DNA of 64,000 nucleotides from the NCBI RefSeq assembly GCF_006352025.1, contig NZ_CP040936.1:3784001-3848000 (forward strand). The letters are read 5' to 3'. Position 1 is the first letter of the stretch. Each line of letters starts with the position of its first letter. Below, piece after piece: positions 1 through 64,000 of the stretch. The notes under the pieces were generated by a model that worked only from the letters and a program-made list of their open reading frames with translations, searched no databases and was not told the DNA's origin. The translations under genes were made by a program, and so were the position numbers. Source of the DNA: Hymenobacter sp. DG01. Lineage in GTDB: Bacteria > Bacteroidota > Bacteroidia > Cytophagales > Hymenobacteraceae.

Positions 1-57
1 CGACGCCTAAAATGAGCTGATGAAAGATTGAATAGCTTCCGATGAGCCCATCGGAGG

Positions 58-95
58 GTCATGTAGAGCTTGCTGAGACATCTCTCGTGCTGACG
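58..95 (+). repeat. Dispersed intergenic repeat, single copy
   Basis: This stretch matches the two arms at 62354-62391 and 62409-62447 with a few substitutions, sharing words such as GAGACATCTC and CGTGCTGACG. It is one degenerate unit of a family that occurs elsewhere as inverted pairs. The rest of positions 1-398 shows no convincing gene or RNA. Confidence 0.7.
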
Positions 96-398
96 TGGGG
101 TAGGCGCGCAATGGCTCAGGCGCGCTGCTTTGCTTCTGGTCTGATGCGCCATCGGTGCCCCGGTGTGCTTATGCCGATTTCCGGAAGACCTGTGCCAGAC
201 CATCCCAGGGCGAAACAAGAGCACAACATGGCGTAAAGCGCAAGGCGCTGAAACACAGCACTACCACTATTCCAACAGGCGCTCTGGCTTAATCTTTGAA
301 GACAACTGTTGAGCCGGCAACGCGGCGGGCTACCTGGCTTTAGGTTCCTCACGCAATCTGGCGGCTCCTTGTCTCTCTCCCACTTTACCAACTCCCAC

Positions 399-698
399 AT
401 GCTGAAAGCTCTTCCCTTTGCTGCCTTCCTTGCCGGCGCTACCCTGCTGCTGCTGGATGCGGCTCCGGCCCAGGCCCAGGTAACCATCAACATTGGGCGG
501 CCTGCCCCGCCTCCGCCGGTAGTGGTGGTGCGCGAGGCCCGCCCGGCCCGCCACTGGAAGCACCGCCGCCACTACTACCAGCCCCGCCCCGTCATGCTCG
601 TACCGGCTCAGCCCGTGTACTACGCCCCCCGCGGCCACGGACATGGCCACGGCCCCAAACATGGGCACGGCCGGGGCCACGGCCGCGGACGCCACTAG
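399..698 (+). CDS. Small secreted His/Gly-rich protein
   Basis: This 99-residue protein opens with a hydrophobic signal peptide ending near an AQAQ cleavage site (about residues 1-27). A proline/valine-rich stretch follows, then a basic section rich in His, Arg and Tyr. The C-terminal 25 residues are almost entirely His, Gly, Arg and Lys in repeating GHGHGHG-like units. I chose the ATG at 399 because it starts directly at the signal peptide; an in-frame extension to 309 reads through sequence that does not look coding. The function is unknown. The histidine repeats could bind metal ions, but that is only an inference from composition. It is monocistronic and followed by a strong terminator. 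Confidence 0.7.
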   Translation: MLKALPFAAFLAGATLLLLDAAPAQAQVTINIGRPAPPPPVVVVREARPARHWKHRRHYYQPRPVMLVPAQPVYYAPRGHGHGHGPKHGHGRGHGRGRH

Positions 699-721
699 TC
701 GCCTACCCCCCTCCAAAAGCC

Positions 722-753
722 AAAAGGCTCCTGCACCAGCGGGAGCCTTTTTT
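722..753. terminator. Bidirectional intrinsic terminator
   Basis: AAAAGGCTCC pairs perfectly with GGAGCCTTTT around a 10-base loop, with T runs on both strands. It lies between the convergent His-rich protein gene and the lipoprotein gene and can serve both. Confidence 0.85.
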
Positions 754-837
754 ATAGGCGCATCATCAGCCTCCGGAAGCTGCTGCAAGAGCCGGGCAAA
801 CCTGGGGCTTGCCTACCCCCTCGGATGGCCTGAACCC

Positions 838-1539
838 TTAGCCGGCGGGCTCCGCATCCGGAGGCGGAGAGGGCAGGCTATGCCGGACGCTGTCGAGGCG
901 GGTGTGTTGGAAGCGGCCCTGGGGCGTGAGGCGGTAGGCCGTTACCACGGAATCCTGGTAGTCGGTAACGTAGCTGGAGGGCTCGGAGGCGTCCTGCACC
1001 AGGGCGGTAACCCGCAGCCGGCCATCCGGGTCCAGCCGCATGCCCGCCCGTGCGTACCAGCCTTCGTCGGCCCCGATGGTGGCTACCTGGGTCCAGTCGA
1101 GGAGCTGGCGCCCATCCGGGCTGAAGGTGACGTAGTAGAGGTAGGCATAGTAGTCGTACCCCTGGTAGAGGTAGGATACCAGCCGAAACTTCGGGCAGCT
1201 CACCGTATCGAGGGCGTAGAGGTTCAGGCCGTCCTCCGTTTTTCGGAACATCTCCGGCAGCCGAGGGTACTGGCGGACCAGCCGCGCCACCGCCTTATCG
1301 GGCAGACTCTGCTCCTCCGTCAGCCGGTTGTTCAGGGCCTCCATATCGTACACTGGCAAAGAGCAGGCGCCGGACGCGGGGGTAGGCGCCTCAGCGGTAG
1401 CCGGTTGCGCCACCGAAGCTGCCGAGGCCACCGGCGGCCCTTGCCCTATCTGCTGCTCCGGCGGCGAATTGCTACACCCCGCCGCTCCAAGCCCTGCCAG
1501 GTACAGCAGAAACCGCCTCGCCTTTGTCTGTATATTCAT
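838..1539 (-). CDS. Putative lipoprotein, unknown function
   Basis: This 233-residue protein has a short basic N-region, a hydrophobic core and a lipobox ending GAAGC at about residues 15-19, so it is probably lipid-anchored. A Pro/Ala/Gln-rich linker of about 50 residues follows, then a globular region rich in Tyr and Leu with a YLYQGYDYYAYLYYVTF-like segment. I recognise no family. The ATG at 1539 was preferred to an upstream in-frame ATG at 1599 because the signal peptide begins there. A decayed copy of its 5' end lies at 2434-2540, so the locus was probably once duplicated. It converges on the His-rich gene. Confidence 0.65.
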   Translation of the reverse strand: MNIQTKARRFLLYLAGLGAAGCSNSPPEQQIGQGPPVASAASVAQPATAEAPTPASGACSLPVYDMEALNNRLTEEQSLPDKAVARLVRQYPRLPEMFRKTEDGLNLYALDTVSCPKFRLVSYLYQGYDYYAYLYYVTFSPDGRQLLDWTQVATIGADEGWYARAGMRLDPDGRLRVTALVQDASEPSSYVTDYQDSVVTAYRLTPQGRFQHTRLDSVRHSLPSPPPDAEPAG

Positions 1540-1679
1540 GGGAGGCAAGATATCCTGCGGCGGCAACAGTTGCCAAATGCCGTTGTGCCCGCGCACCAAC
1601 TGTTTCTTATGGGTATTGGTAGTAAGTAAGGCACCAATGGTAAGCCACGTGACATAAGCAAAATAAGCCGCTAGGTGGC

Positions 1680-1738
1680 TACCACATTAAACAACAAAGC
1701 TCCTATAGACTACAGGAGCTTTGTTGTTTAATGTGGTA
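1680..1738. terminator. Long perfect hairpin, probable bidirectional terminator
   Basis: Two 25-base arms (1680-1704 and 1714-1738) are perfectly complementary around a 9-base loop. The distal part of each arm is AT-rich. It sits just downstream of the SHOCT protein gene on the minus strand. Confidence 0.7.
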
Positions 1739-1764
1739 AGATTCCCCAAAGGACCAGGAGTCCC

Positions 1765-2304
1765 TTACTGTCCAGCCAGGATTTTTGCTTTCTCACTCTC
1801 ATATTCTGTTTGAGTGAGGGTGCCATTATCCAATAAGGCTTTAATCTTGTTAAGCCGGTCGTATTTATCGGGTTGTGGTTGGGCTGCCGTTTCTGGTGCC
1901 GCTGATTTACAGGCAGCTACTTCGCATGAGGCTATAGCCTCCTCAATCAGGAGGTTGAAGTTGGTTATCGTTCCGGCCCCTACTGTAAACGTGGTGGTAG
2001 CTTGCCCATGTAACCGGCGGGTGTTTATTTTCTTTACCACCACCGCCAAACCCGCAAGGGAGCGTTTGGCATTGTAGAAGTCCCGGTTACCGGTGGGGTT
2101 ATTGGCCATAGCCGCTCCCCAGCCACCTACCTGCAAATACCGAAAATCACCATTGGGTGCGGAGCCGCGGCCAAGGCGAATTGTGTCGCCGGGATGATAG
2201 GTTATGTTATTGGAGGCCTTATACTCTTCCGGTTTTTGAGCGTGCGCGTGGGTAGTAGCCAGCAGCCCTAAGCCGGCGGAGATGATAGTTCCCAGGAACT
2301 TCAT
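1765..2304 (-). CDS. Secreted SHOCT-domain protein
   Basis: This 179-residue protein has a Sec signal peptide ending at an AHAQ site near residue 23. A middle region of about 100 residues contains GDTIRLGRGSAPNG and a hydrophobic strand; in some Bacteroidetes such proteins are annotated only as hypothetical. The C-terminal 32 residues (YDRLNKIKALLDNGTLTQTE onward) match the SHOCT motif, a short helical domain usually found at C-termini and thought to mediate oligomerisation. The only cysteines are in a CEVAAC pair shortly before it. No enzyme motif is visible. It appears to be monocistronic, ending at the hairpin at 1680-1738. Confidence 0.7.
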   Translation of the reverse strand: MKFLGTIISAGLGLLATTHAHAQKPEEYKASNNITYHPGDTIRLGRGSAPNGDFRYLQVGGWGAAMANNPTGNRDFYNAKRSLAGLAVVVKKINTRRLHGQATTTFTVGAGTITNFNLLIEEAIASCEVAACKSAAPETAAQPQPDKYDRLNKIKALLDNGTLTQTEYESEKAKILAGQ

Positions 2305-2433
2305 AATCTGGATATAAATGAAATTGATTTACCTACTAAGTAAAGGTACTGTCCTGCTAACTTCCAAACAGCCTTCATTAAGGCTTCTGCGGGGCGCAGC
2401 AGGGCACTAAGTAGAATATCCGGCTGGTGCTGC

Positions 2434-2540
2434 CTGACCTACCTGCTGCTCCGGCGGCGAAGTGCTGCACCCCGCCGCCCCAGGCCCTGCCAGATAACAG
2501 AAGAAACGGCTATATCCGGCGGTGGCAATAGTTGCCAAAC
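2434..2540 (-). pseudogene. Decayed copy of a lipoprotein gene 5' end
   Basis: This stretch aligns with about 1441-1578, which covers the signal peptide codons and upstream leader of the neighbouring lipoprotein gene. Shared blocks include CTGCTGCTCCGGCGGCGAA, GCACCCCGCCGC and AGTTGCCAAA. About 38 bases spanning the equivalent of the start codon are missing and the remainder is not open. It is a relic of a second gene copy. The rest of 2305-2604 holds no gene. Confidence 0.65.
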
Positions 2541-2604
2541 ACTACTACACCCTCCAAGGAGGCACAAGTATCTCCTCCGGAGCGGTTAGAAGTGAGCTAA
2601 CAGG

Positions 2605-3207
2605 CTATTCTACCTGCTTCAACGGCACGTTGGCGAAGGTGCCCGTGACGGTGATGTCGCACTTGCGCTTGGGGAAGGTACCGTAGGACACGGTTGGGTC
2701 GCTGGCCCCGGTTAGGGTGGCGGTATAGGTGCCGCTCAGGAGCTGCCGCTTGGCATCGTAGCTGCTGATGGCGAGGCTGCCCGTAACGTACTGCATGCTG
2801 CTGGGGTAGATGATGGTACCGCCGCCCCGGCTTTCGGGCAGGTCGTAGTAGTAGTTTACATCCGCATCCAGGGTCCCGTTACCGATGGTTTTGAGCGTAT
2901 AACTTCCGGTGAGAGTGGCAGGCAGTTTGGTACGCTCCAGCGCGAAGTTGATACCCTCGGTAGTGGTGGCGGGTTGTACGCCTACGGATAGGCTCTGGGC
3001 GCTCTGGGTCACGAAGGCCTCTAACTGCTTCGCCTGAAACGTGGTATCCCGGTGCTGGCCGTTGTCCTGGTACACAATGGAGCGGCTATAGGTAACTGCG
3101 GGCTCCGGCAGTGGCTCGGGCGTCTGTTCCCGGTCATCCTTATCACAACCAGCGGTAAAGGTCAGCGTCAGGCCCAGCAGTAGCGAGAGAGTAGCGTTGT
3201 ATTTCAT
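2605..3207 (-). CDS. Putative lipoprotein, unknown function
   Basis: This 200-residue protein begins with a lipoprotein signal whose lipobox reads FTAGC, with the Cys at residue 20, followed by an acidic DKDD stretch that would favour surface or retained outer-membrane placement. A Pro/Glu linker leads to a beta-rich domain with many Thr/Ser/Tyr residues. The last third contains LLSGTYTATLTGAS and TVTGTFANVPL, a repeat style common in Bacteroidetes lipocalin-like or DUF-type lipoproteins. I cannot assign a family. A modest GC-rich hairpin at about 3294-3317 lies between this gene's start and the end of the next minus-strand gene. Confidence 0.65.
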   Translation of the reverse strand: MKYNATLSLLLGLTLTFTAGCDKDDREQTPEPLPEPAVTYSRSIVYQDNGQHRDTTFQAKQLEAFVTQSAQSLSVGVQPATTTEGINFALERTKLPATLTGSYTLKTIGNGTLDADVNYYYDLPESRGGGTIIYPSSMQYVTGSLAISSYDAKRQLLSGTYTATLTGASDPTVSYGTFPKRKCDITVTGTFANVPLKQVE

Positions 3208-3380
3208 AAGGAATAGAGCAGTGTAGAAACGCTATATAGACAATTGTGCCAAGTCGTGCCGCTGACTTTGTGGTTCCTTCTTGAATGAAAAACGCCGCCC
3301 GGATTTTTCCAAGCGGCGCGGTTTCGGTTTGCCGCGTTGCAAGTTACGCTACGTTATGTTAGAATCGTGCTAAATGGGTG

Positions 3381-4559
3381 TTAAAAAGGCAAGTCATTAT
3401 CATCGTCTGTAGGAATATTTGCAGCATTATTTATTTTCATATATTCCCCTATTTTTATTTCCTGAAGTTTTAATGGTATTAAGAAGTGTTCTTTTGTTAA
3501 GTATAAATCTTCGATGGCATCGTATATTGATTCTCTTATCTTAAGATTTAATTGCTTGAAATCGTCCCACTCTTTTTCTATTCCATTTACTGTCATGTAA
3601 TATATGCTTAAATAAAACTTATTGTCATTCCTTACTAATGCAACTCTTTTATTTGAATACCTGTCTAATACACGAATATCTGCAACTTCTTTCAATTCGA
3701 TTATCTTGAAGTCGCCTAATAGTTCCGGTAAACTAATAATTGAAGTAGTAATTAATGATTTATAATTAATGTTTTCTTCTTTCAGTGATAGTAAAAACTC
3801 TATTACTCTTCTGAATTTAACAGCGCCTTTCGCTATTTCCTTTACATCAGTATTCTGAATTGAGGTCATGATTGCAGTTTGTATATCTGCTAGCTGACTA
3901 GACAAAAACTGAATTTGTTTTTCCTCATTGTGCTTTTGCCGTTGTTCAGCCAATAATCTTTGAAATAATCCTGACCATTGTTTTCGTAGATGATTCTCTA
4001 TGTCCTCAGATTTAGAAAATCCCTGAATGCTATTATTATCCGTTAATTGGCGAATGAAGTTTATAAATTCGAATATGTATACAGCTGTTTCTGGTTTTTC
4101 TATTGAAGGAAATTCTATCTTAGATAAAATATTTTTATTCTTATTTTTTTCATAGACTAAATGATCATGCATTACTCTATTGTCTATGAATGTAAATATT
4201 GGTATTTTATGTTCGATAGCCTTCATTACTTCTAGTTGTGTAATAGATAACTCTGATGGATTTTCTAAAAGTTTTTTATTGCGACTAGCATCCCTTACCT
4301 TTTCAATATCAATATATTCAAGCGCTTTGGGTATTATTTTGCCGCCAAATCTAGATCCTATGATAACGATAGCTACATCGCAGTTAGAAACTTCCTGTAC
4401 ACAGCTTGTGTGAGTGTGCATCCTAGGGTCATATAGAACATCTGAGTTTTCGCTGGTTATTGGATCATAGCCTAAGCTGGAACAAAAGTTTCTTAGCTGT
4501 GAACGTAGTAACCCTAAATCATAAGAAGTAGAAGAAACAAATATCTTAAGGCTGGCCAT
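3381..4559 (-). CDS. DUF4062 protein with SSB-like C-terminal tip
   Basis: This 392-residue protein begins with a DUF4062 domain: KIFVSST at residues 5-11, a helix with LLRSQLR, and the DVAIVIIGSRFGG strand-turn at 61-73, extending to about residue 190. DUF4062 is a Rossmann-like, TIR/SLOG-like N-terminal domain often found in proteins of suspected defence or signalling function. A probable coiled coil covers about 200-240 and an uncharacterised domain follows. The last residues, TDDDNDLPF, closely resemble the acidic tip of single-stranded DNA-binding protein (SSB). Sampled lines of the gene are roughly 22-43% G+C, far below its neighbours, which suggests horizontal acquisition. No partner gene of similar composition is adjacent, so it appears to act alone. 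The domain call is firm; the function is open. Confidence 0.8.
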   Translation of the reverse strand: MASLKIFVSSTSYDLGLLRSQLRNFCSSLGYDPITSENSDVLYDPRMHTHTSCVQEVSNCDVAIVIIGSRFGGKIIPKALEYIDIEKVRDASRNKKLLENPSELSITQLEVMKAIEHKIPIFTFIDNRVMHDHLVYEKNKNKNILSKIEFPSIEKPETAVYIFEFINFIRQLTDNNSIQGFSKSEDIENHLRKQWSGLFQRLLAEQRQKHNEEKQIQFLSSQLADIQTAIMTSIQNTDVKEIAKGAVKFRRVIEFLLSLKEENINYKSLITTSIISLPELLGDFKIIELKEVADIRVLDRYSNKRVALVRNDNKFYLSIYYMTVNGIEKEWDDFKQLNLKIRESIYDAIEDLYLTKEHFLIPLKLQEIKIGEYMKINNAANIPTDDDNDLPF

Positions 4560-4582
4560 TTAATTTCTTATTAAGAAGAACT

Positions 4583-4623
4583 AAATAAAAGAGAGGGCAA
4601 CATAATTGCCCTCTCTTTTATTT
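4583..4623 (-). terminator. Intrinsic terminator of nrdA
   Basis: Two 18-base arms are perfectly complementary around a five-base loop (CATAA), with A/T-rich ends giving a T run on either strand. It begins 17 bases beyond the nrdA stop codon and insulates nrdA from the DUF4062 gene. Confidence 0.9.
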
Positions 4624-4639
4624 GAATTTGCGAAAATAT

Positions 4640-7021
4640 TTACGAACCACACGCCTCGCAGGCGTCTGGATTATCCAGGGAGCAGGCCATGTCGGAGGCG
4701 TTCTGGGCCGATACGTTCAGCGGCTCCAGGGTCTCGGCGGCTTGCTTTTGCACCGTGAACTTGATGGCATCCACGGCAGCTTTGGTGCGCAGGTAGTACA
4801 TGCCGGTTTTCAGGCCCTTCTTCCAGCTGTGGAAGTGCATGCTGGTGAGCTTACCGAAGTTCACGTTCAGCACGTGCAGGTTCAGGCTCTGGCTCTGGCA
4901 GATGTACGCGCCGCGGTCGGCCGACATATCAATAATGCGGCGCTGCGAAATCTCCCACACCGTCTTGTACAAGTCCTTGATGTTCTGCGGAATGTTCGGG
5001 ATGTCCTGCACCGAGCCGTTGGCGGCAATGATGGCGTTCTTCATCTGGTCGTTCCACAGGCCCAGCTTCACCAGGTCCTTGAGCAGGTGCTTGTTCACCA
5101 CCATGAACTCCCCGCTCAGCACGCGGCGCACATAAATGTTGGAGGTGTAGGGCTCAAACGACTCGTTGTTACCCAGAATCTGGGCCGTAGAAGCTGTGGG
5201 CATGGGCGCTACCAGCAGGGAGTTACGTACGCCGTGCTCCATTACCTGAGCACGCAGCGTTTCCCAATCCCAGCGGCCCGACTCCGGCGTTACGCCCCAC
5301 ATATCGAACTGGAACTGGCCCTTGCTCAGCGGCGAGCCGGGGAAGGTTTCGTAGTGCCCGTCCTTGATGGCTAGGTCCTTGGAGGCCGTCATGGCCGCGA
5401 AGTAGATGGTCTCGAAGATATCCTTGTTCAGGCCCGCTGCCTCGTCGCTCTCGAAGGGCATGCGCAGGGCAATGAACGTATCGGCGAGCCCCTGCACGCC
5501 CAGCCCGATGGGGCGGTGGCGGCGGTTGCTGCGTTCAGCTTCGGCTACGGGGTAGTAGTTGATGTCGATGACCTTATTGAGGTTCATCGTGGCGTGGTAG
5601 GTTACCTCGTAGAGCTTCTGGTGGTCGAAGATCAGGTTACCGGCTTCGTCGGGGCGCACGTAGCGGGGCAGGGCCAACGAGGCCAGGTTGCACACGGCTA
5701 CCTCGTCCTTGTCGGTGTACTCCATAATCTCGGTGCACAAGTTCGACGACTTAATGGTACCGAGGTTTTTCTGGTTGCTCTTGTTGTTGGCGGCGTCCTT
5801 GAACAGCATGTAGGGCGTGCCGGTCTCGGTCTGGCTTTCCAGAATGGCAAACCACAGGTCCTGGGCCTTAATGGTTTTGCGGCCGCGGCCCTCACGCTCA
5901 TACTTCTGGTAGAGGCGCTCGAACTCCTCGCCGTAGCACTCATCGAGGCCGGGGCACTCGTTGGGGCACATCAGCGTCCAGTCGCCGTTGGCTTCCACGC
6001 GCTTCATGAACAGGTCGGGCGTCCAGAGGGCGTAGAACAAGTCGCGGGCGCGCATCTCCTCCTTGCCGTGGTTCTTTTTCAGGTCCAGGAAGTCGAAGAT
6101 ATCGGCGTGCCAAGGCTCCAGGTAAATAGCGAAAGCACCCTTGCGCTTGCCGCCGCCCTGGTCCACGTAGCGGGCCGTATCGTTGAACACCTTCAGCATG
6201 GGTGTGAGGCCGTTGGAGGTGCCGTTGGTGCCTTTGATGTAAGAGCCCGTGGCGCGCACGTTGTGCACGGCCAGGCCAATACCACCGGCGCTCTGCGAAA
6301 TCAGGGCGCAATTCTTCAGCGTGTCGTAAATGCCCTCAATCGAGTCATCCTTCATCGTGAGCAGGAAGCACGAGCTGAGCTGGGGCTTGGGCGTACCGGC
6401 ATTGAAGAGGGTAGGCGTAGCGTGGGTAAACCACCGCTCGCTCATCAGGTTATATGTTTCAATGGCCGACGCAATGTCTTCCTTGTGAATACCCACGGCC
6501 ACGCGCATCAGCATGTGCTGGGGCCGCTCTACTACCTTGCCATCGAGGCGCAGCAGGTAGGAGCGCTCCAGGGTCTTGAAGCCGAAGTAGTCGTAGTTGT
6601 AGTCCCGGTCGTAGATAATGGCCGAGTCGAGGGTAGCCGCGTGGGCATGCACGATTTCCCATACGTCCTGGGCAATCAGCGAGGCGTTTTCGCCCGTCTT
6701 GGGGTCCTCGTAGGTGTGCAGCCGCTTCATGGTGCTGCTGAACGACTTGCTGGTGACCTTGTGCAGGTTGCTCACGGCAATGCGCGCGGCCAGAATGGCG
6801 TAGTCGGGGTGCTTGGTCGTGAGCGAGGCCGCCGTTTCGGCTGCCAGGTTATCCAGCTCCACGGTAGTTACGCCGTCGTAAATGCCGTCGATAACCTTCT
6901 TGGCTACCTCAATCGGGGAAATGAAGTTCTGGTTGAGCCCGTAGCAGAGCTTTTCGATGCGGGCCGTGACTTTATCGAATTTCACGGACTCGCGGCGGCC
7001 GTCGCGTTTGATTACCAACAT
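4640..7021 (-). CDS. nrdA: Ribonucleoside-diphosphate reductase alpha subunit (class I)
   Basis: NrdA reduces ribonucleoside diphosphates to deoxyribonucleotides together with the radical-bearing NrdB. The 793-residue protein starts with an ATP-cone ([20 protein letters not shown], residues 4-23) for allosteric control. The barrel contains the [19 protein letters not shown] and SAGGIGL segments, the catalytic SNLCTE motif, and the [17 protein letters not shown] loop. The C-terminus carries the mobile redox pair in CEACGS. I chose the ATG at 7021 over an upstream one at 7084 because the family begins with a short strand like LVIKRDG. nrdB lies 3.7 kb away on the same strand with two unrelated genes between, so the two are not co-transcribed here. 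Confidence 0.97.
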
Positions 7022-7399
7022 AGGCGTAGCAGGTTGATGTGGTAGTAGAAGTATGAGTACGGCCGGAGCAGGCCAGCCAAACAATTCAGGTAAACACTCG
7101 GGCGCTTCCCTACCCCCGGAGGCAAGGTCAACGGTTCCGAAGATATCCGTCTGGAAAGGTCAGGACAAACCTATTCTTTGGAAGTTTTCCACATACCGCT
7201 AAAAGGCTAGTGCTTAGGCGGTTTTTGTTATTTGCACACGGCTATATAGCCGACTAAAACAGTTGGAAATTGAGTTGCTGATTTCCGGGAGAAGTGGTAT
7301 TGGCGGTGGCCGCCACCAGGGCCCTGGGCGAAAACAGAACCGGCCCGCTCCTTCGGGAGCAGGCCGGTTAGGCAGGCGCGGCAGCGGCAGGGTGCGGCG
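7022..7399 (-). promoter_or_regulatory. nrdA upstream region with -7 element and palindrome
   Basis: On the minus strand TAGGTTTG at 7166-7173 fits the Bacteroidetes -7 consensus TAnnTTTG, about 145 bases before the nrdA start. No clear -33 TTTG is at the expected distance. Further upstream, 7239-7252 is a perfect 14-base palindrome, CGGCTATATAGCCG, a possible operator. It does not match the NrdR box consensus well. The distal part holds the CotH gene's terminator. Confidence 0.45.
7335..7369 (-). terminator. Terminator of the CotH gene
   Basis: AACCGGCC-GCTCC pairs with GGAGC-GGCCGGTT around a TTCG loop, with a single mismatch in the stem, and is followed on the minus strand by GTTTTCG. It lies 30 bases beyond the CotH stop codon. 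Confidence 0.8.
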
Positions 7400-9118
7400 C
7401 TAGTTAAGCACCAGCTTTTCCGTCCGGATCAGCGCCCCTGTTTTGATAGTAGCCACGTACAGGCCCTTGCGCAGAGCCCGGACATCTACCCGGTTGCGCG
7501 GGCCCTGCAGGGTAGCCTGCAGCACCACTCGCCCACTCAAATCCCGGATGCTCAACTCCTGGGTGCCTGCCCCGGCTTCCACCATCAGGTAGTCCTCGGC
7601 GGGGTTGGGGTAGAGCTTCAGGGCGTTGGCAGCCGCAGAGGGGGTAGCGGCCAGAGCCGGGCTGCACGACTGACTGAAAGTGGCATCCAGGAAGCGCAGG
7701 CGGTTCTGCAGCCAGGTAGCGGTGTACTCCAGCTGGTCTTCCTTGGCCTCGAACTGGGCCCAGGCCAGGTTTTCCCGCTCGTAGGCATTGTTGGCCGCCA
7801 GGTAGCCCATCGTCGTCCGGAACTTGTCCATGATGTGAGTCTCCGTGATAACCGAAGTCCGCAGCTCGGCCCAGCGGCTGCGCAGGCGCGCCCGGAATCC
7901 GTTGGGCGAGCAGTCTTGCTGCAGCCGGTCGTAGAAGCCGTTGGAGAGAATATCGTCCACGGTACCGGTTTCATAGCCCCGCCAGTCCGTGCCGAACACA
8001 CCATCCAGGTCCCAGGGCACGTAGTAGTACGGCTCGCCCTGCTTGTACTTGGCGATGTAGAGGTTCTTGGCCGTGTTGTCGGTGGCCCGCGTCAGGTTCA
8101 GGAGAATGAAATAATCGACGGCGTTATTGAGGTTGAACTTCTGCTGGTAGCCGGCGAAGAAATCCTGGTCAGAACTCTTGTGCACAAACTCCACGAAGCG
8201 GTGGAGGTTGGTCCAGTCTATCTTTTCCTCAGGGTGCTTGTATTCAAATCCGCCCCAGATTTCGCTGGTGTTGCTGAACGGGGGCAGGCCCGTGAAATCA
8301 GTGCCTTCTTCGCGGGCTCCGCCCTTGTACAGCTCACCGGTAATACCGTTGTTGTATTTCTTAAGCTTGAGCTGCTTGCGGTCAATCCGCTCACTCAGGG
8401 CGTAAATGCCCCGGTACTCCTCGTTGATGAAGACCTCCACGTACTGAATGGCAATGCCGTTTTTGGCCTCGGGCTCCTGGTTCTTGTAGTAGATCTGGTG
8501 TATCTCCTGCCACAGCTCGTTGGCCACCTTGCTGCGTAGGCGCAGGGGCTCGTTGTACATGGCCTGCAGGTTGTACTTATTGTCGGTGCGCATGCCCAGC
8601 AGGCTCACGTCGGCCGAGCTGGCCCCCGTGGTGTCGGCCCAGAAGCTCAGCTCGAATGACTTTTTGGGGTAGGTCTGGCTCCAGCCCCCGCGTATTTCTA
8701 TGCCCATGCCGGATTCCGTAACCTTGCCACTGGGCTCTACCAGCGAGAACTGCGCGTACACCGACGGGCTGTCCACGATATCCTTCCGGGTAGCAACGCG
8801 CAGAATCGGGAGCTGGGTAAAGTACACCGTATAGGCCGTGTTGGCCAGCCGGACTTTATAGGAAGAATCCGTCTGGATGCTTTGCACGGGCTGCTCAAAC
8901 ACGTACGCGTCATCCAGCGCGAGGTGGCTTTTGGTGTGGGTGCTTTCCGTGTTAATCAGGTCCGTGTTCTGATTAACGATGATGATTTTCTTTTTAGCGT
9001 CAATGTGATAAAACCGGGAGGCAATGGAGAGGGTGTCGGCCCCGTGTACGGCGCTGGTGCCCAATGCAGTGGCAATACCGGCAAGTAGAAATACACGTTT
9101 AGTAAAGAGTTGAAGCAT
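7400..9118 (-). CDS. CotH-family protein with T9SS sorting domain
   Basis: This 572-residue protein has a Sec signal peptide (about 1-26), then a beta region, and a CotH domain from about residue 115 to 470. Recognisable CotH features are GIEIRGGWSQTYPKKSFELS, the YNLQAMYNEPLRLRSKVANEL segment, and VPWDLDGVFG, where the aspartates of a kinase-like metal site would lie. CotH proteins are atypical secreted protein kinases in spore formers; the role in Bacteroidetes is not established. The final 75 residues (LKLYPNPAEDYL to the end) are a Por/T9SS C-terminal sorting domain, so it is exported across the outer membrane and probably surface-attached. It is transcribed alone. Confidence 0.88.
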   Translation of the reverse strand: MLQLFTKRVFLLAGIATALGTSAVHGADTLSIASRFYHIDAKKKIIIVNQNTDLINTESTHTKSHLALDDAYVFEQPVQSIQTDSSYKVRLANTAYTVYFTQLPILRVATRKDIVDSPSVYAQFSLVEPSGKVTESGMGIEIRGGWSQTYPKKSFELSFWADTTGASSADVSLLGMRTDNKYNLQAMYNEPLRLRSKVANELWQEIHQIYYKNQEPEAKNGIAIQYVEVFINEEYRGIYALSERIDRKQLKLKKYNNGITGELYKGGAREEGTDFTGLPPFSNTSEIWGGFEYKHPEEKIDWTNLHRFVEFVHKSSDQDFFAGYQQKFNLNNAVDYFILLNLTRATDNTAKNLYIAKYKQGEPYYYVPWDLDGVFGTDWRGYETGTVDDILSNGFYDRLQQDCSPNGFRARLRSRWAELRTSVITETHIMDKFRTTMGYLAANNAYERENLAWAQFEAKEDQLEYTATWLQNRLRFLDATFSQSCSPALAATPSAAANALKLYPNPAEDYLMVEAGAGTQELSIRDLSGRVVLQATLQGPRNRVDVRALRKGLYVATIKTGALIRTEKLVLN

Positions 9119-9552
9119 ACAATGGTTGATATGGTTAATTAATCTGAAATGAAACCCTACCCCCGTAGGGAGGGTAAAGGCCGGAACTTTGAGTTACGCA
9201 GGCTGTTTAGCTTTTCGGCAGAGGCTTCCGGCCGCTCACAGCCAGGCATACCGGCCGGTCAAAGGCTGCTCATCCTGAGCTGCCCCAGGCGGGAAGTAAT
9301 GCCGAAAGTTTGGATTTAATTAGGGTGCTCCGCACAAGCCCCGCCGCTAGGGAGAAACCCGCCGCAATGGCGCGCAGCAGGTGGTGGCTTATCGGAGATG
9401 CTTATTGATTAAAGTGAAGTCAGGTGAAAAAAGAGCAAGTCAAATAGGATCTATTTTATAAATAGGGGGTGCGAATTACGTACAAAAAACCAGGAGTAGC
9501 TAAGACCGCGTCAGGTTCTTTGGCCAATAATATTTTTCATAGTTCAAGTCCA
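9119..9552. other. Intergenic region, nothing firm
   Basis: This 434-base gap lies between the divergent CotH and metallophosphatase genes and must contain both promoters. I see AT-rich sequence at about 9420-9470 and 9520-9545 but no element matching TTTG-N19-TAnnTTTG, no riboswitch and no ORF with plausible coding character. Confidence 0.4.
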
Positions 9553-10680
9553 ATGAATTTCCAGTTCCGCGGTATTTTCTGGTGCGTTTGGCTCCTGCTG
9601 GTTTCCGGCCTGCTGCCCCTTTCAGCCCACGCACAGCGCTTTGCCGCCATCGGGGATTATGGCTATGCCGGCCCGGCCGAGCGCGACGTAGCCGACCTGG
9701 TAAAAAGCTGGGACCCGGATTTCATCATTACCCTCGGCGACAACAACTATGATTATGGCGACTCTCTGACCATTGACCAGAACATTGGTCAATACTACCA
9801 CGCCTACATTCATCAGTACAAGGGCCGCTACGGTCCCAGCGCTTCTACCAACCGGTTCTTTCCCTCCCTCGGCAACCACGACTACTACACGCGCAACGGC
9901 GAGGCCTACCGCGACTACTTTACGCTGCCCGGCAATGGCCGCTACTATGATTTTGTGCGGGGCAACGTACACTTCTTCGCGCTCAACAGCGACCCAAACG
10001 AGCCCGACGGCATTGATGCCGATTCACGGCAGGCACAATGGCTACGCACGGCGCTGGCGGCTTCCAAATCACGCTGGAAAGTGGTGTATCTGCACCACGC
10101 CCCCTACTCCTCCGGAGCACACGGCAGCTCCCAGGTAATGCAGTGGCCTTTCCAGCAGTGGGGCGCTTCCATGGTACTGGCTGGCCACGACCACCACTAC
10201 GAGCGGCTGATGGTGGATGGGCTGCCCTACTTTGTGAATGGCCTTGGGGGCCGGAGCTTGTACCGGGTGAAAACCCAGCGCCTGCCGCAAAGCCAGCTTG
10301 TATTTAACGCCGATTACGGAGCCATGCTCCTGACCGCCACTTCCGACAGTCTGGCCCTGCAGTTCTTTACCCGCAAACGGACCCTGATTGACACCTACGT
10401 GCTGCACCGGGCCCCCAGTCCCGTTGCCAAGCTCTACCTTACTGGCCCCAACCCCTTCCAGACGGATACCCGCCTGGAGTTTTATCTGCCAGCGGCCTCC
10501 GTGGTTAAGCTGCGGGTTATCAATGCCATCGGGCAGGAAGTGGCCCGCCTCTACGATGGCCCCGCTACCCGGGGCTGGCACGAGCTAAACTGGCTGCGCA
10601 ACTCCCTGCCGGCCGGGCTGTACTACCTGCAGCTAACGGGCAATGGCCTCTCGCAGGTAGAGCAGGTCGTTATACAGTAA
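9553..10680 (+). CDS. Secreted metallophosphatase (acid phosphatase type 5-like) with T9SS domain
   Basis: This protein of about 375 residues has a Sec signal peptide ending at SAHAQ. The phosphatase core has metal-binding blocks in order: IGDYGYAG, ITLGDNNYDYG, SLGNHDYY, VVYLHHAPYSSG and VLAGHDHHYER. These are the Asp, Asn and His ligands of the purple acid phosphatase-like calcineurin superfamily. It probably hydrolyses phosphomonoesters outside the cell. The last 80 residues (LTGPNPFQTDTRLEF onward) form a T9SS sorting domain. The ATG at 9553 was preferred over a GTG at 9469 because the signal peptide follows it directly. It is transcribed alone, with a terminator overlapping its stop codon. 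Confidence 0.9.
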   Translation: MNFQFRGIFWCVWLLLVSGLLPLSAHAQRFAAIGDYGYAGPAERDVADLVKSWDPDFIITLGDNNYDYGDSLTIDQNIGQYYHAYIHQYKGRYGPSASTNRFFPSLGNHDYYTRNGEAYRDYFTLPGNGRYYDFVRGNVHFFALNSDPNEPDGIDADSRQAQWLRTALAASKSRWKVVYLHHAPYSSGAHGSSQVMQWPFQQWGASMVLAGHDHHYERLMVDGLPYFVNGLGGRSLYRVKTQRLPQSQLVFNADYGAMLLTATSDSLALQFFTRKRTLIDTYVLHRAPSPVAKLYLTGPNPFQTDTRLEFYLPAASVVKLRVINAIGQEVARLYDGPATRGWHELNWLRNSLPAGLYYLQLTGNGLSQVEQVVIQ

Positions 10681-10721
10681 ACAACGAGGGCCGGCAGATA
10701 ACTGCCGGCCCTCGTTGTTTA
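10678..10721 (+). terminator. Terminator overlapping the phosphatase stop codon
   Basis: Two 19-base arms are perfectly complementary around a six-base loop. The left arm includes the TAA stop codon and the right arm ends in GTTGTTTA. The convergent nrdB gene ends 44 bases further on and may share it. Confidence 0.88.
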
Positions 10722-10764
10722 TTTGGGTTTGGTGGAGCCGCTGTAATAAGCGGCCGCCCGACGG

Positions 10765-11727
10765 TTAAAAGTCCTCGTCCAGGGAAAAGGCGTTCGATGT
10801 CCGCTCGCTCAGGACGCCGGCCTTCTGGTACTCACCCACACGCTTCTCGAAGAAGTTGGTTTTGCCCTGCAGCGAAATCATCTCCATGAAGTCGAAGGGG
10901 TTGGTAGCACCGTAGATCTTGCTGTAGCCCAGGGCATCGAGCAGGCGGTCAGCCACAAACTCAATGTACTGCGACATGAGCTGGGCGTTCATGCCAATCA
11001 GGTTTACGGGCAGTGCGTCGGTCACGAACTCCTGCTCAATCTGCACCGCGTCGCGGATGATTTCGTGCACGCGGGCTTCGGGCAGCTTGTTTACCAGGTG
11101 GTCTTTGTAGAGCAGGCAGGCGAAGTCGCAGTGCAGTCCTTCGTCGCGGGAAATCAGCTCGTTAGAGAAAGTCAGCCCCGGCATCAGGCCACGCTTCTTC
11201 AGCCAGAAGATAGAGCAGAACGAGCCCGAGAAGAAGATACCTTCCACGGCAGCAAAGGCAATCAGGCGCTCTGTGAAGTTCTCCGAGTTGATCCATTTAA
11301 TAGCCCACTCGCCTTTCTTTTTCACGCACGGTACTGTTTCCAGGGCGTTGAAGAGGTGGTCTTTCTGTTTGGCGTCCTTGATGTAGGTGTCAATCAGCAG
11401 GGAGTAGGTTTCCGAGTGGATGTTTTCCATCATCACCTGGAAGCCGTAGAAGCAGCGGGCCTCGGCCATCTGCACCTCCTGCATAAAATTCACGGCCAAG
11501 TTCTCGTTCACGATGCCGTCGGAGGCAGCGAAGAAGGCCAGCACATGGCTGATGAAGTGCCGCTCCCCGTCGTTGAGCGAATCCCAGTCCTTCTGGTCCT
11601 GACCCAGGTCAATTTCCTCAGCCGTCCAGAACGAGGCCTCGGCCTTCTTATACATCTGCCACACATCGTTGTGCTGAATGGGGAAGAGGACGAAGCGGTT
11701 AGGGTTCTCAGTAAGCAGAGGTTCCAT
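10765..11727 (-). CDS. nrdB: Ribonucleoside-diphosphate reductase beta subunit (class Ia)
   Basis: This 320-residue radical subunit partners NrdA. The di-iron and radical residues can be placed by spacing: Asp70, Glu101-x2-His104, the tyrosyl radical Tyr108 three residues on, Glu162, and Glu196-x2-His199. The presence of Tyr108 indicates a tyrosyl-radical type rather than a Phe-substituted Ic enzyme. The C-terminal [10 protein letters not shown] tail would dock on NrdA. It is on the same strand as nrdA but separated by CotH and an opposite-strand phosphatase gene, so it has its own promoter. A DnaA-box cluster lies about 170-290 bases upstream, reminiscent of DnaA control of nrdAB in Escherichia coli. 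Confidence 0.97.
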
Positions 11728-11835
11728 GGCAACAAGAGTAAAATGATAAGTGCAAAAGCGTCCGGCCGCGAGGCCAGCGGTGGGCTAACCCACCCGCAAA
11801 GCCGAATGTTTAGACTGTTGCGGTCCAGCCGAAGC

Positions 11836-11843
11836 CAAAGATA
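11836..11843 (-). promoter_or_regulatory. Candidate nrdB -7 promoter element
   Basis: On the minus strand this reads TATCTTTG, matching TAnnTTTG, and would give a leader of about 100 bases. No TTTG is at the ideal -33 distance, so the call is tentative. Confidence 0.4.
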
Positions 11844-11897
11844 AACCCCACTGTCGGGAAGCTAGGACGTAGCACCGCTTTTTTGTGTGTTAATTTT

Positions 11898-12020
11898 TGT
11901 GTATAACTCTAAGCTCCTGAACATTGACCCTAGGGCGTGCAAAGCGGCTTTTGGAGAGAACCGGCCTGGGATAAGAAAAGTTATCCACATTTTGCTTGTG
12001 GATAATTGCGGTTGTCCACA
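11898..12020. other. DnaA-box cluster, candidate oriC
   Basis: Three exact matches to TTATNCACA occur: minus strand at 11898-11906 (TTATACACA), plus at 11981-11989 (TTATCCACA) and minus at 11997-12005 (TTATCCACA). A one-mismatch box, TTGTCCACA, follows at 12012-12020. Two are only 7 bases apart and inverted, and AT-rich tracts flank both ends (about 11878-11907 and 12019-12032). The cluster lies in the 448-base gap between divergent nrdB and rplU, both transcribed away from it. This suits either a replication origin or DnaA regulation of the flanking promoters. No dnaA gene is nearby. Confidence 0.65.
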
Positions 12021-12111
12021 AAAAAATTATTCGCGTACCCGCCAGCGCGTTCCTGCTTATGCTCCGCAGAAGCCTCGGGAAGGCGGGAGCAATGAGGTTT
12101 AGTGAGTTAGG

Positions 12112-12143
12112 TTTGGATTTGTAAAATCATCCTTCTACTTTTG
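12112..12143 (+). promoter_or_regulatory. rplU promoter
   Basis: TTTG at 12112-12115 and TACTTTTG at 12136-12143 are separated by 20 bases, a close fit to the Bacteroidetes primary sigma consensus of TTTG, about 19-20 bases, then TAnnTTTG. Transcription would start near 12150, about 25 bases before the rplU ATG. Confidence 0.75.
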
Positions 12144-12175
12144 CCTTCCATTTTTCAGAAACCGCGAAGACGCCG

Positions 12176-12481
12176 ATGTACGCAATTGTCAACATAGCTG
12201 GGAAGCAGACCAAGGTCGAAGCCAATAAATTTGTATACGCCCACCGTTTGGCTGGCAACGTCGGCGACACCGTGGAGCTGGGCAAGGCCCTGCTGACCGA
12301 TAACGAAGGAACCATCACTATTGGCGCTCCTGAGCTGGACGTTACCGTAACCGGTACCATCCTGGCTCACGTGAAGGGCGACAAGGTTCTTGTATTCAAG
12401 AAGAAGCGCCGTAAGGGCTACAAGAAGCTGAACGGTCACCGTCAGCAGTTCACCAAAGTACTGATCAACAGCATCGGGTAA
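12176..12481 (+). CDS. rplU: 50S ribosomal protein L21
   Basis: bL21 is a 101-residue 23S rRNA-binding protein of the large subunit. The sequence shows the family start MYAIVNIAGKQTKVE, the central ALLTDNEGTITIGAP turn, and the basic KKRRKGYKKLNGHRQQFT signature near residues 74-92. The length is typical. It is the first gene of the standard rplU-rpmA operon and is preceded by a good Bacteroidetes promoter. The leader lacks a Shine-Dalgarno sequence, as expected for this phylum. Confidence 0.98.
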   Translation: MYAIVNIAGKQTKVEANKFVYAHRLAGNVGDTVELGKALLTDNEGTITIGAPELDVTVTGTILAHVKGDKVLVFKKKRRKGYKKLNGHRQQFTKVLINSIG

Positions 12482-12579
12482 TTAAGCTGCCTGTGTGTGT
12501 TGCTAGTTGCCAGTCTGTGTAAGATGTGGCAACAATAGCCTAGCAACCGGCAACTGATAACTCTCAACTTAACAATACC

Positions 12580-12864
12580 ATGGCACACAAGAAAGGCGTA
12601 GGTAGCTCTAACAACGGTCGTGAATCGCATTCCAAGCGTCTCGGCGTGAAAATCTTCGGTGGTCAAGGCATCATCGCCGGCAACATCATCGTTCGTCAGC
12701 GTGGCACCAAGCACCACCCCGGCCAGAACGTGGGCATCGGCAAAGACCACACCCTGTTCGCTATGATTGACGGCACGGTAGAGTTCCGTAAGGGCCGCAA
12801 AGACCGTTCGTTCGTATCGGTAGTTCCCGTTACAGAAGTAGCTGAGGCAGCCGTAGCCGAGTAG
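12580..12864 (+). CDS. rpmA: 50S ribosomal protein L27
   Basis: bL27 sits at the peptidyl-transferase centre. The 94-residue sequence has the diagnostic [16 protein letters not shown] start, [24 protein letters not shown] and [11 protein letters not shown] blocks. It begins directly MAHKK, without the cleaved N-terminal extension seen in Firmicutes. The 98-base spacer after rplU contains an imperfect inverted repeat of AGTTGCCAG-type words. An intrinsic terminator follows the gene. Confidence 0.98.
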
Positions 12865-12912
12865 TCGCGGAGCGACTGATAGAACCTTCGGATTATCCGG
12901 AATTTTGAGCAG

Positions 12913-12943
12913 AAGGGACCGTCCGCAAGGGCTGTCCCTTTTT
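12913..12943 (+). terminator. Terminator of the rplU-rpmA operon
   Basis: AAGGGAC pairs with GTCCCTT around a 14-base loop and is followed by a T run. The remainder of 12865-13110 shows nothing I can identify. Confidence 0.75.
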
Positions 12944-13110
12944 GCGTTGAGCTTCCTTCATCGGGTGCTGTAGGGAATTTTCTCCTGCGTTGGAAACCAC
13001 AGGGTAGCCTTTGCGCAGGGGCCTAGAAGTAGGCAACCTTGCACGGGTAGTGTGTTAAGACCAAGCATAGAGCCGTGCCCAATCGTACTCCGCCTCTCTG
13101 GGATAGGGGT

Positions 13111-13151
13111 AAAAAACAGCGACCCGGCTGCCGTGGAGGCAACCGGGTCGC
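13111..13151 (-). terminator. Original tRNA-fMet terminator, now stranded at attL
   Basis: On the minus strand GCGACCCGG pairs with CCGGGTCGC, with four further inner pairs, followed by TGTTTTTT. It lies three bases from the 17-base duplicate of the tRNA 3' end. Before integration it would have been directly downstream of tRNA-fMet; now 6.6 kb of inserted DNA separates them. Confidence 0.75.
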
Positions 13152-13154
13152 TTG

Positions 13155-13171
13155 AGGTAGCGGGGACTGGA
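13155..13171 (-). repeat. attL core
   Basis: AGGTAGCGGGGACTGGA is identical to the tRNA-fMet 3' end at 19741-19757; similarity drops immediately beyond it. It is the left junction of the integrative element. Confidence 0.85.
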
Positions 13172-13296
13172 TTGCAACCTATAATCTAGCCCTATACCAA
13201 GTCAGACATAAAAACGCTTTCAAGCCGCTATAAAGGCTGTTTTGTGTGTTTGCGTTGTCGGAATAAGTGGGACAAAATCGGATTAAATCGGATTTA

Positions 13297-13314
13297 TTGT
13301 CCTATATACTGTCC
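13297..13314 (+). promoter_or_regulatory. Candidate integrase arm-type site, left
   Basis: TTGTCCTATATACTGTCC matches TTGTCCTACAAACTGTCC at 19678-19695 in 16 of 18 positions. It sits just upstream of the integrase gene with a further inverted half (TAGGACA, 13319-13325) beside it. A site near each end suggests recombinase or excisionase binding, or an operator. Confidence 0.5.
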
Positions 13315-13365
13315 TACATAGGACAAAGCCACATACCTTAGGAGTGGCAATAAAGCTGCTCCAAT

Positions 13366-14649
13366 ATGTCTAAAATATCGTTCCTGCTCTCTGCTCCCGG
13401 TGCAGACAAACCTACCCCTATCTTCTGCTTCCTCAGCTTCAATGGGCGACGTGTGAAGGTATACGCCAACCGCTCTATTCACCCCAAACAGTGGGACGCG
13501 AAGGAACGCCGCGCCCTGACTAGAGGCTACCCACGCAACGGCGCAATAAACGATTGGCTGGAACTGCTGACGAAGCGGCTTACTACCTGCTACGATACCC
13601 ACGCCGCCGCTGGCACCGCACCCACGGCGGCCGAGTTGCGGGCACTTGCCGAAACTGAGGAAGCAGAAGAACCCGCGCCGCTAGCTGATGCACCTCAGAA
13701 GTTCTGGCAGCAGTACGACGAATGGGTAGCCTACACTCGCGCCGCTGGCACCGTGCGTACAGCACAAGCTCACGCCACGGCGGGCCGCCACCTTCGGGAG
13801 TTTGCCGAGGCCAACGGCTACGCTATTGACTTTGATACCCTCACCCCAGCAATGGGTGACCGTTGGTCTGCTTACCTGCTGAACGTGGCCCGCCTGACTG
13901 ATAACACCATCAACAAGCATCTAGGGCGGCTCAAAGCCTTTATGAAGTGGGCCGGTAAGCGGGGCTATACCGAAAGCACCGCACTTGACCGGGTAAGTTG
14001 GGCACGTAGGGAGCCAGACGTAATAGCCCTGAGTGCCGCCGAGCTGGCTGCTTTGGAATCCTTACCGCTGCCTGCTGGCTCCCGGCTGGAAAAGGGCCGT
14101 GCTTGGTTTCTGCTGGCCTGCTACACTGGCCTGCGGTATTCCGACCTAGTGAGCATCCGGCCCCAGCACCTACGGCCCGCCACCGAGAAGCTGCCGGCTC
14201 ATCTGCGCCTGACTGCCAAGAAAACCCGCGCCGTGGTGAACGTGCCCCTGAGCGCCGCCGCCCTGGCAATCGTAAACCGGCTGCTGGCAGGCGAACTAGA
14301 TACGCTGAAAAATCAGCCTATCACCAACCCGGTACTGAACCGCTTTCTGAAAGAGTTGGGCCAACTGGCCGGGATTGATTCGCCGGTAGAGGTTATCCGC
14401 TACCGGGGAGGGGTGGCGGATGTGACGACGTGCCCTAAGTATGAGAAGCTGACGGTACACACGGCCCGCCGTACGTTCGTAACCCTAAACTTGGGCAAGG
14501 GTATGAGTGCCGAGTTCGTAATGAAGCTGACCGGCCACACGTCGTACAAATCATTCCAGCGGTACGTGAACCTCACGCCTCAGCGAGTGGCTGAGGAGTT
14601 TGCCCGATTCCACGAAATGCCAGCTTTGAAAACGTCTCCCAATGAGTGA
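13366..14649 (+). CDS. int: Tyrosine recombinase (integrase)
   Basis: This 427-residue site-specific recombinase is the integrase of the element. Residues about 1-100 form the Bacteroidetes-type arm-binding domain (FNGRRVKVYANRSIHPKQWD), about 110-205 the SAM-like core-binding domain, and about 220-415 the catalytic domain. The catalytic set is complete: Arg257 in TGLRYSD, Lys in TAKKTR (285-286), His365-x2-Arg368 in HTAR, His391 in TGHTS and nucleophile Tyr400. It lies next to attL and reads into the element. The next gene overlaps its last eight bases, so they are co-transcribed and perhaps translationally coupled. Confidence 0.95.
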   Translation: MSKISFLLSAPGADKPTPIFCFLSFNGRRVKVYANRSIHPKQWDAKERRALTRGYPRNGAINDWLELLTKRLTTCYDTHAAAGTAPTAAELRALAETEEAEEPAPLADAPQKFWQQYDEWVAYTRAAGTVRTAQAHATAGRHLREFAEANGYAIDFDTLTPAMGDRWSAYLLNVARLTDNTINKHLGRLKAFMKWAGKRGYTESTALDRVSWARREPDVIALSAAELAALESLPLPAGSRLEKGRAWFLLACYTGLRYSDLVSIRPQHLRPATEKLPAHLRLTAKKTRAVVNVPLSAAALAIVNRLLAGELDTLKNQPITNPVLNRFLKELGQLAGIDSPVEVIRYRGGVADVTTCPKYEKLTVHTARRTFVTLNLGKGMSAEFVMKLTGHTSYKSFQRYVNLTPQRVAEEFARFHEMPALKTSPNE

Positions 14650-15742
14650 TTACCTGCAAAGGCTACAAGAGCGGCAAGCTGTTGCGGAGGATTTCGACCG
14701 GGCAATGGTTGAACGCTATGGAACTGCCGCGCACGACTGTACCACTTGGGAGGATTTTGCAGCGCAGGATTATTTGGACTGGCGAAGCAACGCCGTTAAT
14801 CCAAACTTCAACCAAGCAAAAGGACGTCCTTTTGAATTTTGTATAGATGAATACACAGGCAAATTAGCTGAATTCCCGTCCCCACTGCCACACAGCCCCA
14901 AGTTCTTGCACCGCTTCTGTGAGTTGATAACTGGCCGTTCCGTAGATATTATCCCGACGCTGGAATGGCTATTTGACGCGAAAGACGAAGCGGATACAGA
15001 CTATATCTTGGGGTTAGTGTCTGATATAGAGAAGGCGGTGAGAGATTCCCAATGGCTTTATTCTGCTAATGGGCTGGGAAGGCTTTGCCCTATTATAATG
15101 GACTTTTCAGGCGAATTGAGCCCGTTGCCAACTCGTGCAAAAGCATCTTTAGTCTTGAGTAAGACAGCCGCTGAGGACAAGCGGAATAAAGACAGTATTG
15201 GGGCTGCTTATGCTTGGCAGTATATGCAAAGCGGGGTGCCGTTGTTCGATTGTCAGGAGTTGAGGGACGGGATAGGAACCGTACGCAATTGGCTGAGTAG
15301 ACAAAAGAAGGAATCAACTATACCGGATTCTACCGATGCTCCAAGCTCAGGCCCGACTTACGGAAACTTCTACGATGCGCTTATAGGTGGATTTACTCCC
15401 GAACTCCTGAACGCATTATTAGGCAGCCAGCACTTAGGCATGTATGACTTTGAAAATCATCGACCTACACTCGCCGCAAAATCGGGGGCTTGGGCTAGTT
15501 TGTTTTGGGCATTAAAGCTTCGGAGTCTAATATCTTGGGAGCTGTCTGCTGCGGAAGGCGCAAACCTACTTAAAAGTACGTTTGGAACTGGTCCAAGTAA
15601 GACTAGGATTACTGATGTAGGCCGCGACAATGTTGATACTGTAACCCAGTCCCCAGTCAAAGGCACAAAGGTTGACCAGATATATACAAAGCTGGGAGAG
15701 CCAGCAATGCAACCGCAAAAAACACCCTCATCCGATAAGTAA
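14642..15742 (+). CDS. Unknown element-encoded protein
   Basis: This 366-residue soluble protein overlaps the integrase stop by eight bases. I recognise no family. It has no signal peptide or membrane segment. The N-terminal 40 residues are helical and charged, the middle is Trp/Asp-rich, and a helical C-terminal part contains FYDALIGGFTPELLNALLGS and SGAWASLFWALKLRSLI. The last 45 residues look disordered. Its base composition is visibly lower in G+C than the integrase and Rep genes, so it may have entered separately as cargo. Translational coupling to the integrase could mean a recombination or maintenance function; a defence cargo is equally possible. Confidence 0.7.
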   Translation: MSDYLQRLQERQAVAEDFDRAMVERYGTAAHDCTTWEDFAAQDYLDWRSNAVNPNFNQAKGRPFEFCIDEYTGKLAEFPSPLPHSPKFLHRFCELITGRSVDIIPTLEWLFDAKDEADTDYILGLVSDIEKAVRDSQWLYSANGLGRLCPIIMDFSGELSPLPTRAKASLVLSKTAAEDKRNKDSIGAAYAWQYMQSGVPLFDCQELRDGIGTVRNWLSRQKKESTIPDSTDAPSSGPTYGNFYDALIGGFTPELLNALLGSQHLGMYDFENHRPTLAAKSGAWASLFWALKLRSLISWELSAAEGANLLKSTFGTGPSKTRITDVGRDNVDTVTQSPVKGTKVDQIYTKLGEPAMQPQKTPSSDK

Positions 15743-15868
15743 ACAGGCCGGAACAGGTCTTTTCAGTTCGGCCCATTTTGACCCATTGGATGGGCTCAGA
15801 TTGCGTCGTCATTACTGCACAGCCCTACCGGACGCTCCGAACGGGTATTCCTCAGGATGACGGTATAA

Positions 15869-16180
15869 ATGCAAACTGTGATTACGGCCGGTATCACCCC
15901 GGCAGAATTAGTAGAGCTATTCCGCCCGATGTTGCGGTTTGAGCTGGGTCAGCTTCTGGCAGAATCTGCGGCCCCAGCCCCCGAGGTCGAAGAATTGCTT
16001 ACGGTACGCGAAGCTGCAAAGCTGCTCGACGTGTGCCAGCAAACGGTACACGATTGGAAGCGTCGTGGGATGCTGCCGTACCACAAGATGGGCGGGCGCA
16101 CCTACCTGAAACGCGCCGACCTGCTGAACGCGCTGCAAAGCCACCAGCGCACGGTGAAGCCTAGCCGCAAGTCTGCGTAA
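15869..16180 (+). CDS. HTH DNA-binding protein, excisionase-like
   Basis: This 103-residue protein has a MerR/excisionase-type helix-turn-helix at about residues 45-95: LLTVREAAKLLDVCQQTVHD, the wing WKRRGMLPYHKMGGRTYLK, and the recognition-helix end RADLLNAL. Such proteins act as excisionases or small regulators beside tyrosine integrases in Bacteroidetes elements. The N-terminal 40 residues are hydrophobic-helical and could dimerise. The rep gene starts only six bases after its stop, so the two form a transcription unit. Confidence 0.85.
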   Translation: MQTVITAGITPAELVELFRPMLRFELGQLLAESAAPAPEVEELLTVREAAKLLDVCQQTVHDWKRRGMLPYHKMGGRTYLKRADLLNALQSHQRTVKPSRKSA

Positions 16181-16186
16181 AGGCCG

Positions 16187-17110
16187 ATGTACGACAACCT
16201 GAACGCCCGTTCTTCCTTGCCCGACGAGGAAGCGGAAAAGGCCCTTGCTTGCTCCCCTGCCTTTGCGGGCCACGATGGGGAAGCCAACGCCAAAGGCTGG
16301 CTTACAACGGAGTACAGAGGGTTACGGATTGGCTACAGACGGGAAAACAGGATGGTTCGAATCCGTGGCTCTCTACAGACTTTCCACCACGGCCACAACA
16401 TGGGCCAGTTCTCTGCCGATCAAGTGCGGCAAGCCTGCACCGAACTAGCCGCAGTCGTAGGACTGGCACCGGAGGCGCTGCAAATTGCGGGGCTGGAAGC
16501 GGGTGTAAATCTACCTTCTGCCGTTTCCCCGAGGCCGTTTCTAGAAAACCTAGCCAGTCACAAACGCTCCCCCTTTACCGCGACCAAGCCACCAAGAGGG
16601 GTCACGCGCCCGCTGGAATACGGGGCCTTTCACGGCGACTACTGGGTGAAGGCATACGACAAAGGCAGGTATAGCCAGCTACAGGGCCGGCCACTGCCCG
16701 CCACGGCCCCGCCGCACCTGCTACGCTTCGAGGTAGTGTATACCCGCGCCCGGCCCCTGCTACGCCTGACAGGGTTGCCCGTCCTCACGCTGGCCGACCT
16801 GCCAAAGCCCGAGGTAATGGCAGCTATCCGGGAGAACATTCTTATCCACTGGAACGCCACCGAACACCGACACCTGATGCAAGAATCCGATTTTACTGGC
16901 CTGAGCCTCTCAGATGCTGCGCTGCTGGCCCTCGCTGATAACACCGCCTTCTGGGAAGCCATGAAGAAGGAGCAGCCCGAAAGCACTTACAAGCGCAACC
17001 GGCGACGGGCAAAGGACCTGCTAGGGCAGCGGGCAACGGCCAGCCCCTACACCGACACGCTACACCAGGAGCTGGCTGGTATGGCACCTACCCCCGAGGC
17101 TCATATTTGA
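16187..17110 (+). CDS. Rolling-circle replication initiator, gene II/X-like
   Basis: This 307-residue protein resembles phage/plasmid replication proteins of the gene II/X family. Supporting blocks are RIRGSLQTFHHGHNMGQFS (about 58-76), the IAGLEAGVNLP strand (100-110), AYDKG (156-160) and LLRFEV (178-183), in the expected order. These proteins nick one strand at an origin and stay linked through a tyrosine. The catalytic residue cannot be assigned with certainty; Tyr157 in AYDKG is a candidate. With the integrase it implies an excised circular form that can replicate. The 243-base gap after it could contain the nicking origin, but none is recognisable. Confidence 0.7.
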   Translation: MYDNLNARSSLPDEEAEKALACSPAFAGHDGEANAKGWLTTEYRGLRIGYRRENRMVRIRGSLQTFHHGHNMGQFSADQVRQACTELAAVVGLAPEALQIAGLEAGVNLPSAVSPRPFLENLASHKRSPFTATKPPRGVTRPLEYGAFHGDYWVKAYDKGRYSQLQGRPLPATAPPHLLRFEVVYTRARPLLRLTGLPVLTLADLPKPEVMAAIRENILIHWNATEHRHLMQESDFTGLSLSDAALLALADNTAFWEAMKKEQPESTYKRNRRRAKDLLGQRATASPYTDTLHQELAGMAPTPEAHI

Positions 17111-17353
17111 CCCCTGTTTCCACGCATGTAATCATCTGGAATCCCTCACCCTCCGCTACCCCGGCTAAGCCCTTCCCACAGCAAGGAGAATGGGCCACCC
17201 ACAGCGCAGCGAGTACGTGGTAAGCGCAGCGTAAAGGCTTGCTGACTTTGCTTCCGTTGTGTAATCCGCCCCCGTAGCCCACGCGCTACACCCCATCCCC
17301 TGATTTATTGATTCACCCATCGGAGCCCCCAAAACGGGCACCCTGGCCTAACC

Positions 17354-18004
17354 ATGCCTTTTATGTACCTACTTCCCAATGTTCCCAGCATTACCCACAA
17401 GGGCCGCACCTTCTACCAAATAGACGAGGCCAAAAGCTACTACGTCAGCTCCTGCGGGGCCGTGTATTCCTCGCTCAAAGAACGCTGCCTAGCCGTTGCA
17501 GATAATGGCATTGGGTATCAGCAAGTCTTTTTAAAGCTGGATAATGGCCTAGATAAGTGGCGAAAACTGCACCGCTTGGTTGCTGGCCGGTTCATTCCCA
17601 ACCCAGAGAACAAGCCTGACGCGAACCACTTGGACGGCAACAAGAAAAACAACGACGTGAGTAATCTGGAATGGGTGACCAAGAGCGAGAACACCCGCCA
17701 TGCTTACGCCACCGGCCTGATGAAAGCAAAGAAAGGCCCAGCCCACCACCATTACGGCAAGTCATTCAGCGCAGAAACCAAAGCCAAGATGTCAGCCCAA
17801 AAGCAGGGAGAGAATCACCCCAAGTTCACCGGCTGGTATGTAACGCCGCTTGATACCTTCCCATCCGCCCGCGCAGCGGCCGAAGCAATGGGTACCTACG
17901 CAAAGCAGATTGACCGCTGGTGCAAAAGCGGGAAGAAGCGGGCCGAGGGTTATGACTTTATTCCAGCCACCTCAGAGGGCCAACAGTCAGCCCTAGCCGC
18001 CTAA
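17354..18004 (+). CDS. HNH homing-type endonuclease
   Basis: This 216-residue protein has an HNH nuclease core: LHRLVAGRFIPNPENKPDAN, then HLDGNKKNNDVSNLEWVT, typical of HNH_3/NUMOD4 enzymes from phages and introns. A central GKSFSAETKAKMS segment resembles NUMOD3 DNA-binding repeats. The C-terminal SARAAAEAMGTYAKQIDRWC helix resembles the NUMOD1 helix-turn-helix. It probably cuts a specific site and may promote spread of the element or its own gene. The stop lies two bases from the next ATG, so it is co-transcribed with the Lar-like gene. Confidence 0.85.
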   Translation: MPFMYLLPNVPSITHKGRTFYQIDEAKSYYVSSCGAVYSSLKERCLAVADNGIGYQQVFLKLDNGLDKWRKLHRLVAGRFIPNPENKPDANHLDGNKKNNDVSNLEWVTKSENTRHAYATGLMKAKKGPAHHHYGKSFSAETKAKMSAQKQGENHPKFTGWYVTPLDTFPSARAAAEAMGTYAKQIDRWCKSGKKRAEGYDFIPATSEGQQSALAA

Positions 18005-18006
18005 GC

Positions 18007-18228
18007 ATGAAAACGCCTATGCTACTGCCCTGCCCATTCTGTGGTGGCCCTGCCGCCGAGGATAACAACCTGCACCCGTTGACCTTCCCAAAGGTGCCTG
18101 CTGAACACTTCGTGAGCTGTGCCAACGAGGGCCACACCTGCCCGGCTACCGTGGCCTTTGTTGGCCCTTGCCCTACGCTTGAAGAGGCCACCAGCCGCTG
18201 GAATACTCGCGCCAAGCCGCCCGATTAG
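18007..18228 (+). CDS. Lar-like zinc-ribbon protein
   Basis: This 73-residue protein resembles Lar-family restriction alleviation proteins. It has LLPCPFCGGPA near the N-terminus, a second Cys set in SCANEGHTCPA, and the characteristic ending EEATSRWNTRA, in which W and N are strongly conserved. Lar of the Rac prophage modulates type I restriction-modification; many phages carry short homologues whose role is untested. Here it could protect the incoming element from host restriction. It directly follows the HNH gene. Confidence 0.75.
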   Translation: MKTPMLLPCPFCGGPAAEDNNLHPLTFPKVPAEHFVSCANEGHTCPATVAFVGPCPTLEEATSRWNTRAKPPD

Positions 18229-18376
18229 GAGGACGCCCCAAAAGTGGACCGTCTAAAGGTGATGGGCGCCGATTAAATTCCGAAGCGAGCAAGCTACACA
18301 CAGGCAATAGGCCATACAGCCCGAAACACCCTTTCGCTACCTGCCACCCAACAAGGCCCTAAGCCTATCCAGAATA

Positions 18377-18715
18377 ATGATAAACAGCCACTTAAAATTA
18401 TTGGCCGTGTGTTTGGGGGCTCAGGCTGCCATGCAGAAAACATCCATTGAGCACGGGGTGAAACCGGGCCAGGTGCGGGTGTTGTGGGCTCTGCAACTGC
18501 TTACCCGCTACACTACCGTCCCGGTAGCCGAGCTATACGCGACCCGCCTACAAGCTCCCACACGGCTGCGGGCGGCGGTTGGGGCCTTGGTGGCGGCCGG
18601 GCTGGTTGCCCGCTCCCGGAATCGCCAGCGTCAGCACGTAGTGCGCATCACGCCGAAGGGGGAGAAGCTGCTACAGGATTCGGTAGCTCACTTACTGAAC
18701 CATGTATGGGGGTAA
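18377..18715 (+). CDS. Winged-helix regulator, MarR-like
   Basis: This 112-residue protein fits a winged helix: a helical N-terminus, VPVAELYATRLQAPTRLRAA as the helix-turn-helix (about 50-70), GALVAAGLVARSRNRQRQHV as recognition helix end and wing, and VRITPKGEKLLQDS as the terminal helix. This layout is typical of MarR or PadR-like regulators, although it is shorter than a standard MarR protein. It may control element genes. The 297 bases after it carry no clear gene. Confidence 0.7.
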   Translation: MINSHLKLLAVCLGAQAAMQKTSIEHGVKPGQVRVLWALQLLTRYTTVPVAELYATRLQAPTRLRAAVGALVAAGLVARSRNRQRQHVVRITPKGEKLLQDSVAHLLNHVWG

Positions 18716-19012
18716 TTGCCGGGTTTTGCAAACGGCCTACACTCAGGTACCTCACGGCCAGTTGACCACCCCTTGCCTCATTAACCCGAAACGGAACCTA
18801 ATAAACCGGGTAGGGTCGCGAAGCCACGCCCCCGGCCTAGTATTATATGAATTTATCCCTGCGCAGCCAGTGATGCCGGCGAGAAGTATTAGCGCAGATG
18901 CTACCAAAGAATCTTCGATAGCAATTTGATTATTGGGAGAAGATGCAAAACAGGCTTGGGTTTCATCATCCAAGCCGCCACCTTTGAGCCACGTCGCTAT
19001 ATCACCTTTTCT

Positions 19013-19372
19013 ATGCTCACGCTCCCCTCTTCCTGGCCGGCCCACACCCCCAGACAGTACGCGCCGTGGTGGCGTCGGTGGCAGTTGAAAACGAATGCAA
19101 TGGCCCCAACCATCCCGGCCGACGCTGAGTTCTTTGCCGAAGAAGCGCACCCCCACGACTGGGCACAGGTGCAAGACCGGGTAGTGGTAGTGCAAACCGT
19201 CGAAGGCTCTATGCTTTGCGGCCGGGTGCTGGAAAACGAACTTGCCACAACCAGCGGGCTGCTGCTGCATTTCGACGGGGCGCACAAGCCACGGCAGCAA
19301 TACTTGCCGGCCGAACAGATAGCGGGCCTGTGGGTGGCGGTCTGCTTGGTTGAGCGGCAGAAAGTCCGGTAG
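19013..19372 (+). CDS. S24/LexA-like domain protein without HTH
   Basis: This protein of about 119 residues resembles the C-terminal self-cleavage domain of phage repressors: MAPTIPADAEFF aligns with the SMxPT(I/L) region, followed by DWAQVQDRVVVVQTVEG, the LCGRVLEN strand and PAEQIAGLWVAV. The usual N-terminal HTH is absent. The catalytic Ser and Lys positions read Ala (AMAPT) and Arg (CGRV), so autocleavage would be lost. I chose ATG 19013; a TTG at 18926 adds 29 residues that look unrelated. It may act as a dimerisation or anti-repressor module. Confidence 0.6.
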   Translation: MLTLPSSWPAHTPRQYAPWWRRWQLKTNAMAPTIPADAEFFAEEAHPHDWAQVQDRVVVVQTVEGSMLCGRVLENELATTSGLLLHFDGAHKPRQQYLPAEQIAGLWVAVCLVERQKVR

Positions 19373-19447
19373 CCAGCGTAAATCTGCGTCCGCGCGGAGC
19401 ACCAGCAGTGCCCCCTTCTTTTGCTTACCCCAACACAACACCGAACT

Positions 19448-19654
19448 ATGATAGAGCGCGTTTACAGAACCTTATTGTTATTGCTGCTGGCTGGGCTGCT
19501 CATTGTCTGCTATCGTTGGTCAGAGAATGGCAGATACCTACAGATGAACGATACAATAGGCCTGCTTGATACTCGAACGGGTATAATGTATGCGCCGAGA
19601 GCAGCGGGAGAAGGCCCCAGCCAATGGAAGCCCGTAACAGCGCAAGTCCAGTGA
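19448..19654 (+). CDS. Small single-pass membrane protein
   Basis: This 68-residue protein has one transmembrane helix, RTLLLLLLAGLLIVCY (about residues 7-22), preceded by basic residues, so the C-terminus is probably outside the cytoplasm. The remaining 45 residues are polar with no motif. The ATG at 19448 matches the start of the membrane segment. It is the last gene of the element. A superinfection-type or membrane-targeting function is possible but unsupported. Confidence 0.55.
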   Translation: MIERVYRTLLLLLLAGLLIVCYRWSENGRYLQMNDTIGLLDTRTGIMYAPRAAGEGPSQWKPVTAQVQ

Positions 19655-19677
19655 TAAAGTGGTGAGGTAGTCCCAAT

Positions 19678-19695
19678 TTGTCCTACAAACTGTCC
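19678..19695 (+). promoter_or_regulatory. Candidate integrase arm-type site, right
   Basis: TTGTCCTACAAACTGTCC differs at two positions from the left copy at 13297-13314 and has the same orientation. It lies 46 bases from the attR core, a distance suited to an arm site. Confidence 0.5.
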
Positions 19696-19707
19696 CAAGC
19701 ATAAAAG

Positions 19708-19740
19708 AAAAGGGCGTTTCCAATATGGAAACGCCCTTTT
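19708..19740 (-). terminator. Element-borne terminator for tRNA-fMet
   Basis: On the minus strand AAAAGGGCGTTTCC pairs perfectly with GGAAACGCCCTTTT around a five-base loop, followed by CTTTTAT. It begins at the base next to the attR core, so the element supplies a new terminator exactly where the tRNA's own was displaced. Confidence 0.85.
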
Positions 19741-19743
19741 AGG

Positions 19744-19816
<73 letters not shown>

Positions 19817-19829
19817 CTGTTTGGTAATA

Positions 19830-19837
19830 CAAATGTA
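19830..19837 (-). promoter_or_regulatory. tRNA-fMet promoter -7 element
   Basis: On the minus strand this reads TACATTTG, a match to TAnnTTTG, 13 bases before the mature 5' end. No TTTG is at the ideal -33 position. Confidence 0.6.
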
Positions 19838-20031
19838 GGAGGGTTTTCGGGATATTGGTGCGAACGACCCGAAAATAATGCTTGCCAGGGTGCTTTGTGC
19901 TGATAATCAGAAGTAAAATTTTATCAAAGCGTAACAGCTGCCCTGGAACTGTGTAGGATTTGGTGCGAGCATGGCCTTTCTGGAAGCTCAAGCGTAGAAG
20001 CAGCCTCTACCTGCCTTACTAAAGTAACCTG

Positions 20032-21186
20032 ATGAACCTTCTGCCTTTCTCCCAGCGGCTGCGCTGGGCCCTGCCTGCGCTGGCTGCCGTGGCACTGACT
20101 TCTTGCAACGCCTCCCAAACCACTGAGGCTACCACTAGCACCGCCACAGTGGCCGATTCTATGATGACGGCACCGGCAACTGCCTCGGCGGCTACCGCGC
20201 CCAAAGCCGTGCAGCCTACGGGGGCCAAGCCTGCTTGGGGGCCAACCATAGCCCCGGAGATGCAGACGGTGATAGAGGCCCTGGCCAGCCTGAACCCCAA
20301 GCCCATTGAAACACTGTCGGCCCAGGAAGCGCGCCAGCAGCCCACCCCGGCCGACGCCGTGATGAAAGTAATGCGCGACAGCAACATACCCGTGCCGCCT
20401 TCCAGCGCCGATACCATGAGCCGCCAGGTGATGCCCGGGGTGAAGGTGCGCATTTACACGCCCAAAAATGCCAGCGGCACGTTGCCGGTGGTGGTGTACT
20501 ACCATGGCGGGGGCTGGGTGATTGCCAACCTCGATACATATGATGCCTCCGTGCGCGGCCTGGTGGAGAAAACCGGCGCTATTGTGGTATCGGTGGCGTA
20601 TCGGCAGGGGCCGGAGCACAAGTATCCAATGGCCCACAACGATTCGTTTGCCGCCTACCAGTGGGTGCTCCGAAATGCAGCTTCCTTCAATGGCGACCCG
20701 CAAAAGGTAGCCGTGGCCGGGGAAAGTGCCGGCGGTAACCTGGCAGCGGCCGTGAGTATGATGGCCCGCGACAAGAAAATAGCGCTACCCCGCCACGAAC
20801 TGCTGGTGTACCCCATTGCCGGCTACGACCTGAACACGCCCTCCTACCAGAAAAACGCCCAAGCCAAGCCCCTCAACAAGCCCATGATGGCGTGGTTCTT
20901 TGAGAAATACCTGCGCGGCACGGCTGATGGCAAGAGCCCGATGATTTCATTGGTAAACGCCAACCTGAAGGGGCTGCCGCCAACTACCATCATCACGGCC
21001 GAAATTGACCCGCTGATGAGTGACGGCAGCCTGCTGGCCGATAGGCTGAAGGCCGCCGGCGTACCGACCAAGTACCAGAACTATACCGGTGTAACCCACG
21101 AGTTCTTCGGGATGGCCGCAGTAGTACCCCAGGCCGCCCAGGCCCAGGACCTGGGTGCAGCGGAGCTGAAAAAAGCCTTGCAGTAA
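20032..21186 (+). CDS. Alpha/beta hydrolase (HSL-family esterase) lipoprotein
   Basis: This 384-residue protein has a lipoprotein signal with lipobox LTSC (Cys25) and a Thr/Ala-rich linker. The catalytic domain belongs to the hormone-sensitive-lipase-like family: oxyanion-hole HGGGW at about 158, nucleophile Ser in GESAGG at about 230, a probable Asp in TAEIDPLMSDG, and His in GVTHEFFGM. It is probably a periplasmic or surface carboxylesterase acting on short acyl esters. It is monocistronic, just past the tRNA where the element integrated, and is followed by a terminator. Confidence 0.9.
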   Translation: MNLLPFSQRLRWALPALAAVALTSCNASQTTEATTSTATVADSMMTAPATASAATAPKAVQPTGAKPAWGPTIAPEMQTVIEALASLNPKPIETLSAQEARQQPTPADAVMKVMRDSNIPVPPSSADTMSRQVMPGVKVRIYTPKNASGTLPVVVYYHGGGWVIANLDTYDASVRGLVEKTGAIVVSVAYRQGPEHKYPMAHNDSFAAYQWVLRNAASFNGDPQKVAVAGESAGGNLAAAVSMMARDKKIALPRHELLVYPIAGYDLNTPSYQKNAQAKPLNKPMMAWFFEKYLRGTADGKSPMISLVNANLKGLPPTTIITAEIDPLMSDGSLLADRLKAAGVPTKYQNYTGVTHEFFGMAAVVPQAAQAQDLGAAELKKALQ

Positions 21187-21207
21187 ACAGCCCTGGCATA
21201 ATGTAAG

Positions 21208-21236
21208 GCCTGCCCTGTACTCAGGGCAGGCTTTTT
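21208..21236 (+). terminator. Terminator of the esterase gene
   Basis: GCCTGCCCTG pairs perfectly with CAGGGCAGGC around a TACT loop, followed by five Ts. Confidence 0.9.
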
Positions 21237-21287
21237 CTTGTATGAACACTTTTGCCTGGGGGCAGGCGCTGCGCAGGGTGGCGAGAA

Positions 21288-23111
21288 CTAAAACCGGCTA
21301 GTGATGCCGAAGTGAATTTTGCCGGCGTTCAGCGCGAACTTCTGCTGCTGGTCGCGGCCGAGGGCATACACGAACTGGAACTGTCCGGCGCCGGTACGAA
21401 AGCTCAGGCCCGCGCCCAGGCCCGTGGGCGTATCGTGGGGAAGCGGGTCGGCCGGCAGGTCGCGGCGCAGATAGCCCTGGTCCACGAACAGAAACACGTA
21501 GGCATCGGGGCCAGTGAACTGCCGGAACTCGGCCGTGCCTACCGCGTACTGGCTGGCGTAGTAATTCAGCTCATTGAAACCCCGGAGGGTGGCCAGCCCG
21601 CCTACCCGGAACAGGTCGTTGAGGAACAGGCGCTCATTCACGAGTGCTTCGCCGCGTAAGCGGGCCAGCAGCACTCCGCTCCGCCCTACCCGGAAATACT
21701 GCTCTACACGCAGCCCCAGGCTGACCTGGGTGGAGCGCAGGGCCAGCCCGTCGTAAAGAGCCTCGCTGAGGTTGGCGTTCTTGCTGATGCGCTTGGTTCC
21801 GATAGAGCCCTGCCCGGCAGCCAACAGGCCGCGCCGCGGAAAGTAGGGGTCGTCGAGGGTGCTCCAGGTGTAGGCGAGGCCGTAGGAGGTAAACCGGGAA
21901 TCGATGTTGGCGGGCAGCTGCCGCAGGGTAGTATCGGTGGTGAGCAGGCGGGAATTGCGCCACTCCACAAAAAACGACAGCCGCCCGGCATTAGCCAGGG
22001 GGTAGGCCAGCTGCAGGCGGGGGCGCGAGGTCAGAAACAGGGTATCCTGCTTGAGCAAGTTAAAGGAGCCATCCAACTCCAGCGGGGTGCCAAAGAAGGC
22101 CGGGTGCGCATACTGGGCATCCAACAGCTGCGAGTTAGCATCGAGCTTACGCCACTGCACCCCAATGCCCTTGCCGCCCCCACTGATATTGCGCAGGTTA
22201 ATGGTCACGTCGCCGGTAATCTGGATGCGCTTCTGGCCGATGCCCGGGTTGGGGTTGGGCAGCACGCCCACAATGGCATCAAACTGATTGGAGGTGCGGT
22301 CTTCGAGCAGGAAATACACCCGGGCCCGGCCGCGGGCAAAGCGCACTTCGGGTTCGGCCTTGAGCTGGAGGTAGGGCAGCTGGCGCAGGCGCCGGGCCGC
22401 TTCCTGCACGCGCTGCTGACTAAAGGGCTGGTTGGGCTCCAGCTGCAGATACTTGGTCAGGAACCGGGCCCGGGTTTTGGTTTTGCCCACTATCTGTAGG
22501 GAGTCGAACACCACGGCCGGGCCGCGCCGCAGCACAATGCGGCCCTCCACATCGGCCCCGCGCAAGGCCACGGAGTCCAGCCCGATGGTAGCGAAGGGGT
22601 AGCCCTGATTTTCGGCCTCATGGAGAATGTTCTGCTGCAGGCGGGCCCACTCCTGGGGCTGCAGGGGCTGCTCCCGAAACAGTTTCTCGCGGTAGCCGGC
22701 CCGGGTGAGCAGGCCGTCGCCGAGGTTGCCGTTGCGCAGGCGGGCCCAGCGGAATTTCTCGCCCACGTACAGCTGCACCCGCAGCGTGTCGCGGTGCCAC
22801 TGCACCTCGTCGGCCGAGGCCGTGAGGTAGGCATCCGCCTGCAGGGCCAGCACCAGGGTCCGCACCTCGCGCAAAGCCGACAGCGAATCGGGTAGGGTGG
22901 TGCGGTAGCGGTATGGGCGCAGTAGGGAACGGTCGGAGGCCTCCGTCAGCAGCTGCACGACCACCGGCCGCGCCGGCCGTAGCACAGCGGCCGGAGCCGG
23001 CGGCATGGGCGGCGCGGGCAGGTTCAGGGCGGGCGCCTGCTGGGTCCGGGCGGCACTGCCGGGGCATAGCGCAACAAGCAACAACCAGAAAACGAGGACG
23101 CGGGCGTACAT
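21288..23111 (-). CDS. BamA/TamA-like outer membrane protein
   Basis: This protein of about 607 residues has a signal peptide (VLVFWLLLVALCPGSA), a Pro/Ala linker, a POTRA-like region (about 75-280, with YVGEKFRWARL and VVFDSLQIVGKTKTRARFL), and a C-terminal beta-barrel of the bacterial surface antigen family. The barrel has the GGLATLRGFNE motif, equivalent to the conserved RGF loop, and ends in Phe (GITSRF). It is shorter than BamA and probably an accessory barrel. The ATG at 23111 is the one that opens the signal peptide; upstream in-frame codons are not plausible coding sequence. Confidence 0.85.
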   Translation of the reverse strand: MYARVLVFWLLLVALCPGSAARTQQAPALNLPAPPMPPAPAAVLRPARPVVVQLLTEASDRSLLRPYRYRTTLPDSLSALREVRTLVLALQADAYLTASADEVQWHRDTLRVQLYVGEKFRWARLRNGNLGDGLLTRAGYREKLFREQPLQPQEWARLQQNILHEAENQGYPFATIGLDSVALRGADVEGRIVLRRGPAVVFDSLQIVGKTKTRARFLTKYLQLEPNQPFSQQRVQEAARRLRQLPYLQLKAEPEVRFARGRARVYFLLEDRTSNQFDAIVGVLPNPNPGIGQKRIQITGDVTINLRNISGGGKGIGVQWRKLDANSQLLDAQYAHPAFFGTPLELDGSFNLLKQDTLFLTSRPRLQLAYPLANAGRLSFFVEWRNSRLLTTDTTLRQLPANIDSRFTSYGLAYTWSTLDDPYFPRRGLLAAGQGSIGTKRISKNANLSEALYDGLALRSTQVSLGLRVEQYFRVGRSGVLLARLRGEALVNERLFLNDLFRVGGLATLRGFNELNYYASQYAVGTAEFRQFTGPDAYVFLFVDQGYLRRDLPADPLPHDTPTGLGAGLSFRTGAGQFQFVYALGRDQQQKFALNAGKIHFGITSRF

Positions 23112-23440
23112 TTGAAGTCTGAAACGCGAAACCCCGCGTTTAATTTCCCGAAAGTACGGGGCTGGAGAACTTACTGCCTGAAATGAAGCGGCCCCGGGCG
23201 GAACCACTGTTTTGAGTGGCCCGCAACTTCTTCGGGGCGGCCCGGGTTGTGAGTGGCTGCCCTTCAACCAGAAAACGGCGGGCGTGTTCCCGTCTTGAGG
23301 TCGGAACCGGTTAAGTTGATGCCCGCGCCGACCGCCTACCCCCCGCTGCAGGCCCAACCCTGCCGGCTGGGCATTGGCCTGCCCGGACGGCTACGCCATG
23401 AGACTGGGGTAGGGAGCAACGCTTTTATTGATTTTCGCGC

Positions 23441-24574
23441 ATGTCTGGTCTGTACCTTCATATTCCCTTCTGCAAGCAAGCCTGCCACTACTGCGACTTC
23501 CATTTCAGTACCTCCATGGCCCTGAAAAGTCGGTTTGTGGAAGCCCTGACCCGGGAGCTGGCCCTGCGTCGCGACTACCTTGGCGCCGATGCTACGCTCA
23601 GCACCATCTACCTGGGCGGAGGAACACCCTCCTTGCTGACGGAGGCCGAGCTGAATACGATTTTCGAGGCGATACACCGGTACTTCCGCGTGGCGCCCGA
23701 GGCCGAAATTACCCTGGAGGCCAACCCCGACGACCTGACCCCAACCAAGGTGCGCGAGCTGGCCGCCTCGCCGGTTAACCGCCTGAGTATAGGGCTGCAG
23801 AGCTTCCATGAGCCTCACCTGCGCCTAATGAACCGCGCCCACTCGGCTGAGGAGTCGAGGGCGGGGGTGTTACGGGCCCAGGACGCGGGCTTCCAGAATA
23901 TTTCCGTGGATCTGATTTACGGCGTGCCGGCCCCTGACCACGGGCTGTGGGAGGCTGATATGGCCGCTGCCTTTGCGCTTGACGTGCCCCACCTTTCCTG
24001 CTATGCCCTTACCATTGAGCCTGACACAGTATTCGGGCGGCAGCTGAAGAAGGGCCGTTTTGTGGCCCCGCCCGACGACTTTGTGGCCCGGCAGTTTGAG
24101 TTGCTGCTTCAGGAAATGCACCGCCACGGCTACGAGCAGTACGAAATCAGTAACTTCTGTCGGCCCGGCCACGAGTCGCGCCACAACTCGGCGTACTGGC
24201 GCGGGGTGCCCTACCTGGGTCTGGGCCCCAGTGCCCACTCCTTCAACGGTCATAGCCGGCAGTACACCGTTGCCAACAACCCGCAGTACGTGGCCGCCGT
24301 GCTGGAGCGGGGCGAGGTACCGGCCACCGTAGAAATCCTCAGCCCTCAGGACCGCGCCAACGAGTACCTGATGACCAGCCTGCGCACGGCCCGGGGTTGC
24401 GACCTGGCTCACCTGCGCGACGCCCTGGGTACCGATGTGTCGGGGCAGCGCGCTGCCTACCTGCAGGAGTTGCAGCAAACCGGGCTGGCCACGCTCCGGG
24501 GCGAGGTGCTGCAGCTTACGGATGCGGGCAAGCTCCTGGCCGACCACATTACCCTGGAGCTATTTCAGGGGTAG
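23441..24574 (+). CDS. hemW: Radical SAM heme chaperone HemW
   Basis: This 377-residue protein belongs to the HemN-like radical SAM family. The cluster motif is CKQACHYC (C11, C15, C18) followed by DFHFST. IYLGGGTPSLLT, EANPDDLT, RLSIGLQSF and SVDLIYGVPAP are family blocks, and HNSAYWRGVPYLGLGPSAHSF is typical of HemW. The N-terminal extension present in true coproporphyrinogen dehydrogenase HemN is missing, so HemW, which delivers heme to target proteins, is the better name. It starts 330 bases from the divergent barrel gene. Confidence 0.93.
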   Translation: MSGLYLHIPFCKQACHYCDFHFSTSMALKSRFVEALTRELALRRDYLGADATLSTIYLGGGTPSLLTEAELNTIFEAIHRYFRVAPEAEITLEANPDDLTPTKVRELAASPVNRLSIGLQSFHEPHLRLMNRAHSAEESRAGVLRAQDAGFQNISVDLIYGVPAPDHGLWEADMAAAFALDVPHLSCYALTIEPDTVFGRQLKKGRFVAPPDDFVARQFELLLQEMHRHGYEQYEISNFCRPGHESRHNSAYWRGVPYLGLGPSAHSFNGHSRQYTVANNPQYVAAVLERGEVPATVEILSPQDRANEYLMTSLRTARGCDLAHLRDALGTDVSGQRAAYLQELQQTGLATLRGEVLQLTDAGKLLADHITLELFQG

Positions 24575-24757
24575 GATGGAAAAACGCGGGTCCGGAAAGT
24601 GTCAAAATGGGCCAGTGGGTGCCAGACTCCGGCCGGAAACTGCTAATTTCCCGGCCTACCCATTCCTTATCCCCTGCACCGGTAGGCAGGCTACTACTCC
24701 CTCGCTTCGGGCAGCAGACTGGGTAGCCGCCTGTTTAGCTTGTTTAAATCCGTGATT

Positions 24758-25240
24758 ATGAGACGACTGATTGACGCCCTGGCCGACGACACGGATTTTT
24801 TTATCGAACAGGTACAAATCACGGCCATCGTGTTCGATACCTCTGACGACGTAACCATCTGGGCTACCACATACTTCGACCAGGAACCCCACTTTTTTCA
24901 TTTGGGACTCCCATTTCAGCAGCTTGATTTGTTGCTGCGCCTGGCTGGTTCCCGGGCCGAAGCCCTGCAGGAAGACGTAGCCGATGCCCTGGCTACCGTG
25001 CGCGAGTGGCCTTGCCTGCTGGAGTACACCACCGACGCCGACCCGCCCGTGCCCTTGCCCAACGTGGCCCTTAAGCTTTCCTGTACCTACCCCGCCGACG
25101 AGCCCTACGAGGAAGGCGAAGAGGATGAAACCTTCGATATCAGCATGGCCGCCGATACCGAGGAAGGTGAAGACTACGAAGGCAGCCAGCCCCATAACAT
25201 TTTCTACCTGGAAGGCGTGTTCCTGCGCGTTGAGCCGTAG
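24758..25240 (+). CDS. Acidic hypothetical protein
   Basis: This 160-residue cytoplasmic protein is unusually acidic, with runs such as DEPYEEGEEDE and DTEEGEDYEG in its C-terminal half. The N-terminal part (RRLIDALADDTDFFIEQVQI) looks globular. I recognise no family. I chose the ATG at 24758; a TTG six codons upstream is possible. It stands between hemW and a hydrolase gene on the same strand, with spacers of 100-180 bases. Confidence 0.65.
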   Translation: MRRLIDALADDTDFFIEQVQITAIVFDTSDDVTIWATTYFDQEPHFFHLGLPFQQLDLLLRLAGSRAEALQEDVADALATVREWPCLLEYTTDADPPVPLPNVALKLSCTYPADEPYEEGEEDETFDISMAADTEEGEDYEGSQPHNIFYLEGVFLRVEP

Positions 25241-25345
25241 AGGCGTAATGGTGAGATGGTGAAATAGGGAGTTTGACGTTCGGCTACCCTCTCACGACCA
25301 ACGGAACCTCAACCGCACCCTTTCACTATCTTCCTACTTCACCAC

Positions 25346-26005
25346 ATGTTCTACCTTCTTCCCGGGCTGGGGGCCGATGAGCGGGTGTTCCGGAACCTGC
25401 TACCCCGGCTGCACGGCCAAACCCGGGTGATGCCCTGGCTGACGCCGACACCTGATGAAACCCTGCCCCACTATGCGGCCCGGATGGCTGCCGACATTCC
25501 TCCGGAGGCCGAAGGCCTGCTGGTGGGCGTGTCGTTTGGGGGCGTAGTGGGGCTGGAAATCAACCGCCTGCGGCCCCGGCTGAGGACTGTGCTCATCAGC
25601 AGTATCCCCGACTCCAGCTGCCTGCCGCCTCTGCTCCGCCTGATCCGGGCCAGCGGGGTGTACCGGCTGTTTCCGCCGCAGTGGCTGAAGCTGTTTCCGC
25701 GGGCGGGGCAGTGGTATTTCGGGGTGAAGGATGGGGAGGAGTACCGCCTGTTCAAGGAAATTCTGCGTGATATGGAGCCCGTGTACACCCGTTGGGCCAT
25801 TCACCGCCTGCTGCACTGGGACAGTACCCACGTAGGACGCAGCATCCAGATTCTGGGCACCCAAGACCGGGTTTTTCCGCCCGGCCCTACCCCCGTGGAG
25901 TACCTGATTAGGGGTGGCGGCCACTTTATGGTGCTAAGCCACGCCGAGGAAATCAGCCAGATTCTGAACCGGTTAGCGCAGCAGGAGAGGGTAGCAGCAT
26001 TCTAG
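25346..26005 (+). CDS. Alpha/beta hydrolase
   Basis: This 219-residue protein has a compact alpha/beta-hydrolase fold. It starts MFYLLPGLGADERVF, with the oxyanion region GLGAD, nucleophile Ser in GVSFGG (about residue 65), Asp in LGTQDRVFP and His in RGGGHFMVL. No signal peptide or cap domain is visible, and the substrate is unknown. The cyclase-family gene starts 46 bases downstream, so the two are probably co-transcribed. Confidence 0.82.
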   Translation: MFYLLPGLGADERVFRNLLPRLHGQTRVMPWLTPTPDETLPHYAARMAADIPPEAEGLLVGVSFGGVVGLEINRLRPRLRTVLISSIPDSSCLPPLLRLIRASGVYRLFPPQWLKLFPRAGQWYFGVKDGEEYRLFKEILRDMEPVYTRWAIHRLLHWDSTHVGRSIQILGTQDRVFPPGPTPVEYLIRGGGHFMVLSHAEEISQILNRLAQQERVAAF

Positions 26006-26051
26006 CCCACCCTCACGCCCGCCTACCCTCTTATCCTCACACCCCATCCTT

Positions 26052-26828
26052 ATGCTCGCTACATACCCGTACCAGGGCCGCACGTTTGCCTTCGACCCGG
26101 CGGCACCGCTGGATATTTCTTTGCCCCTGGCTCCCGGCGCGGGGCAGGTGAACTGCTTCTGGGCCGAGCCGGTGCAGTTCGAGGTGATTCGGGTGGGTAG
26201 CTTCGTGGGCAGCGTGGCGCAGGGCGGCAGCACCAACTACCAGCGCGTGCACCTCACGCCCCACGGCAACGGCACCCATACCGAGTGCTACGGCCACATT
26301 TCCGCTGACCCCCAGGCCACCCTTGACCGGTGCCTGCGGCGGTTTCTGTTCGTGGCCCGGCTGGTATCGGTGCAGGCCCGGCCCCAGCCCAACGGCGACG
26401 AGGTGGTGCTGCTGGAAGACGTGCGCCGGGAGTTGAAAAGTGGCCCCGATGCTCACCTGCGGCCCGAAGCCCTGGTGCTGCGCACCCTACCCAACCATAA
26501 AAGCAAGCGTAGCCGGCAGTACTCGGGTACCAACCCTACCTACCTGGAGCCCGCCCTGTCGGAGTATCTGGCCGCTCACCACATCGAGCACCTGCTGCTG
26601 GATTTGCCCAGCGTGGACCGGGAAGAGGACGGCGGGCAGCTGCTGGCGCACCACGCCTTCTGGCAGTACCCAGCGGCCACCCGCACTGCGGCCACCATCA
26701 CGGAGCTCATCTTCGTACCCGACGAGGTGGAGGATGGCCTCTACCTGCTCAACCTGCAGGTTACAAGCCTGACGCTGGATGCCAGCCCCAGCAAGCCCAT
26801 CCTGTACGCGTTGTATAGTGGTGGGTAG
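26052..26828 (+). CDS. Cyclase family protein (metal-dependent formamidase-like)
   Basis: This 258-residue protein belongs to the cyclase/kynurenine formamidase superfamily. The metal-binding signature appears as HGNGTHTECYGH (about 71-82), matching the family's HxGTHxD-type motif except that Glu replaces Asp. A second conserved segment, LLLDLPSVDREEDGG, followed by HHAFW, would supply further active-site residues. Members hydrolyse amides or cyclic substrates, for example N-formylkynurenine. No kynurenine pathway genes are nearby, so the substrate remains open. Confidence 0.8.
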   Translation: MLATYPYQGRTFAFDPAAPLDISLPLAPGAGQVNCFWAEPVQFEVIRVGSFVGSVAQGGSTNYQRVHLTPHGNGTHTECYGHISADPQATLDRCLRRFLFVARLVSVQARPQPNGDEVVLLEDVRRELKSGPDAHLRPEALVLRTLPNHKSKRSRQYSGTNPTYLEPALSEYLAAHHIEHLLLDLPSVDREEDGGQLLAHHAFWQYPAATRTAATITELIFVPDEVEDGLYLLNLQVTSLTLDASPSKPILYALYSGG

Positions 26829-26901
26829 TAGGTAGCTGGATTGGTGATGAAAGCGTCGTTCTGATAAGCAGGTCCTTGTTCACATTCTACTACCAATTAC
26901 G

Positions 26902-26969
26902 CATCACCCTACAACGTTAACGGCCTCCGCTGCAGCTGCAGCGGAGGCCGTTAACGTTGTAGGGTGATG
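26902..26969. repeat. Perfect 68-bp palindrome between convergent genes
   Basis: Positions 26902-26935 are the exact reverse complement of 26936-26969 with no spacer; the centre is TGCAG|CTGCA. It lies between the ends of the cyclase gene and a minus-strand gene whose stop codon is five bases away. It lacks a strong T run, but the hairpin could stop transcription from both sides. Confidence 0.9.
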
Positions 26970-26974
26970 GGGGC

Positions 26975-27250
26975 TTAGTTCAGCCACACCGTCAGGAGCA
27001 TTTCGAAGCGGTGCGGGCCGTAGGCGTTGTAGTAGGGCGCCTCGCCCTCGAAGCCGAGCACGTGCACCAAGGGCATGCCCTCGGTGCGCGAATCAACTAT
27101 ACGCACGGGGTAAAGCCGACCTTCCTCGGGCCAGTCGCCCACGTGGTTGTAGGGGCGCTGGCTGGCGTCGATGCAGCGGGCGTAATCGATGAAAGGAGCA
27201 TGGCGGGTAGCTTCCGCCAGCGTCAGGTTGGCAACTTCGTACTTAGGCAT
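26975..27250 (-). CDS. Small conserved-looking hypothetical protein
   Basis: This 91-residue cytoplasmic protein starts MPKYEVANLTLAEATRHAPF and contains RPYNHVGDWPEEGRLYPVRI and GPHRFEMLLTVWLN. I recognise no family; the Trp/Tyr-rich beta pattern suggests a small globular domain. The ATG at 27250 is preferred, because the in-frame extension to 27382 is rich in Cys/Phe/Pro and does not look coding. It ends at the large palindrome. Confidence 0.6.
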   Translation of the reverse strand: MPKYEVANLTLAEATRHAPFIDYARCIDASQRPYNHVGDWPEEGRLYPVRIVDSRTEGMPLVHVLGFEGEAPYYNAYGPHRFEMLLTVWLN

Positions 27251-27679
27251 ACGTGGGTCGGGATGGAGAAAACAGCTGCTACCCCACGGTGTCCGGCCAA
27301 AGCCGGGTGAGCAGGGGAGCCATTCGGTGAGAAGAGCTGAAAACGATGCGCTCAATATGCCAAAGGTACAGTCTCCAAACAAGACCTAGTACCTTGGCCG
27401 ATGCTAGTTGTCCAACGCCCGGCACTTTCGGATTGTTCTATTAAAGAGTAAGAAAATGCCTACCCCACGCCAGAACCCTTGTATTGTGCAAGCGGCTCTT
27501 TGCTAATGTAAACTGGTGAATATACGGGCGCAGCATCCAGTCCCGGTACGCCCCGAAAAGTTGCCGTCGCGCGGCTTAAACCAAGCTAGCTCTACGTAGG
27601 TTTAGTGTGGTAAAACCCTGTGCTGGATATGGTTAGCTAATGCGCTGGCGCCTTTCGTTCCTGCATCCCGGCAGGGTGC
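27251..27679. other. Intergenic region, nothing identified
   Basis: This 429-base gap separates two minus-strand genes. It is moderately AT-rich around 27420-27640. I find no ORF with coding character, no tRNA-like fold and no clear terminator for galK. Confidence 0.4.
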
Positions 27680-28849
27680 CTACCCCTCCGCCGGAGCCGG
27701 ATACTCACTGACGCCGGCCACGATGGAGGCCGTGTAAGTTTCGAGGGAAAGGCCCAGCTGCTGCTGGTAGGCCGCCGTTTGGTGGGCAATAAAGGACTCT
27801 ACCTGGGCCGGCGCCACCAAGTTAATAGTACAGCCCCCGAAGCCACCACCCATCATGCGGGCCCCGTACACGCCGGGCGCCGATTGGGCCGTAGCCACCA
27901 GCACGTCTAGCTCCCGACAGCTTACCTCGTACTGGTCGCGCAGGCCGGCATGGGAGGCGTACATTTCCTGGCCAAAAGCCTGCAGATCGCCGGCCAGCAG
28001 GTGCCGCCCGGCTGCCTCTACCCGCCGGTTTTCCTCCGTCACGTAGCGGCAGCGCCGGTACACCACGTCGCCCAGCTCGGCCGCGTGCTGCTGCACCTGC
28101 TCGGGGGTAGCGTCGCGCAGGGTTTCAAGGGTAGGGTAGTGCTGGCGCAGTACAGCCACGCCCTGCTCGCACTCTTGGCGGCGGGTGTTGTACTCGGAGC
28201 TGGCCAGGGAGTGTTTCACGCCCGAGTTGCAGAGCACCACCTGTGCCGCCGTCGTGTCGAAGGGGAAGTACTCGTACTCTAAAGAGCGGCAGTCGAGGCG
28301 CACCACCTGGCCTTGGCGGCCGAAGAGGCTGGCAAACTGGTCCATGAGGCCACACTGCACCAGGGCAAACTCGTGCTCGGCTTTCTGGGCCATGTGGGCC
28401 AGAGTCATACGGTCGAGCTGCGTACCCAGCAGGTGGTCCAGGGCAAAAGCCAGCCCGCACTCTACCGCCGCCGACGACGACATACCCGCTCCCATCGGAA
28501 TATTGCCCCCGAACACGCAGTCGAAGCCTGGCACCACTATGCCCCGTTTCTGAAACTGCGCCACCACGCCCAACAAGTAGTTAGCCCAGCCCGTGGAGGA
28601 GCGCTGCACCCCGGCCGCCGCTACCGAAAACCGCTTGTTCAGGTCGTGGGCTACCAGCCGGATGGTGTCGGTCTGGTTCAGGCCCACGGCAAAGAAAATT
28701 TCCTTGTCCACGGCTGCTGGCAGCACGAAGCCGGCGTTGTAGTCGGTGTGTTCCCCAATTAGGTTGACGCGGCCGGGTGCCCGCACCAGCAGGGGCTCAT
28801 GCTGAAACTGTTGGCGAAACGAGGTGGCAATGGCGTGGGCTAGCTGCAT
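27680..28849 (-). CDS. galK: Galactokinase
   Basis: GalK phosphorylates galactose to galactose-1-phosphate using ATP, the first step of the Leloir pathway. The 389-residue sequence shows the galactokinase signature GRVNLIGEHTDYNAGFVLP near the N-terminus, the GHMP phosphate loop GGNIPMGAGMSSSAAVE, and the C-terminal MMGGGFGGCTINLV motif. The start at 28849 gives the usual length. The DUF5686 gene ends 124 bases upstream on the same strand. No galT or galM is adjacent. Confidence 0.95.
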   Translation of the reverse strand: MQLAHAIATSFRQQFQHEPLLVRAPGRVNLIGEHTDYNAGFVLPAAVDKEIFFAVGLNQTDTIRLVAHDLNKRFSVAAAGVQRSSTGWANYLLGVVAQFQKRGIVVPGFDCVFGGNIPMGAGMSSSAAVECGLAFALDHLLGTQLDRMTLAHMAQKAEHEFALVQCGLMDQFASLFGRQGQVVRLDCRSLEYEYFPFDTTAAQVVLCNSGVKHSLASSEYNTRRQECEQGVAVLRQHYPTLETLRDATPEQVQQHAAELGDVVYRRCRYVTEENRRVEAAGRHLLAGDLQAFGQEMYASHAGLRDQYEVSCRELDVLVATAQSAPGVYGARMMGGGFGGCTINLVAPAQVESFIAHQTAAYQQQLGLSLETYTASIVAGVSEYPAPAEG

Positions 28850-28973
28850 AGCAAGACGGGGGCTGAAGTTCGGGGAAGAGGTAGGGCCGCTGCCTGCAGC
28901 GGTGAAGATATTGGTACGAAGACCAGCTATTTTTTGCCGTGGAAGATGTTGGCCTCGCGGCTCGCACCTCATC

Positions 28974-31487
28974 TTATAGCTTGAACTGAAAGCTCACCTT
29001 TACGCCGAAGGTGCGGGCGCCGGGCGCATCACGGTAGGTAAGCCGGTGCAGGAAATCGACCCGCGCCACCTTGAAGATGTTCTCGATGCCGTAGCCTACC
29101 TCGGCATAGGGCGTGCGGCCCAAGGGCCGAAACGAGGGGAGGGGTCCGCCATTGACGGGGTCTTCCTGGGGAATGATGCGCCGGTTGGCCTCCCGGACGC
29201 TGCCCCAAAGCAGGTTGCCGGTAGCCACCAGCCGCCAGTTCAGCTGCTTAATGGCCGGCAGGGAGTTTAGCAGAAAGCCATCGAACTGGTTTTCCAGCCG
29301 GAAAGCCACGTACTGGTCGCTCACGAACTCAAAGTAGCGCATCAGGTTGAAGGCCCCGGAGTTGTAGAAGGGCGACTGATTGCCCAGATGAGTTTTCAGC
29401 ACGGGGTAGGGCACTGTGCTCGGGATGTAGCCCGCGTCGAGGCGGTAATCGGTGCGGCCCAACTGGCCCAGCCGGATGCTCTGGTCGATGAGCAGGTTGA
29501 ATTTCTGGTAGCGGAAATCCGAGCCCAGCACGTCGTCCACGCCCAGGGTGTAGCGCAGGGTAAACACCGGCCAGCGCTTCAGGCCAATGGCCGTGCGGCG
29601 GTTCTGGTTGTTTTCTACCAGCACCTCGTCGCGGGCGTAGCGCGATTCCAGCACGATTTCCGACAGGTCGAAGTGGTCGTTGGTGGGCGCGCCGGGGCGA
29701 GTTTCCTGGGTGTAGTAGGCAAACGGGTACAGGGGCCGGAACTGCTGGTGGCGCAGCATCACGCGCTGGGTGAACCCCCGGAACAGGTCTGACTGCAAAG
29801 CCACCGTGGTCAGGTCGCGGCGCAGGGGCCGGCTGCTGCTGATATTGCCCAGGCGGGCCGAAGCCTCAAACAATGGGTTTTCCAAGGCATAATCGTTGTC
29901 GAGCAGGGCTACCTGGTCCAGGTCCTGGCGGTGCTCGAAGTTGGCTACGGTCCAGCGGCGCCGGTCCAGCACGCGCTGCACCCGCAGGCCGTACTTAAAG
30001 CGCCCGTCGCGGGTACCATAGGCCAGGTAGGTACGCAATAGCCAGTCGCGGCTCAGCTCGGGGGTAGTCCGGAAGCCCACCCGGAAGCGGTGGCCCTCAA
30101 TGCTGTTGAAGCTATACGCCGTCAGGATAGGGCCCAGGTCCACCTTGCCCACGCGGTAGTAGCCGTTCACGGCCACATCGGCCAGCTCCAGCAAGGAGCG
30201 TACGGCCGGCAGCTGCCGCACCGAGTCGAGCACCATCAGGGTCGCCTGCTCCTCGCGGCTCAGGGAGTCGGGGCGGTTCTGGTCAAAGAAATCCTTCGGG
30301 CCATTAAAGGCCGAGGCCAGGGTTTCCAGGGGCCGGTCGTAGAACGGCAGGGGCTTGGGCTGATTCACCACGAAGCCCGAGTTGACCGTCGTGAACCGGG
30401 CCAGTACACCCGTGCTGCCCTTGGTGGGCTTGATGCCGATAACCACCCGGGTACGGCGGGGCAGCTCGCCGCCCGCAGGGGTAGGGGCCATTTCCTGGTA
30501 CACCCGTACCTGCTCCACGAAGTTAAGATTGGCCTCGGGGCTAACGGCCAGGTCCAGCCGGCGCAGGGCGTAGGTATCGGTGGTAATCCAGATGGTGCCC
30601 GTGAAGGCCAGATCCTGGGGCCGCCGCGGCTTCACCCCAATCTGGTAGCAAAAGTTCGGCCCGAGCATTACGGAGTCCTGCAGCTCGTACTCGTACGTGA
30701 ACTTCCAGCCGTCGGCAATGGGTGAAATAAAGTCCTTACCCAGCAGCTGCTGCCAGTTGCGGTAGAAGTCCCAGTCCTGAAACGAGGAGCCCATAATCTG
30801 CGACACCACTGAGCCCTCGCGGGGAGCCGCACCGCGCATCTGGGTGCGCACAATTTCTTCGCGCTTGCGCAGAGGCTCGTTGTTCTGGTAAAAGCGTGAG
30901 AGAACTTCGGAGGCGAAGATGGGCACCACGGGCTTGCCCTGAGCATCACGCGAAATGCCCAGGCTGTCAGCTACCTGGGTCATCTGGCGCAGCACCTTGC
31001 GGCGACTAATCTGGTCGGGCAGGTTGTTGAGTGATACTTCCGTACGGTTGTAGCTCTCAAACTCGAAAGCCCGCAGGTTGCGCTTATCGTTGCGGGCCTT
31101 GTGCTGCTGTACCCGGCGCAGAATAACGTAGGCCGGATTCTCGCGGGGCCGTACTACTACCTCTCCCAGTGATACGCTGCCGCTGCCCAGGCTGAAGTGG
31201 ACAGTTTGCTGCGCGGGGGCAGAGGCTACCCCACGCTTCTGAGCCGCGAAGCCGATGGCGGAGGCTACCAGGGTATCAACCGGGCCGGTTACAATCAGCT
31301 GGTAGCGTCCGTGGTCGTCGGCGGTGGTGCCCTGGCTGGTGCCGCGCACAAACACGGAAGCAAACGGTACAGGCTGCCCAGTGGCTGCTTCTGTTACGCG
31401 GCCGCTGAATAGTATTTTCTGCGCCCAGGCCACCGGCGCGCCCAGCAGGAGCAGGAGCAGACAAAGCAGCAAAGACACGGATTTCAT
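28974..31487 (-). CDS. DUF5686 outer membrane protein with carboxypeptidase-like domain
   Basis: This 837-residue protein has a signal peptide (LLLCLLLLLLGAPVAWAQ) and an N-terminal carboxypeptidase-regulatory-like Ig domain (FSGRVTEAATGQPVPFASVF, about 27-110). A DUF5686 region follows, beginning with NPAYVILRRVQQHKARNDKR. The C-terminal half is rich in aromatic beta-strands and ends in KVSFQFKL, as expected for an outer membrane barrel. The family is common in Bacteroidetes and uncharacterised. ATG 31487 is preferred to a GTG two codons upstream. Confidence 0.85.
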   Translation of the reverse strand: MKSVSLLLCLLLLLLGAPVAWAQKILFSGRVTEAATGQPVPFASVFVRGTSQGTTADDHGRYQLIVTGPVDTLVASAIGFAAQKRGVASAPAQQTVHFSLGSGSVSLGEVVVRPRENPAYVILRRVQQHKARNDKRNLRAFEFESYNRTEVSLNNLPDQISRRKVLRQMTQVADSLGISRDAQGKPVVPIFASEVLSRFYQNNEPLRKREEIVRTQMRGAAPREGSVVSQIMGSSFQDWDFYRNWQQLLGKDFISPIADGWKFTYEYELQDSVMLGPNFCYQIGVKPRRPQDLAFTGTIWITTDTYALRRLDLAVSPEANLNFVEQVRVYQEMAPTPAGGELPRRTRVVIGIKPTKGSTGVLARFTTVNSGFVVNQPKPLPFYDRPLETLASAFNGPKDFFDQNRPDSLSREEQATLMVLDSVRQLPAVRSLLELADVAVNGYYRVGKVDLGPILTAYSFNSIEGHRFRVGFRTTPELSRDWLLRTYLAYGTRDGRFKYGLRVQRVLDRRRWTVANFEHRQDLDQVALLDNDYALENPLFEASARLGNISSSRPLRRDLTTVALQSDLFRGFTQRVMLRHQQFRPLYPFAYYTQETRPGAPTNDHFDLSEIVLESRYARDEVLVENNQNRRTAIGLKRWPVFTLRYTLGVDDVLGSDFRYQKFNLLIDQSIRLGQLGRTDYRLDAGYIPSTVPYPVLKTHLGNQSPFYNSGAFNLMRYFEFVSDQYVAFRLENQFDGFLLNSLPAIKQLNWRLVATGNLLWGSVREANRRIIPQEDPVNGGPLPSFRPLGRTPYAEVGYGIENIFKVARVDFLHRLTYRDAPGARTFGVKVSFQFKL

Positions 31488-31798
31488 ACACACAGCTTAT
31501 ACGGACACTCAGGCGCAGGTTCGGTAACAAGATACTGCTAACCCCGCACCAAACGCATGGGCCGCCAAAACTTGCTCCTGCAGGCACGGTGCGTGCCTCC
31601 CCGGTCCAACGCCGCAGGCCTCCGATCAGTTAACGTTGCTGGCCTCCGGCTAGATTTGGCGCTCCTAAAGGGGGAGGCTACTTCGTGGAGGCACCGCCGG
31701 TATCAACCGGCCGGATACCTACGGCGTCGGACTGGGGTAGGGGCGCAGGTGTCTTTATGAAATGGCGCAGTAGTATAGGCCAAGGCATCAAGCTTAGG
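31488..31798. other. Intergenic region
   Basis: This 311-base gap between two minus-strand genes shows a small hairpin near 31578-31598 (GGCACGGTGCGTGCC) and a GGGGTAG word at 31734. No gene or regulatory site can be called. Confidence 0.35.
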
Positions 31799-32752
31799 CT
31801 ACTTCGGACATTCTTCCCGGGTCAGAGTCTCATTGATGCTGATGGCGGTGGCGCTACCCTCGGCGGCAGCCAGAATGGCCTGCTGGGTACCTGGCGTAAT
31901 GTCACCGGCGGCGTAGAGGCCGCGCACTGTAGTCTGCTGCTTTTTATCAACCCAGATGGCGCCCTTGCTGGTCAGGCGGCACCCCATCTGCTCGGCCAGG
32001 GTGCTGCGCTGGTGCTGATGGGCATGGATGAACACAGCTGTGCGGGCCAGCTTCTCGCCCGAGGCGAATACAATGTACCGCAGCTCACCCTCCGTGGTAC
32101 CTTCCAGCCGTACAACCGGCTCTTCGCGCACCTGGATTTTCTGCTGGCGCAGGCGGCGGCGGGCATTTTCGGTCAGGAAGCCAGGCCCATCAATACAGGC
32201 CACCACATCCTTGCTCCAGCGACTCACCAGCAAAGCCAGGCCGGTTACCATTTTGGCGCGGCCGTACACGGCCAGCGGCTGGTCGCGCACTTCCCAACCG
32301 TGGCAGTAGGGGCAGTGTAGCACCCCACGTCCCCACAGGTCGCGCATACCGTCAATGGGTGGTAGCTCATCTTCCACGCCCGTAGCCAGCAGTACCTTCC
32401 GGGCCGTGAGGGTGGAGGTGCGGCCTGTGGTGCCTTCCAGGGTCAGCTCGAAGAAAGGGCCTAGTGGGGTCAAGCTCACCACCCGAGCTTCCCGGATTTC
32501 GACGGTAGCATAGGCCGCCAGCTGTTCCCGACCCAGGCGTAGTAAATCGGCGGGCTGGGTTCCGTCACGGGTGAAGAAGCCCTGCACGGCGGGCGAGGGC
32601 GTGTTGCGCGGGGCACCCCCATCCAGCACCACCACCTTGCGCAGGCAGCGACCCAGCACCAGCGCGGCGCTAAGGCCGGCGCTGCCGGCACCTATAATAG
32701 CAACGTCGATATCGGGGAGAGACTGGGCAGGCAGGCGGTGACGGGGAGGCAT
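31799..32752 (-). CDS. Thioredoxin-reductase-like FAD oxidoreductase
   Basis: This 317-residue flavoprotein has an FAD-binding GAGSAGLSAAL (21-31), ATGVEDELP, the redox-active pair C147-P-Y-C150 in LHCPYCHGWE, an NAD(P) region (about 160-185), and the C-terminal GLYAAGDITPG. The CPYC motif and GWE context are typical of stand-alone thioredoxin reductase-like disulfide reductases; a similar layout occurs in enzymes that make dithiol natural products (GliT/HlmI). No biosynthetic cluster is present here, so a general redox role is likelier. A strong terminator lies on its 5' side, ending the gene upstream. Confidence 0.88.
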   Translation of the reverse strand: MPPRHRLPAQSLPDIDVAIIGAGSAGLSAALVLGRCLRKVVVLDGGAPRNTPSPAVQGFFTRDGTQPADLLRLGREQLAAYATVEIREARVVSLTPLGPFFELTLEGTTGRTSTLTARKVLLATGVEDELPPIDGMRDLWGRGVLHCPYCHGWEVRDQPLAVYGRAKMVTGLALLVSRWSKDVVACIDGPGFLTENARRRLRQQKIQVREEPVVRLEGTTEGELRYIVFASGEKLARTAVFIHAHQHQRSTLAEQMGCRLTSKGAIWVDKKQQTTVRGLYAAGDITPGTQQAILAAAEGSATAISINETLTREECPK

Positions 32753-32828
32753 ACGCAGAGTATTTTCGTCTGCCTATACCGGCAAAGCTGCCTGGGGGTT
32801 AGGCTCAGGTTTAGGGATACGAGTAAGT

Positions 32829-32878
32829 AGTCCAACAAAAAAGCCTTTCCCGGCTGGGAAAGGCTTTTTTGTTGGACT
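32829..32878. terminator. Strong bidirectional-type terminator
   Basis: Two 23-base arms are perfectly complementary around a GGCT loop and include runs of A and T. It lies 16 bases beyond the stop of the minus-strand surface protein gene at 32894. Confidence 0.92.
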
Positions 32879-32893
32879 GACTGATTTCGCAGA

Positions 32894-35800
32894 CTACTCT
32901 TTGATCAAACGCTTAGTGAAGGTTTGACCATTGCCCTGAATGGTGAGCAGGTAAGTGCCTTTGGGCAGGTTGTCGAGTCGGATAGACTGAGTAGTACTGC
33001 CTTGCTGCGAGAGGATACGTACGGTGCGGCCTGCCAGGTCAGTTATCTTAACCTGATAGGTACCACTCGACAAAGCTGTCAAGTTCAGGAACGTGGTAAT
33101 GGTAGCAGCCGCTGGGTTGGGGTACACGGTTACATCGGTAGCGGACGTGAAGCGCACCGTTTGCACATCGCTGAGGATAGAGCTACCATCAAAGTCAACT
33201 TGACGCAAGCGGTAGTACATCGTGCCCCGGGCCTGATTAGCTGCCTTGGCATCCACGAAGCTGTAGTCGTGCGCGGATGTAGTAGTCCCTTGGCCTTTCA
33301 CCTCGCCAACCTTCTGGAAGGTAGTACCGTCCAGGCTACGCTCCACTACAAACCGGTCGTTGTTGAGTTCCTGGCTCGTGTTCCATAATAGTCTGGCGTC
33401 CTGACCGTTAGTCTGAGCCTTGAAGCTTACCAGAGTTACGGGCAGAGGGGCAGCCGCAGTGTTTCGACGGAAGAAAGCATCGGTTGTTGCGTTCAGGTAG
33501 CCGGGGCCCGTAGAAGCGCTACCGCTGTAGGCAGGGTCATAGATATCAACTAGGCCGTTGAAGTTATCGTCATGATAATACGGAGAGGTGATATCGAGGA
33601 AGTTCGGAATACCGTTACTGTTAGCGTCCTGTAGGAATTGTGAGAGTGTGGTAGCACCGTAGCCGGAGCCATTGGTAGTCACCGGATAATAAGCGCTTTT
33701 CTCCGGGTTATTGAGGGCAAACTGGCGGGCCAATGCTACGATGTCATCGCCGGCAGCTCCACTGCCATTCAAATCAAATCCTTCCGACCAGTCAGACGTT
33801 TGAGCATAAATGGGACGAGTTGTGCGGGTAGCGTTGTCGTTGTCAGAGTCCAGATCGAACATATCTGGCGTGCTATCCCCATCGGTATCAGCCCGGAGGG
33901 TAATGGAGTTGCCCCCCGAAACGTTACCATCATAAGCATCACGGATACCGTCTCTGTCAGAATCAGTGTTGAAGTTAGCCTGATTCTTACGGGTATTATA
34001 GGTAACAGAGGGTAATGCCTCCATTTCATCCGTAATGCCATCATTATCAGAGTCTAGGTCCAGGAAGTTGTAGTTACGTGCCGTCTGACCGTTGGCCGTG
34101 AAAGCTTCTTGGTCATTGTCAGGCAGAGTGTAACGCACGGTGTTTACTTCTGTGCCTCCCACTCGGGCGTTAGCTGTTCCTCCCGTACCACGGTTTTCTA
34201 CGGCGTTAGGTAGTCCGTTGGCACCAACTGAGTTGGCTATTGTCCCGACAGAAGTAGTGCCGTTAGTGATGGAGTTGATGAAACGACCTTGAGCGGTGCT
34301 ATAACCGCTAGACTGCGTGGCAGTAGCGTCGTTGGTCCAAATAAGGGAGGTCAAACCCGCTTCAAACGAGTCTGTTAGCCCATCATTATCAGAATCTAGG
34401 TCGAAGTGATTGGGGATTCCATCTCCGTCTGTATCGAAAATATCGTTCACCCCATTGTTATTCAGGTCGCGGAATGCTCCGAAGATTGGGTGCACGTAAT
34501 CTACGTCTAGGTAGCGAACAGGGGAGTTGGCGTCAGCAAATGCACTGGGGTCAACGCTGGTGGTCCCTGAAAACGACTCGACTACATCCAAAATACCATC
34601 ATTATCGTCGTCAATATCTGTATCATCGGTTACGCCATCACCATCATTGTCGCACACATAGATGGTAGTATAAGTGAGGTTGTTAGCGGCACTTACGAAA
34701 CCATATGTCCATGTGTTTACTGTTACCGCGTTGCCGGGCGTGGAGGTAGTATTGTTACCCCAGGCATGAGCCGGGCTGACAGTACCATTCAAACTAGAAG
34801 TGTTTAGCGCTGCGATGTTTGTATCATCCCAGTACAAAACATCTGTTCCTGCAGAAGAAGGGCGAACATTCCGAACAGAAAATCCACCTTCATTATTCTC
34901 AGCGTCGTAGAGTGGGAAATTGACTGCGGCCCCTCGGTTGGTGAAACTGTAGGTGATAGGCTGGCCTGCTGGTACCCGAACATTGTTTACTAATCCGTCC
35001 CAAATGATGGTCGCCGATGAACCACCAATTACATCAGTAGTCAACGTGCGGGTGTTGCCACTGTAGGTGATAGTTATATCAAAGCGGCCAGTTTCGGAAG
35101 AGGTAGTAGTAAAAGCTACTTCGGTATTACCACTGCGGCAATAAGGCTGGGGTGTAATGGATACTGTCGGAACAGTAGTGCTGGGCCAGATGCTAGGGTC
35201 AGGGTCGTTAACAAAGCTAGGATACTGTAAGTAAGCCTTATTGCCATTCTGGCTTTTACGCCGCTCCGCTATGGTATTACGGGTTGCATTGGCTGTAGAG
35301 CCGAACTCATTGGTAACGAAAAAGAAGGCATAAGGACGGAGCCCTGCCAAATCGATGGCTTTTATATAGTACGTGTTAGGGTTGCTGCGGCTTTCCACAA
35401 GTGGGTACAGCGTGAATTTGCTGGAAAGCAGGTTAGCGGCAGACAACGTAGAAAACGACCAGAACTTGCTGAATAAGCGGCCATTTTTCACCAGATTATC
35501 GGTGCCCGTTACGGTAAAGTCCCATATGTCGTATACACTGTACAACTTGTTATTGGTCGTTCCGTTGCCGAACGTGGTACTAGGAGTTTTTAGGTCATTA
35601 AAACTACCTTGAGTGCCTTGGCTCGTATATTCACCTACCTGAGTGAATTCAACGAAGAAGTCCTGGGTGGAGCCTGTGTTGTTCGTGTAAATCAGTGGGA
35701 TATATCCACCGGCAGCAGGACTTGGGCCCGCCGCCGCTTGCGCATATGTATCAATCACCCCTGCTTGACCTGACCGTAGTTGATACGTATTCGTGGTGGT

Positions 35801-36217
35801 ACTATTGCGAGCAAGGGTAGTTTGCTGCACAATAGTACCATCGCCTACGCCATAGCGGAGCGTAAGTATTAAATCTTTATACGTGTATCCAGCAAGTACC
35901 GGATCAGCCCGCCGTACACCATACGACAACTTCTCTCCAGGCTTCAAGCGTATGAACATACGGTAATCAGCCTTGAAAGGAGCACCCGCTGGGCTTACCC
36001 AACTAGCAGGTTTGAGAAAGCCGTAGGAAATATCTACCCCTCCTGAAAGGGAATCAGAATTGTGAACAAGAAAGCCGGCTCGGTCATTGGTAGCGGTAGT
36101 GAGGCCGTCTGTATTGGTGCCAGGTGTTAGATTTTTAGAACCTTCAGCCTTTGCTTGGCCCCAACCGAGCATCAGCCACGCTAACAGCAAGACTGCTAAT
36201 CGTAAGTGTGTTTTCAT
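32894..36217 (-). CDS. Large T9SS surface protein with thrombospondin type 3 repeats
   Basis: This 1107-residue protein has a signal peptide (LAVLLLAWLMLGWGQAKA). A beta-rich region of about 500 residues follows, then Asp-rich calcium-binding thrombospondin type 3-like repeats (roughly 530-830) such as DNDGDGVTDDTDIDDDNDG, DTDGDGIPNHFDLDSDNDG and DTDGDSTPDMFDLDSDND. A fibronectin-like domain (about 930-1030) precedes the T9SS C-terminal sorting domain beginning VTVYPNPA. It is secreted and probably surface-attached; adhesion or a structural role is likely but not shown. A TAGCTTTG element at 36294-36301 on the minus strand may be its -7 promoter box. Confidence 0.9.
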   Translation of the reverse strand: MKTHLRLAVLLLAWLMLGWGQAKAEGSKNLTPGTNTDGLTTATNDRAGFLVHNSDSLSGGVDISYGFLKPASWVSPAGAPFKADYRMFIRLKPGEKLSYGVRRADPVLAGYTYKDLILTLRYGVGDGTIVQQTTLARNSTTTNTYQLRSGQAGVIDTYAQAAAGPSPAAGGYIPLIYTNNTGSTQDFFVEFTQVGEYTSQGTQGSFNDLKTPSTTFGNGTTNNKLYSVYDIWDFTVTGTDNLVKNGRLFSKFWSFSTLSAANLLSSKFTLYPLVESRSNPNTYYIKAIDLAGLRPYAFFFVTNEFGSTANATRNTIAERRKSQNGNKAYLQYPSFVNDPDPSIWPSTTVPTVSITPQPYCRSGNTEVAFTTTSSETGRFDITITYSGNTRTLTTDVIGGSSATIIWDGLVNNVRVPAGQPITYSFTNRGAAVNFPLYDAENNEGGFSVRNVRPSSAGTDVLYWDDTNIAALNTSSLNGTVSPAHAWGNNTTSTPGNAVTVNTWTYGFVSAANNLTYTTIYVCDNDGDGVTDDTDIDDDNDGILDVVESFSGTTSVDPSAFADANSPVRYLDVDYVHPIFGAFRDLNNNGVNDIFDTDGDGIPNHFDLDSDNDGLTDSFEAGLTSLIWTNDATATQSSGYSTAQGRFINSITNGTTSVGTIANSVGANGLPNAVENRGTGGTANARVGGTEVNTVRYTLPDNDQEAFTANGQTARNYNFLDLDSDNDGITDEMEALPSVTYNTRKNQANFNTDSDRDGIRDAYDGNVSGGNSITLRADTDGDSTPDMFDLDSDNDNATRTTRPIYAQTSDWSEGFDLNGSGAAGDDIVALARQFALNNPEKSAYYPVTTNGSGYGATTLSQFLQDANSNGIPNFLDITSPYYHDDNFNGLVDIYDPAYSGSASTGPGYLNATTDAFFRRNTAAAPLPVTLVSFKAQTNGQDARLLWNTSQELNNDRFVVERSLDGTTFQKVGEVKGQGTTTSAHDYSFVDAKAANQARGTMYYRLRQVDFDGSSILSDVQTVRFTSATDVTVYPNPAAATITTFLNLTALSSGTYQVKITDLAGRTVRILSQQGSTTQSIRLDNLPKGTYLLTIQGNGQTFTKRLIKE

Positions 36218-36549
36218 GCAAAAAATGTGAGTATGGAAAGTGTTAAAAAGCGGATGTGGTTGGTGGCGGGCGCCTTATCCTAGCGCGCGATTACAAAGCT
36301 AGAATGGCCTGGAAGCGTACTGCCGGGTTTTCGCCGAATGGCCGAATCATCTCGGTGAATGCTCTGGATCCAGGCTCTAAGACCTTGCCTGGAATTATCC
36401 TATGTTGAGCGCATTGTACAAAGGCGCAAAGGTCCGTGAGCTAGTACGAAGTGAGCGGTTGCGTTGGATTTTGTGGGCAGGGAACGGAATGCTACCAACC
36501 GGTAGCACTCCGTTCTTTGAACAGAAATCACCTCCTGCTACCGACCCCA
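36218..36549. other. Intergenic region with hairpin after malQ
   Basis: This 332-base gap holds a candidate -7 box (TAGCTTTG, minus strand, 36294-36301) for the surface protein gene. A hairpin at 36482-36515 has 15-base arms with one mismatch around AACC and lies about 35 bases beyond the malQ stop; it may terminate malQ. Confidence 0.5.
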
Positions 36550-39288
36550 CTAATACACCCGGTCCCGGCCGCTTTGCTGCACTAGCTGGCCTACTTCCTG
36601 GTTGAAGCCGGCTTCCTCGCGCAGGTCTTCCAGGGGGATGTGGAAGCGGTACTTCCAGAAGTGGGTGGGGTTGGCGGGCACGTTGATTTGCTCCTCCAAC
36701 GGGTCGGGGCGGCGCAGGCGCTGGTCCATGGCCAGCAGGTCCTGGAGGGGGAAGATGGCCCACATGGCGGGGGAATGCAGGTGCTGCACCGTTACCTCGC
36801 GGGCTACCCAGGGCTCACAGTGCAGGGGCGCCTGCTGGCCCCAGTGGCCCAGCAGATGCTCGAAGAAGCGCTGGGTTTTCTCGCGGTCCTCTTCCCACCA
36901 GCCGCGTACCGTGCTCATGTCGTGCGAGCCGGGGCTGACTACGGAGAGGTAGGGGGCTACGGCCGGGTTGCCAAACTCCACGCTGGGGTCAGAAGGCATG
37001 CGCTGGATGTTCAGGCCCAGAATCCCCAGGGCCTTCATTACGCCCGGCACCGATTCGGGCACCATGCCCAGGTCTTCGCCGCAGATCAGCATGTCGGTGG
37101 CCCAGCGCACGGCCGGCAGCTTAACTAGGCCCTGCCGCCGCCAGAAGTCCTCGTGGCGGCGGTAGAAGAAGTCGATATAAACCTCGTGCAGGCGGGCACG
37201 CGTCTGGTCGTCAAGCTCCCGGAACGAGCGGCTCAGGTGCAGGGTAATGCGCGGGTGGTAGAAGTCGGGCTGCTGGTCGTCGGGTACCAGCAGCACTTCG
37301 TTCACCAGCTTGTATAAGCTCGTGCGCAGCCAGCGGTAGTGTTCGGCATTGGCCGGGTCCTGGCTGATCTTCGACTCGATAACTGCCTCAATCTGGCGCT
37401 GGGTCCGGACGTGCTGCTGCAGGCGGATAGCCCCGTAGCCAGCGTCCTCCATAAACTCATCGAACACAGATTGGGCCTGGCCGTGGAAAATTTCCTGCAC
37501 GATGTGCCAGCGGATGTAGGGCTCGCAGAGGCGAGCGTAGTCAAACCAGCCGATGCGCTCCTCGATTTCGTGGCGGTGCAGGGGTAGGGCCGGGGAGAAG
37601 TGGCCGAGCAGACCCTCCACCGAGTGGCCTGGAATTTCCCAGATACGAAAGAAGCCCAGGATGTGGTCGATGCGGAGAGCATCGAAGTAGCGGGCCAAGT
37701 GGCCCATCCGCTGCTGCCACCACTGGTAGCCGTCCTCAGCCATCCGCTCCCAATTGTAAGTAGGGAAGCGCCAGTTCTGGCCCGTTACCGAGAAATCGTC
37801 GGGCGGGGCGCCGGCTTGCTGGTGCATATGGTAGAGCTCGGGCTGGGTCCAGGCATCCACGGAGTGGCGGTAGATGCCGATGGGCAGGTCGCCTTTCACC
37901 ACTACCCCCCGCTGCCGGGCGTACTCTACGGCCTCCAGCAGCTGCTTATCGAGGTGGAACTGCGTGAACAGGTGCAGGCCGAACTCATCAAACTCCGGGC
38001 TGTCTTCGCGCAGCAGCTCGGCTACCCGGGTCGGGGTGCGGAACTCCTCGGGCCACTGGGTAAAATCGGCCGTGCCAAACCGGTCGCGCAGGCCGGAGAA
38101 GGCGGCGTAGGGCAGGAGCCAGGCCTGCTGCTCTTGGCGGAAGGCCCGGAAGGCCGGGTCGGCCAGGAAGGCGGCTTTCTCCTGCTGATACAGCTGCCGG
38201 ATAAACTTCCACTTGGCGTTCATGACCGGCTCGTAATCCACGAAATCCCGACCATTCAGCTCCTCGCGCAGCTGCGCCAGCTCCTGGCGGGCGGCGGCAT
38301 CGCGCAACTCAGCCACGGCATCGAGGTTGAGATACTGCGGGTGCAGGGCAAACACCGAAATGGCGGCGTAGGGGTAGCTGTCCACCCAGGTGTGGGTAGC
38401 CACAGTGTCGTTGATGGGCAGCACTTGCACCAGCTTGAGGCCGGTAGCCACGGCCCAGTCCACAAGCAGCTTCAAATCAGGAAACTCGCCCACGCCCAGG
38501 CCGCGGCGGCTGCGCAGGGCAAACACCGGCAGGGCCACACCTGCCCCGCGCCAATTACCGGTGGGGTAGCGGAAGTGGTCATCGGCCTTCACGCGCAGGG
38601 TGCGGCGGTCGGGCGAGCCGTAAATCAGGCGGTCTTCGCCGGCTTCCAGATGAATGATTTTCTGCTCCGCCGGGTCCCAGATACCATACTTATACTGGGT
38701 TGTCTGCTCGGGGTGGGCCAGGGCCACTTCCGCGCGCCAGGTGGGGTAGTCGGCATCGGACAACACAACGGCCTTGCGGGCATCCCAGCTGCCCAGGGCC
38801 GGGTCGGAGCCGAGCACGCATAGCTGGTGGTTGGAATCGACGCGCGGGGCCGAGAGCTGAAAGCGCACTACGCCGTTGGCCTCACCCGCTGGGGCAGGTG
38901 CCGGCGCAGTCGGGGCCGGGCGGCGCATCAGGGCTTTGGTGAAGGCGGCCGTATGCAGCTCGTTTTCGGGGAGGGCCGGGGCCCGCCAGAAGTCTTCCAG
39001 CACGATGCGGGTAAAGCCGCCGGCCGCGTTGAGGCCGATGGTGCGGTTAGGGCCCCACTCCCAGTGCTGGCCTCCGTCGGCCTCGTCCAGCAGCACATAC
39101 TTATACTCCACGCTACCCACCTCATCATCGGGCAGGCTGATTTCCTGGGTCCAGAGGCCTTTTTCGGGGAGGTAGTGCAGGTTCAGAGCTTGATTGAGGT
39201 TCCAGTGGCCCAGGCTGGGCAGGGAACCGCAAACTACCAGGCGCTGGCCCCAGGCCGTGCGGAAGGGTAGCGTAAAGCGAAGAATCAT
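36550..39288 (-). CDS. malQ: 4-alpha-glucanotransferase with two CBM20 domains (DPE2-like)
   Basis: This 912-residue enzyme transfers glucan segments between maltooligosaccharides or glycogen. Two starch-binding CBM20 domains occupy about 1-100 (GSLPSLGHWN) and 140-235 (GSDPALGSWDARKAV). The GH77 domain follows from about 260. Catalytic blocks are ALRIDHILGFFRIWEIP (nucleophile Asp), CGEDLGMVPESV (acid/base Glu) and SPGSHDMSTVRGWW (third Asp). This architecture matches plant DPE2 rather than E. coli MalQ. ATG 39288 opens the first CBM20; the longer frame to 39375 adds basic, non-conserved residues. Confidence 0.94.
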   Translation of the reverse strand: MILRFTLPFRTAWGQRLVVCGSLPSLGHWNLNQALNLHYLPEKGLWTQEISLPDDEVGSVEYKYVLLDEADGGQHWEWGPNRTIGLNAAGGFTRIVLEDFWRAPALPENELHTAAFTKALMRRPAPTAPAPAPAGEANGVVRFQLSAPRVDSNHQLCVLGSDPALGSWDARKAVVLSDADYPTWRAEVALAHPEQTTQYKYGIWDPAEQKIIHLEAGEDRLIYGSPDRRTLRVKADDHFRYPTGNWRGAGVALPVFALRSRRGLGVGEFPDLKLLVDWAVATGLKLVQVLPINDTVATHTWVDSYPYAAISVFALHPQYLNLDAVAELRDAAARQELAQLREELNGRDFVDYEPVMNAKWKFIRQLYQQEKAAFLADPAFRAFRQEQQAWLLPYAAFSGLRDRFGTADFTQWPEEFRTPTRVAELLREDSPEFDEFGLHLFTQFHLDKQLLEAVEYARQRGVVVKGDLPIGIYRHSVDAWTQPELYHMHQQAGAPPDDFSVTGQNWRFPTYNWERMAEDGYQWWQQRMGHLARYFDALRIDHILGFFRIWEIPGHSVEGLLGHFSPALPLHRHEIEERIGWFDYARLCEPYIRWHIVQEIFHGQAQSVFDEFMEDAGYGAIRLQQHVRTQRQIEAVIESKISQDPANAEHYRWLRTSLYKLVNEVLLVPDDQQPDFYHPRITLHLSRSFRELDDQTRARLHEVYIDFFYRRHEDFWRRQGLVKLPAVRWATDMLICGEDLGMVPESVPGVMKALGILGLNIQRMPSDPSVEFGNPAVAPYLSVVSPGSHDMSTVRGWWEEDREKTQRFFEHLLGHWGQQAPLHCEPWVAREVTVQHLHSPAMWAIFPLQDLLAMDQRLRRPDPLEEQINVPANPTHFWKYRFHIPLEDLREEAGFNQEVGQLVQQSGRDRVY

Positions 39289-39476
39289 TGAGGGCTGAGT
39301 TACTTGGGAAGTGGGGCCGAAGATACGGCGTAAACCGCGGACCCGAAGCCGCTCTGAGAGCCTTATCCGGTGCAATGCAGGCTATTTTTTGGCGGTTTTC
39401 ATGCGGCTAATGGCGGGTTGACCGTTGGTTGGTGCCCGATTGATTCGGGGCCGTAGGCTCACCTGCTCGCGGCACT

Positions 39477-39902
39477 TCAGCCCCGCCGACCTTTGCTCCG
39501 CTTCCGGCTCGTTTTGGTTGGCTCGGCCTGCTGTTGCTGCAGGGTAACCACCAGGTTCTTCTCAGCCTCGGGTGCCCGCAGCTCTACCTGCTGGGGCAGG
39601 TGGCCGGGGTAGGCAACCAGAAACCGGACCGGCACGCCCGCCGGCAGGGGCAGCAGAAAAAAGCCCTCGGCGTTGGTAGTGGCCAGCTGGGTGGGTTTGC
39701 CTACCACCGAGACGGTAGCGCCGGGCAAAGGCTGCCCTGCCTCGCTGAACACGGCCCCGGTGAACTGCACAAGGCGCGGTGTGGTGGCCGAAACGGTTTG
39801 GGCCGCGGCCAAGGGTAGGCCCCCACCCGGCAGTACCCCCCAGCTTGCCAGGGCAAACAGGCAGGCAGCAGCCCGGTACCGAAAGAAACAGGTCAGAAGC
39901 AA
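39477..39902 (-). CDS. Secreted carboxypeptidase-regulatory-like domain protein
   Basis: This 141-residue protein has a long signal peptide (AAACLFALASWGVL to LPLAAAQ, about 10-35) and one Ig-like carboxypeptidase regulatory domain: FTGAVFSEAGQPLPGATVSV, ATTNAEGFFLLPLP, and FLVAYPGHLPQQVEL (about 45-120). The tail is Lys/Arg-rich (KTSRKRSKGRRG). This domain normally begins TonB-dependent receptors; here it stands alone. No ATG precedes the signal peptide, so the start is probably the TTG at 39902. The gene diverges from tamB. Confidence 0.65.
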   Translation of the reverse strand: MLLTCFFRYRAAACLFALASWGVLPGGGLPLAAAQTVSATTPRLVQFTGAVFSEAGQPLPGATVSVVGKPTQLATTNAEGFFLLPLPAGVPVRFLVAYPGHLPQQVELRAPEAEKNLVVTLQQQQAEPTKTSRKRSKGRRG

Positions 39903-40104
39903 GGCGGGCAGGGATAAAGCGGAAGGAAAACCAAATGGTATTCGGAAACTACGCTATTTCCGCGAGGCCACCGCATGTTCCTCGATAAGGCTGGGCCGCA
40001 GGCCGGTAGAGCCGGACAATGCACCGGTAAAAACAAAGCAAGGCCAACCTGAGCGGGCATTTTCCCGTTTGGCTGACTGAGTTTCATTTCTACCGGTCTG
40101 TCGT

Positions 40105-43100
40105 TTGCCTCTCTACCTGCGTCGTATTCTGTACGCCCTGCTCGGGCTCATTGGGCTGGTGCTGCTGCTCGTGGCCGGCATCTTCGTGTTCCTGCAAACC
40201 AATGCGGGCCAGGATTTTGCCGCCCGCAAGGCTGAGCAATACTTACGGGATAAACTGCAAACCGACGTGCGAATCGCCAAATTTCGCACGGACCTCAAGC
40301 ACGTCATCAGCCTCGATGGGGTCTATATCGAGGACCAGAAAGGCGATACGCTGCTCTCGGTGGGGCACCTGGGCGTTGACCTGGATTTGTGGGCCCTCAC
40401 CAAGTCGCAGATTAACCTGAAGAGCCTGGAGCTGAACAACGGGCGCCTGGCCATCACGCGCACTGAGCCCGACAGCATCTCGAACTACGATTTCATTGTA
40501 AACGCCTTTGCCAGCGGCGACACCAGCACCGTGGCGACTACCCCCGCCGACACTACGGGCGCGGGCTTTCAGTACAACATCGGCGACCTGCGCCTGACCA
40601 ATGTGCTGCTGACCTACAACGACCAGGTGGACGGCATGAACGTGCGCACCCGGGTAGGCGAGCTGGCCGTGAATATGGACGAGGTAAACGTGGACGGCTC
40701 CACGTACCGCATTGATCAGGCGGCCCTGCGCAACACGGGCATCAACATCCGGCAAACCAAGGTGCCGCCAGATACCCCCCAGGATACGGCCGCCCTCAAG
40801 CTGGAATTCGGCCTGAACCGGGCCCAGCTGGAAAACGTCAGCCTCACCTACCGCAACGACCCCTCGGCCCAGTTTATCAGTACCCGCATTGGGGAAGCCG
40901 ACGTAACGGCCGACAACATTGACCTGGTGAACAGCCGGGTAGCCCTGAACACCCTGAAGCTGCGCAACACCAGCTTTGCCTACGCCCAGAACGAGAACGT
41001 ACCAGTAGAGCAGCGGGTAGTAAACCCCGCCGAAGCCGTGCGCGACCTGAACAAGTCGGTGGAAAACGCTACCGGCCAGGAGGCCAGCTGGGTAGTAACC
41101 CTGAAGCAGTCCGACATCAGCGGCGTGGACGTAGCCTTCGACAACTTCAACCAGCCCCGGCAGAAGACGCGCATCCAGGGCATGGACTACAATCACCTGA
41201 AGTTCACGAACCTGGTACTTAACACCGAGAACCTGCGCTACTCCGCCGATAGCACCACCGGCCGCATCACGCAGCTGGCGGGCCAGGAGCAGAGCGGCTT
41301 TGCCATTACCCGCGCCGCCGCTCAGCTGCACTACGACGACCACCGTATTCAGCTTAATGACCTGGACCTGGTGACGCCCCACAGCCACCTGCGCCGCCGC
41401 ATCGGCATTGGCTACAAGGACCTGGCCGGCATTGCCGACGACCTGCCCAACCTGCAGCTGAACGGCGACCTGCGCCAGACCCGCCTGGGCTTCCGCGACG
41501 TGCTCTACATCACCCCCAGCCTCATCGACACGCCCCCGTTCAGCAGCGGCCCCAACCAGTCATTCCTGATTTCGGGACTGGTAAACGGGCGCCTGGGTGA
41601 TTTGCGTGTGCAGAACCTCGACTTCGTGGGCTTCCGCAACACCGTGGTACGGGGTGGGGGCCGCATTCAGGGCCTGCCCAACACCGATGACCGCCTGATT
41701 CTGGATCTGAACCTGGGCTACGTGCGCACCACTGAGGCGGACATGCGCAGCCTGCTGCCGGCCGGCACCCTGCCTGAGCTGGGCATCGACCCCAATGACC
41801 CCATTACCATGAGCGGGCAGATCCGGGGTCGTATCAGCAACCTGGCTCTCAACAACATCACCCTGCAAGGGCTGAACGGCACCCGCCTCCGCACTACGGG
41901 CCGCATCCAGGGCCTGCCCAACACCGACCGCCGCCTCTACGCCGATTTCAACGTGCAGGAGTTTACTTCCACGGCCGCCGATATCAAGGGCCTGCTACCG
42001 CCCGGCACTCTGCCTGCTGGCTACTCCCTACCCCCGCGCATGTCGGTAACCGGCACGTTCCGGGGCCGGCCCACGGCGCTGGTGTTTGATACCGATTTGC
42101 GGGCCACAACTTCCTACGGCAACGTAGCGGCCAAAGTCAACGTGGGCGAAGGGCCCGTGGGGCAGGAGCCGGTGCGTGCTACTTTCAGCACCCAAAGCCT
42201 GGACCTCGGCAAGTTCATGGGGGATCCTACTATTGGTAAGATAACGGCCAATGGCACCCTCACCGGCCGTGGTGGCCTCGACCCCAACCAGCTGCGCGGC
42301 CAGCTCAACGCCCGGGTGCAGCAGGCTACCTACAACGGCTATACCTACCGCGGCATCACGGCGAAGGTGGATATTGACCGCAACCGTTACGTGGTGGACG
42401 CCAGCAGCAAGGATGACCCCAACCTCAACCTCGATTTGCTGGCCACCATTGACCTGCGCAATGCTGCCAACCCCACTTATACCGTGGACCGCCTGAACCT
42501 GCGCGGGGCCAACCTGACGGCCCTGGGTTTCTATACCGGCGGCGACCTGCGCGTGCAGGGCGACCTGACGGCCAACATCAGCGGCTCTGACCTGAATACC
42601 ATCAACGGGACCTTCTCGGGCAACCGCATCGTCATTGTGAATAATAACCGGCCCTTTGCCCTCGACTCGGTGAGCGGGCGCATTGTGCAGCGCACCGGCC
42701 GCACCGAGGTGGACTTTGCTTCCAGCGTAGCCGACCTGACCTTGCGCGGTAATACCCGCCTCGGCGACCTGGCCACGGAGCTGCAGCGCCACATTGACCG
42801 GTACTTTGATTTGCCGGGTGTGCAGTACCGGCCCAGCTCGGAGTATCGGCAGTTTACCTTTGAGGCCAACCTGAAGCAGCCGCGCCTGGTGCAGCAGCTG
42901 GTGCCCGACCTCAAGCGCCTCACGCCCTTCAAGCTCACTGGCTCCTACGACAGCCGCCAGGCCGACCTGCGCCTGAACACCCGCATTGGCCGCATTGTGT
43001 ACCTGGGCTACGCCCTGGACTCTCTGAAGCTGGCCGTGCAGTCGGACCCCCAGAAGCTGGACTATGCCCTGGGTCTGCGCCAGATCAGCCAGGACACCAG

Positions 43101-45600
43101 CCTGGTTATCCCCAACCCCAGCCTGCAGGGCAGCATTCAGAACAACGAAATCGGGACGCGCCTGCGCATAGCGGAGTCGGATAGTGCCGAGAAGCTGAAC
43201 CTGGCCGGCGTGTTGCGGGTGCTGAACGGCGGGGCTACCTACGCCTTTAGCTTCGACCCTCGCCTGATGCTGGACCAGAAGCAGTGGGACATTACGCCGG
43301 GCAACGAAATCCGCTATAACTCGGCCACCGGGGCTATTTTTGCTCAGAATCTGGTCATCAGCCGCAACCAGCGCCGCCTGACCCTGCAAACCCTACCCGG
43401 GGCACAGTACCCGCTGCAGGTGTCCATGCAGGAGCTGGATATCAACGGGCTGGGTCGGGCCGCCGGCTTCCAGGATTCCCTGATTGCGGGCACCCTGAAC
43501 GGGCAGGCCGTGGCTTACAGTCTGGGCCAGCCCCGGCAGGCGTTTACGGCCAACGCCAACCTTACCGGCTTCGTGTTCAATAAGGCGGCCATCGGCGACC
43601 TGGCCGTGCAGGCTACCAACCCCACCCCTGACCGCTTCAACGTAGATGCCCGCCTGACCAACCAGCAGGGCATGGACGTGCGGGCCGTGGGCTACTACCT
43701 GGCTACCCCGCCTTCGCCTATTCAGTTTGATGTGAACGTGAACCGGCTCGACCTCCGGATTATTGAGCCGTTTGCCCTGGGCCAGCTTCAGCAGATGGGC
43801 GGGGGCGTGACCGGGCAACTGGCCGTAACGGGCAGCGTGGCCCAGCCTACCATCAACGGCACGCTCACCACTACCCCCGACGCCACCTTTACCCTCACCC
43901 AGCTGGGCGCCCCCTACTTCCTGGCTTCCCAGGACATCCGTTTCAGCAACGAGGGCATTGGGTTCCGCAACTTTGTGGTGAAGGACTCGGTGGGCAACGA
44001 AGCCGTGATTAACGGGGCAGTGCGCACCACCAATTACACTTCTGACTTCCGCTTCGATCTGCAGGCCACTACCACCAACTTCCTGGCCATCCAAAGCTCC
44101 CAACGCGAAAACAACCTGTTCTGGGGCAAGCTGCTGGTTGATTCCGACTCCCGTATTACCGGCACTCTGGATCTGCCCATTGTGCGCACCCGCGCCCGGG
44201 TGGCCGATGGCTCCAACTTCTTTGTGGGTATCCCGAACGAGGACCCGGTGGAAGTGGCCCGCGAAGGCATTGTGGAGTTTGTGGATAAGAGTGCCCCCAT
44301 TAACCCCATGCTGGCCGAGCAGGTTGCCGTGGATTCCGCTGAAACCACCGCTGGCTACGATATCCAGGCCATTGTGACGGTTACCGACAACACGCCCTTC
44401 ACTATTGTGGTGGACGAGGCCTCCGGCGATAACCTGCGCGTGCAGGCCAACGGCACCCTGAATACGGCCATTGATGCCACGGGCAACATCACCCTCACCG
44501 GCCGCCTCGACGTGGCCAAGGGCAAGTACCAGATGTCGCTCTATGACCTGGCGGCCCGCGAGTTCGATATTGCGCCCGGCTCTTCCATCACCTGGAGCGG
44601 CGACCCCTATAACGGGCAGGCTGACGTAACAGCCATTTACAAGGTGCGCGCCGCGCCCGCCGAGCTGATTTCGTCGCAGGGCGGCACCGATGAAACCCAG
44701 AACGCCCTGGCCCGCAACCAGCTGCCTTTTGAGGTGGATCTGAAGGTAGCTGGTCAGCTGCTCAAGCCCGTTATCAGCTTTGATATTCGCCTGCCCGAGG
44801 AAGCTCGTTCCGATTTGCGCGGCCCCATTGAAGCCCGCCTTACCCAGCTGCGCCAGCCTTCGCAGGAGAGCGAGCTAAACAAGCAGGTATTCTCCCTGCT
44901 GGTGCTTAACCGCTTCCTCGCCGACGACCCCTTCCGCAGCAGCAGCGGCAACCTGGTAGCCGAGCAGCTGCGCGGCTCCGCCAGCCAGGTGCTCACCCAG
45001 CAGCTCAACAACCTCACCGGCTCCTACCTGTCTAACCTGGGTGTAGAGCTGGGCGTGAACTCCTACGCCGACTTCAGCAGCGGAGCCGAGAAAACCCGCA
45101 CCGACCTGAACGTGGCCGTGCGCCGCCAGCTGCTCAACAACCGCCTCACCGTACGCCTGGGTACCGATGTGCCCCTGGGCGGCGGCAACCAGGGCAGCAC
45201 CGGCCAGAGCCAGTCGGGGGTAAGCGCCTTTGCCGGCGACGTGAGCGTGGAATACAATGTGCTGGCTAACGGCCGCATCCGCCTGCAGGCCTTCCGCAAC
45301 AATGCCTATGGCGACATCGACGGGCAATTTGTGCGGACCGGCGCTTCCCTCATCTTCCAGCGCGACTACCGCGACCTGGCCGACCTGTTCCGGGGGATTG
45401 ATGAGAACGTGAAGGAGGAAGTGAAGCTGGAGCGCCAACAGCGCCGCCGCGACCGGAAAGCCGGTCGCGACTCGACCAACGCTGCCCCCAATGCTCCGCG
45501 CCGCGACTCCACCCGCCTTCGCCCGAACGCGGCCCGGCCCGATTCGGTGCGGCGCACCAGTGCCCGCGCTGCGGCTCGCCCCGACTCTACCCGGCGCTAA
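40105..45600 (+). CDS. tamB: Translocation and assembly module subunit TamB
   Basis: This 1831-residue protein has an N-terminal membrane anchor (LLGLIGLVLLLVAGIFVFLQ), a very long repetitive beta region, and a C-terminal TamB/DUF490 domain (about 1330-1750, with LTGRLDVAKGKYQMSLYDLA and FDIRLPEEARSDLRGP). TamB-type proteins span the periplasm and move phospholipids or assist barrel assembly. Two near-identical repeat units carry GRIQGLPNTD at about 41660 and 41899. No ATG exists between the in-frame stop at 40078 and the anchor, so a TTG start at 40105 is likely. The last 60 residues are Arg/Asp/Ala-rich repeats (RRDST-type). tamA follows after 69 bases. Confidence 0.9.
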   Translation: MPLYLRRILYALLGLIGLVLLLVAGIFVFLQTNAGQDFAARKAEQYLRDKLQTDVRIAKFRTDLKHVISLDGVYIEDQKGDTLLSVGHLGVDLDLWALTKSQINLKSLELNNGRLAITRTEPDSISNYDFIVNAFASGDTSTVATTPADTTGAGFQYNIGDLRLTNVLLTYNDQVDGMNVRTRVGELAVNMDEVNVDGSTYRIDQAALRNTGINIRQTKVPPDTPQDTAALKLEFGLNRAQLENVSLTYRNDPSAQFISTRIGEADVTADNIDLVNSRVALNTLKLRNTSFAYAQNENVPVEQRVVNPAEAVRDLNKSVENATGQEASWVVTLKQSDISGVDVAFDNFNQPRQKTRIQGMDYNHLKFTNLVLNTENLRYSADSTTGRITQLAGQEQSGFAITRAAAQLHYDDHRIQLNDLDLVTPHSHLRRRIGIGYKDLAGIADDLPNLQLNGDLRQTRLGFRDVLYITPSLIDTPPFSSGPNQSFLISGLVNGRLGDLRVQNLDFVGFRNTVVRGGGRIQGLPNTDDRLILDLNLGYVRTTEADMRSLLPAGTLPELGIDPNDPITMSGQIRGRISNLALNNITLQGLNGTRLRTTGRIQGLPNTDRRLYADFNVQEFTSTAADIKGLLPPGTLPAGYSLPPRMSVTGTFRGRPTALVFDTDLRATTSYGNVAAKVNVGEGPVGQEPVRATFSTQSLDLGKFMGDPTIGKITANGTLTGRGGLDPNQLRGQLNARVQQATYNGYTYRGITAKVDIDRNRYVVDASSKDDPNLNLDLLATIDLRNAANPTYTVDRLNLRGANLTALGFYTGGDLRVQGDLTANISGSDLNTINGTFSGNRIVIVNNNRPFALDSVSGRIVQRTGRTEVDFASSVADLTLRGNTRLGDLATELQRHIDRYFDLPGVQYRPSSEYRQFTFEANLKQPRLVQQLVPDLKRLTPFKLTGSYDSRQADLRLNTRIGRIVYLGYALDSLKLAVQSDPQKLDYALGLRQISQDTSLVIPNPSLQGSIQNNEIGTRLRIAESDSAEKLNLAGVLRVLNGGATYAFSFDPRLMLDQKQWDITPGNEIRYNSATGAIFAQNLVISRNQRRLTLQTLPGAQYPLQVSMQELDINGLGRAAGFQDSLIAGTLNGQAVAYSLGQPRQAFTANANLTGFVFNKAAIGDLAVQATNPTPDRFNVDARLTNQQGMDVRAVGYYLATPPSPIQFDVNVNRLDLRIIEPFALGQLQQMGGGVTGQLAVTGSVAQPTINGTLTTTPDATFTLTQLGAPYFLASQDIRFSNEGIGFRNFVVKDSVGNEAVINGAVRTTNYTSDFRFDLQATTTNFLAIQSSQRENNLFWGKLLVDSDSRITGTLDLPIVRTRARVADGSNFFVGIPNEDPVEVAREGIVEFVDKSAPINPMLAEQVAVDSAETTAGYDIQAIVTVTDNTPFTIVVDEASGDNLRVQANGTLNTAIDATGNITLTGRLDVAKGKYQMSLYDLAAREFDIAPGSSITWSGDPYNGQADVTAIYKVRAAPAELISSQGGTDETQNALARNQLPFEVDLKVAGQLLKPVISFDIRLPEEARSDLRGPIEARLTQLRQPSQESELNKQVFSLLVLNRFLADDPFRSSSGNLVAEQLRGSASQVLTQQLNNLTGSYLSNLGVELGVNSYADFSSGAEKTRTDLNVAVRRQLLNNRLTVRLGTDVPLGGGNQGSTGQSQSGVSAFAGDVSVEYNVLANGRIRLQAFRNNAYGDIDGQFVRTGASLIFQRDYRDLADLFRGIDENVKEEVKLERQQRRRDRKAGRDSTNAAPNAPRRDSTRLRPNAARPDSVRRTSARAAARPDSTRR

Positions 45601-45669
45601 CATCTACCGGCTTCCTACCCCCTCGCGCTACGCCAACCTTCCGCTTTTCCTTTTCCGAAATAGTTCTTC

Positions 45670-48108
45670 ATGCTGCCTCATCTGCCCTTCTTTCCGAATA
45701 CCAAGGACGCCGCCGATACCCATCGTCAGGCTTCCCCGCCGGGCCGGGGTAGGGGCTGGGGGGTAGGGCTGTCGCTGCTGGCGCTGCTGGCTTCCTGCTC
45801 CGGCCTCAAGTACATTCCGGAGGGTAGCAAGCTCTACACCGGCAGCACCGTGAAAGTGAAGTCGGAGAGCCCCGTTCCGCGGGAGGCCGAGCTGACCACG
45901 GAGCTGGAATCGGTGATTACGCCCAAGCCGAACACGTCCTTCCTGGGCATTCGGCCCAAGCTGTATTTCTGGCACCTGGGCGAGGGCAAAACCAAGGGCC
46001 TGGGCCACTGGCTGGCCAATAAGTACGGCGAGAAGCCCGTGCTGCTCAGTGAGGTAGATACCCAGAGGGTGAAAGGCCTGATGACCAACCGCCTCTACAA
46101 CAACGGTTACTTTCAGCCGGTGGTGCACAGCCGCATCCAAACCAAAGGCCAGGCCGCCAGCGTCGATTATACTGCTACGGTGGGCAAGCCCTACACCATC
46201 AAGGAGATTTTCTTTCCCGAAGGCGACTCCTTGCTACCCCAGGCGGTGCGCGCAACCCAGCCCGGCTCCCTGCTGAAAGTGGGGGAGCCCTACAACCTGC
46301 AGACGTTTACCAACGAGCGCATCCGCATTGATGGGGCGCTGAAAAACCAGGGCTTCTACTTCTTTAACCCCGACTACATCCTGTTTCAGGTGGACAGCAC
46401 CCTGAACAACCAGGTGAACGTGTACCTGAAGATTAAGGAGCGTACCCCGGAGCAGGCCGCCAAGCCCTACATTCTGAACCGCATCCGCCTCAATACCAGC
46501 TACTCGCTGAATGATACTACGCTGAGCGAGCAGCCCATCCGGTACCGGGGCTACATTTACTACCCTGATGAAAAGGTGTTCAAGGCCAAGGCCATTACCA
46601 ACGCCACCTTCATCTACCCCGACAGCCTCTACCGCCGCCGCCGCCAGGACCAGACCCTGAGCCGCCTGATGAGCCTGGGTACTTTTAAGTACGTGGACGT
46701 GGGCTTCCGGCCCGCCCGCCAAAAACCCGACTCGGCAGGCTACGGCTTCCTGAACTCCTACGTGCGCATGACCCAGCTACCCAAGAAAAGCCTGCGGGCC
46801 GAGGTGCTGCTGGTGAGTAAGTCGAACGGGTTTGTGGGGCCGGGCTTCCGGGTGCAGTTCCGTAACCGCTCGGCCCTGCGCGGAGCCGAGCAGCTGCTGA
46901 TTAACCTGACGGGCTCCTTCGAAAACCAGCGCCGCAGCAACCAGAACACCATCGGCCTGACCAGTTACGAGCTTGGCGCCGATGCCCAACTGCTGGTACC
47001 CCGCCTCATTACGCCGCCCTTCGATATCCGGCTGGTAAACTCTGACTTCCAGCCGCGTACTACCTTCGGGGTAGGCGTACGGTCGGTAACCCGCGTCGAT
47101 GCCTTTACCCAACAGGGCTTCAACCTGAACTACGGCTACACCTGGAAAACCAAGCTCACCAACGAGCAGGAGCTGCGACCCATTGATATTCAGTACCTAC
47201 GCCTCTCGGATACCAGTAGCACCTTCAGCGCCCTGTTGCGTGAACGGCCTTTCCTGAACAACTCCTTCCGGCAGCAGTTCGTGCTGGCCAGCTCCTACCG
47301 CTACACCTATAACCAGCAGACCCAGGAGCAGCGCCGCAACCAGATTTACTTTAGCGGTGGCATTGAAGTAGCCGGCAATCTGGCCTACCTGGTCAGCTCC
47401 CTGACGGGCCAGCAGAGGGTAACCAATCCGGATGGTAGCCAGTCGTACACCATTCTGAACCAGCCTTTCTCGCAGTACACCAAAGTTGATCTGGAGCTGC
47501 GCAACTACTTCCGCACCAGCTCCAACCCCAGCAGCGGTAACAAGTTTGCTACCCGCCTGCTGCTTGGAGTGGGCCTGCCTTACCAGAACGCCCGGGTGCT
47601 GCCCTACCTGAAGCAGTACGGCATTGGCGGCCCCAACAGCGTGCGGGCCTTTGCCGCCCGGGGCCTCGGGCCCGGCACCTACCGCACCCCCGCCAACCGG
47701 GAGAACAGTTCCTTCTACGACCAGGTGGGCGATATGCGCATTGAGGCCAACGCCGAGTACCGCCAGGACCTGTTTCCGTACGTGAAAGGCGCCTTGTTCA
47801 TTGACGCCGGCAACATCTGGCTGATCAATGACGACCCCAGCCGCCGAACCATTGATGAAAACGGCAACCCCGACGGCAAAAACGGACAGTTCTCCTTTAA
47901 CTCCTTCCTCAAGGAGCTGGCTGTGGGCGCCGGCGCCGGCCTGCGCATCGACGTGCAGTTCTTCGTGCTGCGCTTCGACTACGCATACCCCCTGCGCCTG
48001 CCTTATAGCAACACGGAAATCCGGAATCCGCTGAACACGGAGGAGGTGTTGTACAGAAAAACCCCCGATACTGGCCGCTTCAACATTGCCATTGGCTACC
48101 CCTTCTGA
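45670..48108 (+). CDS. tamA: TamA-like outer membrane barrel (lipobox-bearing)
   Basis: This 812-residue protein is the outer membrane partner of TamB. After a long N-region it has LSLLALLASC, a lipobox, then GLKYIPEGSKLYTGSTV, typical of Bacteroidetes TamA/BamA-like lipoproteins. POTRA-like domains cover about 50-390 (VDSTLNNQVNVYLKIKERT, YRGYIYYPDEKVFKAKAI). The surface antigen barrel carries FAARGLGPGTYR in the place of the RGF loop and ends IAIGYPF with terminal Phe. The N-terminal coding region includes the overrepresented GGGGTAGGGG word. It forms an operon with tamB and ends at a strong terminator. Confidence 0.88.
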   Translation: MLPHLPFFPNTKDAADTHRQASPPGRGRGWGVGLSLLALLASCSGLKYIPEGSKLYTGSTVKVKSESPVPREAELTTELESVITPKPNTSFLGIRPKLYFWHLGEGKTKGLGHWLANKYGEKPVLLSEVDTQRVKGLMTNRLYNNGYFQPVVHSRIQTKGQAASVDYTATVGKPYTIKEIFFPEGDSLLPQAVRATQPGSLLKVGEPYNLQTFTNERIRIDGALKNQGFYFFNPDYILFQVDSTLNNQVNVYLKIKERTPEQAAKPYILNRIRLNTSYSLNDTTLSEQPIRYRGYIYYPDEKVFKAKAITNATFIYPDSLYRRRRQDQTLSRLMSLGTFKYVDVGFRPARQKPDSAGYGFLNSYVRMTQLPKKSLRAEVLLVSKSNGFVGPGFRVQFRNRSALRGAEQLLINLTGSFENQRRSNQNTIGLTSYELGADAQLLVPRLITPPFDIRLVNSDFQPRTTFGVGVRSVTRVDAFTQQGFNLNYGYTWKTKLTNEQELRPIDIQYLRLSDTSSTFSALLRERPFLNNSFRQQFVLASSYRYTYNQQTQEQRRNQIYFSGGIEVAGNLAYLVSSLTGQQRVTNPDGSQSYTILNQPFSQYTKVDLELRNYFRTSSNPSSGNKFATRLLLGVGLPYQNARVLPYLKQYGIGGPNSVRAFAARGLGPGTYRTPANRENSSFYDQVGDMRIEANAEYRQDLFPYVKGALFIDAGNIWLINDDPSRRTIDENGNPDGKNGQFSFNSFLKELAVGAGAGLRIDVQFFVLRFDYAYPLRLPYSNTEIRNPLNTEEVLYRKTPDTGRFNIAIGYPF

Positions 48109-48123
48109 ACCAGCCAACCCAAC

Positions 48124-48159
48124 AAAAAAGCCCGACCGTGTAAACGGTCGGGCTTTTTT
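48124..48159. terminator. Terminator of tamB-tamA
   Basis: AAAAAAGCCCGACCGT pairs perfectly with ACGGTCGGGCTTTTTT around a four-base loop. With A and T runs on both sides it can also serve the convergent oxidoreductase gene. Confidence 0.93.
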
Positions 48160-48190
48160 AGGTTTAGCGAAACCAGAGGGGTAGGGCGCG

Positions 48191-50743
48191 TTACGCCTCT
48201 ACCGCCAGACGCTCTTCCAGGGGGGCACCTACGGTCTTGCGCGTGGGTACTACAGTTACTACCACGTACTTGGAAGTAGGCGTGTTGCTGACTTTGGCCA
48301 CGCTGCCCACCGGCACCAATGGGTTGGCCTCGGGGAAGTAGGCAGCCACGTTGCCTTTCGGAATTTCATAGGGCACGGCAATGAACTTCTCCACAGTGCG
48401 CTTCTCGCCCTTGAAGTGGCTGGTAATGTCGATGAAGTCCTTGGCTTTGATGCCCCGGTCGGCCATGTCCTGAGGGTTCATAAACAGCACCCGCCGTTCG
48501 CCGTACACGCCCCGGTACCGGTCGTTGTAGTCGTAGATGGTGGTGTTGAACTGGTCGTGGCTGCGCACGGTCATCAGAATCAGCTGGTCGGGCTCCACCT
48601 GGTATTTCTCCAGCTCGGTGGTGGTGAAGTTGGCCTTACCGTTCTTGGTCGTGAATTTCCGCTCGCGGGGGCCGTTGGGCAGGTAGAAGCCGCCGGGCTG
48701 CCGCAGCTGCTCATTAAACTTCTCGAAGCCCGGAATTACCCGCGAAATATGGTCCCGGATAACGTCGTAGTTCTCCGTCATGGCCACCCAGTCGGCAATG
48801 TTGGTCCGCTCTCCGAGGGTAGCAATGGCCACCCCGCAGAGAATAGCTACTTCGCTCATCATCTGGCCCTCCACGGGTACCAGCACGCCTTTGTTCTGGC
48901 TTACTACCCCCATGGAGTTCTCGCAGGAAGTCATCTGGTGCCCCGACTTCTGCATGTCGATGTCGGCGTGTGCGAAGCAGGGCAGTAGCAGGCTGGTTTC
49001 GCCGGTGGTCAGGTGGCCGCGGTTGAGTTTGGTGCCCACAAACACGGTCAGCTTTTGCTTGCGCATGCCTTCGGCAATAATCTCGGTATCGGGGCCGGCC
49101 GCCAGCAGGTTGCCGCCCAGACTGAAGAACACCTTGGTCTTGCCTTTGTACATGGCCTTGATGGCCTCTACGGTATCGTAGCCGTGCTCGTAGGGCGGGG
49201 TGAAGTTGAACTCCTTGCCCAAGGCATCCTGGAATTCCTTGGTGGGCTGCTCCCAGATGCCCATGGTCCGGTCGCCCTGCACGTTGGAGTGGCCGCGCAC
49301 CGGGCAGGTGCCCGCGCCGGGCTTGCCGATGGCGCCCTTCATCAGGTGCAGGTTCACGATTTCCTGGATGGTTTGCACGCCTTGGCGCTGCTGCGTTACG
49401 CCCATGGCCCAGCAGGTAATAATCTTCTGCTTGCGGGCAATCAGGTTGGCCGCTTCCAGCAGCTTCTCGCGCGAAATGCCGCTCAGCTCCTCAATGTCTT
49501 CCCAGGCCGTGTTGCGGATGTTCTGCTCAAACGACTCGAAGCCCGTGGTGTGCTCCTTGATAAAGCCACGGTCCACTACCTGGCCGGGGTTCATATCCTC
49601 GGCCTCAAACAGATGCTTCATGATGCCGCGCAGCAGGGCCATGTCACCATCTACGCGCACCTGCAGGAACAGGTCGGTAATCTGAGTGCCGTCGCCGAGC
49701 AAAGCCCCCAGGGCCTTGATGGGGTTCATGAAGTCCTGCGGGTTCTTGAAGTTCATCAGGCCGGCTTCCAGCAGCGGGTTCACGCTGATGATTTTGGCCC
49801 CGTTCTTCTTGGCCTTCTGCAGGGCCGTGAGCATGCGCGGGTGGTTGGTGCCGGGGTTCTGCCCGATAATCAGGATGACCTCGGCCTCATAAATGTCATT
49901 GAGCGTGACGGAGCCTTTGCCTAGGCCCAGGGTAGGGCTAAGGGCGGCGCCGCTGCTCTCGTGGCACATGTTGGAGCAGTCGGGCAGGTTGTTGGTGCCC
50001 AGCATCTTGGCGAAAAGCTGGAACAGGAAAGCCGGCTCATTCGGTACCTTGCCCGAGGTGTAGAACACCGCCTCGTTAGGCGAGTCCAAGGCGTTCAGGT
50101 TGTCGGCAATAATCTGGAAAGCCTCGGGCCAGGCAATGGGCGAGTAGTGGTTGTCGCCGGGGCGCTTTACCAGGGGGTGAGTCAGGCGGCCGGCGTTGTT
50201 CTGGTCGCGGTCCGTCATCTTGGAAAGCTCCGCCAGACTATGCCGGGCAAAAAACTCCGGACCGGCTGGCTTGCTGTCAGCATCAGAAGCGGAAGCTTTA
50301 GCCCCGTTCTCGCAGAACTCGGCTACCGAGCGGTGGTCGTCGGGGTCAGGCCAGGCGCAGGAAGAGCAGTCGAAACCGTCCTTCTGGTTCATCTTCAGCA
50401 GCACCTGCGTGCCGCGCGAAACGCCGCTTTCGCCCCAGCTAAACTCCATGGATTTCAGTACGGCCGTGACGCCGGCCGCTACCGTGGCGCGCTGCTCCAA
50501 CCGGATGCCGGTGGGCGCCTCCGGGGGCTGGGCCAGAATGGGGTGGTGATATTTCGCGTTTGCCACGTCGGGAGCAGGAATTACCGACTCGTCGCGCTCG
50601 TGCTGCGGATCGGGACGGTAGTGGTCGTTGGTAGGCGCCGTGCCCTGGTCGGGGCGCTGTCCGCTTTGCGGGGCGTTCTTCTCTGCGGCCTGCTGGTGAG
50701 TTTTGCCAGCTTTGCCGGGGTCGTTGATGGGGGAATCTTCCAT
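48191..50743 (-). CDS. YdeP/FdhF-family molybdopterin oxidoreductase
   Basis: This 850-residue enzyme belongs to the formate-dehydrogenase-alpha-like (YdeP) branch of the DMSO reductase superfamily. A disordered Gln/Asp-rich leader of about 70 residues precedes GFDCSSCAWPDPDDHRSVAE and FCENGAKA, the Cys-containing N-terminal region. SNMCHESSG (about 262-270) is positioned where FdhF has its metal ligand, here Cys rather than selenocysteine. The region from about 740 is the C-terminal pterin-binding domain (LILMTVRSHDQFNTTIYDYN). The substrate is unknown. FdhD and Moco biosynthesis genes nearby support a role as the main client of the island. Confidence 0.92.
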   Translation of the reverse strand: MEDSPINDPGKAGKTHQQAAEKNAPQSGQRPDQGTAPTNDHYRPDPQHERDESVIPAPDVANAKYHHPILAQPPEAPTGIRLEQRATVAAGVTAVLKSMEFSWGESGVSRGTQVLLKMNQKDGFDCSSCAWPDPDDHRSVAEFCENGAKASASDADSKPAGPEFFARHSLAELSKMTDRDQNNAGRLTHPLVKRPGDNHYSPIAWPEAFQIIADNLNALDSPNEAVFYTSGKVPNEPAFLFQLFAKMLGTNNLPDCSNMCHESSGAALSPTLGLGKGSVTLNDIYEAEVILIIGQNPGTNHPRMLTALQKAKKNGAKIISVNPLLEAGLMNFKNPQDFMNPIKALGALLGDGTQITDLFLQVRVDGDMALLRGIMKHLFEAEDMNPGQVVDRGFIKEHTTGFESFEQNIRNTAWEDIEELSGISREKLLEAANLIARKQKIITCWAMGVTQQRQGVQTIQEIVNLHLMKGAIGKPGAGTCPVRGHSNVQGDRTMGIWEQPTKEFQDALGKEFNFTPPYEHGYDTVEAIKAMYKGKTKVFFSLGGNLLAAGPDTEIIAEGMRKQKLTVFVGTKLNRGHLTTGETSLLLPCFAHADIDMQKSGHQMTSCENSMGVVSQNKGVLVPVEGQMMSEVAILCGVAIATLGERTNIADWVAMTENYDVIRDHISRVIPGFEKFNEQLRQPGGFYLPNGPRERKFTTKNGKANFTTTELEKYQVEPDQLILMTVRSHDQFNTTIYDYNDRYRGVYGERRVLFMNPQDMADRGIKAKDFIDITSHFKGEKRTVEKFIAVPYEIPKGNVAAYFPEANPLVPVGSVAKVSNTPTSKYVVVTVVPTRKTVGAPLEERLAVEA

Positions 50744-51069
50744 GACAAGCAGAACAGAGGGAAAGGGAAAAGGCCGGGGCGTTCAACGTATGGGTTGGGG
50801 TAGCCGGGTTCTTTTCAATGAGAATTCAGAAAGCAGGTAAGCCAGGGCAGGCTGTGAGGCACGGTTTACAAATCAGGAAAGTCGTACGTTATAGAAACTT
50901 CCCTCTTGCTCAACCAATCGGGCTGGTTTATGTTGGTTTTCAGCCCGAACGCTACTCTCTGTCAGACGCAGAACAGCCCGTTGGGGTTACTCTGTAATGT
51001 AATTCAATCGGAGGCTTTAGCACCTGCAGTGGGGGTAGGGGCCCGCGCCGCAAAAAGTCGCGGCTGCTA
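50744..51069. other. Upstream region of the molybdoenzyme gene
   Basis: This 326-base gap precedes the oxidoreductase gene on the minus strand. Its proximal 30 bases are strongly pyrimidine-rich in the sense direction. I see no Moco riboswitch core, no clear ModE-type palindrome and no convincing -33/-7 pair. Confidence 0.35.
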
Positions 51070-51393
51070 CTAGTGTCGGCAGTCCAGGTCCTTTTCAATC
51101 AGGATTTTCAGGGGCTGGTCTTCGGCTACCATCAGGGTGGCGGAAATACCGTTCTGGTCGGTGGTGGTCCAGTGCGAAGCCAAGGCAGCGGGCACTTTCA
51201 CGGTAATGGCCCCGGCTCCGTAGGTTACCCGAAACTCTTCGGTTTCGGCGCGCTCCAGGGCGTAGGTCAGGTGGTCGGTTTCGGTGGGGCCCAGGGGCAC
51301 CACGGCCGCTACCCGGCCGGCGTCGGCAAACTGTTTAACTTCATCTTCGGAAAGGCGGAGGCGGAGCGAGTTGTCTTCGATGCGGAGCTTCAT
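51070..51393 (-). CDS. Small protein of unknown function in the molybdenum island
   Basis: This 107-residue cytoplasmic protein starts MKLRIEDNSLRLRLSEDEVK and has a beta-rich middle (ETEEFRVTYGAGAITVKVPA) and the ending LKILIEKDLDCRH with an acidic-Cys tail. I recognise no named family. It lies between fdhD (105 bases away) and the oxidoreductase gene on the same strand, so it may be a chaperone or accessory protein for the molybdoenzyme; this is inference from position only. Confidence 0.7.
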   Translation of the reverse strand: MKLRIEDNSLRLRLSEDEVKQFADAGRVAAVVPLGPTETDHLTYALERAETEEFRVTYGAGAITVKVPAALASHWTTTDQNGISATLMVAEDQPLKILIEKDLDCRH

Positions 51394-51497
51394 GAGGCAA
51401 TAAAGGGTTTACCTGTCAGACGGGGTAGGCGGAAGCGAGGTTGCGGTGGCGTTTAGAGTAAATCAGCCTCCGGGCCAGCTTCCGGGCGGGGCGGACG

Positions 51498-52373
51498 TTA
51501 CTTTTCCGGCTGCTGCAGCCGCCACTCGTGGCAATACACGTTGTAGCGGTTCTGGCGCACGAAGCCGCAGAGCGTCATGCCGAAATCCTGGGCGGCGGAA
51601 ACGGCCAAGGAGGAGGGCGCGCCCACGGCCGCCAGCACGGGAATGCCTGCCACGGCGGCCTTCTGCACCAGCTCAAATGAGGCCCGGCCGCTCACGAGCA
51701 ATACGGTATTGTGCAGGGGTAGCAGCTCCTGAAACAGGGCCGCGCCAATCACTTTGTCCAGGGCATTGTGCCGGCCCACATCTTCGCGCAGCAGCAGCAG
51801 TTCGCCTTCCGGCGAAAACAGCGCCGCCGCATGCAGGCCTCCGGTTTGCTCAAACAATGCCTGGGCCGCCCGCTGCCGCTCGGGCAGCTGATGGATGACG
51901 GCCGGATCAAGGTAGGGGCCGGCCTTGGGCAGCACCGGACAGGCCGCGGCGTGCACGGCCTCTATACTGGTTTTACCGCAGACCCCGCAGCTGCTGCTGG
52001 TGTAAAAGTGACGCTCCAGCCGGGGCAAATCGGGGGTGGTGGTAGGGGCCAGCTCGGCGCGCACTACGTTTTCGCGCTCCTCGTCCTTTTCCACATCGGG
52101 GCAGTAAATGACGCCGTGCAGATCCTGCCTACCCCGAATAATGCCCTCCGTGAGCAGAAAACCAGCCGCCAGCTCAAAGTCGTGGCCCGGCGTGCGCATG
52201 GTGATGGACAGCGTGCGATGCTCCCGTTGGTCGGTGGGGCCGTAGCCCACTCTGATTTCCAGGGGCTCTTCGGCGGCCAGCACATCGGAGGCCGTGGTCA
52301 CGTCGGGGCCCTGCACTTTGTGCACGGTGACGTAGTCGTAGGAGGTAGGGGGCAGGAAAACGGGAGCAGACAC
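51498..52373 (-). CDS. fdhD: Formate dehydrogenase accessory sulfurtransferase FdhD
   Basis: FdhD transfers sulfur from a cysteine desulfurase to the molybdenum cofactor before its insertion into formate dehydrogenase-type enzymes. The 291-residue sequence has EEPLEIRVGYG, MRTPGHDFELAAGFLLTEGI, the reactive pair in SSCGVCGKTS, and the conserved REDVGRHNALDKVIG and VSGRASFELVQKAAVAGIPV blocks. The length is normal. Its presence supports the assignment of the nearby YdeP-type enzyme as a bis-MGD protein needing sulfuration. Confidence 0.95.
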   Translation of the reverse strand: MSAPVFLPPTSYDYVTVHKVQGPDVTTASDVLAAEEPLEIRVGYGPTDQREHRTLSITMRTPGHDFELAAGFLLTEGIIRGRQDLHGVIYCPDVEKDEERENVVRAELAPTTTPDLPRLERHFYTSSSCGVCGKTSIEAVHAAACPVLPKAGPYLDPAVIHQLPERQRAAQALFEQTGGLHAAALFSPEGELLLLREDVGRHNALDKVIGAALFQELLPLHNTVLLVSGRASFELVQKAAVAGIPVLAAVGAPSSLAVSAAQDFGMTLCGFVRQNRYNVYCHEWRLQQPEK

Positions 52374-52570
52374 GGCAGGAATCGGAAAGGAGCGAGAGAG
52401 AAGCGGGCCGCCAGCGTTGGCGCCCGGAAAGGCAGACGCAGGCGCGGCGGCATTTGTTTAACCTTATGGCCGGGAAGTAGGTTTGAGGTAGGTGAAGGGG
52501 TAGGGAGGTTTCCCCTCATCTGTCACCCTGACGAAGGAAGGGCGTTGAATGCTCAGAACATCATCAAAAC

Positions 52571-52707
52571 GTCATTCCGAGCGGAGCCGAGGAATCTTGC
52601 GTGCTGATGCTGGCCTCACCCCCGGCGCCCCTCTTCAGGGGAAGAGGAGGAGTAGATATCATTACAATGACCGCACGCGAGGTGCTTCGCTGCGCTCTGC
52701 ATGATGC
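52571..52707. repeat. Inverted repeat pair, BIME-like
   Basis: The left arm (52571-52609, GTCATTCCGAGCGGAGCCGA onward) and right arm (about 52670-52707, reverse orientation) belong to the same family as the repeats at 62354-62447 and 58-95, sharing the (T/C)GCGTGC core. Between them is CCCCTCTTCAGGGGAAGAGG, a small hairpin. The pair lies in the gap between divergent fdhD and moeB. Confidence 0.6.
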
Positions 52708-52787
52708 TCTTCCACCTGTTGTTCAAGGCGAAACCTCCAATTCGGCGCCCTCTCACCTCATTGCCCGCTTACCTGTTATCTTCCGTT

Positions 52788-53882
52788 ATGCTTACTTCCG
52801 AAGAACGCCAGATTTACCGCCGCCACCTGCAGCTGCCCGAAATAGGCGAGGCCGGGCAGGAGAAGTTGAAAAACGCCCGCGTGCTGGTGGTGGGTGCCGG
52901 CGGGCTGGGCTGCCCCATTCTGCAGTATCTGGCCGCGGCCGGGGTAGGCACCCTGGGCATCGTGGACGCCGATAAGGTGGACCTCAGCAACCTGCAGCGC
53001 CAGATTCTGTATGGTCCCGCCGACCTGGGCCAGCTGAAAGCCGAAACTGCCGCCCGCGCCGTGAAGCGCATCAACCCGCTGGTGCACACTGAGGTGCACA
53101 GCTGCCGGGTCCGGCTGGGTAACGTGCGCGAGCTGGTGAGCAAGTACGATGTGGTGGTGGACGGCTCCGACAACTTCCCGACCCGCTACCTGCTCAACGA
53201 TGCCTGCGTGAGCCTCGGCCGGCCGCTGGTGTCGGGGGCCATTTACAAGTTCGAGGGGCAGGTTTCGGTATTTAACTACCAGGGTGGGCCCACCTACCGC
53301 TGCCTGTTTCCGCAGCCGCCTTCGGTCCAGGAAGCCCCCAACTGCGACGCTACCGGTGTGCTGGGTGTGCTGCCCGGCCTGGTGGGCACGGCCCAGGCCA
53401 CTGAAACCCTGAAAGTTATTCTGGGCCTCGGCGAGGTGCTTTCGGGGCGGCTGTGGATGTTTGATGCGCTGACCTTCCAGACGCGCACCCTCAAGTTTGC
53501 CCGCCGCCCCGAGCAGGCCGCCATCCACCTCGGCACCGCCGACACCCGCGACTACGCCGACCTCTGCGGAGCTGGCATGCGCACCATTTCGGTGGCCGAG
53601 CTGCAGGCGCAGCTGGAATCGGGGCAGCCGCCCTTCCTGCTTGATGTGCGGGAGCCCCACGAGTTTGCCGCCGGCCACCTTCCCGGTGCTACCTCCCTAC
53701 CCCTCAGCAGCCTCGAAAAGGGCGTGGCCACTCTGCCTAAGCAGCACCCGGTAGTGGTGTATTGCCGCTCCGGCCGCCGCAGCCAGCAAGCCGTAGAGCG
53801 CCTGCAAACCGAGTTCGGATTTGCCAACCTCATCAACCTCGACGGCGGGATTCTGGCTTGGGAGGAAACTGCCGTGGCGTAA
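52788..53882 (+). CDS. moeB: MoeB/ThiF-type adenylyltransferase with rhodanese domain
   Basis: This 364-residue protein activates the C-terminal Gly-Gly of MoaD (or ThiS) by adenylylation. The E1-like domain has VVGAGGLGCPILQYLAAAGV (35-54), DADKVDLSNLQRQ, and VVVDGSDNFPTRYLLNDACV. A rhodanese domain (about 265-360) contains FLLDVREPHEFAAGHLPGA and the active Cys in VVYCRSGRRS, suited to sulfur transfer. The usual zinc site is incomplete: the PCYRC motif reads PTYRC and no second CxxC follows. ATG 52788 is the natural start. Confidence 0.92.
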   Translation: MLTSEERQIYRRHLQLPEIGEAGQEKLKNARVLVVGAGGLGCPILQYLAAAGVGTLGIVDADKVDLSNLQRQILYGPADLGQLKAETAARAVKRINPLVHTEVHSCRVRLGNVRELVSKYDVVVDGSDNFPTRYLLNDACVSLGRPLVSGAIYKFEGQVSVFNYQGGPTYRCLFPQPPSVQEAPNCDATGVLGVLPGLVGTAQATETLKVILGLGEVLSGRLWMFDALTFQTRTLKFARRPEQAAIHLGTADTRDYADLCGAGMRTISVAELQAQLESGQPPFLLDVREPHEFAAGHLPGATSLPLSSLEKGVATLPKQHPVVVYCRSGRRSQQAVERLQTEFGFANLINLDGGILAWEETAVA

Positions 53883-54061
53883 AGCCTCCCGCCTATCCCC
53901 TGTAACGGTCCAAACCCGGCCGGACGGAAGTCAGTACGAAGCCAACTGGTCGGCCGTCTTCAGCGTCGAGCGGGGGTAGGGCGAAACGCCAACCCTGCCA
54001 GTCGGGCTACTATTATTGATTACCGCTCTGTTTCCCTACCCCTTCCACCCTTTTGAACCGC

Positions 54062-55225
54062 ATGCCGCTTACCGCTACCCCTCCGTCTCGCCCCCGTATT
54101 CGTTTTGACCGCAACGAGCTGGCCGGGGCGTTTGGGGATTTAGGAACGGACTTGCCCCTGCTCATCGGCATCATCGCCGCCTCGGGCGTGGACAGTGCCG
54201 GGGTGCTGATCATGTTCGGGCTGATGCAGCTGTTTTCGGGGCTGTGGTATGGCATGCCCATGCCGGTGCAGCCCCTCAAAGCTTTTGCTGCCCTGGTTAT
54301 TGCCCAGAAAATTCCCGGCCGCGTGATTTTCGGGGGCGGGCTGGCCATTGGCGTGAGCATGCTGGCTTTATCGGTTTCGGGACTGATTGACGCGCTGGCC
54401 CGGCTGGTACCCAAGCCTGTAATCCGGGGCATACAGTTCGGGCTGGCTTTGCAGCTGGCTACCCTCGCCCTGAAAGAATACGTGCCCGCCGATGGCCTGC
54501 CGGGCTACGCGCTGGCCGCGGCAGGCTTCCTCGTGACGGTGGTGCTGTTGGGCAACCGTCGCTGGCCCGCTGCCCTCATCGTCTTGACGTTGGGCGTAAT
54601 CTATGGCCTGCTGTTTAAGCTGGATGTAGCCACGGCCCACCGCGCCATTGGCCTGCACCTGCCGGGATGGCAGGTACCTACCTGGGACAACGTGAAGTAC
54701 GGGGCTATTCTGCTGGCCCTGCCCCAGATTCCGCTTTCCCTCGGCAACTCCGTGCTAGCTACCCGGCAGGTAGTAGAAGACTACTTCCCGGAGCGTCGGC
54801 TGTCGGTGCGGCAAATCAGCTTTACTTATGGACTGATGAACCTGGTGAATCCGTTTTTCGGGGGCTTTCCGGTGTGCCACGGCTCGGGCGGCATGGTGGG
54901 GCACTACACGTTTGGCGGGCGCACCGGGGGCTCGGTGGTGCTGTATGGGCTGCTGTTTCTGGTGCTGGGGTTGGGATTCAGCCAGGGTTTCCAGCAGATT
55001 GTGCACATCTTTCCCCTGCCTATTTTGGGGGTGCTCCTGCTGTTCGAGGCCCTGACCCTGGCCACCCTGCTGCGCGACATCAGCGGCTCCCGCTCCGATT
55101 TACTGCTGGCCCTGCTGGTGGGGTTGTTGTGCAGCGGCCTGCCCTATGGTTACCTTGTGGGCCTGGTAGTAGGAACCGCGCTGTATTATGCCATGCAGCG
55201 GGGGTGGGTCGGACTAGGAAAGTAG
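54062..55225 (+). CDS. Molybdate transporter, MOT1 type
   Basis: This 387-residue multi-pass membrane protein of the SulP-related MOT1 family imports molybdate or sulfate. The two family signatures are present: ELAGAFGDLGTDLPL near the N-terminus and PMPVQPLKAFAA at about 70-80. A later GGFPVCHGSGGMVGHYTFGG matches the third conserved block. About ten hydrophobic segments follow these. Its place between moeB and other Moco genes supports molybdate. ATG 54062 is chosen over a TTG three codons upstream. The next gene starts six bases after its stop. Confidence 0.9.
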   Translation: MPLTATPPSRPRIRFDRNELAGAFGDLGTDLPLLIGIIAASGVDSAGVLIMFGLMQLFSGLWYGMPMPVQPLKAFAALVIAQKIPGRVIFGGGLAIGVSMLALSVSGLIDALARLVPKPVIRGIQFGLALQLATLALKEYVPADGLPGYALAAAGFLVTVVLLGNRRWPAALIVLTLGVIYGLLFKLDVATAHRAIGLHLPGWQVPTWDNVKYGAILLALPQIPLSLGNSVLATRQVVEDYFPERRLSVRQISFTYGLMNLVNPFFGGFPVCHGSGGMVGHYTFGGRTGGSVVLYGLLFLVLGLGFSQGFQQIVHIFPLPILGVLLLFEALTLATLLRDISGSRSDLLLALLVGLLCSGLPYGYLVGLVVGTALYYAMQRGWVGLGK

Positions 55226-55231
55226 CTGCAT

Positions 55232-55570
55232 ATGGAAGAACACGTACTCTGTCAGATCTGGAAAACCGTGCGGGTAGAAGCGGGCCCTCAGCCGTTTCAG
55301 GGCTACTACAGCATCGGGGAGAGCATGCTCTTCGACTTTCGCTACCTCGATGCCCCTGCATCTGCCCACCCCAATAACCCGCCAGGCCACTGGACCCGGC
55401 AGGCCGAAAAAATCCAGCATCCGGGCCAGGAAGACGCCCTGTACCTGCTGGTGCAGGCTGCTACCGAGGAATATCTGGTATTGGAGCTGCACATGCTCTA
55501 CGCCGGCCAGCCCCGGCACACCCTCACCCTAAGTTTGATACCTGCCGCCGCGGATGCTTCTGCCGCGTAG
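55232..55570 (+). CDS. Small protein co-transcribed with the molybdate transporter
   Basis: This 112-residue soluble protein starts MEEHVLCQIWKTVRVEAGPQ and has a beta-rich pattern with FDFRYLDAP, LYLLVQAATEEYLVLELHML and a short Ala-rich tail. I recognise no family. The six-base gap to the transporter means the two share a transcript, so it may assist molybdate handling, but no metal-binding motif is visible. Confidence 0.65.
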   Translation: MEEHVLCQIWKTVRVEAGPQPFQGYYSIGESMLFDFRYLDAPASAHPNNPPGHWTRQAEKIQHPGQEDALYLLVQAATEEYLVLELHMLYAGQPRHTLTLSLIPAAADASAA

Positions 55571-55579
55571 GCCTGCTGG

Positions 55580-56398
55580 TTAGTCGGGCTGCGAGGGCAC
55601 GTATTCCGGGGCGGGGCCTTCGGTGTTGCGGCGGCCGAGGCGGTACATCACGGAGAGGACCAGGTTGTTTTTGCTGACGGTGCCCTGGGGCGTGAATACG
55701 TTTTGCTGGTAGCTGGCGGGCGTGTAGTTCGACTGCCGCAACCAGCCGGCCTGTACCGTCCAATGCGAATCAAACTGGTAACCCGCGCCGCCGTACACGC
55801 GGTTGCGCTCCAAAAACGGCCCTTTCGGGTTGAAGAAAACCTCGTCGTAAAGGGAGAGAAAGGCCGTTTTGTTGGTGACAGTGCTGTTGTTGAGTGGAAT
55901 AAAGGCGTTCAGGCGGTACCGGATGCGGTTGCGGTAGCGTGAGGAATTGGCCGGGACTATCCCGTCGCGGAAGGTGAACCAGCGCTGCTCTACCCGGTAG
56001 CGGTGCTCCACCTTCAGGCGGGCGTTGTAGTGCGTGAACGTCACCTGCTCCCAAAGGCGCTTTTCTGCGTTCAGCGGCCCCTCGCTCAGGTCGCGGTAGT
56101 CAGAGGTAGCGTAGCGGCCCCCAGCCACCATAAAGGTGAAGTTCTTGGCCACATCGTAGCTCACCCCACCTTTCACTTCGGTGTAGAAATACTGCCGAAA
56201 CAGCCCGTTGGAGCGGGCCTGCAGCTCTACGTAGCCGCCCCAGTGTTTGGGTCCGCCCGGCAGCACCACCGTCGCAATGTGCCAGGTTCCAGTCTGGCGG
56301 TCCTGCACGGCGTTGGTCTGAGCTTGGGCAGCTTGGCCGACCAGGCCACTCAGAGCAGCTGTCAGAAATAAAGTAACGCGGGTTGTGGCAGCAGACAT
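55580..56398 (-). CDS. DUF2490 outer membrane protein
   Basis: This 272-residue protein has a Sec signal peptide ending at AQAQ and a DUF2490 domain: TGTWHIATVVLP, HWGGYVELQARSNG, and YDVAKNFTFMVAGGRYATS, with EQRWFTFRDGIVP and NRIRYRLNAFIPLN later. The family is predicted to form small outer membrane beta-barrels. The C-terminus is polar (PEYVPSQPD) rather than ending in an aromatic residue. Its stop faces the preceding plus-strand gene ten bases away, so the pair converge. Confidence 0.82.
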   Translation of the reverse strand: MSAATTRVTLFLTAALSGLVGQAAQAQTNAVQDRQTGTWHIATVVLPGGPKHWGGYVELQARSNGLFRQYFYTEVKGGVSYDVAKNFTFMVAGGRYATSDYRDLSEGPLNAEKRLWEQVTFTHYNARLKVEHRYRVEQRWFTFRDGIVPANSSRYRNRIRYRLNAFIPLNNSTVTNKTAFLSLYDEVFFNPKGPFLERNRVYGGAGYQFDSHWTVQAGWLRQSNYTPASYQQNVFTPQGTVSKNNLVLSVMYRLGRRNTEGPAPEYVPSQPD

Positions 56399-56475
56399 GG
56401 GGTAGGGCGCAATGAGATGCGAAAGTAGGCACGCCGAGGCAGAGCTAGCCTACAGCATCCTGTCATTGTGGGCCC

Positions 56476-57666
56476 TTATTTCAGTTGATTGTAGCGCAGC
56501 AACGCCTCCAGGTAGTAATAATCGGCGTAGGTCAGGGGCGCATCCACCTCCGACTTCGCCGGTTTGTGGGCCACGCAATGCTTGATGAGGAAGTTGTTGT
56601 TCTCGCCCACGGCAGCCCGGTAAGCGGGGCTGCTCAAACTCACCAGCATCTGCTCGGCGGCCTGGCGGTAGCGCTTGGCATCGGGGGCGGGGCAGTATTG
56701 TTGCAGCTCCAGCAGGGCCGAGGCCACAATGGCCGCTGCGGAAGCGTCGCGCTCCTCCTGGGGGATATCGGGGGCGTTGAAATCCCAGTACGGAATCTTA
56801 TCGGCGGGCAAGTTGGGGTGGTTGAGGAAGAAGTCGGCGGTTTTGCAGGCCTGGTCCCGGTAGCGCGCCAACTTGGTGTCGCGAAACAGGGTAGTGTAAC
56901 CGTAGATGGCCCAGGCCTGGCCCCGCGCCCACGCCGAGTTGTCGGCGGCACCCTGGGCGGTTTTCTTGGTCAGTACCTGGCCGTGCTCATCGTAGCAGAC
57001 GACGTGGTAAGTGCTGCCATCGGGCCGGAAGTGGTTTTTGAGCGTGTTGTCGGCGTGGGTGATGCTGAGGCGGCGCAGGGTAGAGTCGCCGGAGGTGCGG
57101 GCCGCCCAGCACAGCAGCTCCAGGTTCATCATGTTATCAATAATGACCGGGTAGTGGTAGCCCGCAAACTCATTCCACGACTTAATCAGGCCAACTTCTG
57201 GGTTGAACCGCGTGGCCAACGACTTAGTTCCAGTGAGCAGAATGGGTTGGTAGGCGGGATTTTTGGTCAGCCGAAGCCCATTTCCGAAGGGGCAATAGAG
57301 CATAAAGCCCAGGTCGTGGGTGCCGGTGTTGGTTTGCTCCTTCGCCATAGCCATCGTCCAACGGTCGGCGGCCTGTTGCCACTGGGGCTGCTTGGTGTAC
57401 TCATATAGGTACCAGAGCGTCCCCCCGAAAAAGCCGCTGGTCCACCACTCCGAGGGCATGTCTTTGAACGAGCCATCGGGCCGGCTGGAGTAAGGAAACT
57501 TGGTTACGTTGGGGTGGGTCTGGAGCAGGCGCGTGAGCTGCTGACCGGCACGATCAAACTCCTGCCTGACGTTGATTTTGCGCTGCTGCGCGTGCGTAGT
57601 CAGCGTAACAGATAGGCCCAGGAAAAGGGCGGCCAGCAAACGGGGGTAGGAAGTTGAAGGGAGCAT
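56476..57666 (-). CDS. Glycoside hydrolase family 88 (unsaturated glucuronyl hydrolase-like)
   Basis: This 396-residue secreted enzyme has a signal peptide (LLAALFLGLSVTLTTHAQ) and an alpha/alpha-barrel GH88 domain. Characteristic segments are SEWWTSGFFGGTLWYLYEYT, HDLGFMLYCPFGNG and YHYPVIIDNMMNLELLCWAA, whose two Asp residues fit the catalytic pair, and AWARGQAWAIYGYTTL. Family members remove unsaturated uronic acids from polysaccharide lyase products. No lyase or SusCD pair is adjacent. ATG 57666 is preferred over a TTG at 57693. Confidence 0.92.
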   Translation of the reverse strand: MLPSTSYPRLLAALFLGLSVTLTTHAQQRKINVRQEFDRAGQQLTRLLQTHPNVTKFPYSSRPDGSFKDMPSEWWTSGFFGGTLWYLYEYTKQPQWQQAADRWTMAMAKEQTNTGTHDLGFMLYCPFGNGLRLTKNPAYQPILLTGTKSLATRFNPEVGLIKSWNEFAGYHYPVIIDNMMNLELLCWAARTSGDSTLRRLSITHADNTLKNHFRPDGSTYHVVCYDEHGQVLTKKTAQGAADNSAWARGQAWAIYGYTTLFRDTKLARYRDQACKTADFFLNHPNLPADKIPYWDFNAPDIPQEERDASAAAIVASALLELQQYCPAPDAKRYRQAAEQMLVSLSSPAYRAAVGENNNFLIKHCVAHKPAKSEVDAPLTYADYYYLEALLRYNQLK

Positions 57667-57734
57667 GGCCGTCAAGCTACGGGAAATCAGCAAACTAGCA
57701 TCCTCGCTGCCACCAGCCTTAAGCTACGGATGAG

Positions 57735-58433
57735 CTAGGCCGACTTGCGCTCCAACACTTCGTCAATGAGACCATACTCTTTGGCCTCATCGGCGCGCAT
57801 CCAGTAGTCGCGGTCCGAGTCGTGGTGGATTTGCTCGTAGGTTTTGCCGGTGCGGGTCGCGTAAATGTCGTACAGCTCCCGCCGCAGCTTCACCACCTCC
57901 CGGGCCGTAATCTCAATATCAGCCGAGGGGCCCTGCACCCCGCCGCTGGGCTGGTGAATCATGACGCGGGCATGGGGTAGGGCAGAGCGTTTGCCCAGCG
58001 CCCCGCCGCACAACAGAAACGCGCCCATACTAGCCGCCAGTCCGGTACAAATGGTAGCCACGTCCGGAGCCACGTATTGCATGGTGTCGTACATGCCCAG
58101 GCCGGCGTACACTGAGCCCCCCGGCGAGTTGATGTAAAGCAGGATGTCCTTGCGGTTGTCCACTGATTCCAGAAACAGCAGCTGGGCGTTGATGATGTTG
58201 GCTATCTGGTCATCCACGGCCTGCCCCAGGAAGATGATACGGTCCATGATCAGGCGCGAAAACACGTCGATTTCCGCGAAGCGGGTGGGGCGCTCCTCAA
58301 TCACGGAACGGGTCATGCCCATCACGCCGGGGTAGGCAACGCCTTCAAACTGGTGGAAGTAGCGGTCAACGGTCAGGCCGTTCAGGCCGCGGCCCTGCAC
58401 GGCAAACTTGCGGAATTCTTGCTGGAATAGCAT
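57735..58433 (-). CDS. clpP: ATP-dependent Clp protease proteolytic subunit
   Basis: ClpP forms the tetradecameric protease chamber that works with ClpX or ClpA. The 232-residue sequence holds the full triad: Ser135 in [11 protein letters not shown], His160 in VMIHQPSGG and Asp209 in DSDRDYWM, plus [20 protein letters not shown]. About 40 residues precede the usual start ([10 protein letters not shown]), compatible with the propeptide seen in many Bacteroidetes ClpP proteins. The leader is pyrimidine-rich. No clpX is adjacent. Confidence 0.96.
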
Positions 58434-58523
58434 GGCAAATGGGGAAAGAAAAGGGTGTAGCGGTTCGGCCTCCTTCCGGGGGTAGGAAGAGGTAGGGGAG
58501 AAATCAGAAAATAGGGAAGGGCG

Positions 58524-58820
58524 CTAGCGGCTTTTGCGGCGGGCGGCTAACAGGCTGCGCAGGGGCCCAGTGGCCGATTGCCACCACGTATGCCGACGGG
58601 CCGGACGTTCCAGGCGGGCATGAATCAGCTCCAACTCCTGGCGCAGCTGCTGGCGGCCGGCTAGTTGCAGGCCTTGGTAGAGGAGCTGTTGGGTAGCAAC
58701 ATCGGCGGCTAGTTCGGCATCTACCAGCTGGCGTACGCGCCACGCCTCGGCTTCAGCGGCCGTGGGCTGGCCGAGCAGGTAGCGCTCTAGCTGGCGCAGG
58801 TAGTCGAGGGCGGGGCGCAT
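58524..58820 (-). CDS. Small partner protein of the sigma factor
   Basis: This 98-residue, strongly helical, Gln/Leu/Arg-rich soluble protein lies six bases downstream of an ECF sigma gene. It has no membrane segment and lacks the HxxxCxxC motif of ZAS anti-sigma factors. The pattern LRQLERYLLGQPTAAEAEAW resembles the N-terminal part of small Bacteroidetes anti-sigma-like proteins that lost their membrane domain. An anti-sigma or co-regulator role is inferred only from position. Confidence 0.65.
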   Translation of the reverse strand: MRPALDYLRQLERYLLGQPTAAEAEAWRVRQLVDAELAADVATQQLLYQGLQLAGRQQLRQELELIHARLERPARRHTWWQSATGPLRSLLAARRKSR

Positions 58821-58826
58821 GGCAGG

Positions 58827-59372
58827 CTAAGCAGTAACCGTGGATACTAGGGCCCGAACGGAGTTGCGCAGACGCTCCAGGCACTTAAACTTCTGTACCG
58901 TAGCTGAGCGCACCGTGCGGTATTGGTGCGTGGCCGCAATCTGCTCCAGCGGCTGCTGGAAGTAGTAGAAAGCCAGGAGAATATCCTTGCACCGCTCGCC
59001 TAGCCGCTCCACCTGCTCCAGCACCGAAAGCGTGGGCTGATCTGCCAATTCGGCTTCCGCTACCTCCGCGTGTTCGTCGGCAAGGGAAACAAGCGGCTGC
59101 CGGGTGCGGCGACTCAACTCCTGCCGCCATAGGTTGCGGCACACGGCCACCAAATAGGTACTGGCCGAAGCAGACAGTAAGAGCGTTTCGCCTACTACCT
59201 TCTCGTAGAAGGCAATAAGGGCATCATGAAATACGTCCTTGGCATCCTGGGCTGTGCCGCCGTGCTGCTGCACGTAGCGCCGCACCATCGGGAAGGTGTA
59301 CTGGTAGAGGTGCGTAAGGGTTCGTGCCCGGTCCGCGAGAAGCGCCTGCCGCAAAGCTGCTGTAGTTTCCAT
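58827..59372 (-). CDS. ECF-type RNA polymerase sigma factor
   Basis: This 181-residue protein has sigma region 2 (LTHLYQYTFPMVRRYVQQHG, DAKDVFHDALIAFYEKV), SASTYLVAVCRNLWRQEL, and region 4 (SVLEQVERLGERCKDILLAF, EQIAATHQYRTVRSATVQKF, then KCLERLRN). It follows the Bacteroidetes ECF pattern in which region 4 carries a CKDIL-like motif. The small downstream gene is co-transcribed. An inverted repeat, TGATAGTT/AACTATCA, lies 38 bases upstream of its start. Confidence 0.88.
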   Translation of the reverse strand: METTAALRQALLADRARTLTHLYQYTFPMVRRYVQQHGGTAQDAKDVFHDALIAFYEKVVGETLLLSASASTYLVAVCRNLWRQELSRRTRQPLVSLADEHAEVAEAELADQPTLSVLEQVERLGERCKDILLAFYYFQQPLEQIAATHQYRTVRSATVQKFKCLERLRNSVRALVSTVTA

Positions 59373-59409
59373 GAGATGTGGGAGCCGAGGTGAGGTTCAG
59401 AAGTCGTTC

Positions 59410-59441
59410 TGATAGTTAATCCGTTTTCTCGTCAACTATCA
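59410..59441. promoter_or_regulatory. Inverted repeat upstream of the sigma gene
   Basis: TGATAGTT at 59410-59417 is the reverse complement of AACTATCA at 59434-59441, with a 16-base spacer. It could be an operator for the sigma operon or a weak terminator for the hydrolase gene; the stem has no T run. Confidence 0.35.
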
Positions 59442-59473
59442 CCCGGCTTCAATAAAATAATTAATTACCGGGG

Positions 59474-60280
59474 CTACGGCTTTGCCAGGACCTCTTGGAT
59501 AACAGCCAGGTAGTCGGGGTTGTCTGTCATGCCATTATGGCCGGCGCCGCGCAGGGTAATAAACTGGTCCTGAGGCTTCAGTAGAGTTTTTAGCTTCAGG
59601 GCTGATTCGCAGCTGATTACCTCGTCCTGGTCGCCGTGGAAGATGACGATGGGCGCCTGCATGCGGGGTAGCACTTGGTCGGTGTGCAGGGGGTAGCGCA
59701 CAATAAAGCCTGGCACCCAGGGATAGTGCTGTCGGGCCATGGCGCGCATGCTGGGGTAGGGAGCCTGCAAAATTAGTTGTTTCGGGTGGTGCTGGGCGGC
59801 CAGCCACGCCGCCGCGCCCGTGCCCAGCGAATAGCCTAGGATAACCGTTTGGTTTTCGGAGTAGTGCGCACCTATCTGCTGGTAAGCCGCTTCCACATCG
59901 GCCAGCAGCTGCGCCTGACTAGTTATGCGGCCCTCGCTTTTGCCGTAGCCCCGGTAGTCGAGCAGGAATACATCGTAGCCCATGCGCGTGTAGATAGGTG
60001 CTACCTCACCCCAACTATCCAAGGCCCCACCATTGCCGTGCAGGTAGAAAATGAGGCCTTTCGCGTGTGCCGAATCGGCCCGGAACAGCAACCCATTGAG
60101 GCGGGTACCATCAGACGTGGTAATCCAGCGCTCCTCAAACCGGCCGGGAAACTGAAAACGGTAGTTCGGGGCCAGTCGGGTCGGGAAGAACAGTAGCCGC
60201 TCCTGCTGGAAATACAGCAGCAGGCAGACCGCTACGTATAGCGCGGCTCCCAAGCTCAGAATCCACAGCAGAGCTTTCAT
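59474..60280 (-). CDS. Membrane-anchored alpha/beta hydrolase
   Basis: This 268-residue protein has an N-terminal signal anchor (LLWILSLGAALYVAVCLLLY) and a hydrolase domain similar to FrsA/BEM46-type proteins: FYLHGNGGALDSW (oxyanion), LLDYRGYGKSEG, Ser in LGYSLGTGAAAWLA, Asp in IFHGDQDEVI, and His in GAGHNGMTD. The substrate is unknown. It lies between the sigma gene and moaA on the same strand, with about 100 and 40 bases between them. Confidence 0.87.
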   Translation of the reverse strand: MKALLWILSLGAALYVAVCLLLYFQQERLLFFPTRLAPNYRFQFPGRFEERWITTSDGTRLNGLLFRADSAHAKGLIFYLHGNGGALDSWGEVAPIYTRMGYDVFLLDYRGYGKSEGRITSQAQLLADVEAAYQQIGAHYSENQTVILGYSLGTGAAAWLAAQHHPKQLILQAPYPSMRAMARQHYPWVPGFIVRYPLHTDQVLPRMQAPIVIFHGDQDEVISCESALKLKTLLKPQDQFITLRGAGHNGMTDNPDYLAVIQEVLAKP

Positions 60281-60319
60281 GGCTTAGGAGGTCGAATGAT
60301 GAAGACTGGTGTAGTTTCC

Positions 60320-61327
60320 CTACCCCCCAATCGTGCTCATGGACTCGAAGCTGAGCTGGTGCAAGGGTCGCTGCTGCTCGGCCTCGAAGCCGTTGGCGGC
60401 GCGGTTGCGGAAGGCGGAAGTAAGGGCAGCTACAAGTTCGGCGTCGGAGGCACCGCCGCGCAGCAGGGCCCGGATGTCGAGCACGCCCTGGTCGTAGAGG
60501 CAGGTTTTGAGGCCACCTTCAGCCGTGAGGCGGATGCGGTTGCAGGTGCCGCAGAAGGTGCGCGAGTAAGCCGCAATAATGCCCAGGCGGCCCTGGTGGC
60601 CGGCTACGGTGTAGTGCGAGGCCGTGTCGCCGGGACGGGTGGCTACCGGCGTCAGCTCACCCAGGTTCAGGGCCAGGTGCTCCCGGATGCGGGTGTGGTT
60701 CCAGGGAAGGGTAGCGGCGTGGCTGCCTCCGTTAAAGGGCATTTCCTCAATGAACCGTACATCCACGGGTAGGTCGCGGGTTAGTTCAGCTAGGGGAAGA
60801 ATGTCCTGAGTATTCTGCCCGTCCATTACCACCGCGTTGATTTTTACTCGGATTCCAGCGGCCAAGAGGGCGTAGAACGTGTCCATGACGCGCGGCAGCT
60901 CGTCGCGGCGGGTGATGCTGGCGAAGCGGGCCCGGTCCATGGTATCGAGACTCAGGTTCACGGCTTTCACGCCCATACGGGCCAGTTCCGGTACGTGGGG
61001 CGCCGTGAGTACGCCGTTGGTGGTCAGAGTCAATTCCTCGATGCCCGGAATTTCAGTGAGCCGGCTCATGAAGGGCACCAGGTCGCGGCGCACGAAGGGC
61101 TCCCCGCCCGTCAGGCGTACCTTGCGCACGCCCAGCCCGGCCATCACCGCCACCAGCCGCTCCATTTCCTCGTAGGTCAGCAGCTGTTGCTTGGGCAGGT
61201 ACTGAATGCCTTCCTCGGGCATGCAGTAGAAGCAGCGCAGGTTGCAGCGGTCCGTAACGGCCAGGCGCAGGTATTCCAGCGGGCGGCCGTGGTTATCAAA
61301 CAAAACGGACGGTACAGGAGCAGACAT
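60320..61327 (-). CDS. moaA: GTP 3',8-cyclase MoaA
   Basis: MoaA is the radical SAM enzyme that converts GTP to 3',8-cyclo-GTP, the first step of molybdenum cofactor synthesis; MoaC then forms cPMP. The 335-residue protein has the N-terminal cluster motif C28-x3-C32-x2-C35 (DRCNLRCFYCMPE), LTGGEPFVRRDL, LTTNGVL, and the C-terminal cluster in FCGTCNRIRLTAEGGLKTC. It ends in the Gly-Gly tail (STIGG) required for activity. The start at 61327 opens an N-terminal segment of normal length. It is divergent from moaD. Confidence 0.97.
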   Translation of the reverse strand: MSAPVPSVLFDNHGRPLEYLRLAVTDRCNLRCFYCMPEEGIQYLPKQQLLTYEEMERLVAVMAGLGVRKVRLTGGEPFVRRDLVPFMSRLTEIPGIEELTLTTNGVLTAPHVPELARMGVKAVNLSLDTMDRARFASITRRDELPRVMDTFYALLAAGIRVKINAVVMDGQNTQDILPLAELTRDLPVDVRFIEEMPFNGGSHAATLPWNHTRIREHLALNLGELTPVATRPGDTASHYTVAGHQGRLGIIAAYSRTFCGTCNRIRLTAEGGLKTCLYDQGVLDIRALLRGGASDAELVAALTSAFRNRAANGFEAEQQRPLHQLSFESMSTIGG

Positions 61328-61485
61328 ACTCAGAGAGAAAGAAAACACAGGCTTCGGGTGAAGCCATGAAACAAACAACGTAAATCAGACTTTTCCGTTC
61401 GGGTGAAGGGCGCGGCCGCTCGCCCGGGTACTACCCCTACCGGGCGGCCCAACCCATTCCACCCAGACGAACACCTAGATAACCA

Positions 61486-61728
61486 ATGAACTTGAAAATT
61501 GCTTTGTTCGGCATTGCCCGCGAAATCGTAGGGCAGTCGTCGCTGGAAGTTACGGCGCCCGAAGGCCAGTCGGTGCAAGCGCTGCTGGCGGGGCTGCGGG
61601 AGCAGTATCCGGCCCTGGGCGGCCTTTCCAGCCTGGCCGTAGCCGTAAACAACGAGTACGCCGAAGAAGGGACGACCCTCACGGAGCGCGACGAAATTGC
61701 CCTGATTCCGCCGGTAAGCGGGGGGTAG
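61486..61728 (+). CDS. moaD: Molybdopterin synthase small subunit MoaD
   Basis: MoaD is the ubiquitin-like sulfur carrier that, as a C-terminal thiocarboxylate, gives sulfur to cPMP in complex with MoaE. The 80-residue protein has the beta-grasp pattern (MNLKIALFGIAREIVGQSSL, LAVAVNNEYAEEG, ERDEIALIPP) and ends VSGG, the Gly-Gly adenylylated by MoeB. The 158-base divergent spacer to moaA holds no recognisable Moco riboswitch. moaE follows 145 bases downstream. Confidence 0.95.
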   Translation: MNLKIALFGIAREIVGQSSLEVTAPEGQSVQALLAGLREQYPALGGLSSLAVAVNNEYAEEGTTLTERDEIALIPPVSGG

Positions 61729-61873
61729 GAGCCCTAACAGCTCACCCCCGGCCCCTTCTCCAAAGGGAGAGGGGAGCCTAGCGATTGGCAGTTGGCAGCT
61801 CTGTTTTCGGCTCACCTGTCATTCGTTACGATTTACCTCATCCCTTCATCATCCTATTACCTCTGCACCTCCT

Positions 61874-62293
61874 TTGATCCACATCGACTTAACCGACCAG
61901 CCCATTGACGTAGCCGCAGCCCTGCGCACGGTGGAAGACGATGGGGCCGGCGCCATCAACACGTTCATTGGCGCGGTGCGTAACAAAAGCACCGGCCGCC
62001 CCGTGGTGCGCCTGGAGTATGAGGCCTACGACAGCATGGCCCTGCACCAGCTCCGCAAAGTAGCAGAGCAGGCCGTGGAGCAGTGGCCGATGCTGAAGAA
62101 GGTTACCGTCATTCACCGCAAAGGCACCCTCTACATTGGCGACGTAGCCGTAGTAGTGACCGTGTCAACGCCCCACCGCGCCGAGAGCTTCGCCGCCTGC
62201 CAGTACATCATTGACACGCTGAAGCAGGTAGTAACCATCTGGAAGAAGGAGTTTTATGAAGACGGTGACGTGTGGGTAGCCGCGCATCCGTAA
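61874..62293 (+). CDS. moaE: Molybdopterin synthase catalytic subunit MoaE
   Basis: MoaE joins sulfur from MoaD to cPMP to make molybdopterin. The 139-residue sequence has GAINTFIGAVRNKSTGRPV, RLEYEAYDSMALHQLRKV, the active-site region VIHRKGTLYIGDVAVVVTVS and HRAESFAACQYIIDTLKQ, then WKKEFYEDGDVWV. No ATG precedes the conserved start, so translation probably begins at TTG 61874. The upstream 50 bases are G-poor and pyrimidine-rich, lacking a Shine-Dalgarno sequence. A repeat pair lies 60 bases beyond the stop. Confidence 0.95.
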   Translation: MIHIDLTDQPIDVAAALRTVEDDGAGAINTFIGAVRNKSTGRPVVRLEYEAYDSMALHQLRKVAEQAVEQWPMLKKVTVIHRKGTLYIGDVAVVVTVSTPHRAESFAACQYIIDTLKQVVTIWKKEFYEDGDVWVAAHP

Positions 62294-62353
62294 TAAAATA
62301 GATAAACGAAGCTCCCGTTACCTGGAACGACTTCTTAGGAATTACTCCTGACC

Positions 62354-62447
62354 GTCATGTCGAGCTTGCCGAGACATCTCGCGTGCTGATGTTGCAATGG
62401 CAGCTCAACGTCAGCACGCGAGATGTCTCGACAAGCTCGACATGACG
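62354..62447. repeat. Inverted pair of dispersed repeat units
   Basis: Two units of about 38 bases (62354-62391 plus, 62409-62447 minus) are complementary with two mismatches around a 17-base loop. They share words such as GAGACATCTCGCGTGCTGA with the single unit at 58-95. The pair lies between convergent moaE and mobA and could form a strong hairpin. Confidence 0.85.
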
Positions 62448-62457
62448 TTCTATTATC

Positions 62458-63645
62458 CTACCTCAGCTCCTGGCGGGCTTGCTCGGCTTCCTCCGGCGTG
62501 TTCACGTTGCGTAGCTCCTGGGGCGCGGGTGGGGGTAGCAGCTCGATGTCGGAGTTGATGAGGGACTTGCGGGGGCAGCTGTAGCCCAGGCTCAGGAAGC
62601 GCAGGAGGGTAGCGTAGCTGCCGGGCTCCCAGATGGTGATGAGCGGCTCGGGCCACTCGTTTTCGGGGCTTTGGAAGGCTGTGGCCATGCGGGCCGGCTG
62701 GCGATGCGCTACTAGGTGGCCTAGCGTGCTTTCGGAGAGGAAGGGCAGGTCGCAGGCCACTACCAGCCAGGCAGCGTTGGGGTCGAGGCGGAAAGCGGAA
62801 AGCAGGCCGCTGAGCGGGCCCAGGTCGGTGAAGGTATCGGGCAGGGGGCGCAGGCCGGCGTACTCCAGCTCCATCACCTGGTCGGGGCGGCAGGAAACGT
62901 GCACATCCTGGCAGAATTGGGCCAGCAACTCGGCGGCGTGGGCGCGCTGCTCCCGGCCTTCGTGGTAGCTGAGCTTGCCTTTGTCCTGGCCCATGCGCTG
63001 GCTGCGGCCGCCCGCCAACACGAGGCCCCGCAAGGGCGGCGCGGCGGCGTGCCACTCCCGCAGAATCAAGTCGGCCAGGGCTTCCGTGTCGTGGAGGGGT
63101 AGGACGGGCACGTTAGCCTCGGCGAGGTGGGCGAGCAGGTAGGCGGGTACTTCGGTTACGCCCTCGGGCAAAAGCAGGGCGCGCACGTCGGTAAGGCGGT
63201 CGAGCTTTTTCTCTACAGGCTTGGCCGGGTCCAGAATCACGAGCTGCTGCCGGGCCCGGAAGTGGTTGCCGTTCACCAGTACCAGGCTTTGATGCTGCAG
63301 CCACTCCTGCTGGCTAAACTTGTCGATGCTGCGCTTCACATCCAGGCGCGTGAAGGTTATCTTGTCGGTCAGCTCCGCGGCCGCGCCGGCTTGCAGCACG
63401 GCATCCTGGCCGCCGCTGCCGCCCTGGGCCGCGTCGTCGCCGGCGGCGTGGTCGGCATCCACGTAGGCCACTCGCAATGAGGTCGAAAGCAAGGGCAGCA
63501 GCCGAGCCGTCAGCTCCTTAATCTTGCCGCAGGGCGCCCCCAGAATGGCCAACTCGTGGCGGCCGAACTCGCCCAGGTCGGGTCGGGCTAGCTGGGCGTG
63601 TTTGGTGCGGGGCGCGGGGGTAGCAGAAGGCTGATTATCCGGCAT
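62458..63645 (-). CDS. mobA: MobB-MobA fusion, molybdenum cofactor guanylyltransferase
   Basis: This 395-residue protein joins two parts. Residues about 1-200 resemble MobB-type GTPases, but the P-loop reads LGAPCGKI instead of a standard GxxGxGK(S/T). Residues about 205-395 are Mob[21 protein letters not shown] (nucleotide binding), [30 protein letters not shown], and the C-terminal [14 protein letters not shown]. MobA adds GMP to molybdopterin, giving the guanine dinucleotide cofactor of DMSO reductase-family enzymes such as the YdeP-type enzyme in this island. moaC overlaps its start by 11 bases. Confidence 0.92.
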
Positions 63646-64000
63646 GATGAAAGTCCTGTTTGCCGCCGGTTTTCTCCAGCAGGCGCGTTTCCTGAATCAC
63701 AATGTTGTGCGACAGCGCCTTGCACATGTCATAGATGGTAAGGGCGGCCACCGAAGCCCCGGTCAGGGCCTCCATTTCCACGCCGGTTTTGCCGGTTACG
63801 GTGGCCGTGCACTCAATCAGCACCGCATCGTCCCCATCGGGTTCAATACGAACCTGGCAGTCGTCGAGGCCCAGGGGGTGGCAGAGCGGAATCAGCTCCG
63901 ACGTGCGCTTGGCCCCCATGATACCGGCCAGAATAGCCGTTTGGAATACCGGGCCCTTGCGGGTGGGAAGGTCGCCTTCTTTCACGAGGGCCATGATGTC
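63635..64000 (-). CDS. moaC: Cyclic pyranopterin monophosphate synthase MoaC (5' end cut by window)
   Basis: MoaC converts 3',8-cyclo-GTP to cPMP after MoaA. The visible 122 residues cover most of the protein: [71 protein letters not shown] and [20 protein letters not shown]. The reading frame stays open to the edge of the window, and about 35 N-terminal residues lie outside it. It overlaps mobA by 11 bases, so the two form an operon. Confidence 0.96.

Follow-up and report, generated by a model that had tools for sequence, protein, structure and literature searches.

We report that a DUF4062 protein encoded in a 64,000-nucleotide stretch of Hymenobacter sp. DG01 DNA (hereafter, the window) ends in a tip that is SSB-like in sequence. 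The tip recurs in the protein's family, is present throughout one clade of it, and in this genome consists of an octamer, DDDNDLPF, shared with an SSB and a DUF3127 protein of the host. Judged from these sequence comparisons, the tail is very probably a functional mimic of the host SSB tip. The protein that bears it is probably a TIR-like NADase phage-defence effector of the DUF4062 (Swarozyc) kind, and we tentatively favor an explanation in which the tail acts as both bait and trigger for the effector.

A sequence-only reading of this DNA had proposed a DUF4062 gene with the tail TDDDNDLPF, and its coordinates, family and tail all held: an uninterrupted frame occupies the minus strand (Table 1), Pfam DUF4062 (PF13271) matches residues 5-86 (E 4.5e-16; 59.3 bits vs. 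a cut-off of 24.7), and the protein terminates in NIPTDDDNDLPF-stop. The SSB domain PF00436 had no Pfam match in the protein up to E 1, indicating that it is not an SSB and may instead act via its SSB-like tip. NCBIfam and PADLOC returned 0 matches to the protein, and a PDB sequence search gave nothing meaningful (one row at E 0.27). The gene is AT-rich, as had been noted, with a G+C content of 31.5% vs. 59.3% for the window. When DNA around the gene was searched in 31 genomes of the genus, its own included, with the best 9 candidates scored per genome, matches occurred in 30 of 31 (G701 had none), mostly over the gene on its upstream side, which we take from its sequence to be nrdA; the DUF4062 interval itself had no DNA match among the matches listed in the 30 other genomes. 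In the nearest relative (G708; nrdA 94%), an unrelated 153-aa gene occupies the same slot behind nrdA. The missing congeneric match and the different gene in G708 make the DUF4062 gene look like one-gene cargo, and the slot may be a variable cargo site. Between nrdA and the gene lies an inverted repeat, 41 bases long and T-rich at one end, detected as a self-match on the opposite strand, which is probably the nrdA terminator; the DUF4062 gene is therefore likely to be a separate transcription unit. Downstream of it is a 200-aa lipoprotein-like gene, and no defence gene was recognized among these adjoining neighbors, as judged from sequence. Two tailed relatives, at L014 and L020, do adjoin defence-type genes. 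Beside the gene, a G+C-rich stretch of ~40-57 bp has matches at multiple positions in many genomes of the genus, which suggests a small repeat element or a shared terminator. The genome also encodes a second, different DUF4062 protein of 363 aa, which ends SFHSMMLPF, that is, in -LPF without acidic residues.

Table 1. Positions and supporting evidence for the DUF4062 gene, its parts and surroundings, and tailed proteins elsewhere (window positions unless a locus is given).
Feature	Location	Strand	Remarks
CDS, DUF4062 TIR-like protein, 392 aa, SSB-like C-terminal tip	3381..4559	minus	ATG at 4559; stop codon 3381-3383
Predicted TIR-like/nucleoside-deoxyribosyltransferase (NDT)-like domain, residues 1-181	4017..4559	minus	
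E110, presumed catalytic glutamate	4230..4232	minus	helix after strand C; E in 176/176 aligned family proteins
Long stalk helix, residues 184-235	3855..4010	minus	AF2 model
C-terminal auxiliary (putative sensor) domain, residues 237-380	3420..3851	minus	helices and strands; AF2 model; PF26934
Low-confidence tail, residues 381-392	3384..3419	minus	AF2 pLDDT
SSB-like tip DDDNDLPF, residues 385-392	3384..3407	minus	acidic residues, then [ILV]-P-F at extreme C-terminus
ORF taken to be nrdA	4640-7084		
Inverted repeat, probable nrdA terminator	4583-4623		
G+C-rich stretch	3282-3341		
Second DUF4062 gene, own genome	L001:715-1803		C1, near 4722738
Gene behind nrdA in G708	L269:918-1379		
DUF3127 protein, own genome	L061:1504-1923		C1:989378
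PD-T4-6-like Ser/Thr kinase, Paraliomyxa miuraensis	L069:157-1512		SSB-like tip; adjoins L018, to which it is unrelated
DUF4062 protein, Paraliomyxa miuraensis	L018:9944-11182		SSB-like tip; adjoins L069, to which it is unrelated
DarT, Paenibacillus terrae	L073:1504-2499		tail KEDDDLPF
Caspase, Bacteroidota	L140 (full gene L299)		PF00656 2e-12; PADLOC match none; no defence gene noticed beside it
TIR_2 protein, Bacteroidota	L212		3e-11; behind type IIG restriction enzyme
TIR/NDT-like protein, Bacteroidota	L169		PADLOC TIR effector 1e-7; Pfam NDT below cut-off; with Kiwa KwaB
Abi_C protein, Bacteroidota	L178		24.1 bits, cut-off 24; with PDC-S39, PD-Lambda-3_B, AbiTii
DnaB helicase, Bacteroidota (G012)	L110		tail NDFDDDDDFPF, Phe replacing Leu/Ile
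ERF annealing protein, Bacteroidota	L152		
Protein without match, Bacteroidota	L157		
Ferredoxin-type protein, Bacteroidota	L185		tail perhaps chance
Protease-inhibitor-type lipoprotein, Bacteroidota	L128		tail perhaps chance
Frames doubtful as genes, Bacteroidota	L113, L193		
DUF6511 proteins, Pseudomonadota	L348, L351, L355, L360; L354		first four assigned by Pfam, L354 by its similarity to L339 (shorter, DUF6511 by Pfam)
ArdC, Pseudomonadota	L329		Pfam
Frames doubtful as genes, Pseudomonadota	L333, L368		L368 without Pfam match
333-aa protein, Pseudomonadota	L359		without match in Pfam or PADLOC; resembles nucleases and Abi proteins by eye only

According to the available text of a preprint of May 2026 (PMC13174449), DUF4062 is a TIR-like NADase that acts in phage defence together with a C-terminal sensor domain (Swarozyc; KpSwz), and about 20% of Swarozyc genes lie in defence islands, with over half near a defence gene. 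By this analogy, the earlier suggestion that the gene encodes a defence factor with a TIR-like domain is probable. The protein shares with KpSwz a DUF4062 TIR-like domain with a conserved glutamate, a helical stalk, a C-terminal auxiliary domain, its organization as a single gene and its patchy distribution. The DUF4062 part is modeled with a TIR/NDT-like fold, the TIR half filling the VIA-align list. The auxiliary domain is modeled as helices and strands, and PF26934 is a precomputed annotation on all 120 listed homologues; by analogy with KpSwz, it presumably acts as the sensor. Likewise, the NADase would be switched on by phage infection and would lead to abortive infection. The two proteins differ in that the trigger of KpSwz is the phage portal and in that its glutamate is E97; E110 would be the equivalent residue, as placed by position and not by alignment, and the different numbering suggests that our protein perhaps belongs to another subfamily. 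The tail follows the auxiliary domain after a short linker. AF2 draws a short helix at residues 385-389, with block pLDDT values of 60 (residues 381-390) and 47 (residues 391-392) and values below 50 for residues 389-392.

The SSB tip (SSB-Ct, of the DDDIPF or DDDLPF type) is described as the docking site of many SSB partners. The tail of the DUF4062 protein is like the bacterial SSB-Ct in placing acidic-[ILV]-Pro-Phe at the extreme C-terminus and, unlike in SSB proteins, the tip is carried by a predicted enzyme. Among the best 120 of 1275 homologues found, query included, there are 13 -PF ends, every one of the acidic-[ILV]-PF form, where the amino acid composition of the final ten residues predicts 0.025. 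A second search used a profile of the 13 tipped proteins and is hence tip-biased; it raised the total to 176 family proteins with 15 -PF ends, the query's among them and each SSB-like. The tip was present in three of 23 loci from named genomes, namely L014 (a gammaproteobacterial MAG; protein P0140), L018 (Paraliomyxa miuraensis) and L020 (an uncultured Bacteroidales), with L021 and L026 ending prematurely, and in none of eight viral loci. In a FastTree tree built on the columns of residues 1-258, thus excluding sensor and tail, and comprising 193 rows (the 176 proteins plus non-identical loci, with L021-L024, L026 and L027 omitted), 17 rows are tipped. Their distribution requires at least seven changes (gains or losses), at least four of them forced by starred branches, vs. 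16.5 for shuffled labels. One starred clade of nine rows, all from the first search, is tipped in 9/9, and in the query's clade none of 12 other rows is tipped. The sequence-only reading had held that homologues lacking the tail would render the resemblance coincidental. The tail is indeed absent from 161 of the 176 proteins, which means that the family can carry out its general function in its absence, yet repeated gain, the 9/9 clade and the match to host SSB-type tails argue that the resemblance is not coincidental. In the 161 tipless members, D/E makes up 34% of the last ten residues vs. 14% of the body, with at least five acids among those ten in 59 members; acidic C-termini may therefore be the raw material from which the tip evolves. 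The family is rare, so a family-wide genome census yields little: two of 395 Bacteroidota genomes matched at E <= 1e-20 (our own and one weak partial match), a search of 282 genomes from the phylum of Paraliomyxa matched that organism alone at E <= 1e-50, and plasmid and phage collections gave distant partial matches only (four Enterococcus plasmid records and two Acinetobacter phage records).

The tip also matches its host. A scan of both strands of the 5.04-Mb genome finds D-[hydrophobic]-P-F-stop at three sites, each ending a gene of a recognized family, vs. 11 occurrences of the pattern read backwards. Besides the query, these are an SSB (second contig, 306 kb) and a DUF3127 protein (main contig), and all three end in DDDNDLPF. 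The chromosomal SSB of the genome ends ELDQLPF. Among the 97 SSB- or DUF3127-like tails collected in the survey below, DDDNDLPF occurs in three, twice in this genome and once in a congener (two of 74 genomes). Over the last nine codons, stop included, the query differs from the SSB and DUF3127 genes at 7 and 6 of 27 bases, respectively, which alter 7 and 6 of 8 tail codons synonymously with 0 amino acid changes. Recent capture of an ssb 3′ end was rejected on this basis; any copying must be old, with the amino acids kept. In Paraliomyxa miuraensis, the DUF4062 tail IPEPSDDDIPF compares with a host SSB tail of IPEPADDDIPF. The match fails for L020, which ends in -VPF while the one tipped SSB and a DUF3127-like protein of its host end in -LPF. 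We then compared suffix matches to the own genome with those to random genomes out of 74 (20,000 draws, relatedness ignored). For four immune-type proteins (the query, L212, L140 and L169), the summed match was 25 in the own genomes vs. a mean of 19.1, a value reached in 24 of 20,000 draws; with L152, L157 and L110 added, the sum was 39 vs. 31.2, reached in 0 of 20,000. The signal comes mainly from the query, matched as well by two of 74 genomes, own included, and from the TIR protein L212 (1/74), whose last 8 residues recur on a DUF3127-like tail of the genome that encodes it. L152 and L157 fall in between (19/74 each), and L140 (65/74), L169 (71/74) and L110 (74/74) are uninformative. The single SSB found in the host of L178 lacks a tip, which counts against a simple host-match rule, and L178 was excluded from the test.

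To see which other proteins end in this way, we surveyed 80 Bacteroidota genomes with the pattern [DN]-D-[hydrophobic]-P-F-stop and read all sites. There were 139 sites vs. 56 for the backwards pattern; 10 proved to be TGG and 129 true stops, 109 of which end frames of 100 or more codons. In the same genomes, a control pattern ending in -FP gave 23 sites, 14 true stops and a single, spurious-looking frame over 100 codons, as compared to the 109 for -PF. We reject a chance origin of the tip on the tail statistics, the tree, the host match and this control. The sequence-only reading is supported in part: its claim of an SSB-like acidic tip is borne out, and the sensing or hijacking of the SSB network that it proposed is hypothetical. 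Of the 109 frames, 97 resemble SSB or DUF3127 seeds chosen by eye (DUF3127 being Pfam-confirmed only for L061 and L067), and five of the 12 others have immune-type domains (DUF4062, TIR, TIR-like, Abi_C and caspase; Table 1). The stretch that holds L169 and KwaB presumably also carries an integrase-like gene, as judged from its sequence. A looser pattern was applied to eight hosts of known relatives, where 42 of 91 sites were read. There, the tailed DUF4062 gene of Paraliomyxa miuraensis proved to be directly convergent with the gene of a PD-T4-6-like Ser/Thr kinase, an unrelated protein that has a Gly/Arg-rich linker and ends in EVPDDDIPF. DarT of Paenibacillus terrae was considered as a second clear case: among the best 120 of 171 homologues (P0177-P0296), 71 end in acidic-[ILVMF]-PF and 81 in -PF. 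Its end closely follows a conserved LAY-strand and may be part of the fold, and we treat it as a lead only. Two related proteins of ~172-176 aa from the same organism, L236 and L237, end in NPDDDLPF and are possibly unrecognized ssDNA-binding proteins; L236 has no Pfam or PADLOC match. SSB-like tails on DUF3127 or DUF3127-like proteins (L061, L067, L102 and others) were seen in many Bacteroidota genomes by the tail search, which selects for the tail; such proteins may share the SSB hub, and the family is hardly named in the literature searched.

A second phylum gave a different picture. We surveyed 65 genomes of Pseudomonadota, the phylum of L014's host, with the pattern D-D-[hydrophobic]-P-F-stop, and found 84 sites (9 TGG and 75 true stops), of which 63 lie in frames of 100 or more. 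SSB accounts for 54 of these 63 (one SSB being counted twice through two sites 40 bases apart). The nine non-SSB ORFs are mainly DUF6511 and ArdC, and none is clearly immune. The enrichment of immune effectors among tailed ORFs was thus not replicated in these 65 genomes, where mobile-element-type proteins are tailed instead; DUF6511 is of a phage-borne or mobile-element type. The DUF6511 proteins (L339 included) end in DD[IV]PF and are possible SSB-tip mimics.

How might such a tail serve an effector? In the explanation that we tentatively prefer, bait and trigger, the tail would enter the pocket in which SSB-partner proteins bind the SSB tip. Takers of the bait could be phage proteins that need the host SSB tip, such as annealing recombinases, or SSB partners crowded on phage replication intermediates. 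Binding of the tail would gather several effector copies and free their TIR domains from an autoinhibited arrangement, and the freed domains would destroy NAD+ and bring about abortive infection. Several observations count against this reading. KpSwz is triggered by the phage portal through its auxiliary domain rather than by SSB, according to the available preprint text (PMC13174449), and the acidic ends of tipless members suggest that an acidic tail may serve otherwise. The host match fails for L020 and for the host of L178, and for L140 and L169 most genomes match as well as the host does. Some of the immune labels are weak, since Abi_C in L178 exceeds its cut-off by 0.1 bit, L169 falls below the Pfam cut-off and the caspase has no PADLOC match. 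Finally, the gene lies next to nrdA with no adjoining defence gene recognized, and none of the nine tailed Pseudomonadota ORFs is clearly immune.

The nearest rival is that the tail is an address tag, which parks the effector on host SSB partners at forks or repair sites while the auxiliary domain senses the trigger, e.g., a phage structural protein. We consider this possible, if less probable than bait and trigger, and the present data do not separate the two. Tails on mobile-element-type proteins (ERF L152, ArdC L329 and five DUF6511 proteins) fit the address tag well, docking on host replication proteins being their natural reading, as does the sensing of the portal by the auxiliary domain of KpSwz in the preprint text at hand (PMC13174449). 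It leaves unexplained why the tip occurs in a minority of the family and why tails occur on several unrelated immune-type kinds. The tail could instead be a lock, binding the protein's own auxiliary or TIR domain (intra- or intermolecularly) and keeping it inactive until SSB partners or ssDNA complexes remove it. Acidic ends are common in the family, and the C-terminus of KpSwz is described in the accessible text as tucked under its own domain (PMC13174449), yet we regard a lock as unlikely, given the pLDDT below 50 for residues 389-392 and because a lock could work without being identical to host SSB-type tails.

A generic acidic tail, for solubility or for repelling nucleic acid, with -LPF as a chance embellishment, would suit the 161 family proteins without -PF, many of them acidic-ended, but it is strongly disfavored by the excess of -PF ends, all SSB-like (13 vs. 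0.025 expected), by the fully tipped clade, by an octamer that equals host tails with synonymous differences only, and by the -FP control with its one doubtful frame vs. 109. Identical octamers within one genome could also mean that recombination with an ssb-type gene brought in the tail as a functionless passenger; we consider this the least probable reading of all, since 7 and 6 of 8 codons have changed synonymously and every amino acid has been kept.

Other defence systems, including AbpAB, Retron-Eco8 and Hna, are reported to be triggered by phage SSB or by SSB bound to ssDNA (PMC10732053, PMC12887533, PMC13381803). The DUF4062 protein would resemble these, as well as Hachiman and Nhi, in tying defence to SSB-ssDNA biology, and, in contrast to such phage-SSB-activated systems as they are described there, it bears a host-SSB-like tip itself. 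The main text of the KpSwz preprint contains no mention of SSB, single-stranded or acidic in the part available (PMC13174449), and a search of open-licence PubMed Central (titles and abstract starts) found no SSB-Ct or SSB-like tail tied to anti-phage defence. DUF4062 defence and the SSB tip are each known; in open-licence PubMed Central, our searches met no account of their fusion, of the host matching or of such tails recurring across unrelated effectors.

It is conceivable, and we hold this a little more tentatively than bait and trigger itself, that SSB-tail mimicry is a portable immunity module, at least in Bacteroidota, which reads infection as theft or crowding of the SSB hub. Its scope would take in the DUF4062 NADase, TIR, TIR-like, caspase and Abi_C proteins, the PD-T4-6-like kinase and perhaps DarT, each having acquired the tip of its host lineage independently. 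To our knowledge, the triggers of many TIR, caspase and Abi effectors are not known, and a host-matched docking motif on several effectors offers a testable sensing route, the SSB hub. It also offers a way of picking candidates, by listing the non-SSB proteins that end like their host's SSB. In plants, integrated decoys place a piece of a pathogen's host target in fusion with an immune receptor; here it is a short linear motif, not a domain, that is fused, and the target is putative. If true, the proposal would explain how a one-gene system can watch ssDNA handling, a process that phages can hardly avoid, and portable SSB-tail mimicry would be the short-motif counterpart of plant integrated decoys.
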